A DNA stretch of 64,000 nucleotides from Acidobacteriaceae bacterium (GTDB lineage: Bacteria; Acidobacteriota; Terriglobia; Terriglobales; Acidobacteriaceae). This document shows, one piece after another, positions 1-64,000 of the stretch. The notes under the pieces are model-generated. The model saw nothing but the letters and a program-made list of their open reading frames with translations, was not told where the DNA came from and made no database searches. The translations under genes and the position numbers were made by a program. Where the stretch lies: NCBI GenBank assembly GCA_030041515.1, contig JASHNS010000014.1:1-64000 (forward strand). Reading direction: 5' to 3'. Positions within the stretch are counted from its first letter, which is position 1. The number at the start of each line of letters is the position of its first letter.

Positions 1-1608
1 GTGGGTATCGTGCAATACAGGCTTTCGCTGAAGCCAGGGCAGGAGGTAACTCTCGACTGGAAACTTCCGGTGATCCCGGTGAAAGCAGGATCGCCTCAGG
101 ACGCGCGAATCCAAAGCGCGAATTTTGATGAGTACCTGGCGCGCACGGTGAATGGCTGGGAGCAGATCCTTCGCCAGGGTACGCAGATCGACGTACCGGA
201 AGCAAAAGTCGACAACGCCTTCAAAGCCAGCCTGGTGTACGATCTCATCGCCCGCAACAAGATCGGCAACGATTACGTGCAGACGGTGAACGATTTTCAG
301 TACCACGCCTTCTGGCTGCGCGATGCTTCCTTCATCGCCCGCATGTACGATCTCACCGGCTATCCCGCCTATGCTCGGCAGGTGATTAACTTCTTCGCGC
401 AGTGGCAACAATCCAATGGCAATTTCCTGTCCCAGGGTGGCCAGTTTGACGGAGTTGGCCAGGTGCTGTGGGCCTATGGCCAGCATTATGCGATTACCCA
501 TGACCGTGCCTTCGCCGATGAAGTATTTCCCGCGGTCGAGCGCGCCGTCGCATGGATTCAGCAGGCCCGTGCGTCCGACCCGCTACATCTGCTGCCCGCG
601 ACTACCCCCGGCGATAATGAGGCCATCACCGGCCATGTCACCGGCCACAATTTCTGGGCGCTGGATGGCATCCGGAACGCGATTCTTCTCGCGCAGGCGA
701 CCGGCCACCCACAGCAGGCCGCTCGGCTTCAGCAGGAATACGACGATTATCACGCAACCCTGATGAAGGTCCTCGATCGCGTCACCCGGAGTAGCGGCGG
801 CTCTATCCCGCCCGGTCTCGATGGGCAGGGAGGGCAGGACTGGGGCAACATGCTTTCTGTCTATCCGGGCGAGGTTCTCTCGCCGGACAATCCCATGGTC
901 AAGGCGACCCTGAATGCTACTCGCGCCAAATACAAAGAGGGCATCATGACCTATGGCGATGGCGCGTACCTGCACGATTACCTCGGCTTCAGCAACACGG
1001 AAAGCGAGCTGATCCTGGGCGATCAGCAACTGGCTGTCCAGGACCTCTACGCTGAGTTAGTCCACACCAGTTCGACCCAGACCGGGTTTGAGACCGGCGT
1101 CATTCCCTGGGGCAATCGCGATTTCTACGATAACCTCGCGCCGCACGGATGGTTCGCGGCTCGCCTGCGCATCGCCCTGCGCAACATGTTTGTGCGCGAG
1201 CAGGGCAACGACCTCCACCTTCTCTCTGCCATCTCGCCCGACTGGATCCAGCCTGGCAGCGAAATCGTCGTCGATCGCGCTCCCACCAACTTCGGCACCG
1301 TCGATTTGTCGCTGCACATTCTCTCGCCTTCGCGCGCCGTGCTTACGCTCCATAACGACTTCACCGAACCACCCGCCCACATCGTTCTCCATCTGCCGTG
1401 GTTCATGCAGACGACGAAAGTGGTTGCGGACGGGACACCCATCCCCCTCACCGGCAGTACGGTGCTGCTGCCCGTGCGCGTGCGTTCTGTGCAGATCGAG
1501 TGGCAGAGACGCGCCTCGGCGCCGAACCTGAGTTATCAGGCCGCCGTCGCGCAGTATATGAAGGATTATGCGGCCCATTACCAGAAGTTCCTGAAAACGG
1601 GGAACTGA
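1..1608 (+). CDS. (alpha/alpha)6-barrel glycosidase, 5'-truncated by window edge
   Basis: The open frame runs from base 1, so the true start probably lies outside the window; the first codon is GTG but there is no visible ribosome site. The visible 535 residues begin with a beta-rich stretch and then, from about residue 75, a helical region typical of six-hairpin glycosidases, with FWLRDASF near residue 103 resembling the substrate-facing WxRDxxF loop. From about residue 400 to the end there is a small beta-sandwich-like tail. The catalytic acids cannot be assigned with confidence. The next gene downstream is a secreted GH27 alpha-galactosidase 87 bases away, so the two may act on the same galactose-containing glycan. 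Family number is not assigned. Confidence 0.75.
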   Translation: MGIVQYRLSLKPGQEVTLDWKLPVIPVKAGSPQDARIQSANFDEYLARTVNGWEQILRQGTQIDVPEAKVDNAFKASLVYDLIARNKIGNDYVQTVNDFQYHAFWLRDASFIARMYDLTGYPAYARQVINFFAQWQQSNGNFLSQGGQFDGVGQVLWAYGQHYAITHDRAFADEVFPAVERAVAWIQQARASDPLHLLPATTPGDNEAITGHVTGHNFWALDGIRNAILLAQATGHPQQAARLQQEYDDYHATLMKVLDRVTRSSGGSIPPGLDGQGGQDWGNMLSVYPGEVLSPDNPMVKATLNATRAKYKEGIMTYGDGAYLHDYLGFSNTESELILGDQQLAVQDLYAELVHTSSTQTGFETGVIPWGNRDFYDNLAPHGWFAARLRIALRNMFVREQGNDLHLLSAISPDWIQPGSEIVVDRAPTNFGTVDLSLHILSPSRAVLTLHNDFTEPPAHIVLHLPWFMQTTKVVADGTPIPLTGSTVLLPVRVRSVQIEWQRRASAPNLSYQAAVAQYMKDYAAHYQKFLKTGN

Positions 1609-1694
1609 ACCGAACCACCGCCGCGTCTGAGCGGTGGGGGACCAGGATGCCGGCGCAGCCGCCCGCGCGTCCCAGCACTCCGAAAGGGGATCCG

Positions 1695-3335
1695 ATGTAT
1701 CGCGCAAGATCACTGTTTCAGCTTCTCATCCTCGCCGCTCTGTTCGCCCCATGCGGCCTCGCGGCCAACAGCGCCCATCCTCTGGCTCCGCTGCCTCCCA
1801 TGGGATGGAACGACTGGGCCCATTACCAGTGCGATTACACCGCGCAAACCATACTCGAGAATGCGGACGCGCTCGTGCGCAGCGGCCTCGCGGCCCGCGG
1901 CTATAACACCGTGACCATTGACGACTGCTGGATGCAGAAGACTCGCGACAGCGATGGCAATCTGCAGGCGGATCCGCAGCGCTTTCCCAACGGCATGAAG
2001 CCAGTGGTTCAGGCAGTACACGCGCTGGGGCTGAAGTTCGGCATCTACGAGGACGCCGGTTCTGAAACCTGCGGCGGCTTCGCCGGCAGCGGCCAGCCCG
2101 ACGGAGGCGGCAAGGCCCATTTCGTTGAAGACGCGAAACTCTTCGCCTCGTGGGGCGTCGATTATCTCAAGCTCGACGGCTGCAACGTCTACGCCGCCAA
2201 AGGCGAAAGCCAGAACGCCGCCTACCGCACCGCTTACAGGGCCGAACGCGCCGCGCTGAACCGTGTCGGCCGCCCCATCGTCTTCTCGGAGTCCGCGCCC
2301 GCGTATTTTCAGGGCGCTCCGGACTGGTATGACGTCCTCTCCTGGGTCCGCCATTACGGCCAGTTGTGGCGGGAAGGCGATGATATCGCCACGTTCGATC
2401 CAAAGCATCCCGACGCGCCCCGCTTCCAAAGCGTCATGTGGAATTACAACTACAACCTTCCCCTCGGCCGCTTTCAAGCGCCCGGCAACTGGAATGATGC
2501 GGACTTTATCATCGGCGGGGACAGCGGCCTCACACTCGCGGAAACCCGCAGCCAGCTGGCGCTCTGGTCCATGATGTCCGCTCCGCTCATCCTCAGTTCG
2601 AATCTCAGCCAGCTCGGGGCCGCCGCCATTGCTGTGCTCGGCAATCGAGCGGTTCTCTCCGTCGATCAGGACCCGCTCGGGCGCATGGCGACGCTCCTTC
2701 GCCGAACGTCCTCGCTCGACGTGCTGCTCAAGCAGCTTCACAACGGTCAGGATGCCGTCGCCGTGCTCAATCGCAGCCCTTCGCCCCTCCACATCGAACT
2801 CAGCGCCGCCGATCTGGGATTCTCCGGCTCCGGCTGCCAATTCTCCACTCGCGATCTCTGGACCGGCGCTCAGGACACACAGGCGTCGGTGCTCGACGCC
2901 GACATCGCCCCACATGACACCGCCATCTGGAAGATTCGTCCCGCGCCCACCTGCGGAGCGCCCGCCCGCATGGGCGCCATCACGAGGATCGCTTCCGGCC
3001 TCCATCGCGACGCAGAGAGTTACACTCTCTGCCTCTCCTCGACCGGCAACGCCGAAGCCTGCTCCGGTTCGTCCAGCGAGAGCTGGACCGTCACGCTGGA
3101 CGGCGCTCTCCAGTCCTCCGCGCGGTGCCTCACCGCCGCGAACGGCAAAGTCACCATGCAGGCCTGTACCGGAAAGGCCGAGCAGCGCTGGCGCTACGAT
3201 CTCGTGGGCAACCTCATCAGCCGCAGTGATCGCCAGTGTCTGACCGGCACTCGCGAGGGCTTGTCCGTCCAGGCATGCGGACACAACCTCAACTCGCAGA
3301 TCTGGTCTTTGCCCACCGCCTGGCTTCATCCCTGA
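1695..3335 (+). CDS. Secreted GH27 alpha-galactosidase with C-terminal ricin-type lectin domain
   Basis: A 546-residue exo-acting alpha-galactosidase candidate. The ATG at 1695 is chosen because it follows AAAGGGGA and begins a clear signal peptide (residues about 1-24, ending at AANSA). The GH27 signature PPMGWNDW follows directly. The predicted nucleophile is Asp161 in YLKLDGC, and the acid/base is in the WNDAD motif (residues 266-270). After the barrel and its beta domain (to about residue 420), the last 110 residues carry repeated cysteines and a QxW-type pattern (EQRW, SQIW), as in beta-trefoil CBM13 domains, which would bind galactose or xylose chains. The open frame extends upstream to 1398, but that part overlaps the previous gene and lacks a signal peptide. 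Function is confident from family motifs; natural substrate is inferred. Confidence 0.9.
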   Translation: MYRARSLFQLLILAALFAPCGLAANSAHPLAPLPPMGWNDWAHYQCDYTAQTILENADALVRSGLAARGYNTVTIDDCWMQKTRDSDGNLQADPQRFPNGMKPVVQAVHALGLKFGIYEDAGSETCGGFAGSGQPDGGGKAHFVEDAKLFASWGVDYLKLDGCNVYAAKGESQNAAYRTAYRAERAALNRVGRPIVFSESAPAYFQGAPDWYDVLSWVRHYGQLWREGDDIATFDPKHPDAPRFQSVMWNYNYNLPLGRFQAPGNWNDADFIIGGDSGLTLAETRSQLALWSMMSAPLILSSNLSQLGAAAIAVLGNRAVLSVDQDPLGRMATLLRRTSSLDVLLKQLHNGQDAVAVLNRSPSPLHIELSAADLGFSGSGCQFSTRDLWTGAQDTQASVLDADIAPHDTAIWKIRPAPTCGAPARMGAITRIASGLHRDAESYTLCLSSTGNAEACSGSSSESWTVTLDGALQSSARCLTAANGKVTMQACTGKAEQRWRYDLVGNLISRSDRQCLTGTREGLSVQACGHNLNSQIWSLPTAWLHP

Positions 3336-3588
3336 TGCAATACCGATTCGGCGCCGCCGGTGGTGCAGGCATCGCCGCCGCGGTTTTGGTTCTGCTATGC
3401 GCGTTGCCTTTCCCTCTTCAGGAGCAGCATGCTCTGGCAGCAGGACAGCACCTTCGGTCTTGCTGCACAGGACGTTCCTGTTGAGTCGATGCTGCGACAG
3501 AGCCAAGCCTGCTTCTCCGCACGGGATGGGCGGCTAAACGCAATTTCATGGATAATGGCTCCGTCGCTGCATTAGGAGAGATTGCAGC

Positions 3589-4947
3589 ATGAGTGGAATG
3601 CGCATTGTCGCGGGGCTGTCGGCCGGCGTTTCGCTGGCCATGGCGCTGGGTTGCGCGCATCACGGGCAGGGAGCGGGACCCAGGATCGATCCAGCCATCG
3701 CACGGGCAATTGCTGACATCTGGGCGGTCGACAACCATGCGCACCCGGTGCTGGCGCCCCCGCTGGATGCGACAGATCGCGGATATGACGCGTTGCCGGT
3801 CTCATCCATGGCGCCGGAGTCCGATCCGGTGGCCTTGCGGCCGGATTACCCTCTGCAGGCGTTCGCGTGGAGGGCGCTCTACGGATTGAACGCGACTCCC
3901 CCACTGACTGAGGCGGGACTGCAACAGCTCTATGCCGACCAAAAGCATGCAAAGGACGAGCACGGAGAGAATTATCCGGCATGGGTGCTCGATCAGGCGC
4001 ACATTGGAACAGAGCTGGGGAATCGCGTGTTCATGGGCCGCGGTGTCGAGCCGCCTCGCTTCCGATGGGTGCCGTATGTGGATGCGCTGCTGTTCCCACT
4101 CGACAATCGTGGATTGGCGGCTGTCAATCCGGACCGGCAGCAGTTCTTCGCGCTCGAAGATGAGCTGCGCGCCCGCTATCTGAAGGACGCAGGCCTGAGC
4201 GCGCCGCCGGCGACGCTCGATGCATATGTACAGCACGTCGTGATGCCGACGCTCGAACGGCAAAGGGCGAACGGCGCGGTTGCGGAAAAGTTCGAGGTCG
4301 CGTATTTGCGCGGCTTCGACTTCAGCGATCCCCCGCAGGCGCAGGTGGCCGCGATCTACGCCAGATGGGCGCACGGCGGCGCGCCTGATCCGGTGCAATA
4401 CAAGCTGCTGCAGGATTTCTTATTCCGGACCATCGCGGCGGAATGCGGACGGCTGGGGATGGCGGTTCATCTGCATGCGATGGCTGGCGCCGGAGGCTAC
4501 TTTGGCATTGCAGGCGCGAATCCGCTGCTGCTGGAGCCGATCTTCAATGATCCCCGGCTGCGCGGCACGAATTTTGTCCTCCTCCACGGAGGCTGGCCGT
4601 ATGTGCGCGCAATCGGCGCGCTGCTGCAAAAGCCGAATGTGTACCTGGACATCTCGAGCCAGGATCTCCTCTTCCCGCCGCACACGGAGGCGCAGTGGCT
4701 GCGCGAGTGGCTGGAGTTCGAGCCGGAAAAAGTGCTGTTCGGCACAGATGGATATCCGTACTCCGATGAGCTGGGCTGGGCGGAATCGGTCTGGATGGCG
4801 AATCACGACGCGCGCCAGGCTCTGGGCATCGCGCTCACCGGGATGGTGGGCGATGGCGAAATCAGCCGCGACCGTGCGATCGCGATCGCACGCCTTGTGC
4901 TGCGCGGCAACGCCGAGCGGCTCTACGGGTTTAAGAGCGAGAACTGA
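3589..4947 (+). CDS. Amidohydrolase-family metal-dependent hydrolase, probable lipoprotein
   Basis: A 452-residue protein with an N-terminal export signal ending at a cysteine (MALGC, residue about 22), consistent with a lipoprotein although the lipobox is not ideal. The ATG follows AGGAGAG at good spacing. The mature part starts with the metal-binding DNHAHP motif (about residue 45). Later come conserved His-containing strands (HLHAM, LLHGGWPY) and the FGTDGYPY motif near the C terminus, which carries the last metal-ligand Asp of the amidohydrolase-2 (TIM-barrel) superfamily. Relatives hydrolyse C-N or C-C bonds of diverse small molecules, so the reaction cannot be named. It stands alone between the GH27 gene and a convergent M13 peptidase gene. 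Confidence 0.8.
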   Translation: MSGMRIVAGLSAGVSLAMALGCAHHGQGAGPRIDPAIARAIADIWAVDNHAHPVLAPPLDATDRGYDALPVSSMAPESDPVALRPDYPLQAFAWRALYGLNATPPLTEAGLQQLYADQKHAKDEHGENYPAWVLDQAHIGTELGNRVFMGRGVEPPRFRWVPYVDALLFPLDNRGLAAVNPDRQQFFALEDELRARYLKDAGLSAPPATLDAYVQHVVMPTLERQRANGAVAEKFEVAYLRGFDFSDPPQAQVAAIYARWAHGGAPDPVQYKLLQDFLFRTIAAECGRLGMAVHLHAMAGAGGYFGIAGANPLLLEPIFNDPRLRGTNFVLLHGGWPYVRAIGALLQKPNVYLDISSQDLLFPPHTEAQWLREWLEFEPEKVLFGTDGYPYSDELGWAESVWMANHDARQALGIALTGMVGDGEISRDRAIAIARLVLRGNAERLYGFKSEN

Positions 4948-4986
4948 GCGGACCCCTGCCAGCGAGGGCGCACCCCGCGCGCGGGA

Positions 4987-7062
4987 CTACCAGATCCGCA
5001 CCCGCTGGTCCGGCGCCAGATAGAGCTTCTCTCCGGCCGTGACGTCGAAGGCTCTGTACCACGCATCCGTGTTGCGCACCGTGTCGGCGCGAAACTCCGC
5101 CGGAGCATGCGGATCAGTGAGCACCTGTCGGCGCAGAGCCGCCGGCCTCGCCTTCGATCCCCAGTTCTGCCCAAATGCGATGTAGAACTGCTGATCGCCG
5201 GTGAAGCCGCCGATTTTCGGCGCAGTTTTACCATGGAGCGCGTCGTGATACGCCTCGAACGCCGCGGCAACGCCTCCCAGATCGGCGATATCCTCGTCGA
5301 TCGTCTGCGGACCATTCACGTGAACACCGGGAAGAGCCTCATAGCTCGAGTACTGGTCTTCGAGCGCTTTAGCCTCCTGCTCGAAGTGCTGGTGATCGGC
5401 CGGGGTCCACCAGTTGCGCAGTCGTCCTTCGGCGTCGAAGGCGCTGCCTTCCGCGTCGAAGGTGTGGCTGATCTCGTGTCCAATGATGGTGCCGATCGCG
5501 CCATAGTTGTCGGCCGAAGGCGCCTTCGGGTCGAAGAACGGCGGCTGCAGAATTGCCGCCGGGAAGTTCAGCGCATCCTGCAACGGCAGATTCACCGCGT
5601 TTACCGTCTGCGGCTCCATCCACCACTCGTGCCGGTCGACAGGCTTGCCGATGCGATGGAGATTGTACTGATACTTCCAAAGCTGCGCGCGCCATACGTT
5701 GCCGAAAAGGTCGCCGGACTTGACTTCATACGAGGAGTAATCTCGCCAGGTCTCGGGATACCCAATCCCCACATACAGCGCATCCAGCTTCCTCAGGGCT
5801 TCGGCCTTCGTCGATGGCGCAAGCCACGTCAGTGCTTCCAGCCGCTTGTGATACGCAGCGATCAGGTGCGTGACCATGTCCTGTGCTTCTGCTTTCGCCT
5901 GCGGAGGAAAATACTTCTTCGCGTAAAGTTGTCCCACCGCATCGCCCAGATCGGCATTGACCAGATCTACCGCACGTTGCCAACGCGGCTGCTGTTGCTG
6001 CACGCCGATCAGCACCTTGCCCTCAAAATTAAAGTCCTCCTCGGCAAACGGCTGCGACAGGTACGGCCCATACTGCTCCAGCAGATGAAACGCGAGCCAG
6101 TCTTTCCAGGTGTCCAGCGGCGCAGACGCCACCAGCGCCGACTCACCGGTAAACGCGGACGGCTGCCAGACGTAAAACTCCTGCTCACGGCTGAGGCCCG
6201 CAGCAGCGAAATAGGCGCTCCAGTCAAGCCCCGGGGCCTTCGCTTCAAAATCCGCCGGCGTCCACACGTTGTTCGCATGCTCGACAATCTCGCTGTCCGC
6301 CAGGCTCTCCTGCACTTTCGCGATCGCCTGCTCGAGCGCCAGAATCTTCGCAGCACGAGCGTCAGGATGGCTATATCCCCCCAGCTGCAGCATGGCGGCA
6401 ATGTGCTGCACGTATTTCTGCCGGATCACCTGCATATGCTGCGAATCCGACAGATAGTAATCGCGGCCTGGGAGCGCCAGTCCGCCCTGCAGCAGGTACA
6501 CCGCATACACGCTCGAGTTGCGAAAACCCGGCGAAGTCCACATCCCGAACAGATTCATAGTGTGGAAGTTTGTGTCATTCAGCGGATCGACGTCCGCCCG
6601 TACCAGGCTGCCCAGCATTGCCGCCAGTTCCTGTTTGTTCTGGATCGCCTTCACCTTGTCGAGTTCTGGCTCGAGCGGCTTCAGGCCCAACGAATCGACC
6701 GTGTTCTTATCCATGCAGGAGGCATACAGATCGGCGATCTTGCGCTGGTCCGAGCCGGCCGGCGCGTTCGACTGTGCCGCTTCCCTGACGATAGCCGCGA
6801 CATTCTTGCGGCTCTTGTCGAGCAGCGAATTAAACACGCCTACCGCCGCTCGGTCCGGAGGAATCTGCGTTCTCGCAATCCAACCCCCGTTGGCATAGAG
6901 GAAGAAATTGTCACCGGGCTTCACGTTCAGGTCCATATTGCGGACCGAGATGCCGTGCCGGACCGGCTGGGCCGGCGTGGTTGCGGGACTCTGCGCGATC
7001 AGCGCCGGTGCAGCAACGAGCAAAGCGGCAGCAAGCGTGATGGAACGATGAGAGGAATGCAT
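4987..7062 (-). CDS. M13 family zinc metallopeptidase (neprilysin/PepO-like), secreted
   Basis: A 691-residue periplasmic or secreted endopeptidase acting on oligopeptides, by family. The start at 7062 is chosen over two upstream in-frame ATGs because GGAG lies nine bases ahead and a signal peptide follows at once (ITLAAALLVAAPALIAQ). The zinc site is GHEISHTFD (His529, Glu530, His533) and the third ligand lies in the DIADLGG motif about 55 residues later. FPAAILQPPFF just before the zinc site is the usual M13 signature. Length matches the family (about 680-720). One difference: the substrate-binding NAxY motif reads NAVN here. It is convergent with the amidohydrolase gene, 39 bases apart. 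Confidence 0.93.
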   Translation of the reverse strand: MHSSHRSITLAAALLVAAPALIAQSPATTPAQPVRHGISVRNMDLNVKPGDNFFLYANGGWIARTQIPPDRAAVGVFNSLLDKSRKNVAAIVREAAQSNAPAGSDQRKIADLYASCMDKNTVDSLGLKPLEPELDKVKAIQNKQELAAMLGSLVRADVDPLNDTNFHTMNLFGMWTSPGFRNSSVYAVYLLQGGLALPGRDYYLSDSQHMQVIRQKYVQHIAAMLQLGGYSHPDARAAKILALEQAIAKVQESLADSEIVEHANNVWTPADFEAKAPGLDWSAYFAAAGLSREQEFYVWQPSAFTGESALVASAPLDTWKDWLAFHLLEQYGPYLSQPFAEEDFNFEGKVLIGVQQQQPRWQRAVDLVNADLGDAVGQLYAKKYFPPQAKAEAQDMVTHLIAAYHKRLEALTWLAPSTKAEALRKLDALYVGIGYPETWRDYSSYEVKSGDLFGNVWRAQLWKYQYNLHRIGKPVDRHEWWMEPQTVNAVNLPLQDALNFPAAILQPPFFDPKAPSADNYGAIGTIIGHEISHTFDAEGSAFDAEGRLRNWWTPADHQHFEQEAKALEDQYSSYEALPGVHVNGPQTIDEDIADLGGVAAAFEAYHDALHGKTAPKIGGFTGDQQFYIAFGQNWGSKARPAALRRQVLTDPHAPAEFRADTVRNTDAWYRAFDVTAGEKLYLAPDQRVRIW

Positions 7063-7198
7063 GATGGGCATCTCCGAGCGGACAATCGGCGGGCAACGAT
7101 CAATGGACAAGGCGAGTACGCGTTGCCCCGAAGAACCCAGGATCATAGCATGGTCGAGACGGCCGCTGCGTATTGAGCGGGGAGGTTGAGATCGGGCG

Positions 7199-8593
7199 CT
7201 ACGCTCCGCTCTCTTTAGGAAGGTGGTTCAGATCGATTCCGAGCTGCTGGCATTTCTTGTAGAAGTGGCTGCGCTCCAGGCCGAGAGCTTTGGCTGTGTT
7301 GGTGACATGGCGATGATTGCGTTCCAGCTCCGCCAGCAGCGTTGCTCGCTCGAATCCCGCTACACGACTGGCAAGGGGCCCGGCGCCGGAGACACCGGTG
7401 GAATCGGCGCATGGTCCTGAGGAAACCCCCGCCGCGCCTGGCAGCGCCATCTCGATGGCGCGCCGATCCACGCTGCCTTCCGCCATGAGCAACAGGCGTT
7501 CGACGGCGTTGCGCAGCTCGCGGATGTTGCCGCGCCACGGCAGTTCCTGCAATGCCTCCACGGCCTCCGGCGCGAAGGAAACCGGCTTCCATCCGTTCTG
7601 CGCGCAGATTTGGCGCGCAAAGTGCTCCACCAGCGCGGGAATATCTTCGCGCCGCGAACGCAGCGGCGGCAGCATGATGGGGAAAACCACCACCCGGTGA
7701 TAGAGATCGCGGCGAAAGGTGCTCGCTTCCACCATCTCCTCGAGGTTGCGATGGGTAGCGACGATCACGCGCACGTCGACGGCCACGGGCTTGTCGCCCC
7801 CGATGCGCTCGACTTCCGATTCCTCGAGCACGCGCAGCAGCCGCGTTTGCAGAACCAGAGACATGTCACCGATCTCGTCGAGAAACAGCGTGCCGCGGTG
7901 AGCCTGTTCGAACTTGCCAATGTGCCGCTGCGCCGCGCCGGTGAAGGATCCTTTCTCGTGCCCGAAGAGTTCCGATTCGATCAAATCGGCGGGGATGGCC
8001 GCGCAGTTCAGCGTGACAAAGGGGGCGGCTGCGCGCGCGCTTTTTTCGTGCAGCGTGCGCGCCACCAGCTCTTTTCCCGTGCCTGTCTCTCCGTAGATGC
8101 AGACGCGCGTTTCGCTGGCAGCCACGCGATCGATCTGCGCCATCACACGGCGCATGGTTTCGCCGGTCCACACCAGTTCGTGCTTGCCCACGCGCCGCCG
8201 CAGGTCGCGATTCTCGCTTTCCAGGCGCCGGAGTTTCAGGGCGTTCTCGACCGTGAGCAGGAGCTTTTCCGTCGAGAGCGGCTTTTCCAGAAAGTCAATT
8301 GCCCCCAGGCGCGTGGCGCGCACCGCCATCTCGATGTGCGCCTGCCCGGACATCATCACGACTGGTGTCGTGATCCCGGAAGCGCGCAGGTCCTCGAGCA
8401 GCGTCAGGCCGTCGCGCCCGGGCATCACCACGTCGGAGAGGACGAGGTCAAAGGGACGCGACTTTGCCAGCTCCAGCGCGCGTGCAGCGTTGTCGCAAAC
8501 CGTCGCTTCATGGCCGGCAAGCCGGAACGCGCGTGACAGCGAGGCCAGCGTATTGGCCTCATCGTCGACAATCAGGATATCGGCGTGGCTCAT
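7199..8593 (-). CDS. NtrC-family sigma-54-dependent response regulator
   Basis: A 464-residue transcription activator. Residues 1-120 form a receiver domain with phospho-acceptor Asp54 (LSDVVMPG) and acidic pair Asp10/Asp11. The central AAA+ domain has the Walker A motif GETGTGKE and the sigma-54 contact loop as GSFTGA, a common variant of GAFTGA. The C-terminal 45 residues form a Fis-type helix-turn-helix (NTAKALGLERSHFYKKC). It activates promoters read by RpoN holoenzyme after phosphorylation. The start overlaps the stop of the upstream kinase gene by four bases (ATGA), so the two are almost certainly a cognate pair. Target genes are unknown; a sigma-54-like promoter sits about 7 kb away before the L,D-transpeptidase gene. 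Confidence 0.95.
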   Translation of the reverse strand: MSHADILIVDDEANTLASLSRAFRLAGHEATVCDNAARALELAKSRPFDLVLSDVVMPGRDGLTLLEDLRASGITTPVVMMSGQAHIEMAVRATRLGAIDFLEKPLSTEKLLLTVENALKLRRLESENRDLRRRVGKHELVWTGETMRRVMAQIDRVAASETRVCIYGETGTGKELVARTLHEKSARAAAPFVTLNCAAIPADLIESELFGHEKGSFTGAAQRHIGKFEQAHRGTLFLDEIGDMSLVLQTRLLRVLEESEVERIGGDKPVAVDVRVIVATHRNLEEMVEASTFRRDLYHRVVVFPIMLPPLRSRREDIPALVEHFARQICAQNGWKPVSFAPEAVEALQELPWRGNIRELRNAVERLLLMAEGSVDRRAIEMALPGAAGVSSGPCADSTGVSGAGPLASRVAGFERATLLAELERNHRHVTNTAKALGLERSHFYKKCQQLGIDLNHLPKESGA

Positions 8594-10365
8594 GCAGTCA
8601 CTCCCGCAGCGAGCAGCGGCAGGTCGATGACAAAACGCGCGCCGCCGTTTTCACCTCGTTCGACGGCAATGGTTCCATGATGATCGGCCACGACGGACTG
8701 CACAATGGCGAGCCCGAGACCCGTGCCGTGCTGCTTGGTGGTGTAATACGGCGTGAAAAGCCGCTCGCACTCTTCGGGCGTGAGACCTGCGCCGCTGTCC
8801 GCCACGGAGATTCTCGCCGCATCGCCCTGCTGCGCAGCAGAGACAGTCAGGGTGCCACCTTCCGGCATCGCGTCCATCGCATTCAGGACAAGATTCGACA
8901 GCGCCCGGTGCAGCAGCTCGGGATCGGCAGAGATGAGCAGCGGTTCCTTATCCATCGGGACGCGGAGGTTGATGCGCTTCTCGCGGAGGGCGGGCTCGTA
9001 GAGCGCGGTCACCCGCCGAACGGCATCGCGGGCATCGATCGTCTCCACCTGCGGCTTCGGCATTTTGGAAAAGTCGCTGAAGCGGGCAATGATGGCCTTC
9101 AGGTTCTCGATTTCTGCCCTCAGCGTCGCCGCGCTCTCGGCAAAAACTTCATCGAATTCCTGCGGCGGCAGCGCTCGCGCGCGCGTCATGTTCTCCACAG
9201 TGATTTGCAGCGGGAAAAGAGGGTTCTTCAGTTCGTGCGCGAGCCGCCGCGCCAGCTCACGCCACGCCGCCACGCGCTCGCTCTGCACCAGGCGCTCGCG
9301 CTGCTCGGCCAGCTGCTCGGTCATGTGATTGAAGGTCTCCGCCAGCACGCCCACCTCGTCGCGGGTGTGGATCTCCACGCGCGCGTGCCAGTCGCCGGCG
9401 GCCACCTGGCTCGCGGCGCGCGCCAGCTGCTCGATCGGCCGGGAAACGCGGGCCGCAATCCACAGGCTCATTACTACCGCAAACAAAATGCCGATGCCCG
9501 CCACGCCATAGGCAATCGCGCGAATATGATTCTGCACTTCCACCATACCGCGCCGCGAGTTCGACACCACCAGCACCGCGAGCACGCCGCCATTTGCGCC
9601 TTTCAGCGGAATTGCCGTGGCATTCACGCTGTCCTGCCGCCGCAGCGTGGGATACACCACTCCCTCAGCATTCTGCCCGCTCGCGCGCGCCTGATCGACC
9701 AGCTGGCGATAGGCTGTCGCGCTGCTCACGGCCTGAACGGGGGCCCCAAAGTTTCCGGGATCGAACTCCGCAGTGAGGTTGCGGTACAGATAGACCTGCG
9801 TTCCGGCCGGCACCGGGAAAGTCCGCAGCGTTGCCGCATCGAGCGCGCGTCCGCCCACTATATAGAGAGGTGGGCTGGAACCGGAAACGCTGCGCACAGC
9901 AAACGTCCCGATCTCCTCCGAGCCGTCGGGCAGCTGTTCCTGCTTAAGAAACGCGGGCTTGCCCGCGGAGAAGATGACGGGCTCAGGGTAGCCGAAGCGG
10001 GCCGGCCATTGCGCTGAGGAAATAATGTTGCCGTCGTTTCCGACCAGCTCCAAATCGTCCAGCTGATACTCCTGGGCCAGTGTCGCCGCGACCGTCAGAT
10101 AGCGCGCCGCATCGCCGCCATTGGCCAGCTCGAATGCGATCCGCCGCAAGGCGTCGCTGGATGCCATGCGATCCAGCGCCGCGGCGGTGTCGCTCCCGCG
10201 CTGATCGAACTCCCGCTGAAGCTGATTCACGAGCGCTGCGGTTTGTTCCCGGTCCATCTCCTCGAAAACGCGGCGCACGCGCACGGAGACGGTCCACGCC
10301 ACGGCGGCCACGATACCCACCACGGTGATCGAGAACATGAGCAGCAGTTTTTGGCGGAGGGTCAT
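8590..10365 (-). CDS. NtrY-like membrane sensor histidine kinase
   Basis: A 591-residue kinase. One membrane helix lies at residues 8-28 and another around 283-305, framing a periplasmic sensor region of about 250 residues. A HAMP domain follows (VSRPIEQLARAASQVAAGDW onward), then the dimerisation/phospho-acceptor helix with His377 in LAHELKNPLFPL, close to the NtrY signature HEIKNPLTPI. The C-terminal HATPase domain has the N box NLVLNAMDAM and the glycine boxes DSGAGL and GTGLGLAI. It has no PAS domain between HAMP and kinase. It overlaps the regulator gene downstream by four bases and the binding-protein gene upstream by four bases, so all three are translationally coupled. The stimulus is unknown. 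Confidence 0.93.
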   Translation of the reverse strand: MTLRQKLLLMFSITVVGIVAAVAWTVSVRVRRVFEEMDREQTAALVNQLQREFDQRGSDTAAALDRMASSDALRRIAFELANGGDAARYLTVAATLAQEYQLDDLELVGNDGNIISSAQWPARFGYPEPVIFSAGKPAFLKQEQLPDGSEEIGTFAVRSVSGSSPPLYIVGGRALDAATLRTFPVPAGTQVYLYRNLTAEFDPGNFGAPVQAVSSATAYRQLVDQARASGQNAEGVVYPTLRRQDSVNATAIPLKGANGGVLAVLVVSNSRRGMVEVQNHIRAIAYGVAGIGILFAVVMSLWIAARVSRPIEQLARAASQVAAGDWHARVEIHTRDEVGVLAETFNHMTEQLAEQRERLVQSERVAAWRELARRLAHELKNPLFPLQITVENMTRARALPPQEFDEVFAESAATLRAEIENLKAIIARFSDFSKMPKPQVETIDARDAVRRVTALYEPALREKRINLRVPMDKEPLLISADPELLHRALSNLVLNAMDAMPEGGTLTVSAAQQGDAARISVADSGAGLTPEECERLFTPYYTTKQHGTGLGLAIVQSVVADHHGTIAVERGENGGARFVIDLPLLAAGVTA

Positions 10366-11750
10366 CGGGCCGCCTCCAGCGATGCGTCGGCAAGCTGTGG
10401 CTCACCGTGGGGCGACAAACGCAAATCCCGGACGCGTTCGCCGACGGCCCACGCGCGCGGCAGCCACAGGAGCGGAACGACAGTGTAATTTTGGAGCGCC
10501 GTGCGCTCCGCCAGCCACAGCGCATGCGGATCTGTTCCGTTCACCGTTACAGTTTGCCCCAGACGGGTCAGCATCTCGTCCAGCGCTGCGAGCGGAGACG
10601 CTTCGTCCAGATGCACGATCCTCAGATCCAGCGTTGACGGCGTGCCCGGAGGCGCCATCTGCACGGCGAATCCCGCTTCGTCCAGATTCAGCGCCAGCCG
10701 CTCGGCCGCCAGTTGCAGCGTCCCGCCGCCGGGATCTGCGCTCATCGTTATCGGCCGGGCAGGTGCGCCTCCGCGCAGTGTGCGCGCGCGCATCAGATCG
10801 CGATCCGTGGAAAACAGGAAGGAATACCCGCTCAGTGGCTCGGGCAGCAGGCTCGCTGTGATCTCCCCCTGTTTCTGGAAGATCACGTTGTAAAGCGAGG
10901 CGCGGTCGACCGCCAGCGCCGCGGCCTGGCGCATCGCGGGATCGGCGAAGCTACCCTGCGCATCCAGCGTCAGCGCCAGCAGATCCAGGGGCTGCGACAC
11001 CAGGATGTCCAGATGCTGCTGCTGCGCCTGGCCCAGCATTTCCGGGGGGATTTGCACAACGTCGGCACGGCCCACGCTCAGGTCGAGCCACTGATCCCGA
11101 ATCGCCCGATGCGTAAAGATCTCCACCGAATCGAGAAATGGCCGTCCCTGCCAGCAATCATCATTCGCGGCCAGCGTGAGCGCTCCACCGGAGAAGCCCG
11201 CAACGCGGAACGGTCCGGTTCCCTCCAATTGACCGGTGTCATCCTGTTTCGAGACAGAGAAACGCGTTTGCGCCAGCAGCTCGGGCAAATCGGGTTGGGG
11301 CGCCGGCGTTGTGATGACGACCTCCGACGGTCCCGCAACATAGACGGCGTTCCACGGGCACGCGACCGCAGGCGCACCGCTCGCTGCGGCTGATCCCATG
11401 GGGACGGCACAGGCGCTCGTCAGCGAAACAACCACGTCCTCTGCGGTCAGCGGCGTGCCATCGTGAAAACGAACCTGCGGGCGGAGCTGAAAATCCCAGC
11501 GCTGGTCATTGTTCTGCGCGCTCCACGCGATCGCAAGCGCCGGCTGCGCTGTGCCGGAATCGCTGAGGTCCGTCAGAGTATTCAGCACCAGCCGGCGCGC
11601 CAGGCTGTCCGGAGCCCACGCGTCGCCCTGAATCTCAATGCGCAGCGTACCGCCGTAGTGCGGACGTGTCCGCGCGCTGGCGGCCAGTGCCATGCACAGC
11701 AGGGCTCCGCTAATTGCAATTCGCCGCAACACTCCACACCTCGTACGCAT
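10362..11750 (-). CDS. ABC-type oligopeptide/solute-binding protein (SBP family 5), without a transporter
   Basis: A 462-residue secreted protein with signal peptide at residues 1-26 (ISGALLCMALAASA). The mature start YGGTLRIE and the motif WDFQLRPQVRFHDGTPLTAEDVV are the hallmark of family 5 solute-binding proteins (DppA/OppA/NikA). It is shorter than the usual 500-540 residues. No permease or ATPase gene is nearby; instead the stop codon overlaps the start of the NtrY-like kinase. This suggests the protein may present a ligand to the kinase rather than feed a transporter (inference). Its start lies 41 bases inside the end of the preceding gene; the sequence CAGGA before the ATG gives a plausible ribosome site. 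Confidence 0.88.
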   Translation of the reverse strand: MRTRCGVLRRIAISGALLCMALAASARTRPHYGGTLRIEIQGDAWAPDSLARRLVLNTLTDLSDSGTAQPALAIAWSAQNNDQRWDFQLRPQVRFHDGTPLTAEDVVVSLTSACAVPMGSAAASGAPAVACPWNAVYVAGPSEVVITTPAPQPDLPELLAQTRFSVSKQDDTGQLEGTGPFRVAGFSGGALTLAANDDCWQGRPFLDSVEIFTHRAIRDQWLDLSVGRADVVQIPPEMLGQAQQQHLDILVSQPLDLLALTLDAQGSFADPAMRQAAALAVDRASLYNVIFQKQGEITASLLPEPLSGYSFLFSTDRDLMRARTLRGGAPARPITMSADPGGGTLQLAAERLALNLDEAGFAVQMAPPGTPSTLDLRIVHLDEASPLAALDEMLTRLGQTVTVNGTDPHALWLAERTALQNYTVVPLLWLPRAWAVGERVRDLRLSPHGEPQLADASLEAAR

Positions 11751-12969
11751 TCGAATCCTGCCGGCGAACTATGGCCATCGCCTCGGTTCCGTCATGGGCC
11801 GGCCACAGCGCCATCACCGTGCCCTGGACCTGCAACGGCGCGCTGACCGGAATCGCCTCGCGCCCCGCGATCTCATACGCGCGCAGCGTGTCACCCGCGG
11901 CGGCGGTGCCCGACGCCGACACCACCAGCTGGGTTCCCGTTCCGCACGCCGAATGAAGCGCCGCCACATCGCTGCCCCAGTCGCCCGCGCCGTTCACAGG
12001 CTCGAGCTGATTATTCACGACGAGCAGCGGAGGACCATTGACATCATTCAACAGCGTGGCCGGCCCGACGGCGCGCGGAATTTCCGCCGCTTCGTAGAAC
12101 GGGGCGAGTTCCATGCCGAAGCCTGGCACCAGCACCCCGGTGAAATAATCCCGCGCTGAGTTGTAGAACGCCTTTTGCGTCGTCGTGATCGGCCACGGAT
12201 CATCGCTGTCGGAGCAGGTCAGCGCAAGCTGCAGCAGGTTGCCAGTTCCGCGGCATTCCATGCCGGGCAGATACACATCGAAAGGGTGATCCTGGGCGGC
12301 AATCATGCGCCCGCGCATGTCCCGCGGAAAGGCGCGATCGTAGGGAATCGCCAGGATCTGCGCCTCGGTCCAGTGAGCTATTACCGCTACCCCGGCGGTT
12401 GCTGGCAGAGTTGTGCTCTGGGTGTAAACCAGGATCCGCGCCGGCTCCAAAACCAGCAGGAACTGTTGGCCCGGCGCGGACAGAACCTGTGCGTCGAGAA
12501 CCGGATCTGGTTCCGTGACAAGGACGGTCCGCTGCAGCGTAAGATTGGGGCCTGCGGCCGCATCGGCTGGCAAATCCAGCCTGACCGGAACCATGGCCAC
12601 GCGCGTTTCGGTGCCTTCGCGCACTTCCGCGACCCAGAGCCCTCCCTGGGCATTTTGCGAGAGCGTCACGCGGATCGTCGTAGCGCTGCCGCTGTCTCCC
12701 ACAAGAACGCCGTATCCGCGCAGATCGCGCTCGAGCATCCGGCGGATAAGCGGGATCTCATTTGGGCTCAGGCTCGAGCGATTCTCGACTGTCAGCTGCA
12801 CGGGACCCGGCCCGGCCAGGGCCGCAATCTGCCTTGCCAGATCGGCCGAGGGCTGTTCCCAGTTCGCTGCCAGCGCGCCAGGCAACAGGAAGGCCAGCGC
12901 CGCCGCTGCCACAAGAAGCCGAGCCCTGAAGTTCATTTGCTGGGGCGGATTATATCGCGCTCGCTCCAT
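11710..12969 (-). CDS. Secreted protein of unknown function, first gene of the SBP-kinase-regulator unit
   Basis: I do not recognise a family. The start at 12969 is chosen because GGAGGAAGCG directly precedes the ATG; the resulting 419-residue protein has a signal sequence after a short charged leader (LLVAAAALAFLLPGALA, ending near residue 30). Residues about 35-160 look like a small alpha/beta region; the remainder is beta-rich with recurring short strands and turns (LLVLEPARILVYT, PLLVVNNQLEPV), compatible with a beta-propeller. Only a few cysteines are present, some near the C terminus. It overlaps the binding-protein gene by 41 bases and so probably shares its transcript. A role as a periplasmic accessory to sensing is inferred only from position. 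Confidence 0.7.
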   Translation of the reverse strand: MERARYNPPQQMNFRARLLVAAAALAFLLPGALAANWEQPSADLARQIAALAGPGPVQLTVENRSSLSPNEIPLIRRMLERDLRGYGVLVGDSGSATTIRVTLSQNAQGGLWVAEVREGTETRVAMVPVRLDLPADAAAGPNLTLQRTVLVTEPDPVLDAQVLSAPGQQFLLVLEPARILVYTQSTTLPATAGVAVIAHWTEAQILAIPYDRAFPRDMRGRMIAAQDHPFDVYLPGMECRGTGNLLQLALTCSDSDDPWPITTTQKAFYNSARDYFTGVLVPGFGMELAPFYEAAEIPRAVGPATLLNDVNGPPLLVVNNQLEPVNGAGDWGSDVAALHSACGTGTQLVVSASGTAAAGDTLRAYEIAGREAIPVSAPLQVQGTVMALWPAHDGTEAMAIVRRQDSNAYEVWSVAANCN

Positions 12970-13132
12970 CGCTTCCTCCGTCCAACGCAAAACCGCCGCC
13001 ATGTGAATCTGTGCCCCGAAGCCGGCCGCATGGTTGAGCAGCCGGCTCCGGTGGCGCTGGCGGACCCCATCCCCCCTGAGCCTGTCTCCGACAAACCGAG
13101 GGATGCACCGAGATTTGGGTCGCCAGCCAACC

Positions 13133-14461
13133 TTAGCGCGAAGGAGAATCTCCCCCATTTGCGGGCGAACCGTTCTGCGGAGTTCCTCCCAGTCCGCCGC
13201 CAAGTCCGCGAAAAAGATCGTTCGCGAAAAAATACTTGCCGTCTGAGGGAACCATCACCAGCTGGATTTTGTCGGACAACCGCTGCGCAATGATCTGGTT
13301 GATGAGCAGCGGAGACTGATTCAGCAATTTGCCTTCCGCAGCCATTTCCTGCTCGTTTGCGGCCGACGTCACTCGGATACGGTTCGCCTCGGCCTGCGCC
13401 AACAGCTCGCGCCGCTGCAGTTCCGCCTTGCTGTCAATGACCTTGGCCTGGGCAGCGGCTTCGGCATTCTCGATCGTCGCCTCCTTCTGCGCTTCTGCTT
13501 CCAGCTTCGCCTGCTCGATTTCTTTCTCCTTCAGCGGCAGGGTGTACTGCATCGCATCGGACTCACCCTTCGCTTCCACCACTCTCGCCTCGGCCGAGCC
13601 CTGCGCTTCCTTCACCTTCTGCCGGGCATCCGCTTCGGCCTGCAGCTCGGCGATCTCCACCTGCTTGCGCTGCATGTCGGTCTGGACGGTCAGCTGATCG
13701 TCCTGTTGCTCCTTCAGCAGCAGATCCTGGAGTCCCGCCGCGTATTCAGGCGGGAGCTGGATATTGCGGAGCATCACTTCCTCCACCAGAATGCCGTCGC
13801 CTCCGAGGGTCTTCGTGATGTTCGCCGCTGCCTGGTCGCGCACCTCCTGCCGTTTCGAGCTGAAGATCTCCCGCACGGTGTAGTTCGGGGTCAGCTCACG
13901 CCACGCGCTCGCCACCACCGCCGAAACGATGCCCGAATCCACCGGCTGCGGCAAATGGCTCTGGATATAGTCCAGACGACGTGGATCCAGACGGTAACGC
14001 ACCGTGATTGCCAGGCCAATGTTCAGTCCCTCCTGCGACTGCACATCGAGCGGCTGCCGCGCGTTCGTCTGGACGCCCTGAGCCATGCCGGTGGTGAACA
14101 GACGGTCGCGCAGATCGAAGACCTGCACGCTTTCGACAAGCGGCACGATCAAGTGCGTGCCGGGATAGAGCGTGCCCGGCAGCGTTCCCCGAATCTGGCT
14201 GACCCGCACGCCGCCCATTCCCGCCGGAATAACAACAATGCCCTGAGCCAGGATCAGCGGCAGGCAAGCCACCAGCACCATCCCAACGCCGGCGCGCCAG
14301 CGGACCGGTTGCGGCTCTTCAGGCGCTGGAATGCCTTCTGCGACGGCAGAGAGCTTCCGGCGGTATTCCAGATCCCTCCACAGGTCGAACAGCGTGATGG
14401 CAAATGCGGCAGCGATGAGCAGCACTCCCGCGGCAATCAGCAGAAACCTCAGCGCAAGCAT
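13133..14461 (-). CDS. SPFH/band-7 (prohibitin-like) membrane protein
   Basis: A 442-residue protein. The ATG at 14461 follows AAGGAGAACGG and begins a membrane helix (FLLIAAGVLLIAAAFAITLF); a second helix lies around residues 58-78. The SPFH domain runs from about residue 80 (VIPAGMGGVRVSQ) to 280. After it comes a long coiled coil rich in Ala, Glu, Lys and Gln (about 285-390). The last 30 residues are Gly/Asn/Ser-rich and disordered. Such proteins form ring-like scaffolds that organise membrane enzymes or proteases. It overlaps the small membrane gene upstream by 13 bases and follows the L,D-transpeptidase gene, which suggests an envelope-maintenance operon. Confidence 0.9.
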   Translation of the reverse strand: MLALRFLLIAAGVLLIAAAFAITLFDLWRDLEYRRKLSAVAEGIPAPEEPQPVRWRAGVGMVLVACLPLILAQGIVVIPAGMGGVRVSQIRGTLPGTLYPGTHLIVPLVESVQVFDLRDRLFTTGMAQGVQTNARQPLDVQSQEGLNIGLAITVRYRLDPRRLDYIQSHLPQPVDSGIVSAVVASAWRELTPNYTVREIFSSKRQEVRDQAAANITKTLGGDGILVEEVMLRNIQLPPEYAAGLQDLLLKEQQDDQLTVQTDMQRKQVEIAELQAEADARQKVKEAQGSAEARVVEAKGESDAMQYTLPLKEKEIEQAKLEAEAQKEATIENAEAAAQAKVIDSKAELQRRELLAQAEANRIRVTSAANEQEMAAEGKLLNQSPLLINQIIAQRLSDKIQLVMVPSDGKYFFANDLFRGLGGGLGGTPQNGSPANGGDSPSR

Positions 14462-14634
14462 GGCCGTTCTCCTTCCATCCCTTCCTTCCGCTCCGTGGAT
14501 CCTCCGGTCGCCGGCCGCCGAGCGAGAAACAGCCGGACCAGTCCCCCGAACAGCAGCTCTTCCACCAGCACCCCGCACGAGACGCTGAAGACCAGGGCAC
14601 CGACAATACTCAGCATTTCCGCAAAGAGCTCCAT
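14449..14634 (-). CDS. Small single-pass membrane protein
   Basis: A 61-residue open frame. Evidence that it is real: GAGG five bases ahead of the ATG, a 21-base gap to the L,D-transpeptidase stop, and a 13-base overlap with the SPFH gene start, as expected for coupled translation. Residues about 5-35 form one strongly hydrophobic segment (MLSIVGALVFSVSCGVLVEE), followed by a basic and polar tail. No family is recognised. It may be a partner of the SPFH protein. A chance frame is possible because it is so short. Confidence 0.6.
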   Translation of the reverse strand: MELFAEMLSIVGALVFSVSCGVLVEELLFGGLVRLFLARRPATGGSTERKEGMEGERPCLR

Positions 14635-14655
14635 GGCATCCTCGTTCCTTTTGCG

Positions 14656-15324
14656 CTACTGGCCGGCCGGGATCGTTGCCGCCATAACCGCAGCCGTCGT
14701 CGAGGCGGACTGCGTGGGAGCGGCCTCGGGCGCGCTTTTCGCTGTCAGCACCGGCGCGGGTGTGCTCTGGGGTGCGGCGGGAACGCCGAAGATCGCTTCA
14801 GTCTGCTCATCGCGCGTGCCGATGATCTCGACGGTGTCGCCAGGCCTGACCTGCGCGAACAGCTGCTCCAGATCGTGGCGACCGACGCGAATGCAGCCGT
14901 GCGAAACAGCTTTGCCGATCGAATGCTGAACGTTAGTGCCGTGGATTCCGTAGCCCCGCACGCTGAGTCCCATCCAGCGATTGCCTACCGGGTTTTCGGC
15001 CCCGGGCGGGATCACGACGCCGTGGTGGTAATAGGTGGGGTTGACGACGTGATTCACTATCGTGAAAGTCCCCGTGGGGCTGGGCGTGGATGCTTTGCCC
15101 ACGGCAACCGGATAAACCGCCTTCACCTCGCCGTTTTCCACCAGAGCCAGCCGGCGATCCTGCAGGCTGACCACGATCATCCGCGTCACGACCGGCTGCG
15201 TCGTCATGGTCATCTCGGCCTGCAATCCTGGGGTGGTCCTCTGTGCGCGAACTGGACCGGCGGCTGCGAAGAGGCTCAGGAAGCTGGCTGTGGAGAGAAT
15301 CGTGGCTGTCACCCGGCTGTTCAT
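14656..15324 (-). CDS. L,D-transpeptidase (YkuD domain), secreted
   Basis: A 222-residue protein with a signal peptide (residues 1-27, ending VRAQ). The YkuD catalytic motif is present as GIHGTN followed by SHGCIRVG, giving catalytic Cys144 with His128 and His142. Such enzymes make 3-3 peptidoglycan cross-links or attach lipoproteins to the peptidoglycan. The last 55 residues are Ala/Thr/Pro-rich and probably unstructured. Start supported by GAGGTGA. It heads a probable operon with the small membrane gene and the SPFH gene. A sigma-54-like promoter lies 40-55 bases upstream. Confidence 0.92.
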   Translation of the reverse strand: MNSRVTATILSTASFLSLFAAAGPVRAQRTTPGLQAEMTMTTQPVVTRMIVVSLQDRRLALVENGEVKAVYPVAVGKASTPSPTGTFTIVNHVVNPTYYHHGVVIPPGAENPVGNRWMGLSVRGYGIHGTNVQHSIGKAVSHGCIRVGRHDLEQLFAQVRPGDTVEIIGTRDEQTEAIFGVPAAPQSTPAPVLTAKSAPEAAPTQSASTTAAVMAATIPAGQ

Positions 15325-15363
15325 CTGTCACCTCGCTGCAGTTCGTCGTGCGCCGCGACAGAG

Positions 15364-15379
15364 TGCACCGGATGTGCCA
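15364..15379 (-). promoter_or_regulatory. Sigma-54-like promoter upstream of the L,D-transpeptidase gene
   Basis: On the minus strand the sequence is TGGCACATCCGGTGCA. It matches the RpoN consensus TGGCAC-N5-TTGC at all but one base, with the invariant GG and GC ten bases apart. The predicted start of transcription would be about 30 bases before the ATG at 15324. This is a visual match only. The rest of the 15325-15540 gap shows nothing else I can name. Confidence 0.4.
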
Positions 15380-15540
15380 ATGGGGATTGGCTTTTAAATC
15401 AGATACTTAGGGTGCGGATGAGCCATGACTGGCGCGTCCGCGGAGACACGCTGTGCCAGAGTTGACACGGAAATTCTGACCACACGGAGGGTTGCGGCGG
15501 GCTCTGTTGCAGGCTGTTTACGGATGGACTCGTCGTCGAG

Positions 15541-16896
15541 CTATTGGGACTGCGTCAGCTCTTCCATCGCCTCATTGCCGATGTTCAGGCCGGCATTGTC
15601 ACTGGCGCGCCGTCTGCGCCACCAGAGGCATATCAGGTACGAGATCGCACCCGTCGCCGCCGGAACCACAAATACCAGGATGCGCAGCAGGTCGCGCAGT
15701 GCTCCGACGTGCGCGTGGCCTGCCAGCGCGACTACGTCGTCCGCACCGGCAAATTCAAGCACCACGAGGAACGCCAGCGTGGCGCATCCCAGCGCCGTGC
15801 AGAATGGCTGCTGGTAGGGCCAACGCAGAACGTTGTGCGGCCTGAAATCGAGAGAGATCAGCTTCTCGATGAATGGCCACACATAGAGCAGCACGAACAT
15901 CATCGCCGGAAAGAAGAAGCCGGGCCAGAAAACTTCAGGCACCAGATATCCCCCGATGCGAAAATTCACGCCCGGGAACAAACGCATGGCGCCTTCCACC
16001 CAGCCCAGGTACCAGTCCGGCTGAGCCCCTGGCAAAATCGCTACCGGATTGTAAGGACCATAGAGCCAGACCGGGTCGATCTGCACCAGTCCTCCCAGGA
16101 AGGCGATGAGCGCAAAGACCAGGAAAAACAGGCCCAGCGACTTGAGCGTGTAGGAGGGCCAGAGCCTCGATCCGACGATCAGCTTTTCAGTGCGCTGCGG
16201 TCCGGGGAAATTCGTGTGCAACTGGCGCCAGATGATGAGCAGGTGCACGCCGATGAGGGCCGCAATGAGCGCCGGAACGACAAAGATATGCAGCGCAAAG
16301 AATCGCGGCAGCGTTGCGGCAACCGGGACCGTGCCGCCAAAGAAGATGAACGTGAGCCAGGGCCCGATCACGGGAACAGAGAGCAGAATCGCGTAGCCGA
16401 TGCGCATACCGGCTCCGGAGAGCAGATCGCCGCACATCGAGTAACCGAAATAGCCGTTGGCAATGGCCAAAATCAGCAGCGTCACGCCTACAATCCAGTT
16501 CAGCTCCCGCGGTTTGCGGTAGGCGGCGGTGAAGAAGATGCGCGCCTGATGCACAATGATCGCGGCAAGGAAGATATCGGCAGCCCAGTGATGCATCTGC
16601 CGGATCAGCAGGCCAGCGGGAACGTCGAAGCTGATGTGCAGCACCGACCGGTAGGCAGCCGCCATCTTCACGCCATCCAGCGGCGTGTAGCTCCCGTGAT
16701 AGATAACCGGCGTGGTCGTGTCTTTGAAGAACATCGCGAGATACACGCCCGTGATGATCAGAATCACGAAGGAGTACAGCGCGACTTCGCCCAGCATGAA
16801 CGACCAGTGATCGGGGAAGACATGGTTCATCGCCCTGCGGACGAATTTGGACAGGCGCAGGCGCGAATCAACAAACCGAGCGGTGGATTCGATCAT
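15541..16896 (-). CDS. qcrB: Cytochrome b subunit of an actinobacterial-type cytochrome bc complex
   Basis: A 451-residue multi-helix quinol-oxidising subunit that includes both the haem-binding part and the C-terminal part (about eight helices). Haem ligands: the RQMHHWAAD helix with a second His 14 residues on, and LHIFVVPALIAALIGVH with 14 residues between the histidines, as in b6-type proteins. The quinol-site motif is PDWY (in PDWYLGWVEGAMRLFP) rather than PEWY, as also known in actinobacterial QcrB. The ATG at 16896 overlaps the Rieske stop by four bases (ATGA). The frame is open further upstream to 17334, but that region is Rieske coding sequence in another frame. Confidence 0.9.
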   Translation of the reverse strand: MIESTARFVDSRLRLSKFVRRAMNHVFPDHWSFMLGEVALYSFVILIITGVYLAMFFKDTTTPVIYHGSYTPLDGVKMAAAYRSVLHISFDVPAGLLIRQMHHWAADIFLAAIIVHQARIFFTAAYRKPRELNWIVGVTLLILAIANGYFGYSMCGDLLSGAGMRIGYAILLSVPVIGPWLTFIFFGGTVPVAATLPRFFALHIFVVPALIAALIGVHLLIIWRQLHTNFPGPQRTEKLIVGSRLWPSYTLKSLGLFFLVFALIAFLGGLVQIDPVWLYGPYNPVAILPGAQPDWYLGWVEGAMRLFPGVNFRIGGYLVPEVFWPGFFFPAMMFVLLYVWPFIEKLISLDFRPHNVLRWPYQQPFCTALGCATLAFLVVLEFAGADDVVALAGHAHVGALRDLLRILVFVVPAATGAISYLICLWWRRRRASDNAGLNIGNEAMEELTQSQ

Positions 16897-18176
16897 GGCA
16901 TCCCCCAGAATCCGGGTCCGGGCGGAGCGGAAAAACCATCGCCGGCATGAAGAATGCCCTGGCTGTCCGCGTAGAGTGGCAACTGCGGCAGAGGCCGCGC
17001 CGCAGGACCTCCGGTGGGCTGCGCGCCGTTGAGCACGTCGAATGTGGATTGATGGCAGGGGCACATCAGCAGATGGGTCGTGGTTTCGTACATGCCGACC
17101 GCGCAACCGGCGTGCGTGCAGACCCGGGAATAGGCCAGATAACCCTCCGGAGCCCAGTTCTTCCGCTCCGCCGGGAGGCGCAGCAGGTCTTCTCGAACAC
17201 GAAGCAATACCGTTTGGGCCTTCTCTGATCCGATCGAACCCTCGGGAAAGACGAGCATCATGCTGCCGGGACGGAGGCTGTTGATGGACACAGGCGTGTT
17301 GTCGAGGCTCATCAGGCGCTGGCCGCGCTGCCACACCCTGGAGTACAACGTCGTGTCCGGCGCAAAGCCCATTGACTTCATCAGCGACACGACAAACGCA
17401 GCGATGAAGCCTGTGCCAAGAACTCCCATCCCCGTCAGCAGCCGGCGGCGCTGAACATCCTCCACACCGGAGCGGAAGACGACAGCGGCCGCGGCGCTCT
17501 CGCGGGGCGATGACGCGGCCGGTTCGCGCGGGGCAACGGCTTCCTTATGCGCCGTCAGCCAGTGGGACCATAACACCAGGGCCGCACCAGCGCCGGCAAG
17601 AAACAGGGCGAGATTTCCTCCCAGCAGCATGTTGCTGCCGCCGGTCCAGTAAATGAACAGAAAACCAAATCCCGCCGCGGCCATCACCGCGATGGCGCAC
17701 GCAACGAGCACCGTTCCCACGCGTTCCTGGCGAAGCGGGCTAATTCCCTGATCCAGATTCCGGTCCTCGGCCCGCTCAGACTCGCCGGCGCGTCGGCCTT
17801 GTTCCCTCTGCTCGTGCTTCTCGATCACCGCGTCCAGGGCAGCGACGGAAACCTGGGCAGCCCTGAATGACGCTTCCGCGCCGTGCACCAGCAGGCGACC
17901 GGCCTGGCTCTCTGCTTCCTGTTCCAGAGAGCGAGGTTCTTCGCTTTTTCGGAAGTCTGACTCGACTGGTGGATGCGGCGTTTGCATGGATTCTTTCCGT
18001 GCGGTTCGCCCGATCCCTTTCACCAGCGAGCCCACAGCTTTCCAAAGAAGGACCCCGCCAAAGAGCAGCCAACTCTCCGCGCGGGCCACGCGCAGATCGC
18101 GCTCCACAGTTCGATCTGCGGGCCGCCGTTCGTCGGCGGTGGGCCGTTTCTCCTGATTTGGATTCTCTTCGCTCAT
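16893..18176 (-). CDS. qcrA: Rieske iron-sulfur protein with long N-terminal extension and three membrane helices
   Basis: A 427-residue protein, more than twice the size of a classical Rieske subunit. The [2Fe-2S] site is complete: Cys353 and His355 (CTHAGC) with Cys372 and His375 (CPCH), plus the disulfide pair Cys358/Cys374. Membrane helices are seen at about 153-178, 184-209 and 245-271. The first 150 residues are hydrophilic, charged and probably cytoplasmic. Three helices and a gene order of cytochrome c, Rieske, cytochrome b are the QcrCAB pattern of Actinobacteria. It accepts electrons from quinol and passes them to the c-type subunit. The ends overlap both neighbours by four bases. 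Confidence 0.9.
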   Translation of the reverse strand: MSEENPNQEKRPTADERRPADRTVERDLRVARAESWLLFGGVLLWKAVGSLVKGIGRTARKESMQTPHPPVESDFRKSEEPRSLEQEAESQAGRLLVHGAEASFRAAQVSVAALDAVIEKHEQREQGRRAGESERAEDRNLDQGISPLRQERVGTVLVACAIAVMAAAGFGFLFIYWTGGSNMLLGGNLALFLAGAGAALVLWSHWLTAHKEAVAPREPAASSPRESAAAAVVFRSGVEDVQRRRLLTGMGVLGTGFIAAFVVSLMKSMGFAPDTTLYSRVWQRGQRLMSLDNTPVSINSLRPGSMMLVFPEGSIGSEKAQTVLLRVREDLLRLPAERKNWAPEGYLAYSRVCTHAGCAVGMYETTTHLLMCPCHQSTFDVLNGAQPTGGPAARPLPQLPLYADSQGILHAGDGFSAPPGPGFWGMP

Positions 18177-18922
18177 CCCTTTCCGCCTCGCTCAATCCAC
18201 ATGGCCACGCCAATCGTGAGAAAGGCGATGACCCACGCCGCGAATCCTTCTGCAACGGGCCCATACCAGTGCATGGCCGAGCCGCCCGGGGCCGGCGGAC
18301 GCTGAGCGTATTTCACGTAATCCGCAATGGAGGCCACCTGCTGGTCGGTCAGGACCGAAGGTGGAAAATTGGGCATGGGTCCAGGCCCCCAGCGAATCGC
18401 CCCCGCCACAAGAGCCCGCGACTTGTGCGACAAGTTGGGCGCATTCACCCCGTCGAAGACCAGCGCACCTCCGCGCACGTCGGTGCGATGGCATGCCGAG
18501 CAGTACATCGCGTACAAATCGCCGCCTTCGCTCAGGTTGCCACCCTGCATGGGGATCACCGCAATCTTTTGCGTTACATATCCCGCGACATCTTTCATAT
18601 CCGGTACCGAAAGGATGCGCCCAAAGCTGGGCATGTGGCTGGGGCCGACCTCGATCGCCGTGAGCACCTGTCCGAGGTTGTGCTCGGCCTGCAGATTGGG
18701 GCCGGCGATGCTGACCACACCGCTGACGCCCTGGCCATGGTCGCCGTGGCATTCGGCGCAGTGCTGGGCAAAGATCTGTTGTCCGCGTGCAAGCGGATCG
18801 CCGGCGTTGGGCGCTGCCTGACCCCGGACAACCGGCACGCAAAATGCCACAAAGAAAGCGAGGGAAGCGAAGCTCGCCCCCTTCGGCACACGGCCGCCTG
18901 AACCACCAGCTTTGGTCCGCAC
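18173..18922 (-). CDS. qcrC: Dihaem cytochrome c with C-terminal membrane anchor
   Basis: Two class-I cytochrome c domains, each with one haem motif (CAECH and CSACH), and likely axial methionines (HMPSFG, PMPNFPP). The C terminus ends in a membrane helix (GFAAWVIAFLTIGVAMW) followed by basic residues, just as in actinobacterial QcrC. The start is uncertain: the frame is open to 19144, but no ATG lies close to the signal sequence FASLAFFVAFCVPVVRGQ. A GTG at 18922 (249 residues) is given here; a GTG at 18889 (238 residues) would fit the signal peptide better, and neither has a strong ribosome site. Together with the next two genes it should form a quinol:cytochrome c oxidoreductase, possibly joined directly to an oxidase. 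Confidence 0.82.
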   Translation of the reverse strand: MRTKAGGSGGRVPKGASFASLAFFVAFCVPVVRGQAAPNAGDPLARGQQIFAQHCAECHGDHGQGVSGVVSIAGPNLQAEHNLGQVLTAIEVGPSHMPSFGRILSVPDMKDVAGYVTQKIAVIPMQGGNLSEGGDLYAMYCSACHRTDVRGGALVFDGVNAPNLSHKSRALVAGAIRWGPGPMPNFPPSVLTDQQVASIADYVKYAQRPPAPGGSAMHWYGPVAEGFAAWVIAFLTIGVAMWIERGGKG

Positions 18923-19071
18923 GCGATCTTCGATGCCGATGCGTTTCCGATGTGCTGTTCCAGGCCGTCGGCGCCGCGGCCTTGCTGTAGCAACCAGCCC
19001 GAGTTGCACGACAGCGTGGGCACCCGTTCCCGGCGCAAGTGCTTCTGATAGGTTTTGTGAGGTGCCGCTCC

Positions 19072-19515
19072 ATGAAAGCGTCAGAGCCCAAGTTTGTCTC
19101 CTTCCGTTCGCTCCTGGGTGATGCGCTGCGGGGCGCGCGAGCACTCGGGTTGGGTGCGCTGCTCAGCGTTGTGGCGGCCCTGGTCTGTGGGTGCACAGGC
19201 GGTCGGGGCCTGGCGGTCTACTCTGTCGCCGTCGGCGGTTCTCCGCGCCCTGGAAAGCAAGTGATCGCTCAATACAAGTGCGGCACCTGCCATACCATTC
19301 CCGGCATACCCCACGCGGACGGCGTCTTCGGTCCCCCGTTGAACTTCCTCGGTCGCCGGACGATGCTGGCGGGCAATCTGCCAAATACCCCCGCCAATCT
19401 GGTGCAGTGGGTCATGTCGCCGCAGTCGATGAAGCCGGGAACCGCGATGCCGGATTTGGGACTGGATGAGCGCCAGGCCCGCGACGTCGCGGCTTATCTG
19501 GAAACCCTGCGCTAG
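19072..19515 (+). CDS. Monohaem cytochrome c, membrane-anchored or lipoprotein
   Basis: A 147-residue protein. The ATG follows GAGGTG at suitable spacing. An N-terminal hydrophobic segment (LGLGALLSVVAALVCGC, residues about 22-38) ends in a Cys pair that could be a lipobox. One haem motif CGTCH and a probable axial Met in GTAMPDLG are present, followed by the closing helix ARDVAAYLETLR. It is transcribed away from the bc-complex genes across a gap of about 150 bases. Likely role: shuttling electrons between the bc complex and a terminal oxidase not encoded in this window. Confidence 0.85.
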   Translation: MKASEPKFVSFRSLLGDALRGARALGLGALLSVVAALVCGCTGGRGLAVYSVAVGGSPRPGKQVIAQYKCGTCHTIPGIPHADGVFGPPLNFLGRRTMLAGNLPNTPANLVQWVMSPQSMKPGTAMPDLGLDERQARDVAAYLETLR

Positions 19516-19660
19516 CGTTGCTGGCCGGGTTTCGCTCCCAATCCATTCGGGCGTGAGCCCCTGCTTCCGTTCCTGCATCGCGATCGTCGTGATACGGTGG
19601 GAGCGCGCGTTCCTGACGCGCGGGATGAGTCTTCGCGTACTTCAGCTCGGGGTGTGGTGA

Positions 19661-21565
19661 ATGAAAAAGTGGTTGTGGTCTGCGGGTGCTGTTGCTCTCG
19701 CCGCGTGCGTATCCTGTCTCGCCCAAACAGCGGTAAACGCTCCAGCAGGCCCGGTTGCTCTGACCGTACGACTGCCCAATCCGGAACAACAGATCTTCTA
19801 CGTGGATGAGGTGATGCCGGTCAGACCCGGCGCCCTCACGCTCTATTACCCGAAGTACATTCCCGGCGACCACTCGCCGGATGGCCCGATCGCCGACATG
19901 ATGGGCCTGGAGATCACGGGCGGTGGGCAGCGGATCGCGTGGCGCCGCGACGCGGTGGATATGTTCACGTTTCACGTGACTGTGCCTGCAGGCGTCGAAC
20001 GAATCGATATCACCTTCCAGTTTCCGGCCCCGGACCGCATCACGCCGAATCTCATGGGACTGGAATGGAATTGCGTGGCTCTTTACCAGGCCGGCTATCC
20101 GACCAAAGTGCAGATATATCAACCGACATTGGTCATGCCCGCGGACTGGCACTATGCAAGTGCGCTGAAAACGGAAGAAAGCAGCGGCGGCCGGACCACG
20201 TTTCAGCCCGTTCCGTTCAACACGCTCGTCGATTCTCCAGTGATTGCCGGCAAATACTTCCGCGAGATCGATGTCACTCCCCCCGGCTCCTCCGTGCATC
20301 GTTCTCTGGACATGGTCGGCGACGATGCCGCAGCTCTGGATATTTCCGACACACAACTCGCCGGCTACCGGCAGTTGGTGGAACAGGCACAGGCACTCTT
20401 TCACTCGCACCATTACAGGAATTATCACTTCCTCCTCACGCTGAGCGATTACGTCTCCCGTGGTGGCCTGGAGCATCACCAGTCGAGCGACGACCGCGCG
20501 CGCGGCGGCACACAAATGTTCGCCGATCCAGCCCATTTCATGCTTGACGCGTCGCTTCTGCCGCATGAATACACGCATTCCTGGAACGGCAAGTTCATGC
20601 GCCCGGCGCAACTGTGGCAGCCCGACTTCGAAACTCCCGAACACGCGCAGATGATCTGGGTCTATGAAGGCCTGACGGTCTACCTCGGCGACATGCTCAC
20701 GGCGCGCAGCGGGTTGTGGTCGCCGGAAACCTGGCGCCAGGTGGTCGCCTACCGTGCGGCGAATATGGCACACCGCCCGGGCCGCGAGTGGCGGCCGCTG
20801 ATCGACACCACCATCGCCGCGCCGCTGACATACGGATCGACGACCGCATGGGCGAATTGGCGCCGGCAAACGGATTTCTATCGAGAGGGCGAACTGCTGT
20901 GGCTCGCCGTCGACATGAAGATCCGGACGCTCAGTCACGATCGGCGCTCCATCGACGATTTCGCTCAGCGCTTTTTCGGCGTCGACAATGGCAGCTTCGC
21001 GACACATACCTATACGTTCAAGGACCTGGTCAGCGCGCTCAACGCGGTCCAGCCCTGTGACTGGGCGAAGTTCCTGCAGAACTGGCTGGATGGTACCGGC
21101 GACCACGTTCCGTTGCTCTCCGGCATCGACGCCAGCGGATGGCGTCTGGTCTATACGGATCAGCCTTCGGCGTATCAGCAGGCGCACGAGAACGTCGGCG
21201 AAGGCGAACTCAGCAGACAAGGTGTCGATCAAATGTTTTCGGTGGGGTTGTTTCTCAGCAGCGGGGGCAAAGTCGAGGACGTGTTGTGGAACGGACCGGC
21301 GTTTAAAGCTGGGTTCGCTCCGGGCATGCAACTGGTGTCGATCGACGGCCACGCATACAGTACGCAGGCCCTGCGATCCGGAATCGTTGAGGCGCACCAG
21401 GACAGACAGCCTTTGCGGATGACCGCGACGAACGACGGTGTGACCCAAACCTATACGGTCGATTACGACGGGGGACTGAAGTTTCCGCACCTCGTCCGCA
21501 TACCGGGCACCATCGACTACCTGCAGCAAATCCTCGCAGCGAAGCCGCTGCACAGTGGTTCGTAA
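19661..21565 (+). CDS. M61 family metallopeptidase (glycyl aminopeptidase-like) with PDZ domain
   Basis: A 634-residue exported peptidase with signal peptide (residues 1-21, CLAQ). An N-terminal beta domain (to about 170) precedes the thermolysin-like catalytic region with the zinc motif HEYTHSWNGK (His302, Glu303, His306) and the downstream glutamate in WVYEGLTVYLG. A C-terminal PDZ-like domain covers about residues 520-600 (FKAGFAPGMQLVSIDG). The architecture and length match family M61, which releases N-terminal Gly or Ala. It stands alone, convergent with the TonB receptor gene. Confidence 0.92.
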   Translation: MKKWLWSAGAVALAACVSCLAQTAVNAPAGPVALTVRLPNPEQQIFYVDEVMPVRPGALTLYYPKYIPGDHSPDGPIADMMGLEITGGGQRIAWRRDAVDMFTFHVTVPAGVERIDITFQFPAPDRITPNLMGLEWNCVALYQAGYPTKVQIYQPTLVMPADWHYASALKTEESSGGRTTFQPVPFNTLVDSPVIAGKYFREIDVTPPGSSVHRSLDMVGDDAAALDISDTQLAGYRQLVEQAQALFHSHHYRNYHFLLTLSDYVSRGGLEHHQSSDDRARGGTQMFADPAHFMLDASLLPHEYTHSWNGKFMRPAQLWQPDFETPEHAQMIWVYEGLTVYLGDMLTARSGLWSPETWRQVVAYRAANMAHRPGREWRPLIDTTIAAPLTYGSTTAWANWRRQTDFYREGELLWLAVDMKIRTLSHDRRSIDDFAQRFFGVDNGSFATHTYTFKDLVSALNAVQPCDWAKFLQNWLDGTGDHVPLLSGIDASGWRLVYTDQPSAYQQAHENVGEGELSRQGVDQMFSVGLFLSSGGKVEDVLWNGPAFKAGFAPGMQLVSIDGHAYSTQALRSGIVEAHQDRQPLRMTATNDGVTQTYTVDYDGGLKFPHLVRIPGTIDYLQQILAAKPLHSGS

Positions 21566-21662
21566 CGGTCGAGGCGACTCCCTCCCGTTTTCGCGGCGGA
21601 TGGACTGCCCTGCTCCGAGCAGATGGGTCTCACCAACTGGCTAAGGACCGGAGGTACTTGCG

Positions 21663-24600
21663 TCAGAAGACGAACTTTGCGCCCAGCTGAACCTGACGGG
21701 GACTATTCGAGGTGTAGCTGATCGTTCCAAAGGCCGGGTCGTCGACGGAGGTGTCCGGCGTCCCGAAGACCGGGTGATTCAGAGCGTTCTGGGCTTCCAG
21801 CCGCAGCTCAAGCAACATACCTTCATGCAGGCCGGCGAGGGAAAAATCCTTGTCGGCCGCCATGCTCGTGTTAAAAGCCACGGGCGTACGGATCGCACCC
21901 GTCGCCCGCGGAGCGTCTCCCAAAGTAAATGGGGCGGGCAACTGCAGAGCCCCGGGGTCGGCGATGTAGTGGTTGATCGCGTTGTGGCCGTAACTCCTCC
22001 ACAGATGGTTGACGATGTTGGGCCGCTGCGTACCATACGTCGGGAGCGAAGTTCCGTCGTACGTGGTGAAATCAAGCGGACGGCCGCCGTTCACGCGCCA
22101 GACTCCGGTGGTTTTCCATCCACCTACAAAAGCATTCAGAAGCCTGGGCATGGCGCCAAAGAATTCTTTGCCTCGTCCCACCGGGATGTCCCATGCATAG
22201 CTTGCCTGGACTACGTTGGGGATATCGAAGGTCGAGAGGCTGCGTTCCAGCCAGGGTTTGTTGGGATCCTGAAGACTGGTAAAGCTGCCCAGCCAGGTTG
22301 TATTGTCGTCGGGCACGGAGGCATCGTCGAGCGATTTTGACCACACCCAGGAAAGCAGGAACTGGAGTCCATTGGAGTACTGCTTCTCCGCGGTAACCTC
22401 CAGCGCGTGGTAGGTGGAGCAGGCAATCGGCCACGCATCTGTGGTGACGCCGCCCGGGAACTGCGGATATGGCAGCTGCAGATAGAAGGCCTGAACCTGG
22501 GGCGATGACAGATAGCTGTTCGGATCCGTAATCACGCTGGCGAACGGGTTGTTCACCATATCATTCAGTGCGTTGATCTGACTCGTGGAATACCCTTCGA
22601 TTTGAGCTCCGAGATGATTGATGTAATTAGCTCCCGAGAAATACAGGTGGGTGCCTTTCTTTCCGTCGTAGTTGACGTCGAGGAGGACATTCCACGGGAG
22701 CTGATGTTCGACTCCAACCGTCCAGCTCTGCTCGTAGGGAGTGTTCGTCATGTCGCGCAGGGGACCATTGGCGCCATAACCCACGTCATTCATCAGGCCC
22801 AGAGAGCTTCCGGGCGGCTTGATCAGTCCATTTGGATAGGGATTGCTCAGGTGCAGCCACGGGGTGGCGCCGTCGTTGTTGTAAGTGACCAGGGCATTCG
22901 TATATTGGTTGAATCCCTGGGAACCATAGGGCATGACGCCGGACGCGCCCGATCGGGGCTGGGAGTAGTAGATTCCGTACCCACCGCGGAACACCGTCTT
23001 CGGCCAGATGTGATATGCGAAGCCGAAACGGGGCTGAATATCCTTCCAGTCGCCGTTCACAATCCTGCGCTGGCTGGAGCTGGCAAAGACTTCGCCGCCG
23101 TGCATGGTGCCCAGGCCAGGAACAGTCAGTGGCAGGGTAGCAGTCGGATCGAACCAGTTCTGCCGGTTGTGGCGTTCGGTTCTGGGAATAGACACGTCGT
23201 AGCGCAGGCCCAGGTTCAGCGTCAGCTTCCGGTTCACCTTCCAGTTGTCCTGGGTATACCAGGCGTATTGGTGGTCTTCTGTGGCCGGTTCGTCCTGAAT
23301 TTCGTAGTAGGTTCCCGAGTTCATTTGGCCCATGATGAAGCTGGCCATTCCATCTCCACCGCATGTGGCGAAGTCATACGGGCACCCCGATGAACCCGAG
23401 CGATCGAAACCGAACACTCCATTCGGGGCGTTGGTCTGGATGTAGTTCATCTGGTGCAGCCTTCCCTCAAAGCCGATCTTAACGTCGTGCGCGCCAATTA
23501 CCTTGTCGACAGCCAGGGTGAGCTGCCCTGTGTCCTGTCCCTCTTTATAGTTGCCGTACGGGTCGCCTCCAATGTTCGTGTAGCCTGCGCTGTAGTAGGT
23601 GGACTGATCGATGAAAATGGCCGGCACGCCCATGAACCCATTGGAATTCAGGTATTCGGGGAATCCAAGCTTGCTCAGCGGGTCAGTCACGCCACCATCT
23701 CCGTTGTAGGCGCTGATGCGTTCCGCGCCCCGTGTGAATCCCAGAACCGCGGTCAGGAAGAGGGTGGTGGAAAATGTATGCGTATCGTTGAGCGTGAAGA
23801 CATGGGCCGTGCTGTTGTTCGGGCCGCCGGCGCAGGGATCGGCAAAATTGCCGAAGCAGTTGTACGATACTGCGCTGCTCCACTGGTCTGAGTAGCGGAC
23901 GCTGAGCAGATTCTTCTGCGTGAAGCGGTGGTCGATTTTGAGATCCCACTGGTCGTTGGGATAGCTGCTCGCTCCGGATCCAATCCAGTTGTCGTAATAC
24001 GTTGGCGAAGCCATGTTCGGGGTGGGCTCAGGAAACAGTGCCATCAGGCGCTGCGCCACCGGATCGATCAGGTTGCCGGGACCGGCCGGCAGCTGGTAAG
24101 GCGTCCCGTTGAGGTTGGGATTGCCGGGGCTGCTGTACGTGGCGATATTGTTGTACGGAATATAGGTGCTGCGTACTGCCCCTGATCCGTTGCTGTTGGA
24201 TACGTACACTCCACTGTAGGGATCCCACAGTTGTCCGGCAGCCACGCTGCACATGCCCCTGGAGTCGAAGTTGCCTCCCTGGTCGGCGCACAACTCACCG
24301 AAATCGCCGGTGCGCTCGGCATCACTGGGCACGCCGGCCTGATAGGTCCCTGCGCTGGTCTGCCTCGTCCCGTCGTAATCAAAGAAAAACAATGTCTTGT
24401 TGCGGATGATCGGTCCGCCAATCGTCCCACCGAAATTATTGCGATGCACCGGCGGCAGCGGAATGCCGCTCTGGTCGTTGAACCAGTTGTTCGCATCCGT
24501 CAGCGTGTTGCGGATGAAGTCATACGCGCTCCCGTGGAACTGGTTGGAACCGGATCGGGTAACCATGTTGACGATGGTGCCGCCCGTAAACCCGTACTCC

Positions 24601-25325
24601 GCGCTGAAATCCGACTGCTCGACCCTGAACTCCTGCACCGCCTCCGGTGACGGGGTGTAGGTCGCCTGCGTTACGCCGCCGTTCGGCTCGTAGTTGGTGA
24701 CAGAGGCGCCATCCATCAGGATGTCTGCGGTGGAATTGCGGCCGCCATTGGAAACGAAGTTGGTTCCGGTGCAGTTGATCGCACACTGGTCATCCGTCTC
24801 CGTAACGCCTGGCGTCAGCATGGTCAGATCCATGACATAGCGGTCGATGAGTGGGAGGTCGTTGATGAATGTCCGGTTGATGACGAGCCCGGTGGTCCCA
24901 TCCTCGACGTGGAGCTTCTGAGTTTCAGCATTGACTTCAACGGTCTGCGATGCGCTGGCCACACGGAGCGTGAGATTCGCCGTCGGGTTTTCACCGGCAT
25001 TCAGCGTGATGTTCGTCCGCTCTGTTTTTGCAAAACCGGTCATTTCGGCGATGACGGTATAGACACCCGGCGCAACAGAGGGATAAACATAGCGGCCGCC
25101 GCTGTCCGAGGTCGTATTGAACCGAAATCCCTTGTTCTGATCGACAAGCGTGACCTTCGCCCCCGGAATGACCGCACCGCTGGTATCCGTCAGCACGCCG
25201 CTGACGGTTCCGAAATAGCCCTGGGCTGAAGCTGGGGGCGCGGCCAGAAGCACGAGGAGCAGGAGCACAACCCCAGAGAAGACCTGATAAGGCGCACGGC
25301 TCACATGAGACAAAGACGTATGCAT
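21663..25325 (-). CDS. Oar-type TonB-dependent outer-membrane receptor with carboxypeptidase-regulatory domain
   Basis: A 1220-residue outer-membrane transporter. The ATG at 25325 is chosen because GGAGG lies about six bases ahead and the signal peptide follows (VLLLLVLLAAPPASAQG). Residues about 35-120 form a CarboxypepD_reg beta-sandwich (GTVSGVLTDTSGAVIPGAKV). A plug domain follows, with TADILMDGASVTN and FSAEYGFTGGTIVN. The remainder is a long Asn/Tyr/Gly-rich barrel ending in phenylalanine (GAKFVF), the usual barrel-assembly signal. Such Acidobacteriota receptors take up glycan fragments or siderophores. It is downstream of the GH31-GH18-acyltransferase genes and has its own promoter with a LacI-type palindrome. 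Confidence 0.92.
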   Translation of the reverse strand: MHTSLSHVSRAPYQVFSGVVLLLLVLLAAPPASAQGYFGTVSGVLTDTSGAVIPGAKVTLVDQNKGFRFNTTSDSGGRYVYPSVAPGVYTVIAEMTGFAKTERTNITLNAGENPTANLTLRVASASQTVEVNAETQKLHVEDGTTGLVINRTFINDLPLIDRYVMDLTMLTPGVTETDDQCAINCTGTNFVSNGGRNSTADILMDGASVTNYEPNGGVTQATYTPSPEAVQEFRVEQSDFSAEYGFTGGTIVNMVTRSGSNQFHGSAYDFIRNTLTDANNWFNDQSGIPLPPVHRNNFGGTIGGPIIRNKTLFFFDYDGTRQTSAGTYQAGVPSDAERTGDFGELCADQGGNFDSRGMCSVAAGQLWDPYSGVYVSNSNGSGAVRSTYIPYNNIATYSSPGNPNLNGTPYQLPAGPGNLIDPVAQRLMALFPEPTPNMASPTYYDNWIGSGASSYPNDQWDLKIDHRFTQKNLLSVRYSDQWSSAVSYNCFGNFADPCAGGPNNSTAHVFTLNDTHTFSTTLFLTAVLGFTRGAERISAYNGDGGVTDPLSKLGFPEYLNSNGFMGVPAIFIDQSTYYSAGYTNIGGDPYGNYKEGQDTGQLTLAVDKVIGAHDVKIGFEGRLHQMNYIQTNAPNGVFGFDRSGSSGCPYDFATCGGDGMASFIMGQMNSGTYYEIQDEPATEDHQYAWYTQDNWKVNRKLTLNLGLRYDVSIPRTERHNRQNWFDPTATLPLTVPGLGTMHGGEVFASSSQRRIVNGDWKDIQPRFGFAYHIWPKTVFRGGYGIYYSQPRSGASGVMPYGSQGFNQYTNALVTYNNDGATPWLHLSNPYPNGLIKPPGSSLGLMNDVGYGANGPLRDMTNTPYEQSWTVGVEHQLPWNVLLDVNYDGKKGTHLYFSGANYINHLGAQIEGYSTSQINALNDMVNNPFASVITDPNSYLSSPQVQAFYLQLPYPQFPGGVTTDAWPIACSTYHALEVTAEKQYSNGLQFLLSWVWSKSLDDASVPDDNTTWLGSFTSLQDPNKPWLERSLSTFDIPNVVQASYAWDIPVGRGKEFFGAMPRLLNAFVGGWKTTGVWRVNGGRPLDFTTYDGTSLPTYGTQRPNIVNHLWRSYGHNAINHYIADPGALQLPAPFTLGDAPRATGAIRTPVAFNTSMAADKDFSLAGLHEGMLLELRLEAQNALNHPVFGTPDTSVDDPAFGTISYTSNSPRQVQLGAKFVF

Positions 25326-25641
25326 CGCAACCTCCACCGCGTGGGAAGTGGATCGTTCTGCGACTACGACTGCTTCGACGTTCTCCGCACGAGCGGCAAT
25401 TCGGATATCGGGCAAGCGAAAAACACCGATACCAAACGTTTGAATTACCGTTCAAAGAAGGGAGAATGTCAAGAAAAAACTGGCGGAAGCGCAATCGCAG
25501 GCGGCAAATTTTTTCGCCGCAGAGCGCTTCCTGGGCACAGGGCCATGTGCCGTGCCAGCCGGGTGCACCTCAACCGGGGGTTGATTTCGCCTGCGCCCGC
25601 GCCGGACTGCAGTTCGCAGGGAACTTGAACGTGAAGTCGTA
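25326..25641. other. Intergenic region between acyltransferase and TonB receptor genes
   Basis: This 316-base gap holds the TonB receptor promoter and operator near its middle. A stem-loop at 25501-25520 (GCGGC and GCCGC arms with extra A-T pairs) may end the acyltransferase transcript, but no T-run follows it on the minus strand. No gene is seen. Confidence 0.4.
25433..25472 (-). promoter_or_regulatory. Promoter with LacI-type palindromic operator for the TonB receptor
   Basis: On the minus strand a perfect -35 box TTGACA (25472-25467) is followed 17 bases later by GGTAAT as a weak -10 box (25449-25444). Directly downstream is the perfect palindrome CAAACGTTTG (25433-25442), whose centre AAACGTTT fits LacI-family operators. 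An overlapping inverted repeat TTGAA-N6-TTCAA spans 25440-25455. An operator at the transcription start suggests repression. Confidence 0.5.
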
Positions 25642-26868
25642 TCACAACTGCAAGCGCAGCCGGGCGCGAGTGGCCGCGCGGGCTACCAGCAGCATGACTA
25701 CCGTGAACACGACCGCGCGGACAAGGCCGGGCCAGCCGTAGCTCCAGCGGTCCTCCAGGAAGTTGACCCCTGCGAGCGCGGCCGCAAAGTAGTAGATGTC
25801 GGGAATTAAGTACGTCAGCAGCGTATTCGAACCCGCGGGACGCACCAGCCAGGCCCATCCTGTGCGCTTCTTCACATCGCAGATCCAATAGAGCGCAGTG
25901 AACAGCAGGCAACAGGCGGCCACGGTCCACAAAGCCCATGTCGGCGTCGCGCGAATCTTCGAGATGCCCAGCGGGCGCAGAAACCATCCCACGGCGAAGG
26001 CTGCGATCGCCATCAGGACCCCGAGTTGCATCTTCCGTGCCGGTCCAACGATGCCATCTTCGTCGAGAAAGATGAGCGACGTCACAATTCCGGCCATGAT
26101 CAGACTGGTGTGGGTGCCGTTGCCAAAGGGCCACACGTAAAGAGAAACATGGTTGATGTGGATCCAGTGAGCTGAGCAGACGCAGTTCCAGGCCACCAGG
26201 ACGGCGAGCCACACTACCGGCGCCAGGCGCCACCGGCGCGTCGGAATGTAAAGCAGGCAGACTGCGAAGTAGGCCAGTCCAATCAGGCCAAGAATCTCCG
26301 GATAGGAAAATTGGATCCAGGCTTCGCCGCCGGGCGTGGCGCGGCGAAAGTCAGCGAAAACAAAAACGAGGACCGCCAATCCCGCCGCCCGGAGACCGAA
26401 CACGGTCCGGCGGCTCACGCCGGTGTACGTATTCCAAAGCAGGATGGCCCCGCCCAGCCCGAGCAGGCCCCAGACACTCGCCGAAAGGTGCATCCGCGCT
26501 TCATCGCAATGGTCGACGTTGGCGAGAATCAGCCCGAGGGCCAGGAGCGCCGCGGAGCGCAGCACCACGTGCAGCCATAATCCGCCAATGGATGGATTCC
26601 GGCGGAGGCGATGTCTTACCGCCAGAGGCAGTGACATTCCGACAATGAACAAAAACGCCGGAAACACCATGTCGACATAGCTCATGGCGTCGACGTTGGC
26701 CGGCATATGGAAGGTCCACTTGCTCAGGCCGCCGACACCGGCGAGATCGTTCACAAAAATCATGACCGCCATGGTGAGGCCGCGAAAGATGTCGACAGAA
26801 ACCACGCGCGTACTCGTGGCAGGGCGAGCGGTTATGGCCGGAGAGGCTACTGGCGCGGCTGAAATCAT
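25642..26868 (-). CDS. HGSNAT-like membrane acyltransferase (COG4299/DUF5009 type)
   Basis: A 408-residue integral membrane protein with about ten helices. The N-terminal signature RVVSVDIFRGLTMAVMIFVN and the following MVFPAFLFIVGMSLPLA are typical of bacterial relatives of heparan-alpha-glucosaminide N-acetyltransferase. These are thought to move acyl groups across the membrane onto sugars. The start overlaps the GH18 stop by four bases (ATGA), so it is translated with a chitinase-like enzyme; acetylation of a hexosamine released in the periplasm is a reasonable inference. Confidence 0.85.
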   Translation of the reverse strand: MISAAPVASPAITARPATSTRVVSVDIFRGLTMAVMIFVNDLAGVGGLSKWTFHMPANVDAMSYVDMVFPAFLFIVGMSLPLAVRHRLRRNPSIGGLWLHVVLRSAALLALGLILANVDHCDEARMHLSASVWGLLGLGGAILLWNTYTGVSRRTVFGLRAAGLAVLVFVFADFRRATPGGEAWIQFSYPEILGLIGLAYFAVCLLYIPTRRWRLAPVVWLAVLVAWNCVCSAHWIHINHVSLYVWPFGNGTHTSLIMAGIVTSLIFLDEDGIVGPARKMQLGVLMAIAAFAVGWFLRPLGISKIRATPTWALWTVAACCLLFTALYWICDVKKRTGWAWLVRPAGSNTLLTYLIPDIYYFAAALAGVNFLEDRWSYGWPGLVRAVVFTVVMLLVARAATRARLRLQL

Positions 26869-28049
26869 TGGCCTGCCTCGGTTCCATCGCTACCCATATG
26901 GAAGGAGCGATTGATCGTTTTCAGCAGCGCGCCGGAAGCGTCGCCGCTGTACTCCCAGAACATGATGCCGCCCAGATGCATGCGTTCAACATACGCGCAT
27001 TTCAGTGTGAGCGATTCCGGATCCTCGTAGGAGACAAACTCTCTCTCCGCGGCGTTGTAAAGATAAGGGACCGAGGCGGAAGCATCCCAGTAGCGGGTGA
27101 ATCCATGATTCAGCAGCGTCCCGATATTGCTGTAGCGAGCAAAGGCATGCGGGACGGGAGACCCCTTCTGGAAAAGACCATGATTGGTGGGCGCGACATC
27201 CCCCCAAATGTGCCCATAGAAGGGCACGCCCAGGATGAGTTTGCGGGCCGGAACGCCCGCCTTCTCGAAAAGCCGCACCGAGCGATCAGCCGAGGCCTGC
27301 GCCGGATCGGCCGGATCCGCGTAGAGCGGTGCATGATTGCCGGTGATCGCCTCATCCCCCGGCTCGTAGTAGTCGTAAGCCATCAGGTTTACCGTATCGA
27401 CGGCGCGCGCAACTCGCCGCATCTCCGTGTGTTCCAGAAAGTCCTCCGAGGATCCCACAGCCACCGAGAGCAACAGTGGCCTGCCCAGTCGGCGCTCCTC
27501 GCGGCGCAAACGCCGGTGCAGGTCGGTGAGCAGCAGCGTGTAGTTTTTCTTGTCTTCCGGCCGGAATCGATTCCCGGCGCCGATCTCACCTGGAAACTCC
27601 CAGTCGATATCCAAACCATCGAGGTGATAGCGAGTCAGGAATTCGACCACGCTGTCCACAAAGCGGGACCGGCTTTGTGGCGTAAGCGCCACATCGGAGA
27701 AATTGCCGGACCAGAGCCAACCGCCGACCGAGATCAGTATCTGGAGGGAAGGATTCTCCTGCCTGAGTGCGACCAGGGTGGCCAGATTGGGTGCGTCTGC
27801 CGGATTGACAGCTACGATGCGGCCATCCTGAATGTTTGCGAAGGCATAATTGATGCGGGTCAGTTCCCGCGCCGCGATTTCGCCGGGTTGAAGGACGTGG
27901 CTCTGGGGAAAGACGTACGCGATCACCTGATTGCGACGACCACGATGCGCGGTCCCCGAAGCTGCGGCGGTCGCGCAGACTGCAATGAGCAAAGCGGCCA
28001 GGAGTATCGGCCCAAACGCAACGGTTCGGCTTCTCATGCAACTTCGCAC
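26865..28049 (-). CDS. GH18 family glycosidase (chitinase-like), secreted
   Basis: A 394-residue protein starting at GTG (28049), chosen because AGGAGGAACA lies immediately before it; an ATG four codons in has no ribosome site at useful distance. The signal peptide covers about residues 1-31. The GH18 catalytic motif DxxDxDxE is exact at Asp144, Asp147, Asp149 and Glu151 (LDGLDIDWEFPG). Other GH18 landmarks are LISVGGWLWSGNFSD and, near the end, MFWEYSGD. It should retain configuration using the substrate N-acetyl group, so a GlcNAc-containing polymer is expected. It lies 14 bases after the GH31 gene and overlaps the acyltransferase gene. Confidence 0.92.
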   Translation of the reverse strand: MRSCMRSRTVAFGPILLAALLIAVCATAAASGTAHRGRRNQVIAYVFPQSHVLQPGEIAARELTRINYAFANIQDGRIVAVNPADAPNLATLVALRQENPSLQILISVGGWLWSGNFSDVALTPQSRSRFVDSVVEFLTRYHLDGLDIDWEFPGEIGAGNRFRPEDKKNYTLLLTDLHRRLRREERRLGRPLLLSVAVGSSEDFLEHTEMRRVARAVDTVNLMAYDYYEPGDEAITGNHAPLYADPADPAQASADRSVRLFEKAGVPARKLILGVPFYGHIWGDVAPTNHGLFQKGSPVPHAFARYSNIGTLLNHGFTRYWDASASVPYLYNAAEREFVSYEDPESLTLKCAYVERMHLGGIMFWEYSGDASGALLKTINRSFHMGSDGTEAGQ

Positions 28050-28063
28050 TGTTCCTCCTCAGG

Positions 28064-31000
28064 TCAGGGAGCGCTGGTTCCCTCCTGCGCCGGCGGCGTG
28101 TCAGACTGCGCGCAGATCGCGCCGGGTGGCAATGCCAGCCGAAGGGAGAATCCCCAGTCCTTATCCGTATCGTCCGTCCTGACTGCGATTTCGTTCCAGC
28201 CTGCCCGCAAGTTCACCGTCGTCACGTCTGGCGGAGGGCCCGTCAAATCCGTAACGCCCTTCGCTTCCTCTGAACTCATCACCTTATGCTGGTTAACCCA
28301 AACGGCGATGCCTTCGTTATGCCGTACGCGCAGCTTCGCGCTGATCGCGCTCGGAGCCTCTACCCATGTGACAGCGATGGCGGCTGCATTGTCCGCGGGA
28401 TAGATCGTATACAGGTCGATCCAGGGCTGCATGGTCTGCAGAAAATCGTTTCCTCTTTCATAGTCCTGGTCGCGCGTGGCTGCCTGCCAGGTCTGCCAGG
28501 ACAACGGTTTCCCGTTCTCGCCCGTGTAGGACTGGCGCAGCGTGGCGGCGGTTACGGGCACCCTGCCAATTTCGGGAGCGTTCCCTTTCGTGAAAGGTCC
28601 AAGGAGATTCCATTGATCCAGAAGCTCGCTTCGCAAATCGATGTCGCGGGTCAATCCCTGGGGCGAGTTGCCCGCGGCCAGCGACAGCGTTGCCGTGCCG
28701 CGCAGATGGTAGAGCGGATGTTGCGTCGCCTGCATGAACGGCAGCCAGGCCCAGGATATGCGCCTGTCCCGAGGCAGCGCGAAGCGCTTCTCGGCCAGCC
28801 CGGACACCTTGAGGTCCAGCGAGGCTTCGGCTGCGGATGACGGCGTCAGGACTCGAACCAGCAATCCCGCGCGGTAGCCGCTGATGTCGGTCGGAGTGTC
28901 ATAAGGATTGTGATCGCGCGGCACATCCTGCGCCATCAATCCTTCATCGGTCTTGCGCAGCCTGACGCTTGCGCTCAGGGAGGCATCGGCCAGCGCAAAT
29001 GCGGCGGCTCTCGCCTGCTCGCTCGTATATTTCTGCAGCTCGGATCGAATTGCTGACTGCTCCTCATCAGCAGACACCATGCCCGCCTGCACGCTCTGCA
29101 AACTTGCTGGGCCAAACTCCTGTTCGGCGTTGCTCAGCAGGGTTTGCAGATGAAGAAGTTCAGCCTGCAGCGCGAATTTCCAGCCGGCACGGATTTCTCC
29201 CGCGCCTGCGAGAGCCCGCTGCACGACCGCGATTCGATCGATGATGAGGGGAATCATCGCCCGCACGTCTTCCGTTCCGGAAAACTGGACGTTGACCTGG
29301 ACTTGTTTCCGAATCGACGCCTCCGGTAAACGGACCTCGGTCGTGGCAGTAACCGGATCGTAGCTGTATCCAGGGACAGCCGCTGGCGACTCGGGCACCT
29401 TTGTGCCATCGGCCGTCACCGTTGCCGGATGGGCGGTTACCGGCAGTTGCAGCACGATCCGGCGAGAAGAGGGTTGTCCCGCATAACTGCCCTTCGTCGG
29501 GCCGATCGCGAGATTCACGCTGTCCGCTCCTGCGTTCCGGTAATGCAGCGGAGTGAGGGCGTACGCCCCGTGAAGATACGCGGGCGAGGTTCCGTCATCT
29601 TCATACATTGTGAATGCGCCGTCCGGCCCCGGATACACCCTCACCACCAGCGGATTCGACGGACGCGCCGCCATGCGCGAAGTGACCTTCTGCATTGGCA
29701 AAGGCACGCCGCCGAGCGCATACACCGGGATCTCGTCGTCTGTCGCCAGGACCGTGCGGTCGCCGGAATCGTTCACGCGTTCGCCGGTCAGCAGATTCCA
29801 CCATGTTCCAGCCGGGAACCACATATCAGTTGCGCCCAGCCACGCCTTCCCCATCCCACGCGTGACGATGGGCGCCACCAGCAGGTTCGGGCCGAACTCA
29901 TATTCCTCAGGATGTGTGTACGCCTGGCCCTCCGCGGGATAGCCGAGATACAAGGGCCGCGACAAAGGCATGGATGTTGTCCAGGTGAGGTACGCCGATG
30001 AGTAGATGTAGGGCATCAGCTGGTCGCGAAGATCATAAGCTCGCCGCGATGCTGCTTCGACCCGCTCGCCGTAATACCACGGGACTCGGTAATTGCCGAA
30101 CTCGTTTTCCCCGTGGGTGCGAAAGACCGGGCTCAGCGCTCCAAACTGCACCCAGCGCGTGAAAAGCTCGGGGTTGGGGATCTTCAGGCGAAAGCCGCTG
30201 ATGTCGTTGGACCAGTAATCGGCCCCGACATTGCCCGCCGTGGCTGTAAATAGAACCTCAAAACGCAGAGTTCGCCATAGCGACGATGTATCCCCTGAAA
30301 ACCAGACAGGATAGCGCTGGTCGCCCCAGCCACCCCATCGGCTGAAGGAGGCGCCACGCCGTCCTGTCCCCGGGCGGCCGATGTTCCAGAAGTCCAGAGC
30401 GTTGTCCCATGCAAGGTGAATCCCGCCGTCGAGCCACCAGAAATCCACCCCCTGCTTCTCCAGCGGATCCAGCAGCAGCTTGTAGTAATTCCGCATGAAC
30501 GTCTCGTTCGTGTCGTCGAACGGAATCACTTTCTGTGTCGCGGGATTCAGTCCGAGCGCCTTCGACAAGGCGTCATACTGGCTATACCATGGGCCAACGC
30601 CGTCGTTCGGATGCCAGTTGAGCGTAACGTGCAGCTGGCGATCGTGCATCCACTGGAGCATGGCCGCGGGATGGGGAATCAACTGCTTATTCCAGTCCAG
30701 CGCGCCCCAGTGCGGGGTGGTGTGCCAGCCCATGTCCATCACCAGCACATCGAGCGGGAACTGATGGGCGTCATAGTCCAGAACGAGTTGCTGGAACTGG
30801 TCCTGCGTGAAGCTGTAATATCTGGAGCGCCACGATCCCAGCATGTAGCGCGGCGGCAACGGAACCCGCCCGCTGATCGTTGTCAGATCGGTGAGGGCGG
30901 TTGTATACCCATCCAGGCCGTAGCCGAAGAAATACCAGTCGTCGCGCTCATTTGTCGGCCGAGGCCTCATCCAGGGGTTTGCTCCGTCGCTCAGCAGAAA

Positions 31001-31540
31001 CGTATCGTCGCGATACAGGAACCATCCATCCCGCGATACCACACCATCCGGGAGCGGCTCGGCCCCGCTGGCTCCGTCAAGGTTTTCCAGCGTCCCGCCC
31101 AGATTGCCTTTCTGTTGATCGCCCGGATGCCAGGTCTGCCATTCCCCATCGCCCTTCCTGAAGGCGACGGACAAATTGGTCTCCTCGAAGCCCCGCGAGC
31201 CGCCGGTCCAGGTCAGCTTCATGCGGGAGGTCTCGATGCTCAGCTTTCCTGCGGCGCGGCTTACCGTAAACGGCGGCGCAGTCACATCCCGCTCCCATGC
31301 GAAATACGATCGCTGGTCAATGAATTTCGCGTCGTTCGAGTACTCCATGCGAATCAGCGTGGGCGTGATCACAGTGAAGCGTGCATTGCCGTCGACGACT
31401 GGGTTCTTCTGCTCCGGCTGTTGCGCAGCAGCCGGAACCAGGCCAGCCACGAGAAGCGCGGCGATCAGGAGCAGTTTGGTCATTGCACTTTGCCAGGCAA
31501 GCGACTGAGCATTGCCACGGTGATGAAACGATGTTCGCAT
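28064..31540 (-). CDS. GH31 family alpha-glycosidase with long C-terminal extension, secreted
   Basis: A 1158-residue protein. The ATG at 31540 follows AAGGACG; a second ATG at 31483 begins the signal peptide proper (LLLIAALLVAGLVPAAAQ) but has no ribosome site. The frame is open to a TTG at 31795. The N-terminal mutarotase-like sandwich is followed by the barrel; the expected nucleophile is Asp371 in DFWWLDGG, which departs from the common WxDMNE form, and the acid/base is Asp446 in YWSNDISGF. Beyond about residue 740 there are some 400 extra residues: a helical stretch, then a beta-sandwich-like part ending with GWNEIAVRTDD and WGFSLRLALP. Substrate may be alpha-glucoside or alpha-xyloside. 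Confidence 0.88.
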   Translation of the reverse strand: MRTSFHHRGNAQSLAWQSAMTKLLLIAALLVAGLVPAAAQQPEQKNPVVDGNARFTVITPTLIRMEYSNDAKFIDQRSYFAWERDVTAPPFTVSRAAGKLSIETSRMKLTWTGGSRGFEETNLSVAFRKGDGEWQTWHPGDQQKGNLGGTLENLDGASGAEPLPDGVVSRDGWFLYRDDTFLLSDGANPWMRPRPTNERDDWYFFGYGLDGYTTALTDLTTISGRVPLPPRYMLGSWRSRYYSFTQDQFQQLVLDYDAHQFPLDVLVMDMGWHTTPHWGALDWNKQLIPHPAAMLQWMHDRQLHVTLNWHPNDGVGPWYSQYDALSKALGLNPATQKVIPFDDTNETFMRNYYKLLLDPLEKQGVDFWWLDGGIHLAWDNALDFWNIGRPGTGRRGASFSRWGGWGDQRYPVWFSGDTSSLWRTLRFEVLFTATAGNVGADYWSNDISGFRLKIPNPELFTRWVQFGALSPVFRTHGENEFGNYRVPWYYGERVEAASRRAYDLRDQLMPYIYSSAYLTWTTSMPLSRPLYLGYPAEGQAYTHPEEYEFGPNLLVAPIVTRGMGKAWLGATDMWFPAGTWWNLLTGERVNDSGDRTVLATDDEIPVYALGGVPLPMQKVTSRMAARPSNPLVVRVYPGPDGAFTMYEDDGTSPAYLHGAYALTPLHYRNAGADSVNLAIGPTKGSYAGQPSSRRIVLQLPVTAHPATVTADGTKVPESPAAVPGYSYDPVTATTEVRLPEASIRKQVQVNVQFSGTEDVRAMIPLIIDRIAVVQRALAGAGEIRAGWKFALQAELLHLQTLLSNAEQEFGPASLQSVQAGMVSADEEQSAIRSELQKYTSEQARAAAFALADASLSASVRLRKTDEGLMAQDVPRDHNPYDTPTDISGYRAGLLVRVLTPSSAAEASLDLKVSGLAEKRFALPRDRRISWAWLPFMQATQHPLYHLRGTATLSLAAGNSPQGLTRDIDLRSELLDQWNLLGPFTKGNAPEIGRVPVTAATLRQSYTGENGKPLSWQTWQAATRDQDYERGNDFLQTMQPWIDLYTIYPADNAAAIAVTWVEAPSAISAKLRVRHNEGIAVWVNQHKVMSSEEAKGVTDLTGPPPDVTTVNLRAGWNEIAVRTDDTDKDWGFSLRLALPPGAICAQSDTPPAQEGTSAP

Positions 31541-31646
31541 TGCGCTTCGTCCTTCAGGAGTTGTCCAGATCACACAGCCAACACGATAGCAGGATGAACA
31601 AATCTCTACTTCGAGAGCAGCCCCGGCATTTCGACAGCCGAAGCCG

Positions 31647-31671
31647 GTTGCCATTGAGTTTCGGTGGCAAC
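31647..31671. repeat. Inverted repeat upstream of GH31 gene
   Basis: GTTGCCA at 31647-31653 and TGGCAAC at 31665-31671 form a perfect 7-base inverted repeat with an 11-base spacer, about 110 bases before the GH31 start. It could be a repressor site. No clear promoter boxes were found next to it. Confidence 0.25.
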
Positions 31672-31788
31672 GCGCCCCGCAGCATCGGAGTCGCGCCGGT
31701 CTGTCATCATCGATAGTTGCAGTCTGCCTCGGCAGGTTCTGATTCTTCTGGCCGGCTACGCGATCGGCATGGGGTGGAAGGGGAAGTG

Positions 31789-32609
31789 GTGACAAGCGGA
31801 GTTACTGAAGCCCGCAGCGCGTCCGAGTTGCGGCGAGAGATCAGCGCCCGCAACCAGGCACGCGCGCAGCACTACAGCATGAGATCTCCTGGGGCGCATC
31901 GGCGAGCGTAATCTTCGATGGCTCAGACGGCATCCACGGCAACTTTCTTCCCGGGTCGTGGACTCGGATCTGCAATCATCCTGCCTGGCGGAAGCGCCTG
32001 GAAAAAGCCTACTCAGCCAGCCGCTACGTCCCGCGGACGCAGGACCGTAAACGATTCGAACTGGATTGTGCCACCAGCTCCGATGCTCTCCTCATGAACA
32101 TCTTCTGTTATCCGCGCCTGCTGAGCCGGCTTCGAGTGTGTGCCTTGCTGGGCATCGAACCAGGTCTGACGCCGGAGTTCGGCTTCCGCCCGGCCATACC
32201 TCTGACCAACGGCCGTACGGACCGAACCGAAATGGACATGAAGCTCGGTCCTCTGCTGGTCGAAGCCAAGCTCACGGAATCCGGCTTCCAGCGGGCTCCG
32301 CTGGGGCTGCTGTCCCGTTATCGCGACGTGAACGAAGCGTTCGATGCCGAGCTGCTGCCGCTGCGCGACGGCGTCGTACACTCGTGGCAACTGATTCGCG
32401 GAGTGCTGGCGGCCCATGCGACCGGCGGCTCATTTTTCGTGTTCTGCGACCGGCGGCGGCCGGATCTCATCGACCGCTGGTTTGAAGTGATGCACGCCGT
32501 GACCGACAGCTCGCTGCGGACCCGGTTGGGAATCCTCACCTGGCAGGAAATCGCAGAAACAGTGCCAAAATCGGTCCGTAGATTCCTGGGCGAGAAGTAT
32601 GGCTTCTGA
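31789..32609 (+). pseudogene. PD-(D/E)XK-like nuclease-family gene with an apparent one-base frameshift
   Basis: The 3' part is an intact open frame from an internal ATG at 32094 (171 residues) with MDMKLGPLLVEAKLTE, a D...ExK arrangement typical of restriction-endonuclease-fold proteins. Reading upstream in the same frame gives a further protein-like stretch (WGASASVIFDGSDGIHGNF, FELDCATSSDALLMNIFCYP) but no ATG, GTG or TTG codon before a stop at 31806. The neighbouring frame does contain a GTG at 31789 with GGAAGGGG ahead of it and ends in ARNQARAQHYS. Joining the two needs one extra base near 31878. The gene is therefore either a recent pseudogene or has a sequencing error. It overlaps the polymerase gene by 11 bases. 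Family assignment is from memory of similar Acidobacteriota and Bacteroidota proteins. Confidence 0.6.
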
Positions 32610-33879
32610 GACTGAACCACGCCTGCGCTGGCTGCTCCTCGATCTGAACTCCTACTTTGCTTCCGTCGAGCAGGAACTCCGCCCGGAGCTGCGCGGGCGT
32701 CCGATCGCCGTCGTTCCTGTGGTGGCCGATACGACGTGCGCCATCGCGGCCAGCTACGAAGCCAAAGCGTTTGGCGTGCGCACCGGAACGCGAGTCGGCG
32801 ACGCGAAGCGGATGTGTCCCGACATCGAGCTGGTCGAAGCCCGGCACGACGTCTATGTCGATTACCACAACCGAATCGTCGAAGCCGTCGAGCGCTGCGT
32901 GCCGGTATCGGCGGTGCTGTCGATCGACGAGATGGCGTCGAGCCTGATCGGCCGCGAACAGCCGCTTTCTGCCGCGCTCGATCTGGCAAAACGCATCAAA
33001 GCCTCCATTCGGGACAGGGTTGGGACGACACTGCGCTGCTCGATCGGGCTTGCCCCGAATCGCTATCTCGCGAAGATCGCTTCGGACATGCAGAAACCGG
33101 ACGGGCTGGTGGCCCTGACTTCGGACCAGCTTCCCTCGGCGCTGACCAAACTGACTTTACGCGACCTGCCCGGCGTAGGCGCCCGGATGGAGAAGCGCCT
33201 CCACGATCAGGGCATTGGCACGATGCCGCAGTTACTGGGACTGAACCGCGAGCAGCTGAACGATGCCTGGGGCAGCATCAACGGCGAGAAGCTCTGGTAC
33301 TGGCTGCGCGGCGAAGACTTTCAGGATCCGGAGCTCGAACATCAGAAGTCGATCAGCCAGAGCCATGTGCTGCCACCCGAGCTTCGCACGGAGGAGGGCT
33401 GCTACGCCGTCGCCCACAAGCTGCTGCACAAAGCGGCCATGCGGCTCAGAACCGCGCGGCTCTGGACGACCCACCTCTCGCTGACGATCAAATACGCAAC
33501 AGCGCGCGGCGAATCCCGGCACTCCTCGGGAATCCATCAGTCGGTGTGGTCGGAGGGCCTGCCTGTGATTGAATGCCAGGACAATCAGACGCTGATCGAA
33601 ACTCTGCAAAAGCTCTGGGCCAGACGTCCACGGGATGAGCAGCATCGCAGGCCGTTTTATGTCGGCGTCTGGCTTGGAAACCTCGTGCCGGACCACTTGC
33701 ACACGCTGAGCCTGTTCTCGAGCCTCGATACGGAAACGAAGCGGTCCCGGCTGACGAGCACGATGGACGCGCTGAATCAAAAATATGGAACCGCGACGCT
33801 GTTTTCGGCGAGCATGTTGCTGGCGCGTGCCGCCGCCCCCACACGAATTGCTTTCACCAACATTCCGGATCTCTTTTGA
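32599..33879 (+). CDS. Y-family (DinB-like) DNA polymerase
   Basis: A 426-residue translesion polymerase candidate. The catalytic metal site is formed by LLLDLNSYFASVEQ (residues about 12-25) and SIDEM (about 113-117). The palm and fingers signature GRPIAVVPV, ASYEAKAFGVRTGT and CSIGLAPNRYLAKIASDMQKPDG are all present, and the thumb has a helix-hairpin-helix-like LRDLPGVGARMEKRL. The C-terminal little-finger region continues to the end, with no clamp-binding motif that I can identify with certainty. The ATG is inside the end of the preceding nuclease-like gene, so the two are probably cotranscribed. It is a variant of DinB rather than the standard housekeeping Pol IV, judging by divergent loops. 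Confidence 0.88.
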   Translation: MASETEPRLRWLLLDLNSYFASVEQELRPELRGRPIAVVPVVADTTCAIAASYEAKAFGVRTGTRVGDAKRMCPDIELVEARHDVYVDYHNRIVEAVERCVPVSAVLSIDEMASSLIGREQPLSAALDLAKRIKASIRDRVGTTLRCSIGLAPNRYLAKIASDMQKPDGLVALTSDQLPSALTKLTLRDLPGVGARMEKRLHDQGIGTMPQLLGLNREQLNDAWGSINGEKLWYWLRGEDFQDPELEHQKSISQSHVLPPELRTEEGCYAVAHKLLHKAAMRLRTARLWTTHLSLTIKYATARGESRHSSGIHQSVWSEGLPVIECQDNQTLIETLQKLWARRPRDEQHRRPFYVGVWLGNLVPDHLHTLSLFSSLDTETKRSRLTSTMDALNQKYGTATLFSASMLLARAAAPTRIAFTNIPDLF

Positions 33880-33996
33880 GCCGGCAAAAGCTTTGTGAGG
33901 CGAATCGGCTGATCCTGGGAACTCTGCCTGTAAGGAGTAAGATTCCACCGTCGCTGCCTCCGGAAAACTACCCGCTACAAGGTACGTTCCGGCGTA

Positions 33997-34006
33997 AAAC
34001 GATCAT
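33997..34006. promoter_or_regulatory. AAACGATCAT motif, copy shared with other promoters of the locus
   Basis: AAACGATCAT is identical here and at 37192-37201, and nearly so at 51132-51141. Here it lies about 70 bases upstream of the -35 box of the lactonase promoter. Candidate operator. Confidence 0.35.
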
Positions 34007-34076
34007 CTGTACTTGCTTTAGTAACGGACAGACACCTTTTAAAACCCGCTGTTCTGCCCCAATCAATCGTCCTGGC

Positions 34077-34106
34077 TTGACAGCGGCGAGAGGCAGACCG
34101 TATACG
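34077..34106 (+). promoter_or_regulatory. Probable sigma-70-type promoter of the lactonase-uxuA-SDR operon
   Basis: TTGACA at 34077-34082 and TATACG at 34101-34106 are separated by 18 bases. The leader before the ATG at 34129 would be about 15 bases, and a purine-rich GGAGGGGG lies at the predicted transcript start. Confidence 0.5.
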
Positions 34107-34128
34107 GAGGGGGCAGCTCGTTCACCGC

Positions 34129-35079
34129 ATGCCTATGGAAATGGAAATCATCGCCGACGATGGCAACCTGTGTGGGGAAGGTCCACTCTGGGACGAGAAA
34201 GCACGCACCTTGTACTGGACCGACATCACCGGCCGGCGATTCTATCGTTACCTCTGGAACGAGCGGCGGCGCGAACGGCTCAGCAGTGACTTCCTGGTGG
34301 GCGGTTTTTGCCAGCAGCACGACGGCGGTTTTCTGGTCACCAGCAGCCGGGGCATCTGGCTATGGCAGCCAGGAGATCCGGCCACCTTGATGGCCACTGA
34401 GGCCGACGGACAGGAATGCGTGATGAACGACTGCGCAGCCGATCCGGAAGGCCGGGTGTACTCGGGATCGTTCCATCTGGACGACAACGGAAACTCCGCG
34501 CCCAGCTTTCTGTTCCGAGTGGATACGGATGGGTCGGTTCACGTGGCCGACGAAGGAATTCGTTTCTCCAATGGTTTGGCGTTTTCTCCGGATGCCAGCG
34601 TCCTGTACTTCGCGGACACGGCCGCGCGTTGCATCTATCGCTATGCCTGGCGACGGAACGATGGCCTTCTCAGCGATCGCCGCGTGCTGGCCCGGATTGA
34701 CCCCGCCGAGGGCGTCCCGGATGGGTTGGCCGTGGACGCGGAAGGCTTCATCTGGTGCGCTCACTGGTTTGGCGGATGCCTGACTCGCTACGACCCGGAT
34801 GGCAAGCGCGAGCGGAAGGTGAGGGTGCCGGCCAGCCAGTCGTCCTCGCTTGTCTTTGGCGGCCCGGATCTGGATGAAATCTACATCACTTCGGCAGCGA
34901 AGCCTGACTCTTTGATCCTGGCGCCCGCTGGGTACGATCCCGCACAGGTTTTCTCCGGCGGTCCTGTTTACCGCTTCCGCTGCGGCATCCAGGGACAATT
35001 GAAGCATCGCTCGCGCATTTCCCGCGCCCTGCCGGCGGCAACACAAGAGGACAGCGGAACGGGCAGAAAGGAATCATGA
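34129..35079 (+). CDS. SMP-30/gluconolactonase family sugar lactonase
   Basis: A 316-residue six-bladed propeller enzyme, cytoplasmic (no signal peptide). Family landmarks: the metal-ligand Glu in CGEGPLWDE (about residue 17), the NDCAADPEG segment, and the metal-ligand Asp region LAFSPDASVLYFADT. It should hydrolyse an aldonolactone to the sugar acid. Three ATG codons lie close together at the start (34129, 34135, 34141), and which is used is unclear. The stop overlaps the start of the mannonate dehydratase gene by four bases, so its product probably lies on the same sugar-acid route. Confidence 0.88.
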   Translation: MPMEMEIIADDGNLCGEGPLWDEKARTLYWTDITGRRFYRYLWNERRRERLSSDFLVGGFCQQHDGGFLVTSSRGIWLWQPGDPATLMATEADGQECVMNDCAADPEGRVYSGSFHLDDNGNSAPSFLFRVDTDGSVHVADEGIRFSNGLAFSPDASVLYFADTAARCIYRYAWRRNDGLLSDRRVLARIDPAEGVPDGLAVDAEGFIWCAHWFGGCLTRYDPDGKRERKVRVPASQSSSLVFGGPDLDEIYITSAAKPDSLILAPAGYDPAQVFSGGPVYRFRCGIQGQLKHRSRISRALPAATQEDSGTGRKES

Positions 35080-36302
35080 AACAAACGTGGCGCTGGTTCG
35101 GGCCGGAAGATCCTGTTCCCCTGCAGTACGCTGCACAGGCAGGGGCAACCGGAATCGTATCGGCGCTCCATCATCTGTATCGTGGCGAGGCGTGGCCGCA
35201 GGAAGAGGTCCTGCGGCGGCGCGATGCCATCGCCGCGGCCGGGCTCGAGTGGTCGGTCGTGGAAAGCATCCCCATGCACAACTCCATCAAGCTGCGCTCG
35301 GGGCCGTATCGACTCCATATTGGCGCGTGGATCGATTCGATGGCGGCCATCGCGCACGCCGGCATCAGAACCATCTGCTACAACTTCATGCCGGTTGTGG
35401 ACTGGGTGAGGACCGACATCGCCTGGCGTCTGCCGTCAACGGGCTACGCCGTTCGCTTCGACGCCATCGACTTCGCCGCGTACGACCTTTTCATCCTGAA
35501 GAGGGGCAAGGCCGAGGAGGACTACTCCGTGGAGAGAAGGGAAGACGCGCGCCAGCGGTTCGAGCAGATGACCGGCGCGGAGATCGAGCGCCTGGAACGC
35601 ACGCTCATTGCCGGCCTCTCCGCCTCGGAGTCCTCCTATGATCGCGAGTCGATGCGCGCGGGGATCGCAGCGTACGAAGGGATGACCGCGGAGGATCTGC
35701 GCGCGTCGCTGCTGGCATTTTTGCGAGAAGTGGGTCCGGTGGCCGAGGAACTCGGACTTCAGCTTGCCCTTCATCCGGATGACCCGCCCTGGTCGCTCTA
35801 CGGCCTGCCGCGCATCGTATCGACGGCGGATGATCTGCAGAAAATCCTGTGCGGCTACGATTCGCCAGTGAATGGGATCACCTTCTGCGCCGGTTCGCTT
35901 GGCGCGCGGAAAGACAACGACCTGGTCGCCATCGCTCGAGCTTGTGCCTCTCGCATTCATTTTCTGCATCTGCGCCAGGTGCGCCGCGAACCAGATGGGT
36001 CTTTTCATGAGGCCGAACACCTTGCGGGAAGCTCGGATATGATCGGCATCCTTCGCGCCATGCTGGCAGAGGAACGCAGGCGGGCAGAGACCGGACGGAG
36101 GGACTGGGAAATCCCCATGCGGCCGGATCATGGGCACCTGCTCGGGGACGACATCGGCAAACCCGGCAATGCGGGGTATTCTTTCGTCGGACGGCTCAAG
36201 GGATTGGCGGAGCTTCGCGGAGCCATTCACGGACTCCAGTCGGCTCTGCCGGAATTGCGAGGCCCGGGATGGAAACCGGACGAAGCAGGATCGGCGCCGT
36301 GA
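35076..36302 (+). CDS. uxuA: Mannonate dehydratase
   Basis: A 408-residue enzyme of hexuronate breakdown that converts D-mannonate to 2-keto-3-deoxygluconate. Conserved UxuA features: the N terminus TWRWFGPEDPV, SIPMHN (about residue 67), YNFMPVVDWVRTD (about 108-120), LHPDDPP (metal-binding, about 236-242), FLHLRQVRR and MRPDHGHLLGDD near the C terminus. Length is normal. ATGA overlap with the lactonase upstream and GTGA overlap with the SDR downstream indicate one operon. No uxuC or kdg kinase/aldolase gene is present in the window, so the rest of the pathway must be elsewhere. Confidence 0.95.
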   Translation: MKQTWRWFGPEDPVPLQYAAQAGATGIVSALHHLYRGEAWPQEEVLRRRDAIAAAGLEWSVVESIPMHNSIKLRSGPYRLHIGAWIDSMAAIAHAGIRTICYNFMPVVDWVRTDIAWRLPSTGYAVRFDAIDFAAYDLFILKRGKAEEDYSVERREDARQRFEQMTGAEIERLERTLIAGLSASESSYDRESMRAGIAAYEGMTAEDLRASLLAFLREVGPVAEELGLQLALHPDDPPWSLYGLPRIVSTADDLQKILCGYDSPVNGITFCAGSLGARKDNDLVAIARACASRIHFLHLRQVRREPDGSFHEAEHLAGSSDMIGILRAMLAEERRRAETGRRDWEIPMRPDHGHLLGDDIGKPGNAGYSFVGRLKGLAELRGAIHGLQSALPELRGPGWKPDEAGSAP

Positions 36303-37081
36303 ACGACTTCTCCGGCAAAGCGGCTCTGGTAGCGGGAACCACGGGAATCGGGCGCGCGATTGCGCTGCGCCTGGCCGCTGGGGGCGCGCGGGTCCTGGCC
36401 TGCGGCGTCGACACAACAGCCAATGCTGATCTGCACGCTCACGCTGCTGCGCAGGGTCTGGCAATCGAAGTGGAGTTCTGCGACGTTTCCGTTCCCGCCT
36501 CGGTGGAACATGTCGTTCATGCCGCATCGGAACGAATGAGTCGAATCGATATCCTGGTGAATGCCGCCGCGATCCATCCCTTCGGGAGTGTGCTGGAGAC
36601 CGATCCCGAGACCTGGAACCGCTGCATGGCCATCAATGTTGGGGGAATTTACCTGCTCGCACGCGCCGTGATTCCCGTGATGAAGCAGAACGGCGGCGGC
36701 AGCATCATCAATCTCGCGTCTGTGCAGGGATACGCCTGCCAGCCAGGTGTAGCCGCCTACGCGACTTCCAAAGGCGCCATTCATAGTCTCACCCGTGCGC
36801 TCGCCCTGGACCATGCCGCCGATGGCATCCGGGTGAACTCCATCAGCCCCGGATCGGTGCGCACTCCGATGCTGGCGAATTCGGCGGCCCATTTCGCTGC
36901 GGACATCCCAGTGGAAGCCGCCTTCGCCCGTTTCGGAGCCGCGCACCCCCTGGGGCGTATCGGAACTCCCGAGGAAGTCGCCGAACTGGCGGCATTCCTC
37001 GCTTCAGACAAGGCGGCGTTCTGCACCGGCTCCGACTTTCTTGTGGACGGAGGACTGCTCGCCGGTCTTGGCGTGCGCTGA
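36299..37081 (+). CDS. Short-chain dehydrogenase/reductase, probably sugar-acid oxidoreductase
   Basis: A 260-residue NAD(P)-dependent SDR. The GTG at 36299 is chosen because it overlaps the uxuA stop (GTGA) and follows AGCAGGA; an ATG ten codons upstream would overlap uxuA more. The cofactor motif is AGTTGIGRAIA, the NAAA-type motif is LVNAAAIHPFG, and the catalytic Tyr-Lys pair is in AAYATSKGA. The C-terminal end ASDKAAFCTGSDFLVDGG is typical of classical SDRs. Operon position suggests a fructuronate/mannonate-type or KDG-type redox step, but SDR specificity cannot be read from motifs. Confidence 0.85.
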   Translation: MNDFSGKAALVAGTTGIGRAIALRLAAGGARVLACGVDTTANADLHAHAAAQGLAIEVEFCDVSVPASVEHVVHAASERMSRIDILVNAAAIHPFGSVLETDPETWNRCMAINVGGIYLLARAVIPVMKQNGGGSIINLASVQGYACQPGVAAYATSKGAIHSLTRALALDHAADGIRVNSISPGSVRTPMLANSAAHFAADIPVEAAFARFGAAHPLGRIGTPEEVAELAAFLASDKAAFCTGSDFLVDGGLLAGLGVR

Positions 37082-37169
37082 TGCACGTGCATCATGGCGC
37101 GAAAATCTCTGGTCTGCCGAGTGACGGGGCGGGGTCGGCGCCAGGGAAAAGGAGCCGGCGATGCGCTTC

Positions 37170-37208
37170 CGCAAATGTTCTTTTTGCGGCAAAACGATCA
37201 TTTTCTGG
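37170..37208. promoter_or_regulatory. Double motif upstream of the ROK kinase gene
   Basis: CGCAAATGTTCT (37170-37181) and AAACGATCATTTTCTGG (37192-37208) both recur before the glycosidase gene at 51227, the second with one mismatch. Possible promoter boxes TTGCGG (37184-37189) and TATCCT (37209-37214) would place the second motif between them. The 291-base gap 37082-37372 shows no gene. Confidence 0.45.
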
Positions 37209-37372
37209 TATCCTTTTATTGCATAAATGGCACCCCCTCCCTCCCATCCCGGTTCGGAGAGTTCGTTCGCCGCGCGCCTCATTGTGCCGCCGGCCCGCGG
37301 GCCGGCGCACTCTTTGAACTACAGCATGCATTCGCGCTGTCCCTTGAGTTCGGGGAATTGGAGTAGACCAAG

Positions 37373-38305
37373 ATGACAGTCCTCGCGGTCGACCTGGGAG
37401 GAACGCATGCGACCTGCGCCGCAGTCGAAGGCAGGAAAATTCTGGCTTCGGAGACGGTGAACCTTCCCCAATCTCTGCCGCTGGCTGCCGCGCTCGCAGC
37501 CATTGCGCCTCCGCTGCACAAGCTCCATTCGACCTGGACGGCGGAAGGGATCGGCTTCGGATTTTGCGGACTGGTCGATCCAAATCGCGCGCGCATCACT
37601 TCCACCAATGGCAAATACACCGACGCGGTGGGTGTGGATCTGACAAGCTGGGCGCGCGAAGAGTTCGGGCTGCCGCTTCGCCTCGAAAACGATGCCCGCC
37701 TGGCGCTGCTGGGAGAGTGGTATGCCGGAGCAGCGCGCGGAGAGACGGACATCGTCATGTTTACCCTCGGCACGGGGATTGGAGGGGTCGCCATGATGGG
37801 CGGCCATCTCGTGCGCGGCAAACACCAGCAGGCCGGCGTCCTTGGAGGGCATATACCGGTCACCCTTATCGGCCGGCGCTGTACCTGTGGAGGGGTGGGA
37901 TGCGCGGAATCCGAGGCCTCGGGGTGGTCGCTTCCCCTGATTGCGGAATCCTGGCCTGGCTTCGCCGACAGCGCTCTGGCTCCAGGAAAAGTCACCTTCG
38001 AAAACGTATTTGCCTGGGCGGCGAAGGGTGACAAGGTCGCTCAACAGCTCGTTGACCACTGCCTGAGGGTTTGGGGGGCGGCGGCCGTCGCTGCTGTTCA
38101 CGCCTTCGACCCGGATTTGCTGGTGTATGGCGGCGGAGTGATGAAGAGCGCCGCCGTGATCCTGCCTTATGTACAGGATTATGTTCGGCAGAACGCCTGG
38201 ACTCCATGGGGTACAGTCCGGGTGACGGCCGCGCTGCTTGGCAACGATGCTGCTCTCCTTGGTGTGACTCCGCTCTTCGAACAGGAGCTTTCCGTTGTAC
38301 GATAG
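37373..38305 (+). CDS. ROK family sugar kinase (glucokinase-like)
   Basis: A 310-residue cytoplasmic protein. The ATP motif DLGGTHATC opens the sequence, the second phosphate motif is FTLGTGIGGVAMM, and the ROK zinc-binding cluster is CTCGGVGCAES (about residues 170-180). There is no N-terminal helix-turn-helix, so it is a kinase rather than a ROK repressor. Likely substrates are glucose, mannose, fructose or an amino sugar. The ATG follows GGAG. It overlaps the start of the phosphomannose-isomerase-like gene by 11 bases, suggesting that the two act in sequence on one hexose. Confidence 0.9.
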   Translation: MTVLAVDLGGTHATCAAVEGRKILASETVNLPQSLPLAAALAAIAPPLHKLHSTWTAEGIGFGFCGLVDPNRARITSTNGKYTDAVGVDLTSWAREEFGLPLRLENDARLALLGEWYAGAARGETDIVMFTLGTGIGGVAMMGGHLVRGKHQQAGVLGGHIPVTLIGRRCTCGGVGCAESEASGWSLPLIAESWPGFADSALAPGKVTFENVFAWAAKGDKVAQQLVDHCLRVWGAAAVAAVHAFDPDLLVYGGGVMKSAAVILPYVQDYVRQNAWTPWGTVRVTAALLGNDAALLGVTPLFEQELSVVR

Positions 38306-40025
38306 GTTCCCTTACATTCCGTCCGGTTCCCGCGAAGAATGCTTCGATGGATGGCCTGCCGTCATTTCGCGAATCCGGCCCCGCGTCCGTTCGGGCGCGG
38401 TTGTCGCGGTTGAGTGTTATCCGGGGACGTCGATCGAAGAATTCCATCGGGAGCTGACGGCCGGCATCTCTGGAGCGCGTATCGTTCGCACGCTCGATCT
38501 GTTCCGGCCCGCTGCGGAGATTGAGAAAATGCTCGCGCCAGTCCTGGGCGACGATCCCGTGTTCGGCATGATGAACCCCATTGGGATCGAGGATTTCTTC
38601 GACCCGCAGCTTCTGCGCGCCGCGCGCGCGCGCTGCAGCAGCGCCGGTGAGCCGCTGGTGATCCTTGGGCCGGGAGCCACATCGGTGTGCCCCGAGCCTG
38701 CTCTTCTGGTCTATGTCGACATGGCCCGCTGGGAACTGCAGCTGCGGCAACGGCGGAATGAGATCGCGAATCTGGGAGCCGACAATTTCGAAGAGCGCGC
38801 TTCTCTCAAATACAAGCGCGCCTTTTTTGTGGACTGGCGTGCCGCCGACCGGCTGAAGGCAAAGCTCCTGACCAGGATCGATCTGCTGGTGGACGGCAAC
38901 GAGCCGAACCGGCCCAAAGCCATCGCGGGAGACGTATTTCGGCGCAGCCTGGCCGCGGCCGTGAAGCGGCCATTCCGCGTGGTCCCGTTCTTCGATCCCG
39001 GACCCTGGGGTGGGCACTGGATGGAGCGAGTCTGTGGATTGCCGGAGGATGGCGCCCCGAACCATGCGTGGTGTTTCGATTGCGTCCCGGAAGAAAACAG
39101 CCTGTTGCTCGGCTTCGGCGACTGCCGCGTGGAAATCCCCTCGCTGGATCTCGTCCTGTTTCAGGCTGAGCAGTTACTCGGCAAGAACATCTACTCCCGT
39201 TTCGGCGCTGAGTTTCCCATTCGCTTCGACTTCCTCGACACCATCGGCGGGGGCAATCTCTCGCTCCAGGTACACCCCCTCACGTCGTACATACGCGAGC
39301 ATTTTGGGATGGACTACACGCAGGACGAGAGCTATTACATGCTGGACGCGGAGCCGGATGCGTGCGTGTATCTGGGGCTGAAGGAGCATGTCGATCGGGA
39401 GGCAATGCTGCGGGATCTGGAGCTCGCGCAGGAGGGGGATTTCGATTTTCCCGCGGAGAACTATGTGAACCGCTTTCCGGCGCGCAGGCACGATCATTTT
39501 CTGATCCCGGCGGGAACGATCCACTGCTCGGGAAGAAACAGCATGGTGCTGGAGATCAGCGCGACGCCCTACATTTTCACGTTCAAGCTGTGGGACTGGG
39601 GGCGGCTGGGGCTGGACGGACGGCCGAGGCCGATTCACCTCCGCCATGGCTATGCCAATATCCAGTGGGACCGCACCACGGAATGGGTCCGCCGCTCCCT
39701 CATCAACCGCGTGGAACCGCTGGCCGCGGGCACTGGATGGCGCGAGGAGCGCACGGGCCTGCACGCACTGGAATTCATCGAAACTCGGCGTTACTGGTTT
39801 ACGTCCCCGGTTCCCCACGACACCCAGGGTACGGTGCACGTGCTCAATCTCATCGAAGGCGATCGGGCCGTCGTCGAGAGCCCGTCCGGCGCCTTCGATC
39901 CCTTCATCGTGAACTACGCCGAAACGTTCATCGTCCCGGCTGCCGTCGGTCCGTATACGATCCGGCCGTGCGACAACGACAAGAACCGGGAGCACGGCAC
40001 CATTCAGGCACGAGTGAGAGTCTGA
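38295..40025 (+). CDS. Class I phosphomannose-isomerase-like protein with extra N-terminal domain
   Basis: A 576-residue protein starting at TTG (38295), supported by AGGAG seven bases ahead and by overlap with the kinase gene. From about residue 213 (PFFDPGPWGGHWM) to the end it resembles class I mannose-6-phosphate isomerase: QVHPLTSYIREHFG holds the first zinc ligands and HDHFLIPAGTIHCSG the later ones. Residues 1-210 are a separate alpha/beta domain reminiscent of nucleoside/sugar kinase folds, with VVAVECYPGTSIEEFHREL where a P-loop might sit but no GxxxxGKS/T. The combination suggests hexose-phosphate isomerisation linked to a regulatory or degenerate kinase domain. Confidence 0.8.
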   Translation: MYDRFPYIPSGSREECFDGWPAVISRIRPRVRSGAVVAVECYPGTSIEEFHRELTAGISGARIVRTLDLFRPAAEIEKMLAPVLGDDPVFGMMNPIGIEDFFDPQLLRAARARCSSAGEPLVILGPGATSVCPEPALLVYVDMARWELQLRQRRNEIANLGADNFEERASLKYKRAFFVDWRAADRLKAKLLTRIDLLVDGNEPNRPKAIAGDVFRRSLAAAVKRPFRVVPFFDPGPWGGHWMERVCGLPEDGAPNHAWCFDCVPEENSLLLGFGDCRVEIPSLDLVLFQAEQLLGKNIYSRFGAEFPIRFDFLDTIGGGNLSLQVHPLTSYIREHFGMDYTQDESYYMLDAEPDACVYLGLKEHVDREAMLRDLELAQEGDFDFPAENYVNRFPARRHDHFLIPAGTIHCSGRNSMVLEISATPYIFTFKLWDWGRLGLDGRPRPIHLRHGYANIQWDRTTEWVRRSLINRVEPLAAGTGWREERTGLHALEFIETRRYWFTSPVPHDTQGTVHVLNLIEGDRAVVESPSGAFDPFIVNYAETFIVPAAVGPYTIRPCDNDKNREHGTIQARVRV

Positions 40026-40061
40026 GTATCGCAGGAAGATCCGAAAGGGAATCGCCCAGGA

Positions 40062-40093
40062 CAGAAGGCGAGTGCCGCGGCACTCGCCTTCTG
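40062..40093. terminator. Perfect 32-base palindrome between convergent genes
   Basis: CAGAAGGCGAGTGCCG (40062-40077) is followed directly by its exact reverse complement. A 14-15-pair stem between the phosphomannose-isomerase-like gene and the convergent TonB receptor gene should terminate transcription from both sides, although no long T-run follows. Confidence 0.7.
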
Positions 40094-40115
40094 CATTCAG
40101 TCTTCAGCTTCCGAT

Positions 40116-43100
40116 TCAGAACATGATCTTCATCGAAAGTTGAATTTGCCGGGCGGTTCCGGTGCCCACGAGTGTATTGTCCTGGTCGGCAATCGTTCCG
40201 CTGACTTCGCCAAAGGTCTCGTTCGTGGAGCACCCGAAAACGCTGTACGAATTGCAGATTCCAACGCCCGGATTGCCGAAATTGGGATGGTTCAGGATGT
40301 TGAAGAGATCCGCACGGAACTGGAACTGGCTCTTCTCCGTGAGCCGGAAGTTTTTCATTCCGGAGAAATCCCACTGGAAGAAGCCAGGGCCGCGCAGACT
40401 ATTACGGCCGACGTTGCCCAGGGTGGAGGGATCGCCGGGAACGCCGTTGAAGTTGGACGGGACCGCGTAAGCCTGCACGTTATAGGTATGGTAGGGCCAG
40501 GAGAAATTCGAAAGCTTGATCGGCTGGCCGGTCGAATTGGGGCGCGTGGACAGGCCGAAGATGCCTCCGCCCGAGTCGGTGACGTCCAGCGGTACGCCGG
40601 TGCGCGTCTGCACGATCGTGGAAGCCTGCCAGCCACCAAAAGCAGTACGCACCAGAGCATTGTGACCCTTCAGGCCTGAGAAGTTGTAAAGGACGCTGCC
40701 CGTCAGGTTCTGCCGGATGTCCCAGTCGCCTGGGCCTATGTCGAAGTTCGGATTATACGGGTCGGAGAAGCTGTTGAAGACGTTCACCATGTCGTCGATT
40801 TCGTGCGACCACGTATAGTTGCCTTCCACATTCAGCCTGCTGCCGTTGTGGCGCACCTGCACCTGGAGGGCGTTATAGCTGGAGTGCAGTTCGTCCGCCT
40901 CCAGATACTCATTGGCATATCCGGGCAGCGGATAGGCCTGGGTAAAGTAATTCGCGGGATTCAGGTTAAGCGCGGCGAAATCGATCCCGGCATCCTGATG
41001 ATGATCTTCATTCCCGGTGTAATTGACGGTGAGAACGGTGGACGGCAACACCTCCTGCTGGATACCGAAGAGCCAGTTCGCCGAATACGGGTCATGTCCA
41101 TTGCTGGGGAACATGTACACGTTCTGCGTGCCCGCCGGCAGGGCGGGATTCGACATTGGATAAGCCAGCGGCAACTCGAAAGCATTGACTGAGTAGCTTT
41201 CGTAGGCGGGATTATTGCTGAGCAGATTCACCCCGAAATGCATGGGGTTGTAGAAGAGGCCATAGTAGGCGTGAACCACCGTCTTTCCGTGGCCGAACGG
41301 GTCATAGCTCAGTCCCAGGCGCGGCGCCGCATCGGAGAGCGGTCCCGAATAGAGCGGTTGATTCGCCGGGGTGAAGCTCTGCGTGGCAAAGTCGAAATTG
41401 GGTGCCACGTTGTCCCTGAAGCTCCAAACCGTATTGATGTCCTCGCGCAAGCCGAGACTCAGTGTGAGTTGATGAGTCATGCGCCAGTCGTCCTCGGCAT
41501 ACAAGTCCCAGTTGGCGTTGCGCACCCCCACATAATTCTGGAATCCGATCTTCGACAGCGTGAAAGGCTGATCGTTCTCCAAAGCGGAAAAGCTGCCGAA
41601 CGAGAAGGTCTGCTGAGGACGGAGCCACTCATCGATACGATTGAACTGGATCTGCGCTCCGAAACGAAGCGTGTGGCGCTGTACGGTCTTCGTGGCATTA
41701 TCCAGAATCTCAAAAACCGTCTGCGGATTGACCTGGTTGAAGGTATTCGGCCCGGGCAAACTACCCAGATTGGTGAAGAATCCACCGAAACCGACGAGCG
41801 GTTTGGGCGTATTCGAGTTCGTATCGGAATAGAACCTGTGAACCGCCACGCTCAGCTCATCGATTAGCGTTGGCGTGAAGGTGTGCGTGTCATCGACCAT
41901 CAGAGACTGGTTGTTGTCGACCTGCGGGGACACCTGCCCCTCATTCAGTCCGTAGGTGTAATTGGTCAGGCTGTTATCGATGTTATAGCGAACAAACATC
42001 CGATCGCTATCCTTCACGGCCAGGTCCACGCGGATCGAGCCGCTGTCTTCGCGAAGTACGGTCGGCAAGGCTGCCGGGTCGTAGACAAGATCGGAGCCCG
42101 CGGCTGGATCGGTAGCGTCCGTAAATCCTGGAACGGCGCATGATGCCGGAGCAGGAATTGAAGTACAGCCGGCCGGGAGGGGCGCCAACTGCGCCAGCAC
42201 CGGCTGCATGGCCGAATCGAACTGCGAACGAACATAGGCGCTGGGAACCGAATAGAGGTTCTGGATCTGGGTCGTGTGCTGGCGAATCCCTTCGTAGTCG
42301 CTAAAGAAGAACAGCCTGCTTCTCAGGATCGGGCCGCCGAAATTGCCGCCGAACTGGTTCATCCGCAATGGCACCTTCGGATTGGTCAGGGTGTTGGCAA
42401 AATAATCCTTTGCATCGAGAGCATCATTGCGGAAGAAATCGAAGGCCTCGCCATGGAACTGGTTGGTGCCGCCCTGCGTAACGATGTTCATCTGCGGCCC
42501 CAGCGAGTGGCCCACCTCGGCGCTGTAACCGCTGTTGGCGAAATCGATCTCCTGAATGCTGTCGATGCTCGCGCGAGTGAGCCGTGACTGTTCCTGGCCC
42601 TCGGTTTCGTCAAAGCCGTTGATGTCGGGGCGCGATGAATTCTGACCGTCCAGGGTAACGTTCAGTCCCGTCATGAAGTTCTCCTGACCATTCACGCTTC
42701 CCTGGAAAAATCCGGTCGAGTTCACCGATCCCGGCGCAATCTCCAGAAAATCCATCACGTCGCGGCCGTTCGTGGGCAGGTTGCGAATCTGGGTCCGGTC
42801 CAGAGTGGTCCCGGCTGTCGCGTTGGTAGTATCCACCGTCGTAGCGGTGCCGGTCACCGTCACATTCTCGGTCGCCACAGCCACCGATAACTTCAGATCC
42901 ACGCGCACCGTGGCGCCCACATTCAGCACGAAAGGCTTCGTTGTCGTCTTCTGGAACGAGCTTGCGGTCGCCGTCACCACGTAGTTGCCAAACTGCAGGC
43001 CCGGCGCCGAGAAAATGCCGGCGCTGTTGGTTTCCGCTTTCGTGATGATGCCGGTTTGCGTATTCGTGACGATCACCGACGCATGAGGAATGACGGCGCC

Positions 43101-43286
43101 GGACGGATCCGTGATGGTGCCCGTGATCGTGCCTGTATCGAATGTGCTGATGTTCTGCGCATGCGATACGAAATTCGGCAGTAGTAATGCCAGCACCAGG
43201 ACCGACGCAAAGCGAGCGCCGGCAAATCCAGCACGGCGCCCACCCCCAGTCTCACTCGCTCCAATCCGCTTCAGAAGTTGTGCCAT
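40116..43286 (-). CDS. Oar-type TonB-dependent outer-membrane receptor (second copy)
   Basis: A 1056-residue outer-membrane receptor. The ATG follows GGAGG. A signal peptide (about residues 1-43, FVSHAQ) precedes a carboxypeptidase-regulatory domain (TGTITGTITDPSGAVIPHASV) and a plug with LPTNGRDVMDFLEIAPG and NVTLDGQNSSRPDINGFDE. The rest is a barrel ending in phenylalanine (QLSMKIMF). It is clearly a paralogue of the receptor at 21-25 kb in architecture, but with different loops. It lies in the middle of the sugar-catabolic locus, so it is the most likely importer for the glycan processed by the neighbouring enzymes. Its promoter region has AACGATT and CGCATGTTCT, similar to motifs elsewhere in the locus. 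Confidence 0.92.
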   Translation of the reverse strand: MAQLLKRIGASETGGGRRAGFAGARFASVLVLALLLPNFVSHAQNISTFDTGTITGTITDPSGAVIPHASVIVTNTQTGIITKAETNSAGIFSAPGLQFGNYVVTATASSFQKTTTKPFVLNVGATVRVDLKLSVAVATENVTVTGTATTVDTTNATAGTTLDRTQIRNLPTNGRDVMDFLEIAPGSVNSTGFFQGSVNGQENFMTGLNVTLDGQNSSRPDINGFDETEGQEQSRLTRASIDSIQEIDFANSGYSAEVGHSLGPQMNIVTQGGTNQFHGEAFDFFRNDALDAKDYFANTLTNPKVPLRMNQFGGNFGGPILRSRLFFFSDYEGIRQHTTQIQNLYSVPSAYVRSQFDSAMQPVLAQLAPLPAGCTSIPAPASCAVPGFTDATDPAAGSDLVYDPAALPTVLREDSGSIRVDLAVKDSDRMFVRYNIDNSLTNYTYGLNEGQVSPQVDNNQSLMVDDTHTFTPTLIDELSVAVHRFYSDTNSNTPKPLVGFGGFFTNLGSLPGPNTFNQVNPQTVFEILDNATKTVQRHTLRFGAQIQFNRIDEWLRPQQTFSFGSFSALENDQPFTLSKIGFQNYVGVRNANWDLYAEDDWRMTHQLTLSLGLREDINTVWSFRDNVAPNFDFATQSFTPANQPLYSGPLSDAAPRLGLSYDPFGHGKTVVHAYYGLFYNPMHFGVNLLSNNPAYESYSVNAFELPLAYPMSNPALPAGTQNVYMFPSNGHDPYSANWLFGIQQEVLPSTVLTVNYTGNEDHHQDAGIDFAALNLNPANYFTQAYPLPGYANEYLEADELHSSYNALQVQVRHNGSRLNVEGNYTWSHEIDDMVNVFNSFSDPYNPNFDIGPGDWDIRQNLTGSVLYNFSGLKGHNALVRTAFGGWQASTIVQTRTGVPLDVTDSGGGIFGLSTRPNSTGQPIKLSNFSWPYHTYNVQAYAVPSNFNGVPGDPSTLGNVGRNSLRGPGFFQWDFSGMKNFRLTEKSQFQFRADLFNILNHPNFGNPGVGICNSYSVFGCSTNETFGEVSGTIADQDNTLVGTGTARQIQLSMKIMF

Positions 43287-43706
43287 GGACGCCTCCGAGG
43301 AAACCCAAAGAATTCAATTCATTTCAGAACGAGAGCCGCATGTTCTGTTAATCGCCATACAGACTATGAAGACTTTCTAATCGTTGTCAATAGACATCTT
43401 TCTACTTTCCTTTTGGGGCGCGGGTCAACTCCGGGCACGGGCGGTGGTGCCTTGCCGCACCACCTCCGACATTCTGTGAAGCCGGGCCTGCAAGTGACTG
43501 ATTGTTCAGGTTTTGGAGAGTGTGGCCGGGCTCCTGAAGAGAGAAAACCAGATCGCCGCGCAATGTTTTGCGGCTGGGAATCAGGGCAGGCGCTCCAGTT
43601 TCGCAACGATCATCGACTGTCGCCATGCGTATGGAAGCGTGCGCTAAACGCGATGGCTATGCTGCGGATTCCCGTCACGCCGCGACTCGCACAATAAGGA
43701 GCCGCA
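43287..43706. other. 420-base intergenic region between TonB receptor and DUF4185-like gene
   Basis: It holds the TonB receptor promoter on the left. A stem-loop with 8-base arms (GGTGGTGC at 43443-43450 and GCACCACC at 43457-43464) lies near the middle and could be an RNA element or a weak terminator of the DUF4185-like operon. No convincing coding sequence is seen. Confidence 0.35.
43361..43390 (-). promoter_or_regulatory. Probable promoter of the second TonB receptor
   Basis: On the minus strand TTGACA (43390-43385) is followed 18 bases on by TAGTCT (43366-43361). AACGATT lies in the spacer, overlapping the end of the -35 box, and resembles the AAACGATC motif of the locus. CGCATGTTCT lies on the plus strand at 43338-43347, just downstream of the start. 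Confidence 0.4.
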
Positions 43707-44894
43707 CTACTTTTGCGGCAGACTCCGCGTCACCACGATCGGGTGGTACAGATTCATGTTGTTGGTTACGTCGCTCTCCACGGTCGAATTGCAGACATAC
43801 GTGAACATCAGTTGACCGGCCGTCTCGAACTCCGGGTGCTCCTTGGCCGCATAGCAGAAGACGTTGGGCGTGTAGTTGGCATTGGAGGCCTGCATCTCCG
43901 GATAGGTATAGAGCGCCTCGGATGCTCCCCATCCGGATGTGAGTGACGGCGACAGAGCGTACCAGGCCTGTGGGGTCAGGCCCCCCGGATAGACCGCGAT
44001 CCATTGGTTCGCGGAGCTGTGCCAGCGTACCGTCATCTCTGTCGCGCCCGGGTTGATCACCGGGGCATTGTCGCTGGGCAGCGTGGTCGCGGAGTCCGGC
44101 CAGCTTTCCCAGGTCCCGCTGGTGTTCAGGTATTGCCAATCCGTGTTTCCCGGCCTTGCCAGATGATTCAGATCGGCCAGCGGAATGCGCAGCAGCGCGA
44201 GGTACGGCGGACTTCCGACTCCCGCAAAAAAGTACGCGTACCTGGCTCCGTTGGGATCGGCGGGGTTCGGATTGCCTCCTGGACCCTGGTTCACCACGAT
44301 CGACACCCCCGGCACAACGCTGCCTCCGGTGTTGAGTTGCTGATACGTGATGTTCCACTGCGACGGAGGCGCGGTGTAGTTGCTGATGCTGGCCAGCACC
44401 GACCCGCTGTAGGCGAATCCAAAAGCGCCGCTGCCGGCGGCATGCATCTGCATCAGCGCGACATACAGCGTGCCGTTGTAGATGAAGTTGTCCATCGCCC
44501 AATACCAGTCCGAACCCGGCGCAACAAAAATGGGGCCCGGCGCAGAGGTGTTCATGCCATTCCAGAAATACTGGAAGCTGCAGTTCATGCCCGTGCAGTT
44601 GGAGATTCCAACGGAGTTATGAATGAATCCCGTCGACTGAGTTCGGCTGATGGCGGAAGACGGTCCGATGAAAGTGTCATCGAAGAACCAGAGGCTCCTG
44701 CCACTCCCCAAAGAAACGGAATAAGCGCCATCCGCGCCCAGCCACCCCTGCACATAGGGGAACATGGCCTGCGGACCCGACGAAGTCGTGGTCATCGTCG
44801 TTCCCGTCGACTGGTTGCCTTTGCTTCCGCACGACGACATTGGAGTGAGGATCAGCAGCGCATTCAACAAAAGGATCCATTGTTTCATCGCCAT
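43707..44894 (-). CDS. Secreted DUF4185/DUF5005-like propeller protein, possible glycosidase
   Basis: A 395-residue exported protein; the N-terminal hydrophobic segment ends at MSSCG, a possible lipobox. The ATG follows GAGGGAC. The core starts with GWLGADGAYSVSL and LWFFDDTFIG, a pattern seen in DUF4185/DUF5005-type five-bladed propellers, and it ends with FCYAAKEHPE plus a YVCN segment. The same blocks recur in the protein at 54224-55363 of this window. Some DUF4185 proteins have been shown to be endo-D-arabinanases (GH183), so a glycosidase role is possible but unproven here. It is the last gene of a minus-strand operon with the cupin isomerases and a Tat-exported barrel enzyme. Confidence 0.7.
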   Translation of the reverse strand: MAMKQWILLLNALLILTPMSSCGSKGNQSTGTTMTTTSSGPQAMFPYVQGWLGADGAYSVSLGSGRSLWFFDDTFIGPSSAISRTQSTGFIHNSVGISNCTGMNCSFQYFWNGMNTSAPGPIFVAPGSDWYWAMDNFIYNGTLYVALMQMHAAGSGAFGFAYSGSVLASISNYTAPPSQWNITYQQLNTGGSVVPGVSIVVNQGPGGNPNPADPNGARYAYFFAGVGSPPYLALLRIPLADLNHLARPGNTDWQYLNTSGTWESWPDSATTLPSDNAPVINPGATEMTVRWHSSANQWIAVYPGGLTPQAWYALSPSLTSGWGASEALYTYPEMQASNANYTPNVFCYAAKEHPEFETAGQLMFTYVCNSTVESDVTNNMNLYHPIVVTRSLPQK

Positions 44895-44940
44895 GATGTC
44901 CCTCGGCTTCTTGCCTGAAGATCCCGGCGCCTGACGGATC

Positions 44941-47181
44941 TCAAACGCCCCAGTACGCCGTCCACTCCGAGCTGCCCGGATCGACGCTGACCTCTCCGTG
45001 CTGTCCCCTCCGCATCGCCGCTCCCTGCACCCGGTTCAGTTCTGCTCCCGCCGCAAGGCTGCCGCGCAGCTCGACCGTTTCTGGCGCCTCTCCGGCATGC
45101 CGTACAAAATGCGCCTTCCAGCCTCGGAGGCCGGCGGGCTGTACCTCCAGCGAAATTCGCCCGAACCGTGTCGGCGTCTCCATCACCGCAAAGGTTCTGC
45201 GCTCCTCCAGATCGGCCGGAAGCACGCCCTCCAGCAGCCGCAGCCTGCGGTTGTCTTCGAGAACGAGCATGTGGCGCAGGTAGCGAATGCACTCCGCGCT
45301 CGCCCAGTTGTGCGGCATATCGCCCCAGAGCTCGCCGAGCAGCGAATCCTGGAGCGGCTGCTCCTCGCGCCAGGCGTGCAGCGGCGACGCGTGGTTCAGA
45401 TAGCCCGTGAAGGTGCGATGCGCCCAGCCGCGCAGGCCGGCCCACAAATAGACTTCGGCGACAAACGCCGCGTTGTAGTTCCACACGCCACCGTGGTGCA
45501 GCCATCCTGTGTCGGCCGGGACATCCTCCTGCGTGCAGGCCTGCATCAGCGCAATGTGCCCGCGCACCACCGGATTGTCCTGCGCGAAGACCTCGCCTGG
45601 GAAGATTGCCTGCGACAGCGCCCACTGGCAGGTCTGCGGCCGGGGACGGTCCCACGGGTCCAGCTGCATCGCCGGGTCCTGCCGCATCAGCATGGGCAGA
45701 TATTCAAAGCCGCGCGGATCGCTCACCATCTGGTCGCGCGCTGCGGCCTCGAAGGCGGCTCGCAATTCCCGATAAAAACCGGCTGCCCGGCTCAGGTCGG
45801 AGAGGCCAAGCTTCTCATTGGCCCACGAGACGGCTCGCAGGCCAGCCAGCGCCCACAGCGTGTTCGTGAATTCGTAGTGGATGCCGCCCATTCCGCCATC
45901 CGCAAATCCTGGCGGCAGGATGCCGTACTTCCCATTGGGCGAATCGCCTTTTCTCCCCTGGTCGCGCAGCTGGATCAGGAAGTCGATGGCATGGCCGACT
46001 TTCGGCGCCAGTTGCCGCATCATCGCCCAGTCCTGCTTCAGCTCGCAGGCCCGCACCAGCGTGAACATGGCGATCGCGGTATCTTTCCAGTGCTCCTTGC
46101 CGGCTGATGCGATGATCTGCCCCGTGGAAACCTGGTGCGTCCACTCCGAGAGCAATCCCTGATCGGCGGCGTGATCGTAGCCAAGGTAACGTGCGGCCTC
46201 CAGCAGGAAATTCCCGTCCACGATCCACATGCCGCGATAGACGGTAGGCCCCACTTCAAACACCAGCATTCCATCCTTCACTTCGCGGGCCTGCTGGATG
46301 TTCCTCGCGCACGCGACCAGGAAATCCCCTTTCGCGGAAGGCAGCGACCATGCCACCTTGCCCTCGAAGGGCCGCCAGTTACGCCACCACGCGCGAGTTT
46401 CCTCAAGCAGTTGCTCGCCCGATACGTCCGTGTCCACTTTTCCCAGGGAGCCCTTCTGCGGCAGCCGGAACAGCACCCGCAGCGGCATGTCCCTGCGCGC
46501 AGTGCCGTGCTCCATAAAGAACTCATACCCGTCCTGCGCGCCGCGCCAGAACAGATCGCCGTTTTGTGGATACGCATTCTCCGGAATGCAGACCATCCAC
46601 GGCGTCTCTTCCTGGTCGCGGAAGATGTTGTTCGCGAGGCCGCTGCTGGCGCCCAGCCGATACGCGGTGCACGAACGGATGCGCACGCGCGGAGACGCGT
46701 TGACCTCTGCCGATCTCGCACGAATCTCCATCAGCACGTTGTCCACGCGGCCCTCGCCGGCGCGCCGCGTGGCAAACGCAATCAGCTCCATGCTGGCGGT
46801 GGGCTGCTCGATCAGCGTGTGCACGATCGAGACCCCCGGCGCCTCCATCGATTGCTTCACCCACTGGCTGCGCGGCATTCCGGCCAGCGTGAACTCCACG
46901 ATGGTGCCGAACTCCCCGATCCCGGAGAAGGGGCTTGACGGGAAATCGTAACGAAGATCGCCCCACTTGCCGACGACGGTCTTGTCCGGATCGTCGGGGA
47001 AGCAGACCGTCGACTGCCATTCCGTCGGAGCGTAGCGAAAATCGACCGCGGTGTTGTCTCCAGATCGCTGCGGAACCGGCGACGCCGCTGAACTCTGCAG
47101 CGCAGCAGCCAGATCCACGCCGCCGAGAACGCCGGCAGCGGCCCCACTGGCGAGAAACGTGCGTCGGTTGATCGGCTTCAT
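44941..47181 (-). CDS. Tat-exported (alpha/alpha)6-barrel glycosidase-like protein
   Basis: A 746-residue protein. The ATG at 47181 follows GGAGGTGCG and starts a twin-arginine signal (MKPINRRTFLASGAAAG). Residues about 40-270 form a beta-sandwich; about 280-640 are helical, with MWIVDGNFLLEAARYLGY and WKDTAIAMFTL consistent with six-hairpin glycosidases; a beta tail follows. I cannot give a family number. Acidic residues such as those in DGNFLL and WGDMPHNWASAE are candidates for catalysis. The gene starts nine bases after a cupin phosphoglucose-isomerase-like gene. Export in folded form suggests a cofactor or quick folding, and action in the periplasm. Confidence 0.75.
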   Translation of the reverse strand: MKPINRRTFLASGAAAGVLGGVDLAAALQSSAASPVPQRSGDNTAVDFRYAPTEWQSTVCFPDDPDKTVVGKWGDLRYDFPSSPFSGIGEFGTIVEFTLAGMPRSQWVKQSMEAPGVSIVHTLIEQPTASMELIAFATRRAGEGRVDNVLMEIRARSAEVNASPRVRIRSCTAYRLGASSGLANNIFRDQEETPWMVCIPENAYPQNGDLFWRGAQDGYEFFMEHGTARRDMPLRVLFRLPQKGSLGKVDTDVSGEQLLEETRAWWRNWRPFEGKVAWSLPSAKGDFLVACARNIQQAREVKDGMLVFEVGPTVYRGMWIVDGNFLLEAARYLGYDHAADQGLLSEWTHQVSTGQIIASAGKEHWKDTAIAMFTLVRACELKQDWAMMRQLAPKVGHAIDFLIQLRDQGRKGDSPNGKYGILPPGFADGGMGGIHYEFTNTLWALAGLRAVSWANEKLGLSDLSRAAGFYRELRAAFEAAARDQMVSDPRGFEYLPMLMRQDPAMQLDPWDRPRPQTCQWALSQAIFPGEVFAQDNPVVRGHIALMQACTQEDVPADTGWLHHGGVWNYNAAFVAEVYLWAGLRGWAHRTFTGYLNHASPLHAWREEQPLQDSLLGELWGDMPHNWASAECIRYLRHMLVLEDNRRLRLLEGVLPADLEERRTFAVMETPTRFGRISLEVQPAGLRGWKAHFVRHAGEAPETVELRGSLAAGAELNRVQGAAMRRGQHGEVSVDPGSSEWTAYWGV

Positions 47182-47189
47182 CGCACCTC

Positions 47190-47984
47190 CTACGGCTCCA
47201 GCGAGGACCACAGCTCGGCGGCGCGCGCCGGCTCCGACACCCACTGCAGGGCTTCCGGACTGGACTGATATTGCCGATAAATCGGGGTTGCCGCATCCAG
47301 CCCCAGTTCCGGATAACGGCGCGCCTGCCTCACCTGCAGCGGCGACCGGCGATAACGCGGGTTGGGGCGCCATCCGATCTTGCCTTCGCGCAACACCGGG
47401 AACCACGCGAGCCCGCCGTGCGCGCGCACTCCGTCGTAGAGAAATCCATACTGCCTCTCGCACAGCGCCGCAAATACCATGGGACGGCGCTCATCCGCAT
47501 TGATCACGCAATGCGCCCACCCCGGCGGCACCACAACCTGATCGCCGGGTCCCGCTTCCACAGCGATGCATCGCCCAGGATCGTCTTCCGCGGTCTGCTG
47601 CGCGTAAACAATGGCCCGGCCTTCCCAAATCTCGAAGAGTTCCGGAGTGGACCACCCGCTGTGCGGTGCTGGCGCGTGAATATGCCCCTGGCTGCGCACC
47701 GGCTCCTCGCCCAGTCGGCCGCTGGCATACGCCACCACCCCGAAGAGCAGATACCGACGCTTCAGCTCCTCGGCATCCTCCCGCCGGCACACGTCCATGG
47801 CAATGCCGTACACAGGATCGGGGCCGTCGCAGTTCGGATCCATCAGGCTGGGCCGAATGTCCTCGAGGCGTCGCATCTCCGGGACTGGCCCCAGCACGTC
47901 GGGACCGTACTCGAACGACAGCTCTCCGCTCTTCAACCTCACGTCGAGGCCGAAGTCCCGAATCCGGGGCTGCGCGCTAGCCAT
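47190..47984 (-). CDS. Cupin-type phosphoglucose-isomerase-like protein (A)
   Basis: A 264-residue cytoplasmic protein related to archaeal-type cupin glucose-6-phosphate isomerases (PF06560). The metal-binding cupin motif is QGHIHAPAPHSGWSTPELFEIWEG (two His and a later Glu), and the second conserved His is in VVPPGWAHCVIN. The ATG at 47984 is chosen because it overlaps the stop of the related gene upstream by eight bases; an upstream in-frame start exists at 48032. Two homologues translated together suggest a heteromeric isomerase or two sugars. Conventional PGI is an unrelated fold, so this is a specialised isomerase of the locus. Confidence 0.75.
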   Translation of the reverse strand: MASAQPRIRDFGLDVRLKSGELSFEYGPDVLGPVPEMRRLEDIRPSLMDPNCDGPDPVYGIAMDVCRREDAEELKRRYLLFGVVAYASGRLGEEPVRSQGHIHAPAPHSGWSTPELFEIWEGRAIVYAQQTAEDDPGRCIAVEAGPGDQVVVPPGWAHCVINADERRPMVFAALCERQYGFLYDGVRAHGGLAWFPVLREGKIGWRPNPRYRRSPLQVRQARRYPELGLDAATPIYRQYQSSPEALQWVSEPARAAELWSSLEP

Positions 47985-48585
47985 GCGCGATAACGACCGG
48001 CTGCCCATCACGTTCCACCACGCGTGCGCCAAAACCGCGCTCGCGGATGGCGCCGTAGTTGTATCCCGCGTCGCTGCCCCAGCACGCCCAGAAAATTAAC
48101 GGCTCGCTGCCCGTGTTCACAACGCGATGTGCATGTTCTCCCCGGATGTAATGGAGCGTCCCCGCCCTCATCTCTTCCGCTGAGGTGGAACGCTGGTCGT
48201 CCATTCGGATCAGCAGCCCCTTCCCCTGAACTCCGCAGTAATACTCGGCGCGGCTGCGGTTGGCGTGGAAATGCCCGTGCGTCATGAAGTACTCGTCCCC
48301 CACTTTGCCTGGCTGGAGGATCGTCACTCCCCAAAAGAGGCCCCCTTCGGTGCCCGCCGCGATCGGCAGCCAGGAACGCACGCGGTAAACCTCCAGCTGG
48401 GGATCCATGGCACGCAGTGCAGCCTGGTCCAGAAACAAGGGTTCCAGTTCTGCCAGCGTCTTCACGCTCTCCTTTGCTGGAGGGCCCAGGAGACGGCCGG
48501 CGGCCCAGTCCACCTGGATCGGAGCAGCGTCCGGCGCAAGAATCGTGCCGCCCTGTTTTTCCGTTGAGGTCGGTGTCTCCTTCAT
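47977..48585 (-). CDS. Cupin-type phosphoglucose-isomerase-like protein (B)
   Basis: A 202-residue cytoplasmic protein. The motif MTHGHFHANRSRAEYYCGVQGKG is the classical cupin-PGI signature (two His, then Glu), and HYIRGEHAHRVVNTG supplies the last metal His. The ATG at 48585 has no clear ribosome site; a TTG at 48606 is an alternative. First gene of the minus-strand operon cupin B, cupin A, Tat enzyme, DUF4185-like. The operon is divergent from the MFS-DeoR operon across a 237-base gap with a palindromic operator. Confidence 0.82.
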   Translation of the reverse strand: MKETPTSTEKQGGTILAPDAAPIQVDWAAGRLLGPPAKESVKTLAELEPLFLDQAALRAMDPQLEVYRVRSWLPIAAGTEGGLFWGVTILQPGKVGDEYFMTHGHFHANRSRAEYYCGVQGKGLLIRMDDQRSTSAEEMRAGTLHYIRGEHAHRVVNTGSEPLIFWACWGSDAGYNYGAIRERGFGARVVERDGQPVVIAHG

Positions 48586-48604
48586 GGCTGCACCGGATAG
48601 TAGC

Positions 48605-48621
48605 AAACGAATTGTTCGTTT
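48605..48621. promoter_or_regulatory. Perfect palindromic operator between the cupin and MFS operons
   Basis: AAACGAA at 48605-48611 and TTCGTTT at 48615-48621 are exact inverted repeats around TTG. It lies just before the cupin B start. Two further TTCGT copies (48784-48788 and 48799-48803, 15 bases apart) lie before the MFS start. The DeoR protein encoded downstream of the MFS gene is the most obvious candidate to bind. CATAAT at 48657-48662 may be a -10 box. Confidence 0.5.
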
Positions 48622-48822
48622 TCAAGAATAGAGTAATTTGCGACTTTCTTTTTTGCCATAATCGCTTCTCATTTGCAGTTGTTTTTGACCTCTCCCTTGA
48701 ATCTACCCAACACGACCGGCCAGCTCGCCGTGGCGCAGAGCTTACGAATTGAACCATTCGGCCGGTTTCGCACTCATCTTCCTTTCGTATATAAAAGATT
48801 CGTTCAAGTCGCAAAGCCACCC

Positions 48823-50199
48823 ATGCAGATCTCCGTAGTCGCCGATCAGTCCTCCGGCGGAGCCAGCGCCCGGTCTCCTCTGTATGTTCTTTTTCTCGCC
48901 GTAGTCGCCGCCATCTCAGGCTTTCTGTTCGGATTCGATACGGCCGTCATCAACGGAGTCCTGCTTTTTCTCCAGCGGCAGTTTTCGCTGTCGAATTTTG
49001 AGACCGAAGTTGCAGCCAGCGCCTTGTTGCTGGGCTGTCTGCTCGGTGCGGCCGGCGCCAGTCTGGTTGGAGATCGCATCGGCCGGAAAAAATCGCTGTT
49101 GCTGGCGGCCCTCCTGTTTGCGGTGTCGACGATCGGAGCCGCTCTGGCGAGTTCCCTCACGATCTTCGCAACGGGACGCCTGGTCGGCGGTCTCGCCATC
49201 GGCCTGGCTTCCGTCCTGACTCCTGTCTACATCGCCGAAATCTCTCCAGCCCATATCCGCGGCCGTCTCGTATCGATGAACCAGTTGGCGATTGTCGTCG
49301 GCATTCTCATCGCCTATCTGGTCAGCTGGAGCCTGGCCGGCCTAGGCACCAGCAGTTGGCGCTGGATGCTTGGGGTCGCTGCCATTCCAGCCGCGGCCTT
49401 TTTTGCCGGCCTCCTTTTCATTCCCGAGAGCCCGCGCTGGCTCATCAGCAATCGCCAGCGGGAAAAGGGCAGAGCTGTCCTCTCCCGCATTTACGGTCCG
49501 GAGCAGGCGGATCTTCAGGTGAGACTCGTGGAGGAGGCGGCCGGCGGCGAAGCGGGCACCTGGAAAGAGGTTTTCGCCAGGCCGATGCGCCGCCCGCTGG
49601 CAGTCGCCATTGGACTCGCCATCGTATGCCAGATCACCGGCATCAATACCGTCCTCTACTACGGATCCATCCTGATCAGTCAGCATTTTCATGGTGAAAG
49701 CGCCAAAGCCGCCTTGATGGCCAACGTCATCATCGGCTTCACCAATCTGGTTTGCACCATAGTCGCCCTGCGCTTCCTCGATCGCTGGGGGCGCCGCGTC
49801 ATGCTGCTGACCGCATCCGCCGGCATGGCCGTGTCCCTGGCGGCCTTTGTCATTGCTTACCGTATCCCAGGGCTGTCGCCCCTGCTGATCCTCGCGTGCA
49901 TTATCAGTTACACCGGCTTTTTCGCCTTTGCCATGGGACCGATTCCCTGGGTTGTTATCTCGGAGATCTTTCCGAACAAGATCCGCGGGCGAGCCGCCTC
50001 GATTGCTACTTCCACGCTGTGGACCGGCACGCTGGTCGTTACCTTCACCTTTCTCTCCCTGGTCCGCGCCGTTGGCGTCTCCGGCACTTTCGCGATCTAC
50101 GCAATTCTTTGTGTTGCCAGCTTCGTGTTTATATGGAAAATGGTTCCGGAGACCAAAGGTAAAACGCTGGAGCAGATTCAGCACGAATGGGAGGTCTGA
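48823..50199 (+). CDS. MFS sugar porter
   Basis: A 458-residue inner-membrane proton-coupled sugar transporter with twelve predicted helices. Sugar-porter signatures: the FGFDTAVING start of helix 1, DRIGRKKSLL (loop 2-3), PESPRWLI (after helix 6), the DRWGRR loop 8-9 and PETKGKTLE at the end. The ATG at 48823 is used; the frame is open to a TTG at 48673, but the upstream part is not membrane-like. There is no clear ribosome site. It is followed three bases later by the DeoR regulator gene. It would bring the monosaccharide released by the exported enzymes into the cytoplasm. Confidence 0.92.
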   Translation: MQISVVADQSSGGASARSPLYVLFLAVVAAISGFLFGFDTAVINGVLLFLQRQFSLSNFETEVAASALLLGCLLGAAGASLVGDRIGRKKSLLLAALLFAVSTIGAALASSLTIFATGRLVGGLAIGLASVLTPVYIAEISPAHIRGRLVSMNQLAIVVGILIAYLVSWSLAGLGTSSWRWMLGVAAIPAAAFFAGLLFIPESPRWLISNRQREKGRAVLSRIYGPEQADLQVRLVEEAAGGEAGTWKEVFARPMRRPLAVAIGLAIVCQITGINTVLYYGSILISQHFHGESAKAALMANVIIGFTNLVCTIVALRFLDRWGRRVMLLTASAGMAVSLAAFVIAYRIPGLSPLLILACIISYTGFFAFAMGPIPWVVISEIFPNKIRGRAASIATSTLWTGTLVVTFTFLSLVRAVGVSGTFAIYAILCVASFVFIWKMVPETKGKTLEQIQHEWEV

Positions 50200-50202
50200 C
50201 GC

Positions 50203-51045
50203 GTGGTTAAGCGAAAAAAGCGCAAGGCAACGGCGAAACCTGCGGCTGAGCCGGCTGAAGCCTCCCAGAGCGGTCAGCAGCACCGGTTCAACTGCATCCT
50301 CACCGGACTGCAGGAAAGCGGCTCGGTCGCCGTCGATGATCTGAGCGATCGGCTCGGCGTTTCAGTCGTGACCATTCGCCGCGATCTGGACCTCCTCGAG
50401 CAGCAGGGACTTCTGCGCCGAACCCATGGTGGCGCTGCTTCGATTGAGCCGCTTTTCTATGAGCCATTCCGGAAAGACCGTTCGTTCCAGGAACAGGTGG
50501 AGCGGCAGGCCGGCGAAAAGAGGCGCATTGGCCGCGCCGCTGCCGCGCTCATCGGTCCCGGCGAAACCATTGCCATCACTCCCGGCACAACCACCGCCGA
50601 GATCATTCGCGGCATTCCGCTCAACAGCAAAATTACGGTCGTCACCAACACCGCCAACATTGCCATGGAGTTGTCAAAGCGCAAGGACGTCAGCGTCTTT
50701 GTGACTGGCGGTCTTCTGCGCGGCGACTGGTTTTCGCTCGTAGGGCCTACAGCGATTCGTAGCCTCGAAAACATGCTCATCCACATCATGTTCATCGGCG
50801 CAGACGGCATCGACGCCAAATGGGGCGTCAGCTGCTTCAGCTCCGATGAGGCAGAATTGAACGGCACGATGGCGCGCCACTCCCGCCGCCACATCGCGGT
50901 CGTCGACCATACCAAGTTCGGCGTCATCGGCAATTGGCGTATCTGCGAGACATCGGCTCTTCAGACGCTGATTACCGATTCCGGCGCCACCGACGAGATG
51001 ATTGCTCCCTACCAAAAGCTGGGCATTGAAGTCATCCGCGTCTGA
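50203..51045 (+). CDS. DeoR/GlpR family transcriptional regulator
   Basis: A 280-residue repressor candidate starting at GTG, with GGGAGG eight bases ahead. After a Lys/Ala-rich leader of about 25 residues, the helix-turn-helix is DDLSDRLGVSVVTIRRDLDLLEQQGLLRRTHGGA. The C-terminal sugar-phosphate sensor domain has the usual ITPGTTTAEI (phosphate-binding), VVTNTANIAMEL, VTGGLLR and FIGADGID motifs and VVDHTKFG. Its effector should be a sugar phosphate made within the pathway. It is the only regulator of this type in the window and sits in the centre of genes that share promoter motifs, so it is the prime candidate for locus control. Confidence 0.93.
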   Translation: MVKRKKRKATAKPAAEPAEASQSGQQHRFNCILTGLQESGSVAVDDLSDRLGVSVVTIRRDLDLLEQQGLLRRTHGGAASIEPLFYEPFRKDRSFQEQVERQAGEKRRIGRAAAALIGPGETIAITPGTTTAEIIRGIPLNSKITVVTNTANIAMELSKRKDVSVFVTGGLLRGDWFSLVGPTAIRSLENMLIHIMFIGADGIDAKWGVSCFSSDEAELNGTMARHSRRHIAVVDHTKFGVIGNWRICETSALQTLITDSGATDEMIAPYQKLGIEVIRV

Positions 51046-51110
51046 AGGCCCCGGGGACGCTCCCGCCACATTCGCATTCCGCGCTCTTCACGCCTGAGCG
51101 CTCTCGCTCC

Positions 51111-51185
51111 CGCAATGTTCGTTATAGCCTTAAACGATCTTTTTCTGGATCGAGTTTGACGCAAATGTTCTCCAATCACTATCAT
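51111..51185 (+). promoter_or_regulatory. Promoter with three shared motifs upstream of the Tat glycosidase-like gene
   Basis: Probable boxes TTGACG (51156-51161) and TATCAT (51180-51185), 18 bases apart. CGCAATGTTCG lies at 51111-51121, AAACGATCTTTTTCTGG at 51132-51148 just upstream of the -35 box, and CGCAAATGTTCT at 51160-51171 inside the spacer. The last two recur before the ROK kinase gene. Confidence 0.5.
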
Positions 51186-51226
51186 TTAGCCGAATCGAGA
51201 GACGCTTTGCGATCCGAGGACACACG

Positions 51227-53428
51227 ATGAAACGTCGCAGTTTCCTGAAGCTCTCCGCAGGCACTGCCGCTGCGGCCGGCGCCAGTGCCTTCCCGGCCAC
51301 TTCCTCTGCAGCGCGCCGATCGCTTCCTGGCATCCCGTCGCTCGCCGATCTCGCCAGCGTGCGGATGCCGCACACTTTCATGGAGCTCTTCAACCTCCCG
51401 ATCGCGATGAACGACTGGGGATATGCGCAGACCGTCAAGTCCGTTTCCGCCATCAGCGCCGTCGGATTCCCGCCTTACGCCTGCTGCGGGATACCCGATG
51501 TCCCCTGGAGTCCGGGATTTCTGACGACGTGCGAGCTCTTCGTCAATGACAGCTTTGCCGCCTTGTCCGACGACCCCGCCCAGGCGGTGACCTACCAGTG
51601 GTTTCCTCATTGCGTAGTACGCGAGCAGACCGTGGACGAAATCCGCTTCCGCACAACCATGTTCGTGCCGCCGCAGGCGCGGGCCGTTCTCGAGAAGATC
51701 GAGATTCGCAACGTCTCTTCCCAGGCCCGGACCGTCACGCTGGGCTTCGATATGCGAGCCGCCGTCGCGAAGAAGACCACCACGTGGTTTACGAATCTTC
51801 CCGGCGAAGGCGACAATCTCAGCTCCTGGGACGCCTCTCATGGCCGCATCAGCTGGACTGCGCAGCACTCGCAGGCCGCCTGCGCGCAGGGTATCCATCC
51901 TCCGGCCCATGAAGTTGTGGGCGGCAACGTGCTCCGGTATCATCTCACCCTCAATCCTGGCGAGTCTCGTGAGCTTCACTTTGTCTGTGCCCTGGCGCCG
52001 ACGGCCGCTGAAGCGAATTCGATGCATGACCGGCTCCAGACCGATTTCGCCCGGGTCGAAAGCGAGAGCGAAAGGCGGTTCGAGCAACTGATCCATTCGG
52101 CGTACACGCCCGGCAACAGCGATTTCTCCGGCAGCCTGCCGCGTCTGGAAACCAACAGCGAAGCGCTCTGGAACCTGTGGCAAAACGGGCTGAGAAATCT
52201 GCTCACTGCGCGCCGCCGCTCGCCTGATTCCGCCTACGGCCCTGCGCTTCTTACGCTCAGCGGCCACGTTCTTCCCACTCTCAGCTTTCCCTGGGATACT
52301 TCCCTCAGCAGCCTCAGCCTCGCGCTCCTCGATCCTGAGCCCATGCGCAACCTGGTCGAAATCTGGTTCCAGCGCGACATGCATCAGCATCTCGCCACCG
52401 ATTACATCAGCGGGGAGGCAATCGGCCCGTGGTACGCCGTCAACGACATGGCGATCATTCGGTGCTCGCAGGACTATCTGCGCATCACCGGGGACTTCCA
52501 GTGGCTCGACAAATCCATCGCCGGCAAGCCGGTGCTCGATCACTTGCTTGACCACGCGGCGTACTGGAAAAAGTTAGCCGGCCAAAACGGCCTGGCCGAT
52601 TACGGCCACATCTCCAATCTGCTCGAAGTCGTCAGCACCTATATCCACGAAGTTGCCGGCATGAATGCGGGCAACGTTTCGAGCATGCGTTTTGTAGCCG
52701 AACTTTTGGATCGCCGCGGCCGCAGCAGCGAGGCGGCACAGCTGCGCACCGAGGCAACGGCTCTCGCCCGGCGCATCAACTCCGTGCTCTACGTGCAGGG
52801 CAAAGGCTGGTGGCGTGCTGGCCAGCCCGATGGCTCCTTCCATGAGGTCCGCCATTGCTATGACTTCCTCGCTGTACTCGACAACATGAGCGAGGACCTC
52901 AGCGACCAGCAGAAACGCGAAATGGCGCATTTCTTCTGGACGCAGCTCGCCTCAAAGAAATGGATGCGCGCGCTCGCCAGCGGCGATCCGGATGCCACCT
53001 GGAACGTGCGTCCCGACCACAGCTGCCTCGGCGCCTACACCGCGTGGCCGCCGGAGTGCGCCAAAGGCCTCTTCAAAATCGACGACCCCGCGCGCATCGC
53101 GACCTGGCTGGCGGAGGTCGCCAAAGCCGGCAATCAGGGCCCCATCGGCCAGGCTCACTACGTTGAACAGGTGGTCCCGCCGCTGAAGGGCGGCGCTTAC
53201 AAAGCCTCCAACGACGCGCCGTTTATCGAGGACTGGTGCGCCATCTCCGGGGGCGCCTTCATCGACATGGTGGTCGAGTCGATCTTCGGAGTGGCCCCGT
53301 CGCTTTACAACGGAATCCATGCGACTCCGAAGCTCGCGGCGTTCGATCCTGGCGCGCGACTGGAGGGCTTCCGCTACCAGGGCGGTGTCTACAGCGTTTC
53401 GCAGGCCGGCGTTACGCGTTCGAGCTAG
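51227..53428 (+). CDS. Tat-exported (alpha/alpha)6-barrel glycosidase-like protein (second)
   Basis: A 733-residue protein starting with a twin-arginine signal (MKRRSFLKLSAGTAAAAG, cleavage near residue 27). GAGGA lies ahead of the ATG. The N-terminal 270 residues are beta-rich; from about 300 the helical barrel has SFPWDTSLSSLSLALL, GPWYAVNDMAIIRCSQDYL and GHISNLLEVVSTYIHEVAG, similar in style to six-hairpin enzymes such as the glucosylceramidase and rhamnosidase groups. The family is not assigned. It has its own promoter carrying motifs shared with the ROK kinase gene. Its stop overlaps the end of the convergent esterase gene by 17 bases. Confidence 0.75.
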   Translation: MKRRSFLKLSAGTAAAAGASAFPATSSAARRSLPGIPSLADLASVRMPHTFMELFNLPIAMNDWGYAQTVKSVSAISAVGFPPYACCGIPDVPWSPGFLTTCELFVNDSFAALSDDPAQAVTYQWFPHCVVREQTVDEIRFRTTMFVPPQARAVLEKIEIRNVSSQARTVTLGFDMRAAVAKKTTTWFTNLPGEGDNLSSWDASHGRISWTAQHSQAACAQGIHPPAHEVVGGNVLRYHLTLNPGESRELHFVCALAPTAAEANSMHDRLQTDFARVESESERRFEQLIHSAYTPGNSDFSGSLPRLETNSEALWNLWQNGLRNLLTARRRSPDSAYGPALLTLSGHVLPTLSFPWDTSLSSLSLALLDPEPMRNLVEIWFQRDMHQHLATDYISGEAIGPWYAVNDMAIIRCSQDYLRITGDFQWLDKSIAGKPVLDHLLDHAAYWKKLAGQNGLADYGHISNLLEVVSTYIHEVAGMNAGNVSSMRFVAELLDRRGRSSEAAQLRTEATALARRINSVLYVQGKGWWRAGQPDGSFHEVRHCYDFLAVLDNMSEDLSDQQKREMAHFFWTQLASKKWMRALASGDPDATWNVRPDHSCLGAYTAWPPECAKGLFKIDDPARIATWLAEVAKAGNQGPIGQAHYVEQVVPPLKGGAYKASNDAPFIEDWCAISGGAFIDMVVESIFGVAPSLYNGIHATPKLAAFDPGARLEGFRYQGGVYSVSQAGVTRSS

Positions 53429-54227
53429 CTGCACCTCCCGCCTCAATCTCCTCGATGAAACGGAATGTGCGGCGCACGTGCTCCTGCCAGTATTCCCAGG
53501 TGTGTCCGCCGCCGTGCTCTTCGTACGTGTGCGGAATGTTCAGATCGAGGAGTGCCCTGTGCAGGTCCCGGTTCCCCTCCAGCAGAGAATCCTCGCGCCC
53601 GCAGTCGAAGCGAATCGGCGGCAGCATCGCCCGATTTTTGTTTGCCCAGTGCAGGATTTCTGCGTTCGCCTCGCCGGCCGGCAGATATTCTTCCACCGGC
53701 TCCTGCACGAAGGCTCGCAGATCCTGAATCCGAGTCACCGCCGAATGAGCCGAAATGCCCTTCACCTTCGGCGCATGCTTCATGCCCATCCGCAGCGCTC
53801 CGTAGCCGCCCATCGAAAGCCCGGCCAGGTAGAACCGGTCCGTTCTCACCCCTGGCAGCACTTCGCCGATGAATCCCGGAACGTCCTCCATAATCCACGC
53901 TTCGGCGTCAGAGTCCCGATGCGCGATGTAACCGCTGCCCTCGCCCCAAAGCCCATCCGAGGGCATCGCAATCGCGAACGAGCGGACGGACCCGGAACCC
54001 ATCATCTCCGCCGCCGTCTCCGGCGCATGGCCGCAGGCCCACCAGTTCCAGTGGCTGCCGTACACGCCGTGCAGCAGGATCAGCAGCGGCAACTCGCGGC
54101 TGCCTGCATCCGGCACATACAGCGTCATGTCCCCGCGCCGGCCCAGAGCGGGCGAGTACAGCGTGGCAAATCGAACGCCCGCGGCGTTCACCGGCTCCGA
54201 AACGTTCGCGTTGCGGTAGCGGCTCAC
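53412..54227 (-). CDS. Esterase-D/feruloyl-esterase-like alpha/beta hydrolase
   Basis: A 271-residue serine esterase of the PF00756 type. The oxyanion region is LLHGVYGSHWNW and the nucleophile elbow is GLSMGGYGA with Ser138. The likely Asp is in FDCGREDSLLEGN and the catalytic His in EEHGGGHTWEYW. No signal peptide is seen, so it is cytoplasmic, perhaps acting on imported acylated sugars. Its start overlaps the stop of the second DUF4185-like gene by four bases (ATGA), so both come from one transcript. Confidence 0.88.
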   Translation of the reverse strand: MSRYRNANVSEPVNAAGVRFATLYSPALGRRGDMTLYVPDAGSRELPLLILLHGVYGSHWNWWACGHAPETAAEMMGSGSVRSFAIAMPSDGLWGEGSGYIAHRDSDAEAWIMEDVPGFIGEVLPGVRTDRFYLAGLSMGGYGALRMGMKHAPKVKGISAHSAVTRIQDLRAFVQEPVEEYLPAGEANAEILHWANKNRAMLPPIRFDCGREDSLLEGNRDLHRALLDLNIPHTYEEHGGGHTWEYWQEHVRRTFRFIEEIEAGGAASSNA

Positions 54228-55363
54228 GGCTTCTCCGCGGCCTGGTCTTCAGCGACGGGCATCGGCATCCGAATCGCCCGCGGGAAATAAATATCCGTCT
54301 CCGTCGCCAGCTTCGGCACCGCGAACGTATTGCAGACATACGTAAACACCAGATCGCCGCGCTCGAATTCCGGATGTTCCTTCGCCGCGTAGCAGAAGGT
54401 GTCTTTGTCGTAGCGGGGATTTCCGGGCACCATCTCGGGGACCGTGTAGATTATCTTTCCCGTACTCCACGGCCCCGTGGGAGAGGACGCCGTGCGCAGC
54501 AGGATATGATTCGAAAATGCCTGCGGATCGAACATCACCGCGACCCACTTCTTCAACTCGGGATGGTAACGAATCGACAGCTCCGAGATTCCCGGCGACA
54601 TCACCGCCTTCGCGTTGGATGGATCGAATCCCTGCTGCCATTCCCCGCCGCGCGCCAGATATTCCAGGTTGGCCTGCGGATTGTTGAGCCCGCTCAGCGG
54701 AAGCCTCGACGCAATGAGCGGTCGCCCGTCCTTCTCATCCAGTGCGAAAATGTCCGCGTATTTCCCGGCCACCACGGCGCTGGCTGAAGGGTAGGCATGC
54801 GCGCCGTTCGCCACCAGCGGGAAATAGCGGATCTTCCAGGCCAGCGGATTCGCGCCCGGAGAATCGATTCGCGCCAGATCCGTCCCGCAGGTCGCAAACC
54901 CCATCGCCGAGGCCGGATTCGCCAGCCGCACGCACAGCAGCGTGATCCACAATTTGTTGTTGGCCCGGAATCCATCCAGCGCCCAGTACCAGGTGTGCCT
55001 GTCCTGCGGCGCGAAAAAACTCACCGGATTTCCCTGGGCATCTTTCCGGATGAAATACCGGATCTGCCACTTGCCCTGCCTGCAGGTCGAAATCCCGATG
55101 GTGTTGTGAACCATCACCGGGCTGTTGCCATGCACAACGCGATGCCTGCCGTACAGTGTGTCCCCGAAGATCCACACATCCAGGCCGCCTCGAAGGGGAA
55201 TGGAATACGCGGCATCGGCCCCTTGCCAGCCGTCGTGTTGTCCTGCCTGCAGCGGAAATTGGGGGGTGCACGCCGCGTCCGGTCCCGCAGCCCACACCGT
55301 GCCGCTGCACAACAGAAGAAGAATCCCGGGCAGAAATCGCCACGGAAAAATAAAATGCCGCAT
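54224..55363 (-). CDS. Secreted DUF4185/DUF5005-like propeller protein (second copy)
   Basis: A 379-residue exported protein. The ATG at 55363 begins a signal peptide (FLPGILLLLCSGTVWAAG); GAGG is rather far upstream. The blocks GWQGADAAYSIPL, VWIFGDTLYG, VHNTIGIS, WYWALDGF and FCYAAKEHPE match those of the protein at 43707-44894 in order, so the two are paralogues. A five-bladed propeller with a possible glycosidase activity is inferred, given that DUF4185 proteins include GH183 D-arabinanases. Cotranscribed with an esterase, which hints at an acylated glycan. Confidence 0.72.
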   Translation of the reverse strand: MRHFIFPWRFLPGILLLLCSGTVWAAGPDAACTPQFPLQAGQHDGWQGADAAYSIPLRGGLDVWIFGDTLYGRHRVVHGNSPVMVHNTIGISTCRQGKWQIRYFIRKDAQGNPVSFFAPQDRHTWYWALDGFRANNKLWITLLCVRLANPASAMGFATCGTDLARIDSPGANPLAWKIRYFPLVANGAHAYPSASAVVAGKYADIFALDEKDGRPLIASRLPLSGLNNPQANLEYLARGGEWQQGFDPSNAKAVMSPGISELSIRYHPELKKWVAVMFDPQAFSNHILLRTASSPTGPWSTGKIIYTVPEMVPGNPRYDKDTFCYAAKEHPEFERGDLVFTYVCNTFAVPKLATETDIYFPRAIRMPMPVAEDQAAEKP

Positions 55364-55429
55364 GAAAGACTTTGCCTCAGCCTCTGATGCTATCGCACCG
55401 GATGTTGTGCCGCGGGGAACAGGGGAATC

Positions 55430-56662
55430 ATGCAACGCGACCCGACGAAAGCTGCCAAAGGAGCGCCCCTCATGGAATGCCGCCCCATCCGGTGGCGAGG
55501 CCGCGCTGGTTGTTTCCTCGCCAACGAGGTCGTGGAACTGACCCATCTGACGGGCGGCGGCCAGATTCCGGAGTTTCGCTTCCGTGACTTACTGGAGTCG
55601 AACCCGTACTGGATTCCAGGGTGGCACAGCCGGGAAGCGAAGCCATCCTGTGGTTCCAGTGCCAAAGCACGCTACGGTCCTCCCGAAGTCGGCAGGCTTC
55701 TGAGCGTGATTGCCGGACACAGTCTTTGCCTCGGAACCTTCGGCATGCCTTCACCGGCAGAAGTTCGTGCCGGCGCCGTTCTCCATGGAGACGCCGGAGT
55801 GCTGCCGTGGACTTCGAAGCTGATCCGGCGCCCGCGCTCGGCGGAAATTCGCCTCGGCGTTCGCATTCCGCAGGCGGGGTTGACATTCAGGCGGACGCTT
55901 TCGCTCTTTCCCGGAGAATCGGTCGTGCGTGTGAGCGAAACGGTGTCGAACCTGCTCGCGACCGATCAGTGGATTCAGTGGCAGCAGCACGTGGCATTGA
56001 GCGCCTCGTTTCTCGTTCCCGAACATTCTTACGTCGCTCTCCCGGGCAGGCGTGGCATCACGGATCCCGGCGGATATGAAGGGCATGAGTTGTTGCAGAA
56101 AGACCGGGAATTCGTGTGGCCGCATGCACCCGGCGTCGATGGAAAAGCTTGCGATCTCCAAAATCCGTTTCTCCGATCCGGTGCGGGATTCGTTGCGGGC
56201 GTTGAACTGGATCAACAGCGCGAATACGGCTTCATCTGCGCAGTGAATCGGACGTTGGCCGTTGCGTTCGGCTGCGTTTTTCTTCGGAGAGATTTTCCGT
56301 GGGTGACCATTTGGGAGGAAAATCGGGCGCGCACATCTTCGCCGTGGAACTGCGCCGAGCAAGCGAGAGCCCTCGAGTTTGGCGTCTCGCCCCTCCCCGC
56401 GGGGCGCGAGGAGATGATCCGCCGTGGGAACCTGTTCGGCATTCCCACCACCGTGCGACTTTCTGCTAAAGCGCACCTCTGCCGGAACTACCTTATCTTT
56501 CTCGCGCGCTTACGGCGGAATCCCCAGAGCGTCGCTGACGTGACCTGCAGCAACAACGCGATCCAGTTGTTCTCGCCGCAGGGTACGCAGATCGCCAATC
56601 TTGCAGCAAAGGGTGTCCGGCGAATGTTCAGCCAGGAAATTGCTGCACGCGATCGATGTTGA
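55430..56662 (+). CDS. Aldose-1-epimerase/mutarotase-like beta-sandwich protein
   Basis: A 410-residue protein without signal peptide. The ATG follows AGGGGAAT; a second ATG lies at 55472. The whole chain looks beta-rich with the galactose-mutarotase style alternation (FLANEVVELTHLTGGGQIPEFRF, WQQHVALSASFL, WPHAPG). The conserved His/Glu of true epimerases cannot be placed with certainty; candidates are His in QQHVAL and Glu in WEENRA. It may interconvert sugar anomers or simply bind sugar. It lies between two divergent sugar genes of the locus. Confidence 0.65.
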   Translation: MQRDPTKAAKGAPLMECRPIRWRGRAGCFLANEVVELTHLTGGGQIPEFRFRDLLESNPYWIPGWHSREAKPSCGSSAKARYGPPEVGRLLSVIAGHSLCLGTFGMPSPAEVRAGAVLHGDAGVLPWTSKLIRRPRSAEIRLGVRIPQAGLTFRRTLSLFPGESVVRVSETVSNLLATDQWIQWQQHVALSASFLVPEHSYVALPGRRGITDPGGYEGHELLQKDREFVWPHAPGVDGKACDLQNPFLRSGAGFVAGVELDQQREYGFICAVNRTLAVAFGCVFLRRDFPWVTIWEENRARTSSPWNCAEQARALEFGVSPLPAGREEMIRRGNLFGIPTTVRLSAKAHLCRNYLIFLARLRRNPQSVADVTCSNNAIQLFSPQGTQIANLAAKGVRRMFSQEIAARDRC

Positions 56663-56732
56663 TATCTCCGAGCGAACGGCGACCCGGCCCGGCATGGAAC
56701 CCAGGCCGCGGACAGCTGCGGCGAACGCGCGC

Positions 56733-58946
56733 TCACAGCTTCATGGTGGTCAATGGCCCTCGGATGGTCAGGGCTTCCCTTCCGCTCCTCCCCGCAATCT
56801 CTACCTGCATCTTTTTATCCGTTGCGGGTTTACCTTTAGGATCGACGCGCAGGGTCAGGGTGCGCTCGCTGTCCTTCCATTCACAGAAAATCCGCGTGAA
56901 CTCTCCCCGCTCATAGCGGAAGCTCTCACCATCGTCTTCATAAAGCGCAAAGCGGCCATCTGCGCCGGGATAGACGCGCAACCTCAGCGGTTCGTCCACG
57001 GGCTGCATCGCGTATTGCCGGATCGGCCCGAACGGCAGCAGAGAGCCGGCCTTCACGTACAACGGCAGCGTCTCGAGGTCGACCGTACGGGAAAACTCTT
57101 TTCCTCCCGCTAATGAGGCGTCCGTCCAGTAATCCCACCAAAGGCCAGACGGCAAATACACCGAGCGCTCGGCGGCCCCGGCGTGCAGAATGGGAGCCAC
57201 CAGGAAACTGTCGCCAAAGAGATATTCGTCATCGTGCGTCAGCGCCTGCTGGTCCTGGGGATGCGCAAGCCACAGCGGTCGGATGAGAGGTAAACCCGTC
57301 GCATGAGCCTGCGCCACAGATGAATAAAGATAGGGAAGAAGTCGGTATCTCAAATGCAGATACTCGCGGCAGATCTCCTCCACCTGGGCATCGTGCAGCT
57401 CCGGCTCCGGCGGCCAGTTCGGTCCCAGCCGCTCCGCGCCTTCCAGTGGCCCCGGATTTCCGGTGTCCCATCCCCATGGCAAGCGCAGTTTCCACGCGCG
57501 GCCGTGGGATCGAAAGAGAGGGCAGAATGCGCTGAACTGAAACCACCGAATATACAACTCAGGCGTCAGTTCGCGGGTCGGCGAAAAGCCTCCTGTATCG
57601 GTGCCCCAGTAAGGAAGCCCGCTGAGCCCGACGTTGATGCCGTTCCGCACCTGCGCCGCCAAGGCCGCCCAGCTCGACTCAATGTCGCCCGACCACAACC
57701 AGCCGTAGCGCTGGAGTCCCGCGTATCCATTGCGGTTCAGCGCAAACGGCCGCCGTTCCGGATGTGAACTCAGCGGCCCATTCCAGTAAAACTCATTGCG
57801 CTGGAAACGCGCGTACACAGACAGCCGATCCCCTTCGTCGGGCCACCATCCGTCGACGCCCGCCTCTTCGACCGGCAAATGCTGTTGCCAGTAGGCGACG
57901 GCATCTCCCCTTGCGTGCGCTTCCGCGCCTGTGTCGTGAATCGTGCCATGAAAGTCGCCCGGCGGAACCACGTGCAACACCACTTTGAAATGCTCTTCGT
58001 GAAGCTGCTCGATCTGTGCCTTCGGATCTTGAAAAACATCGTCGTTGAACGTGAACGACCCGTGTCCGGTATTCCATCCGGAGGGACAAAACCCGGTCCC
58101 GAGATAGATCAGCGTGTCGCAGGGCAGCTTCTTCTCGCGGAACATCAGCGCTTCGCTCATCACTTCTTCGCGGCTGGCCAGTGTTCGATGCGACTGCTGG
58201 TAGCCGAGCGACCACTGGGGCGGCAAATGCGGAAAGCCCGTCAGCTCTGCGTAGCCGCGCAGAACCTCGGCCGGCGTCTCACCCAGGACCAGATAAACGT
58301 TGCGGGTGGAGGTAGCTTCCACTGGTTCGAATCTTCCCATGTCCCCCGTCAGGTCAAAAAATCCTGACGGCTGTCCGATAAAAATTCCCCATCCGCTCGC
58401 GCTCATGAGCCACGGGATCGGACACCTCGCCCCGGCAGTGGCCAGATGCGGGACACCTTCGCCATTCCGCATCCCATAGCGCGAACCGCGCAGATCGTAA
58501 CGCGGTAAGCCTCCTCCCAGACCAAAGAGCGGCGCGTCTCCAACGCGGAACTCGACTGCGGTGCTGTCAGCATCGAATCGGACGCCCGTTACAACCTTTT
58601 CCTGCGCATCCGAGACCGTCACTTGCAGCGGATTCTCCCCGACCGCGAGCTGATAGCCCCGCCATGCGACGCTGCTGGTCCCTGGGCCGCGCTGCCTGAG
58701 AAGCAGAGTCCCCGGCTGGCTCGCCACCACGCCCAGTTCTTCGCTGGGCGGCCACGCATCCACGGGAGCAATCGCAATCCGCAGAACTCTGGGCGACACT
58801 TCCGCCAGAGTGAGGTCCAGCTGCCCTGGCTGCCCGGTTAACGGATCTCTCATGCTCGCCAATGCGATGCGCCTGCTGAAGAGCACCTGCGCCAGACTGG
58901 TTCCGATTCCGCCGATGACGGCGCGCCGGGAGATGGGCTTTGGCAT
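56733..58946 (-). CDS. Tat-exported GH31 alpha-glycosidase
   Basis: A 737-residue protein. The ATG at 58946 follows AAAGG and begins a twin-arginine-type signal (MPKPISRRAVIGG). The GH31 barrel is complete: substrate-side motif LGYQQSHRT, nucleophile Asp370 in DGWWPDEGD, acid/base Asp450 in YWGTDTGGF, and the RSHGR motif afterwards. The C-terminal beta domain holds VKAGSLLPFGP and the last strands. It is distinct from the 1158-residue GH31 at 28-31 kb in its nucleophile motif and lacks the extra C-terminal part. Likely exo-alpha-glucosidase or alpha-xylosidase of the locus. Confidence 0.92.
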   Translation of the reverse strand: MPKPISRRAVIGGIGTSLAQVLFSRRIALASMRDPLTGQPGQLDLTLAEVSPRVLRIAIAPVDAWPPSEELGVVASQPGTLLLRQRGPGTSSVAWRGYQLAVGENPLQVTVSDAQEKVVTGVRFDADSTAVEFRVGDAPLFGLGGGLPRYDLRGSRYGMRNGEGVPHLATAGARCPIPWLMSASGWGIFIGQPSGFFDLTGDMGRFEPVEATSTRNVYLVLGETPAEVLRGYAELTGFPHLPPQWSLGYQQSHRTLASREEVMSEALMFREKKLPCDTLIYLGTGFCPSGWNTGHGSFTFNDDVFQDPKAQIEQLHEEHFKVVLHVVPPGDFHGTIHDTGAEAHARGDAVAYWQQHLPVEEAGVDGWWPDEGDRLSVYARFQRNEFYWNGPLSSHPERRPFALNRNGYAGLQRYGWLWSGDIESSWAALAAQVRNGINVGLSGLPYWGTDTGGFSPTRELTPELYIRWFQFSAFCPLFRSHGRAWKLRLPWGWDTGNPGPLEGAERLGPNWPPEPELHDAQVEEICREYLHLRYRLLPYLYSSVAQAHATGLPLIRPLWLAHPQDQQALTHDDEYLFGDSFLVAPILHAGAAERSVYLPSGLWWDYWTDASLAGGKEFSRTVDLETLPLYVKAGSLLPFGPIRQYAMQPVDEPLRLRVYPGADGRFALYEDDGESFRYERGEFTRIFCEWKDSERTLTLRVDPKGKPATDKKMQVEIAGRSGREALTIRGPLTTMKL

Positions 58947-59424
58947 ATCGAGAACCTTTCGTTCCAGGAATTCACCCGGGCTGTGGGTTGTCACCTTGCC
59001 CGGAAACCCGGGCGTCCGGAGAACAGCGCCGGGCAATTTTTGGAAATGTCAGGAAGGTATCGAGGAAGGCGAACCCAGGCTCGCGAATTCTCTGCAGAAG
59101 AGCCGCTTAGCTGCGAGATTGGTGCCGAAGAAGGGACTCTCGTCGCCGGTGATAGGTCAAGTTATTGAAATCCGTACAACTTACTGATCTCACGTTCGTT
59201 GCGGTAGGGTTCGTGGTTTTCCTTTGAATCTACCGTTTCCACGAAACTATACCCTATCCGCGATTTTACCGTGCTACATCGTGCTACAGAATTGCAGATG
59301 GAATTCGACAGGCAGAGTATGCGCTTCATTCGGCGAAGCTGCAAGCGGACAACTGAGTGCCCTTCACTGTCTCTCGCAACATTCTCATCGCGGGGTTTCT
59401 CCACTGATCGCCGTCCAGGAGGGA
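58947..59424. other. 478-base intergenic region upstream of the Tat GH31 gene
   Basis: No gene seen. It contains a perfect inverted repeat GTTTC-CAC-GAAAC at 59235-59247, a direct repeat CGTGCTAC near 59270-59290, and an AACGAA-type segment on the minus strand near 59190-59200. These could be regulatory sites for GH31, but no confident promoter boxes were found. Confidence 0.35.
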
Positions 59425-60222
59425 TTATCCAGCGGAACACCGCTGAACCATCTCCACCAGTACCTGGCGAGTTTCCTGCGGAGTCCGAACCTCGGAGGGA
59501 AAGTTGATGCGGGTGCCCTTCATGCCTTCGGAAGTTTTGAGACGCAGCGTGAAGCCGAGGCGGTCAATGGAGGTCATCGCTGCTTCCGTTGCCTCCAGTC
59601 CTGCATGGACGTGGGCCAGCAGAATCATGGAGTCGACGTGATCGGCATTCATATGCGTCAGGATGCCGGATGCGGATGCAGCCAGTGGGTCCGGGGACGC
59701 TACCTCGTAGTCGCTGACGTCGACCCAGCCCATAACACCGAATCCTCCGACATAGTAGAGGCCGGCAGGCTGCAGGCGATAGAAGGCGAAATCAGGAAAG
59801 TCGACCCAGTAACGGCTACTGGGATGCTGCGCCAGGTAAGCATCGCGCAATGCGGCGAGATCGGCGGCTGGCACGGGCAGGGCATCACCGATCAATGTAG
59901 CGCGGGCTGCCCCCAGAGGATCACCGTCAGGACTCGGCTGGGCGATGAAGAGGCTGCACCTTGGATCGGCGCTGAGGTTCTGGGTGTGCATGGCCATACT
60001 GCTGATGAGGAAAATGGGCCAGCCAGCGTGATCGAGAGCATAGGGCATCAGCGAACCGAAAGGATATTCCGGATGCCGGCGCGACATGGTCGACAACGTT
60101 CCAATAGGGGTGAGAGAGAACAGGGTGCGCGTCCGCTCCGCATGACTTGGCTCAGGCACCTCGGGGCCGGTCGGGCCGGCGGAAGCGTGACGGCGTGTTA
60201 CAGCAATTTCCTTTTCGGACAT
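59425..60222 (-). CDS. HugZ-like pyridoxamine-phosphate-oxidase-fold protein with DUF2470 domain
   Basis: A 265-residue cytoplasmic protein. The ATG at 60222 follows GGAGGAGTGCC. The split-barrel FMN or haem binding domain covers residues about 25-170 (GTLSTMSRRHPEYPFGSLMPY, LSADPRCSLFI). The C-terminal DUF2470 domain has ILTHMNADHVDSMILL (about 190-205), usual in haem-degradation protein HugZ and related proteins. It may bind flavin or haem. No iron-uptake genes are adjacent. Confidence 0.88.
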   Translation of the reverse strand: MSEKEIAVTRRHASAGPTGPEVPEPSHAERTRTLFSLTPIGTLSTMSRRHPEYPFGSLMPYALDHAGWPIFLISSMAMHTQNLSADPRCSLFIAQPSPDGDPLGAARATLIGDALPVPAADLAALRDAYLAQHPSSRYWVDFPDFAFYRLQPAGLYYVGGFGVMGWVDVSDYEVASPDPLAASASGILTHMNADHVDSMILLAHVHAGLEATEAAMTSIDRLGFTLRLKTSEGMKGTRINFPSEVRTPQETRQVLVEMVQRCSAG

Positions 60223-60544
60223 GGCACTCCTCCTCATAAGGCTACGGCAGGCGCTACCGAGCGCGGCTGTCACAGCTTTGGGAAGGGTTCGCACCGGTGG
60301 CCTTGGCGGCCACAACCGGCGTCATTAACAGGAAGCGATGGCCAATTTGCGGATTCCGCCGGATCGTCGACGAAATCGTGCGGGAGCACCTCGCAGTTCG
60401 TTCGAGCCTCAAGGGTTGCCAATAGGGCAAAGACTCCGAACATGATTCGCACGGTTCGGGGTGGACAGGAAGCATTCCCCAGCCAACCTCAGGTCGCTCT
60501 TCTGCCATCCCATGTCAATTGAATTTCCAGGCCTCAACCCACGC
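60223..60544. other. Divergent intergenic region with no gene seen
   Basis: 322 bases between the HugZ-like gene and the sensory operon. A small frame on the minus strand (60270-60452) begins with GTG and lacks a ribosome site, so it is not accepted. No clear promoter boxes or repeats. Confidence 0.3.
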
Positions 60545-61297
60545 ATGAACGTCTCTACGACCTGCTACGACCTGCACCGCTTCGAGCTCTCCGACATGAT
60601 CGAGCTTGGCGGAACCCTTCGCCAGCTTCACTCCCAGGCCGACAGCATGGAAGAATCCGCTTCAGCCATCGTCCACTACCTCTACGAGCATCTCGTCGAT
60701 TCCGCCACTGGCGAGAAGAACTGCGCTCTCGCACGCTTGTTCAAGACCCATCGATTCGCCGAACTGGAACCCCGGCTACAGGATGTTGCCCGCCGCGCCT
60801 CAGGCAACGGCCCCGCCCTCAATGACGAAACCCGCTGCCTCACCCTCCTGGCAACCGCCGGCATGCGGCCCGAATGGAACCGCCGGGCAAGCTCTGCAGC
60901 GCACAAAGCGATTCCCCTTGTGACGGAAGAAGTGGTTCGTCAGGCGCCCATGGTTGCCCAGCTCATTCAGGGGTTCGGCCTCGACATCTCCCAGGTGGTC
61001 CGGCCCGACGTCACCCTCATGCTCGACGCGGATCAGCAGAACTACAACGTCTTCCACGTCCCCGAAGCCCCCGGCAGCGCCTTCGTCCCTGCCCAGGACT
61101 TCGTTCGCGACTGCGCCATCCGTTCCGTCCTCGGCTTCGGCGGCCTCTTTTCCTCCGGAGACCTCTTCGCCGTCATTCTCTTCTCCCGCGTCTATATTCC
61201 CCGCGAAACCGCAGAGCTTTTCCGCACCCTCGCGCTGAGCATCAAGCTGGCTCTGCTTCCCTTTGTCCGCGGCCGAATTTTTGCGAAGGAAGCCTGA
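60545..61297 (+). CDS. Conserved sensor-associated protein of unknown function
   Basis: A 250-residue cytoplasmic protein. The ATG at 60545 (MNVSTTCYDLHRFEL) is chosen from recollection that homologues begin here; the frame is open to a GTG at 60461, and neither has a good ribosome site. There are no known motifs; alternating helices and strands toward the end (VRSVLGFGG-like SVLGFGGLFSSGDLFAVILFSR) resemble GAF-type sensor domains. Two bases separate its stop from the GTG start of a PAS histidine kinase. It may be a detached sensory or scaffold domain of that kinase. Confidence 0.7.
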   Translation: MNVSTTCYDLHRFELSDMIELGGTLRQLHSQADSMEESASAIVHYLYEHLVDSATGEKNCALARLFKTHRFAELEPRLQDVARRASGNGPALNDETRCLTLLATAGMRPEWNRRASSAAHKAIPLVTEEVVRQAPMVAQLIQGFGLDISQVVRPDVTLMLDADQQNYNVFHVPEAPGSAFVPAQDFVRDCAIRSVLGFGGLFSSGDLFAVILFSRVYIPRETAELFRTLALSIKLALLPFVRGRIFAKEA

Positions 61298-61298
61298 C

Positions 61299-62522
61299 GT
61301 GGGCGCCGCGTCCGTCCGTGCCGACTTCGAAGTGGAGCGCCTGCGCTCGCAGGTCTCCACCCTCGAGCAGTTGCTCGCCGTCCACGAAAAAACGGCCCTC
61401 GAGCAATCGCGCCGCCTCGAAAACATCGTCAACAGCATCAGCGACGGCTTTTTCGTCCTCAGCCGCGAGGGGCGGGTAACGTATCTCAATCAGGTTGCGG
61501 CCGCGCTCTTCATGCGCATGGGCGCAGGCAGCAGCGATCTCCTGGGTCGGCCACTGTGGGCGAAGTTTCCCAATCTCGCCGGCGGGGCTGTCGAGCAAAA
61601 TTTCAGCCGCGCCATGCACGACCGCGCTCAAATCACCTTCGAGGCCCGCTTCGAGCCCGTTGACCTCCACCTCGAATTCCATGCTTATCCCTGGGAAGAC
61701 GGCCTCTCCGTCCTTTTTCAGGATGTCAGTGCGCGCAAGCTCAACGACCTCCGCCGTGAGCAGATGCAGATTGAGCTGGAGCGGCAGGTGCAGCTGCGCA
61801 CTGCCGATTTGCAGGCTACCCTCAGCGAGCTGGAGGCATTCAGCTACTCCGTCTCTCACGACCTCCGTGCTCCGCTCCGCAGTCTTGACGGCTTCAGCCA
61901 GGCCCTGCTTGAGGACTACAGCGACAGCCTCGAATCCGACGGCAAGCTCTACCTCGAGCGCATTCGCGCCAACGCCCAGAAGATGGCGCAGCTCATCGAC
62001 GCTCTGCTCCAGCTCTCCCGCGTCACCCGCGCTGAATTCAATCCCGCCCCAGTCGATCTCAGCGCCCTCGTCCGCCAGATCGCTTCAGATGTCCGCGCCT
62101 CCGACCCCCGCCGCGATTGCGAATTCACGATAGAGGACGGCGTCTCCGCCGAGGCCGATGCGCGCCTCATTGAAGTTGCGCTTCAAAACCTGCTGAACAA
62201 CGCCTGGAAGTTCAGCTCGCAGCGGCGCCAGACCCGCATCCAGTTCGGCGTGGCTCCGCACAACGGCGTGCTGGCCTGCTACATCCGCGACAACGGCGCC
62301 GGCTTCGACATGAAGTACAGCGAAAAATTATTTACCGCCTTTCAGCGCCTGCACGATGTGCGGGAGTTCGAAGGCACCGGTATCGGCCTCGCTACCGTCA
62401 ACCGCATCCTCAAGCGCCACGGCGCCCGTATCTGGGCCGAATCAGCACCTGGCCAGGGCGCTTGTTTCTACTTCACGCTCAACGGTCTCTCTGCCGAAGC
62501 GCCAAAGGCTAAATCCGCATGA
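61299..62522 (+). CDS. PAS-domain sensor histidine kinase, soluble
   Basis: A 407-residue kinase starting at GTG (61299) with AAGGAAG ahead. A short coiled coil (residues 8-40) precedes one PAS domain (about 42-150, IVNSISDGFFVLSREGRVTYLNQ). The phospho-acceptor is His187 in SYSVSHDLRAPLRSL, followed by a HATPase domain with NLLNNAWKFS and GTGIGLATV. There are no membrane helices. This is the kinase class often paired with Rcp1-like receivers, as in phytochrome systems, although no chromophore domain is seen. Its stop overlaps the receiver gene start by four bases. Confidence 0.92.
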   Translation: MGAASVRADFEVERLRSQVSTLEQLLAVHEKTALEQSRRLENIVNSISDGFFVLSREGRVTYLNQVAAALFMRMGAGSSDLLGRPLWAKFPNLAGGAVEQNFSRAMHDRAQITFEARFEPVDLHLEFHAYPWEDGLSVLFQDVSARKLNDLRREQMQIELERQVQLRTADLQATLSELEAFSYSVSHDLRAPLRSLDGFSQALLEDYSDSLESDGKLYLERIRANAQKMAQLIDALLQLSRVTRAEFNPAPVDLSALVRQIASDVRASDPRRDCEFTIEDGVSAEADARLIEVALQNLLNNAWKFSSQRRQTRIQFGVAPHNGVLACYIRDNGAGFDMKYSEKLFTAFQRLHDVREFEGTGIGLATVNRILKRHGARIWAESAPGQGACFYFTLNGLSAEAPKAKSA

Positions 62523-62953
62523 TCCTGCTCGTCGAAGACAATCCCGATCACGTCGCGCTCACCATCCGCGCCCTCAAGAAAAATCACATCGCCAATGAGG
62601 TGGTCGTTGCCAACGACGGCGCGCAGGCCATCGACATGCTCTTCGGGCGCGGCGACTTCGACGGCCGTCCTGTGACCCTGCCCTCCGTCGTTCTGCTCGA
62701 TCTCAAACTTCCCAAGGTCGACGGTCTCGAGGTTCTCCGCGCCCTTCGCGCCGAGGACCGCACACGCCTGCTCCCGGTCGTCATCCTCACATCTTCCGAC
62801 GAGGAGCAGGACATCCTGCAAAGCTACCGCTCCGGCGCCAACAGCTACATCCGCAAGCCCGTGGACTTTATGCAGTTTCTCGAAGCCACCAAACAGCTCG
62901 GCCTCTATTGGCTGGTCCTCAACGAAGGGCCGATCGCTGGCGGCAATGGATAG
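62519..62953 (+). CDS. Rcp1-type single-domain response regulator
   Basis: A 144-residue CheY-like receiver with acidic pair Glu6/Asp7, phospho-acceptor Asp61 (LLDLKLPKVDG), conserved Thr in ILTSSDE and Lys113 in YIRKPVDF. The long loop before Asp61 and the PVDFMQFL end are typical of the cyanobacterial Rcp1 group. There is no output domain, so it probably relays phosphate between the kinases on either side. ATGA overlap with the kinase gene, and an eight-base overlap with the next gene. Confidence 0.93.
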   Translation: MILLVEDNPDHVALTIRALKKNHIANEVVVANDGAQAIDMLFGRGDFDGRPVTLPSVVLLDLKLPKVDGLEVLRALRAEDRTRLLPVVILTSSDEEQDILQSYRSGANSYIRKPVDFMQFLEATKQLGLYWLVLNEGPIAGGNG

Positions 62954-64000
62954 AACTCTCCGCATTCTCAATCTCGAAGACGCCGAGGACGATTCCTGGC
63001 TGTTGCAGCGGCACCTGCATCGCGCAGGCTACCGCATCGCCCTGCGCCGCGAGCAAACCATCTCCGACTTCGAAAAGGCTCTGCGCGAGAGCAGTTGGGA
63101 CGTGATCCTCGCCGATTACTTCCTGCCCGGGTTCACCGCCCTCGATGCCCTCCGTATTGCCCGCCACTGCAGCACCGACGTCCCGTTCATTGTCGTCTCC
63201 GGCGCCGTGGGCGAACAGGCCGCGGTCGATGTCCTCCGCGAGGGCGCCGCCGATTATGTCATGAAGGATTCTCTCGCCCGCCTCGGCCCCGCCATCGAGC
63301 GGGAGATGCAGGAAGCCGAGGAGCGCCGCGCCCGCCGCACCGCCGAGGCCGCTCTGCGTGAAAGCGAAATGCGACTGCGTGGCATCCTGGACAATTCTCC
63401 GAACGCCGTATTTATGAAGGATGCCTCAGGCCGCTACCTGCTCGCCAATCGCTGTTATGAAATCTTCCTCGGTCAGTCGAGCGCGCAGATCCACGGCAAG
63501 ACCGATGCCGACCTCTTCCCGCCCGAGTATGCCGCCCTCGCCGCCGAAAACGAAGCCCGCGTCCGCGAGGCTTCTCAGCCCCTGCAGTTCGAAGAACGCG
63601 TCCCTTTTCACGATGGCGTTTACACGCTTCTCTCCAATCGCTTTCCTCTCTTCGATGAATCTGGTCGGCCCGACGGCCTCTGCGCCATCTGCACTGATAT
63701 CACCCACCGCATACAGTCCGAAGAAGCTCTGCGGCGATCGGAGAAACTCGCCGCTGCCGGCCGGCTTGCCGCTTCCATCGCCCATGAGATCAATAATCCC
63801 CTCGAAGCGCTGGTGAACCTCATCTACCTGGTTCGCCTGCAGCCCGAACTCGCCCCATCCACCTTCTCGCTTCTGCTCCAGGCCGAACAGGAGCTCGACC
63901 GACTCAGTCACATCGCTCGGCAGACCCTGGCCTTCTATCGCGAATCCGCGCGGCCAGCCACCATCAGCCTGCCCGACACCCTGCGCAGCCTCGTCTCGCT
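62946..64000 (+). CDS. Receiver-PAS-histidine kinase hybrid, truncated by the window edge
   Basis: The frame opens at ATG 62946 and stays open to base 64000, so the 3' end is missing. A receiver domain (residues 1-120, Asp57 in LADYFLPG) is followed by a PAS domain (about 135-245, LDNSPNAVFMKDASGRYLL) and a kinase start with the H box SIAHEINNPLEAL. An ATP-binding domain should follow outside the window. The receiver at the N terminus suggests it receives phosphate from the upstream kinase, possibly through the small receiver, giving a phosphorelay. Confidence 0.9.
   Translation, partial: MDRTLRILNLEDAEDDSWLLQRHLHRAGYRIALRREQTISDFEKALRESSWDVILADYFLPGFTALDALRIARHCSTDVPFIVVSGAVGEQAAVDVLREGAADYVMKDSLARLGPAIEREMQEAEERRARRTAEAALRESEMRLRGILDNSPNAVFMKDASGRYLLANRCYEIFLGQSSAQIHGKTDADLFPPEYAALAAENEARVREASQPLQFEERVPFHDGVYTLLSNRFPLFDESGRPDGLCAICTDITHRIQSEEALRRSEKLAAAGRLAASIAHEINNPLEALVNLIYLVRLQPELAPSTFSLLLQAEQELDRLSHIARQTLAFYRESARPATISLPDTLRSLVS

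Follow-up and report, generated by a model that had tools for sequence, protein, structure and literature searches.

We found that a 64,000-nucleotide stretch of an Acidobacteriaceae genome (hereafter the window) carries a qcrCAB locus whose sequences mark it as a genuine cytochrome bcc complex in an unusual host: bcc has been thought to be an actinobacterial respiratory module, and members of this phylum usually rely on bc1-like complexes or on alternative complex III. The locus probably belongs to a quinol-bcc-cytochrome c-caa3 chain, with an actinobacterial-type bcc acquired by an ancestor within the Acidobacteriaceae, and from the genes present we infer such a chain rather than the classical obligate bcc-aa3 supercomplex. 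New here are the monohaem c lipoprotein gene diverging from qcrC and the caa3-type oxidase that co-occurs with, and in some genomes is linked to, bcc; literature listings, as opposed to full texts, showed us no report of bcc in Acidobacteria. Of this picture, the part of greatest interest and least certainty is the pairing with an oxidase that may have been rewired and whose channel residues are altered.

The qcrCAB locus and its family membership

The three genes lie on the minus strand in the order c-A-b, and both qcr junctions are four-base ATGA overlaps; the gene order and coordinates given in the first-pass annotation were confirmed. qcrC (18922-18173, GTG start) encodes a dihaem cytochrome c subunit of 249 aa with an N-terminal signal-like hydrophobic part, two haem c motifs (CXXCH at residues 55 and 141) and a C-terminal hydrophobic membrane anchor seen in the translation, which agrees with the earlier description of this subunit. 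qcrA (18176-16893) encodes the Rieske iron-sulfur subunit of 427 aa, whose cluster boxes CTHAGC...CPCHQS (17052-17120, minus strand) contain the ligands C353, H355, C372 and H375 and the disulfide pair C358/C374, all of them invariant columns in an alignment of the window's QcrA with 39 of 61 candidate relatives. Its hydropathy profile has three hydrophobic peaks beyond residue 150, and a structure model predicts membrane helices at residues 147-178, 182-207 and 245-268. qcrB (16896-15541) encodes the cytochrome b subunit of 451 aa, in which the cofactor ligands are in place (His pairs 102-or-103/116 and 203/218) and the Qo-site motif PDWY occupies residues 293-296 (16009-16020, minus strand). 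The motif had been counted among the features matching the actinobacterial complex; it is present, but PDWY itself is not an actinobacterial signature, as the aligned chains have PDVY in C. glutamicum and PDFY in M. tuberculosis. The QcrCAB locus as first observed is thus confirmed.

Profile analysis assigned QcrB to the NCBI family of actinobacterial QcrB (NF050120; 536.9 bits against a cut-off of 500, E 4e-161). QcrA and QcrC scored 208.6 bits against NF050121 (cut-off 275) and 129.7 bits against NF050122 (cut-off 200), respectively; these cut-offs are NCBI naming thresholds, and despite the sub-threshold scores the two actinobacterial models were the top-scoring NCBIfam models for both proteins. 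Judged by these scores, the shortfall narrows the claim to a divergent family member and does not imply exclusion. Against the PDB, QcrB scored 407-421 bits with nine sequences of actinobacterial bcc complexes, compared with at most 94 bits for b6 and at most 80 bits for bc1-type chains, and the alignment with C. glutamicum QcrB had an E value of 5e-125; given this value and that for NF050120, the match is not due to chance. QcrC matched mycobacterial QcrC (E 6e-23), and in a Foldseek search with the QcrA model 11 actinobacterial QcrA chains ranked first among solved structures. In phylogenies of QcrA and QcrB, the check that the first reading had proposed, the copies fell within the bcc family and, for QcrB, apart from the outgroup acidobacterial cytochromes b; since the trees were built without proteobacterial bc1 and plastid or cyanobacterial b6f rows, the separation from bc1/b6f in them is a separation from that outgroup. 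Scores, model and trees together uphold the assignment to the actinobacterial bcc family rather than to classical bc1 or b6f.

With the QcrCAB of Mycobacterium and Corynebacterium, the complex shares its three subunits, the c-A-b order, a dihaem c, a three-helix Rieske protein and a P-D-x-Y cytochrome b, with QcrB aligning over residues 9-431. It differs in that QcrB ends near 451, compared with 535-573 residues in the solved actinobacterial chains, in the scores of QcrA and QcrC below the family cut-offs, in the free monohaem lipoprotein gene adjoining qcrC, and in its probable partner, which would be a caa3 rather than an aa3 oxidase.

Distribution and origin of the locus

The NF050120 cut-off was passed in one of 297 Acidobacteriota genomes, namely the present one; the next reached 288.5 bits and the others at most 165. 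At E <1e-100, QcrB was found in 7 of 398 Acidobacteriaceae genomes, distributed over 4 of 79 genera, and within the genus in two of 12 genomes, the present one and G303 (QcrB 81% identity). Among the 80 matches listed in a named scan there were four acidobacterial loci (59-71% identity); the other listed matches mostly bore actinobacterial labels, with two Eremiobacterota, one Thermoanaerobacterales and one uncultured bacterium. Throughout, L050 and G465 were taken as one genome, as were L051 and G522.

The QcrB trees comprised 90 and then 50 of 92 rows, the latter chosen by hand to thin near-copies; L146 and L150, with partial QcrB, were left out. In the 50-row tree, with three acidobacterial cytochromes b as outgroup, the seven acidobacterial rows formed one clade (support 100/99), sister to L053 (100/99), and their position with respect to Eremiobacterota and the remaining Actinomycetota rows was left open. 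The QcrA tree, which had 43 rows and was rooted at its midpoint, recovered the same seven-row clade (100/99) with L053 as its sister. L053 is labelled Actinomycetes and was considered as proof of an actinobacterial donor; this was rejected, as its genome (G659) had no WhiB match and the actinobacterial control L072 had four. An AU test rejected a single clade of all rows labelled Actinomycetota (p 0.010), an outcome that hinges on L053. Thus, mainly because of the patchy distribution of bcc, our results suggest that it reached a few Acidobacteriaceae by transfer into one of their ancestors, with the trees singling out no donor phylum or direction.

That the qcr genes instead come from a misbinned actinobacterial contig might be suspected, because the family is actinobacterial in most genomes and many of the genomes are MAGs. 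However, G303 carries the locus beside the same M61-type gene as the present genome, five more genomes of the family carry it too, and Oar-like receptors can be recognised among the open reading frames of the contig itself. We therefore regard contamination as extremely improbable. The acidobacterial host proposed from the sequence was borne out by the shared locus of G303 and by named relatives that include Acidobacteriaceae MAGs.

Partner oxidase and electron path

The first-pass annotation had likened the locus to the bcc complex that forms a supercomplex with aa3 oxidase, and had proposed a search for the oxidase genes elsewhere. The present genome contains five COX1-family genes, with haem-copper oxidases on contigs C31, C51, C15 and C4; an oxidase was thus found, but the candidate partner on C31 is of the caa3 type, not aa3. 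In our genome it lies on another contig than the qcr genes. Its COX1 (L015) is orthologous (65% identity) to the COX1 encoded immediately after qcrCAB in G522, and likewise (65%) to that of L055, where a MarR-type gene comes in between, and in G613 a contig end shows qcrC, the monohaem c gene and a C31-type COX1 in a row. Linkage on the same contig was therefore seen at L149/L051 (G522), L055 and L183 (G613). Among the 398 family genomes, 13 have a C31-type COX1 (at least 65% identity), separated by a gap from the next group at 48%. The C31-type oxidase occurred in six of the seven bcc-positive genomes, compared with 7 of 391 bcc-negative ones (Fisher p 2e-9, in a test that ignores kinship, which inflates it); the exception, G599, has bcc and no C31-type oxidase was found in this 87% complete genome.

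A candidate electron carrier is encoded next to qcrC. On the plus strand, a divergent gene (19039-19515, probable start ATG at 19072) encodes a monohaem c-type cytochrome, probably a lipoprotein, and such a gene diverges from qcrC in all eight loci in which that flank is visible. Its nearest relative in the genome is the cytochrome of the C31 oxidase operon (49%), which ranks ahead of the COX2 haem c domains on C51 and C31. A promoter scan revealed no sigma-70-like site; terminator-like sites numbered 6, with 3.6 expected. The bcc described here would be a natural case of a c-type electron link encoded apart from bcc. In the most likely course, QcrB and QcrA would oxidise quinol by Q-cycle bifurcation and pass electrons to dihaem QcrC, from which they would reach the caa3-type oxidase directly or via the monohaem lipoproteins, presumably in the order lipoprotein c, COX2 haem c, CuA and haem a3. 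The pairing of bcc with the C31 oxidase in this scheme is likely in view of their co-occurrence and of the caa3 genes next to qcr in some relatives.

Two other electron paths deserve consideration. In an obligate bcc-aa3 supercomplex, QcrC would dock directly at the CuA of its aa3 partner, making free cytochrome c superfluous; in Actinobacteria the supercomplex is obligate because those bacteria are without free cytochrome c, according to the part of PMC8361435 available to us. All three subunits are homologous to supercomplex subunits, and in G522 and L055 little or nothing separates the qcr from the oxidase genes. Nevertheless, the linked COX2 has a fused haem c domain (CuA and CXXCH motifs in 9 of 9 COX2 examined), the partner COX1 shares just 40-44% identity with the three COX1 used for comparison, two of them actinobacterial and one from Eremiobacterota, and free monohaem lipoprotein genes, whose role is read from gene content, adjoin both the qcr and the oxidase genes. 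An obligate supercomplex is therefore distinctly unlikely. Any of the oxidases on C51, C15 and C4 could also be the partner, and bcc might feed the caa3 of C51 (A1-type) or that of C15 (A2-type), making the C31-type link incidental. Both have an intact K362, with E286 on C51, and cultured Acidobacteriaceae couple A1 caa3 genes to bc1 and A2 genes to alternative complex III in superoperons (PMC8407424, as far as the accessible text goes). Those superoperons resemble our case in coupling a quinol:cytochrome c reductase to caa3 by gene order, and differ from it in that the reductase here is bcc and the oxidase is without the A1 Glu and the A2 YS motif. Since the C15 oxidase shares a cluster with genes for alternative complex III, C10 carries a separate cytochrome b/haem c gene, and both co-occurrence and linkage favour the C31 type, we consider feeding of these other oxidases rather unlikely and retain the caa3-type oxidase on C31 as the probable partner.

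The C31-type COX1 is unusual in its proton-channel residues. In all 13 sequences the D-channel Glu is replaced by Trp and the K-channel Lys by Gln (12) or Thr (1), at positions that correspond to E286 and K362 in Rhodobacter numbering; the active-site His and Tyr were kept in all complete sequences, and two G465 fragments are without some columns. The clade has the motif GHPWVY. The papers searched contained neither this motif nor GHPEVY, and as the latter is well known, this zero carries no weight on novelty. Among the comparison sequences, the 44-48% group (12 rows) shows Asn in place of D132, keeps the Glu and has Gln for the Lys, and nine further rows from the phylum likewise combine the Glu with Gln for the Lys, with D132 varying. 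In Rhodobacter mutants, loss of these residues impairs the canonical enzyme, so that another proton path, or an enzyme that does not pump, has to be reckoned with; proton handling would then be altered in the oxidase with the exchange of Glu for Trp and Lys for Gln or Thr. Loss of the K-channel has been described in some family A oxidases of archaea, in the section of PMC8239418 that we could consult. The clade thus offers haem-copper oxidases with intact active-site ligands and without either canonical proton-channel residue, in which the question of proton uptake becomes testable.

The gene neighbourhood suggests that in related bacteria this oxidase may be fed by an alcohol dehydrogenase. 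The operon runs from COX1 through COX3, a membrane protein of 141 aa, monohaem c, a PQQ dehydrogenase and XoxJ- and XoxG-like genes to COX2, where the names xoxF/J/G are given by position and mutual similarity, with no family assignment. Iron oxidation, a role suggested by the portion of PMC8239418 at hand, was dropped when the PQQ dehydrogenase genes were found in the operon. The dehydrogenase block is complete in eight genomes (G303, G340, G430, G568, G498, G489, G467 and G465). G413 and L055 show part of it, and in G473 a contig end leaves it out of view. It is absent in three (our genome, G522 and G613), where monohaem c is directly followed by COX2. No xoxF orthologue was matched elsewhere in our genome or G522, and in G613 relatives reached at most 40% identity; TIGR03075 had no match in our genome, and the control genomes had none over the cut-off either. 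All three block-less genomes are bcc-positive, compared with three of the eight with the block, numbers too few to tell. Because those three bcc-positive genomes keep the dehydrogenase genes, bcc is not a strict replacement of the dehydrogenase. Linkage of xoxF and cox in Acidobacteria has already been published: the XoxF3-cox clusters in the available excerpt of PMC10875860 combine CoxI, CoxII, CoxIII, CytC, XoxG and XoxJ with a PQQ methanol dehydrogenase, the same make-up as the partner operons. What differs is that here and in two other genomes the dehydrogenase part is absent and bcc present, and that the COX1 clade has GHPWVY.

It is conceivable, if rather speculative, that the acquired bcc rewired to the quinol pool an oxidase that had served as the sink of a PQQ (lanthanide-type) alcohol dehydrogenase. 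With neither the D-channel Glu nor the K-channel Lys in COX1, energy might in that case be conserved mainly at bcc, with the oxidase pumping little or taking protons by an undescribed route.

N-terminal extension of QcrA

The charged part of about 150 residues preceding the three helices of QcrA, noticed at the outset as longer than expected and unlike known domains, is real: the extension (about residues 1-146; 17739-18176, minus strand) is without a Pfam or NCBIfam domain, and the first 150 residues contain 25 K/R and 27 D/E. Two weak matches were discarded, namely QcrA_N (15.6 bits, outside the extension) and SepX/GlpR (18 bits over residues 78-186), both far below their cut-offs. However, it is a variable tail rather than a conserved domain. 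The residues before the first membrane helix number 69-153 in the acidobacterial copies, compared with 22 in L053; the charged part is shorter in the nearest relatives than in the present QcrA, and four other relatives measure merely 283-321 aa as whole proteins. Comparing the window with G303 gives 39% identity for the extension and 73% for the rest, and we read the extension as a probably fast-changing tail. Structure prediction of this region, as had been suggested, gave two helices (residues 22-60 and 111-139), but in the AlphaFold model, computed from 40 sequences, most of the extension has low confidence; the Rieske head and the first two membrane helices are modelled with high confidence. 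By analogy of topology the tail would be cytoplasmic, and it may include one membrane-associated helix. The soluble head of QcrA resembles that of the Thermus Rieske protein (1nyk, 3fou), with an E value of 2.5e-20 and a TM-score of 0.81 by target for the head domain, the part compared.

COX1 of the oxidase operon and its relatives

The caa3-type oxidase operon on contig C31 of the same genome (locus L015), the proposed partner of the actinobacterial-type QcrCAB (bcc), encodes a COX1 (L015:10097-12052, corresponding to C31:76099-78051) with a GHPWVY motif and Gln at the position of the K-channel Lys (K362). COX1 comparison revealed that the Trp of this motif was common to a COX1 clade from 13 genomes of the family. 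In the related COX1 genes (21 rows: L164-L174, L176 and L199-L207), the D-channel Glu (E286) was retained, the K-channel Lys was replaced by Gln in all 21, and D132 was lost in 20. Most of these genes were adjoined by XoxG-like and CtaG-like genes. A membrane protein of 141-149 aa was also conserved in the oxidase operon (L015:9065-9490, with homologues in L149 and L055); searches of Pfam and NCBIfam gave no matches for the L015 copy.

bcc and cytochrome b genes in other genomes

The sister of the acidobacterial bcc was carried by L053, a locus of a metagenome-assembled genome (MAG) labelled Actinomycetes, a taxonomic assignment that is doubtful; a search for WhiB in this genome found no match. 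Two Eremiobacterota MAGs (L096 and L070) also had bcc genes. The gene order in L096 was COX3-qcrA-qcrB-CtaG-like-qcrC-COX1, and qcrC is therefore displaced. The cytochrome b of L021 (G191:C114) had an intermediate score against the actinobacterial QcrB model NF050120 (288.5 bits; cut-off 500) and formed a long branch on the outgroup side; a 204-aa Rieske protein adjoined it.

Other respiratory genes of the genome

A further COX1 on contig C4 (L016:3870-5615) had Arg and Glu at the D132 and K362 positions, respectively, and was followed by what reads as a VKOR-like gene. On C10, a second cytochrome b gene with a fused haem c domain (L018:7262-8464) was followed by a CtaG-like gene, close to a contig end. 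Based on ORF reading, C15:30000-48000 (L014) appeared to contain alternative complex III genes clustered with an A2-like (YSHPAVY) caa3 oxidase. Finally, a long COX1-family protein on C62 (L017:2699-4981) resembled a quinol NO reductase, with putative Ric/ScdA-like and Crp-like genes nearby.
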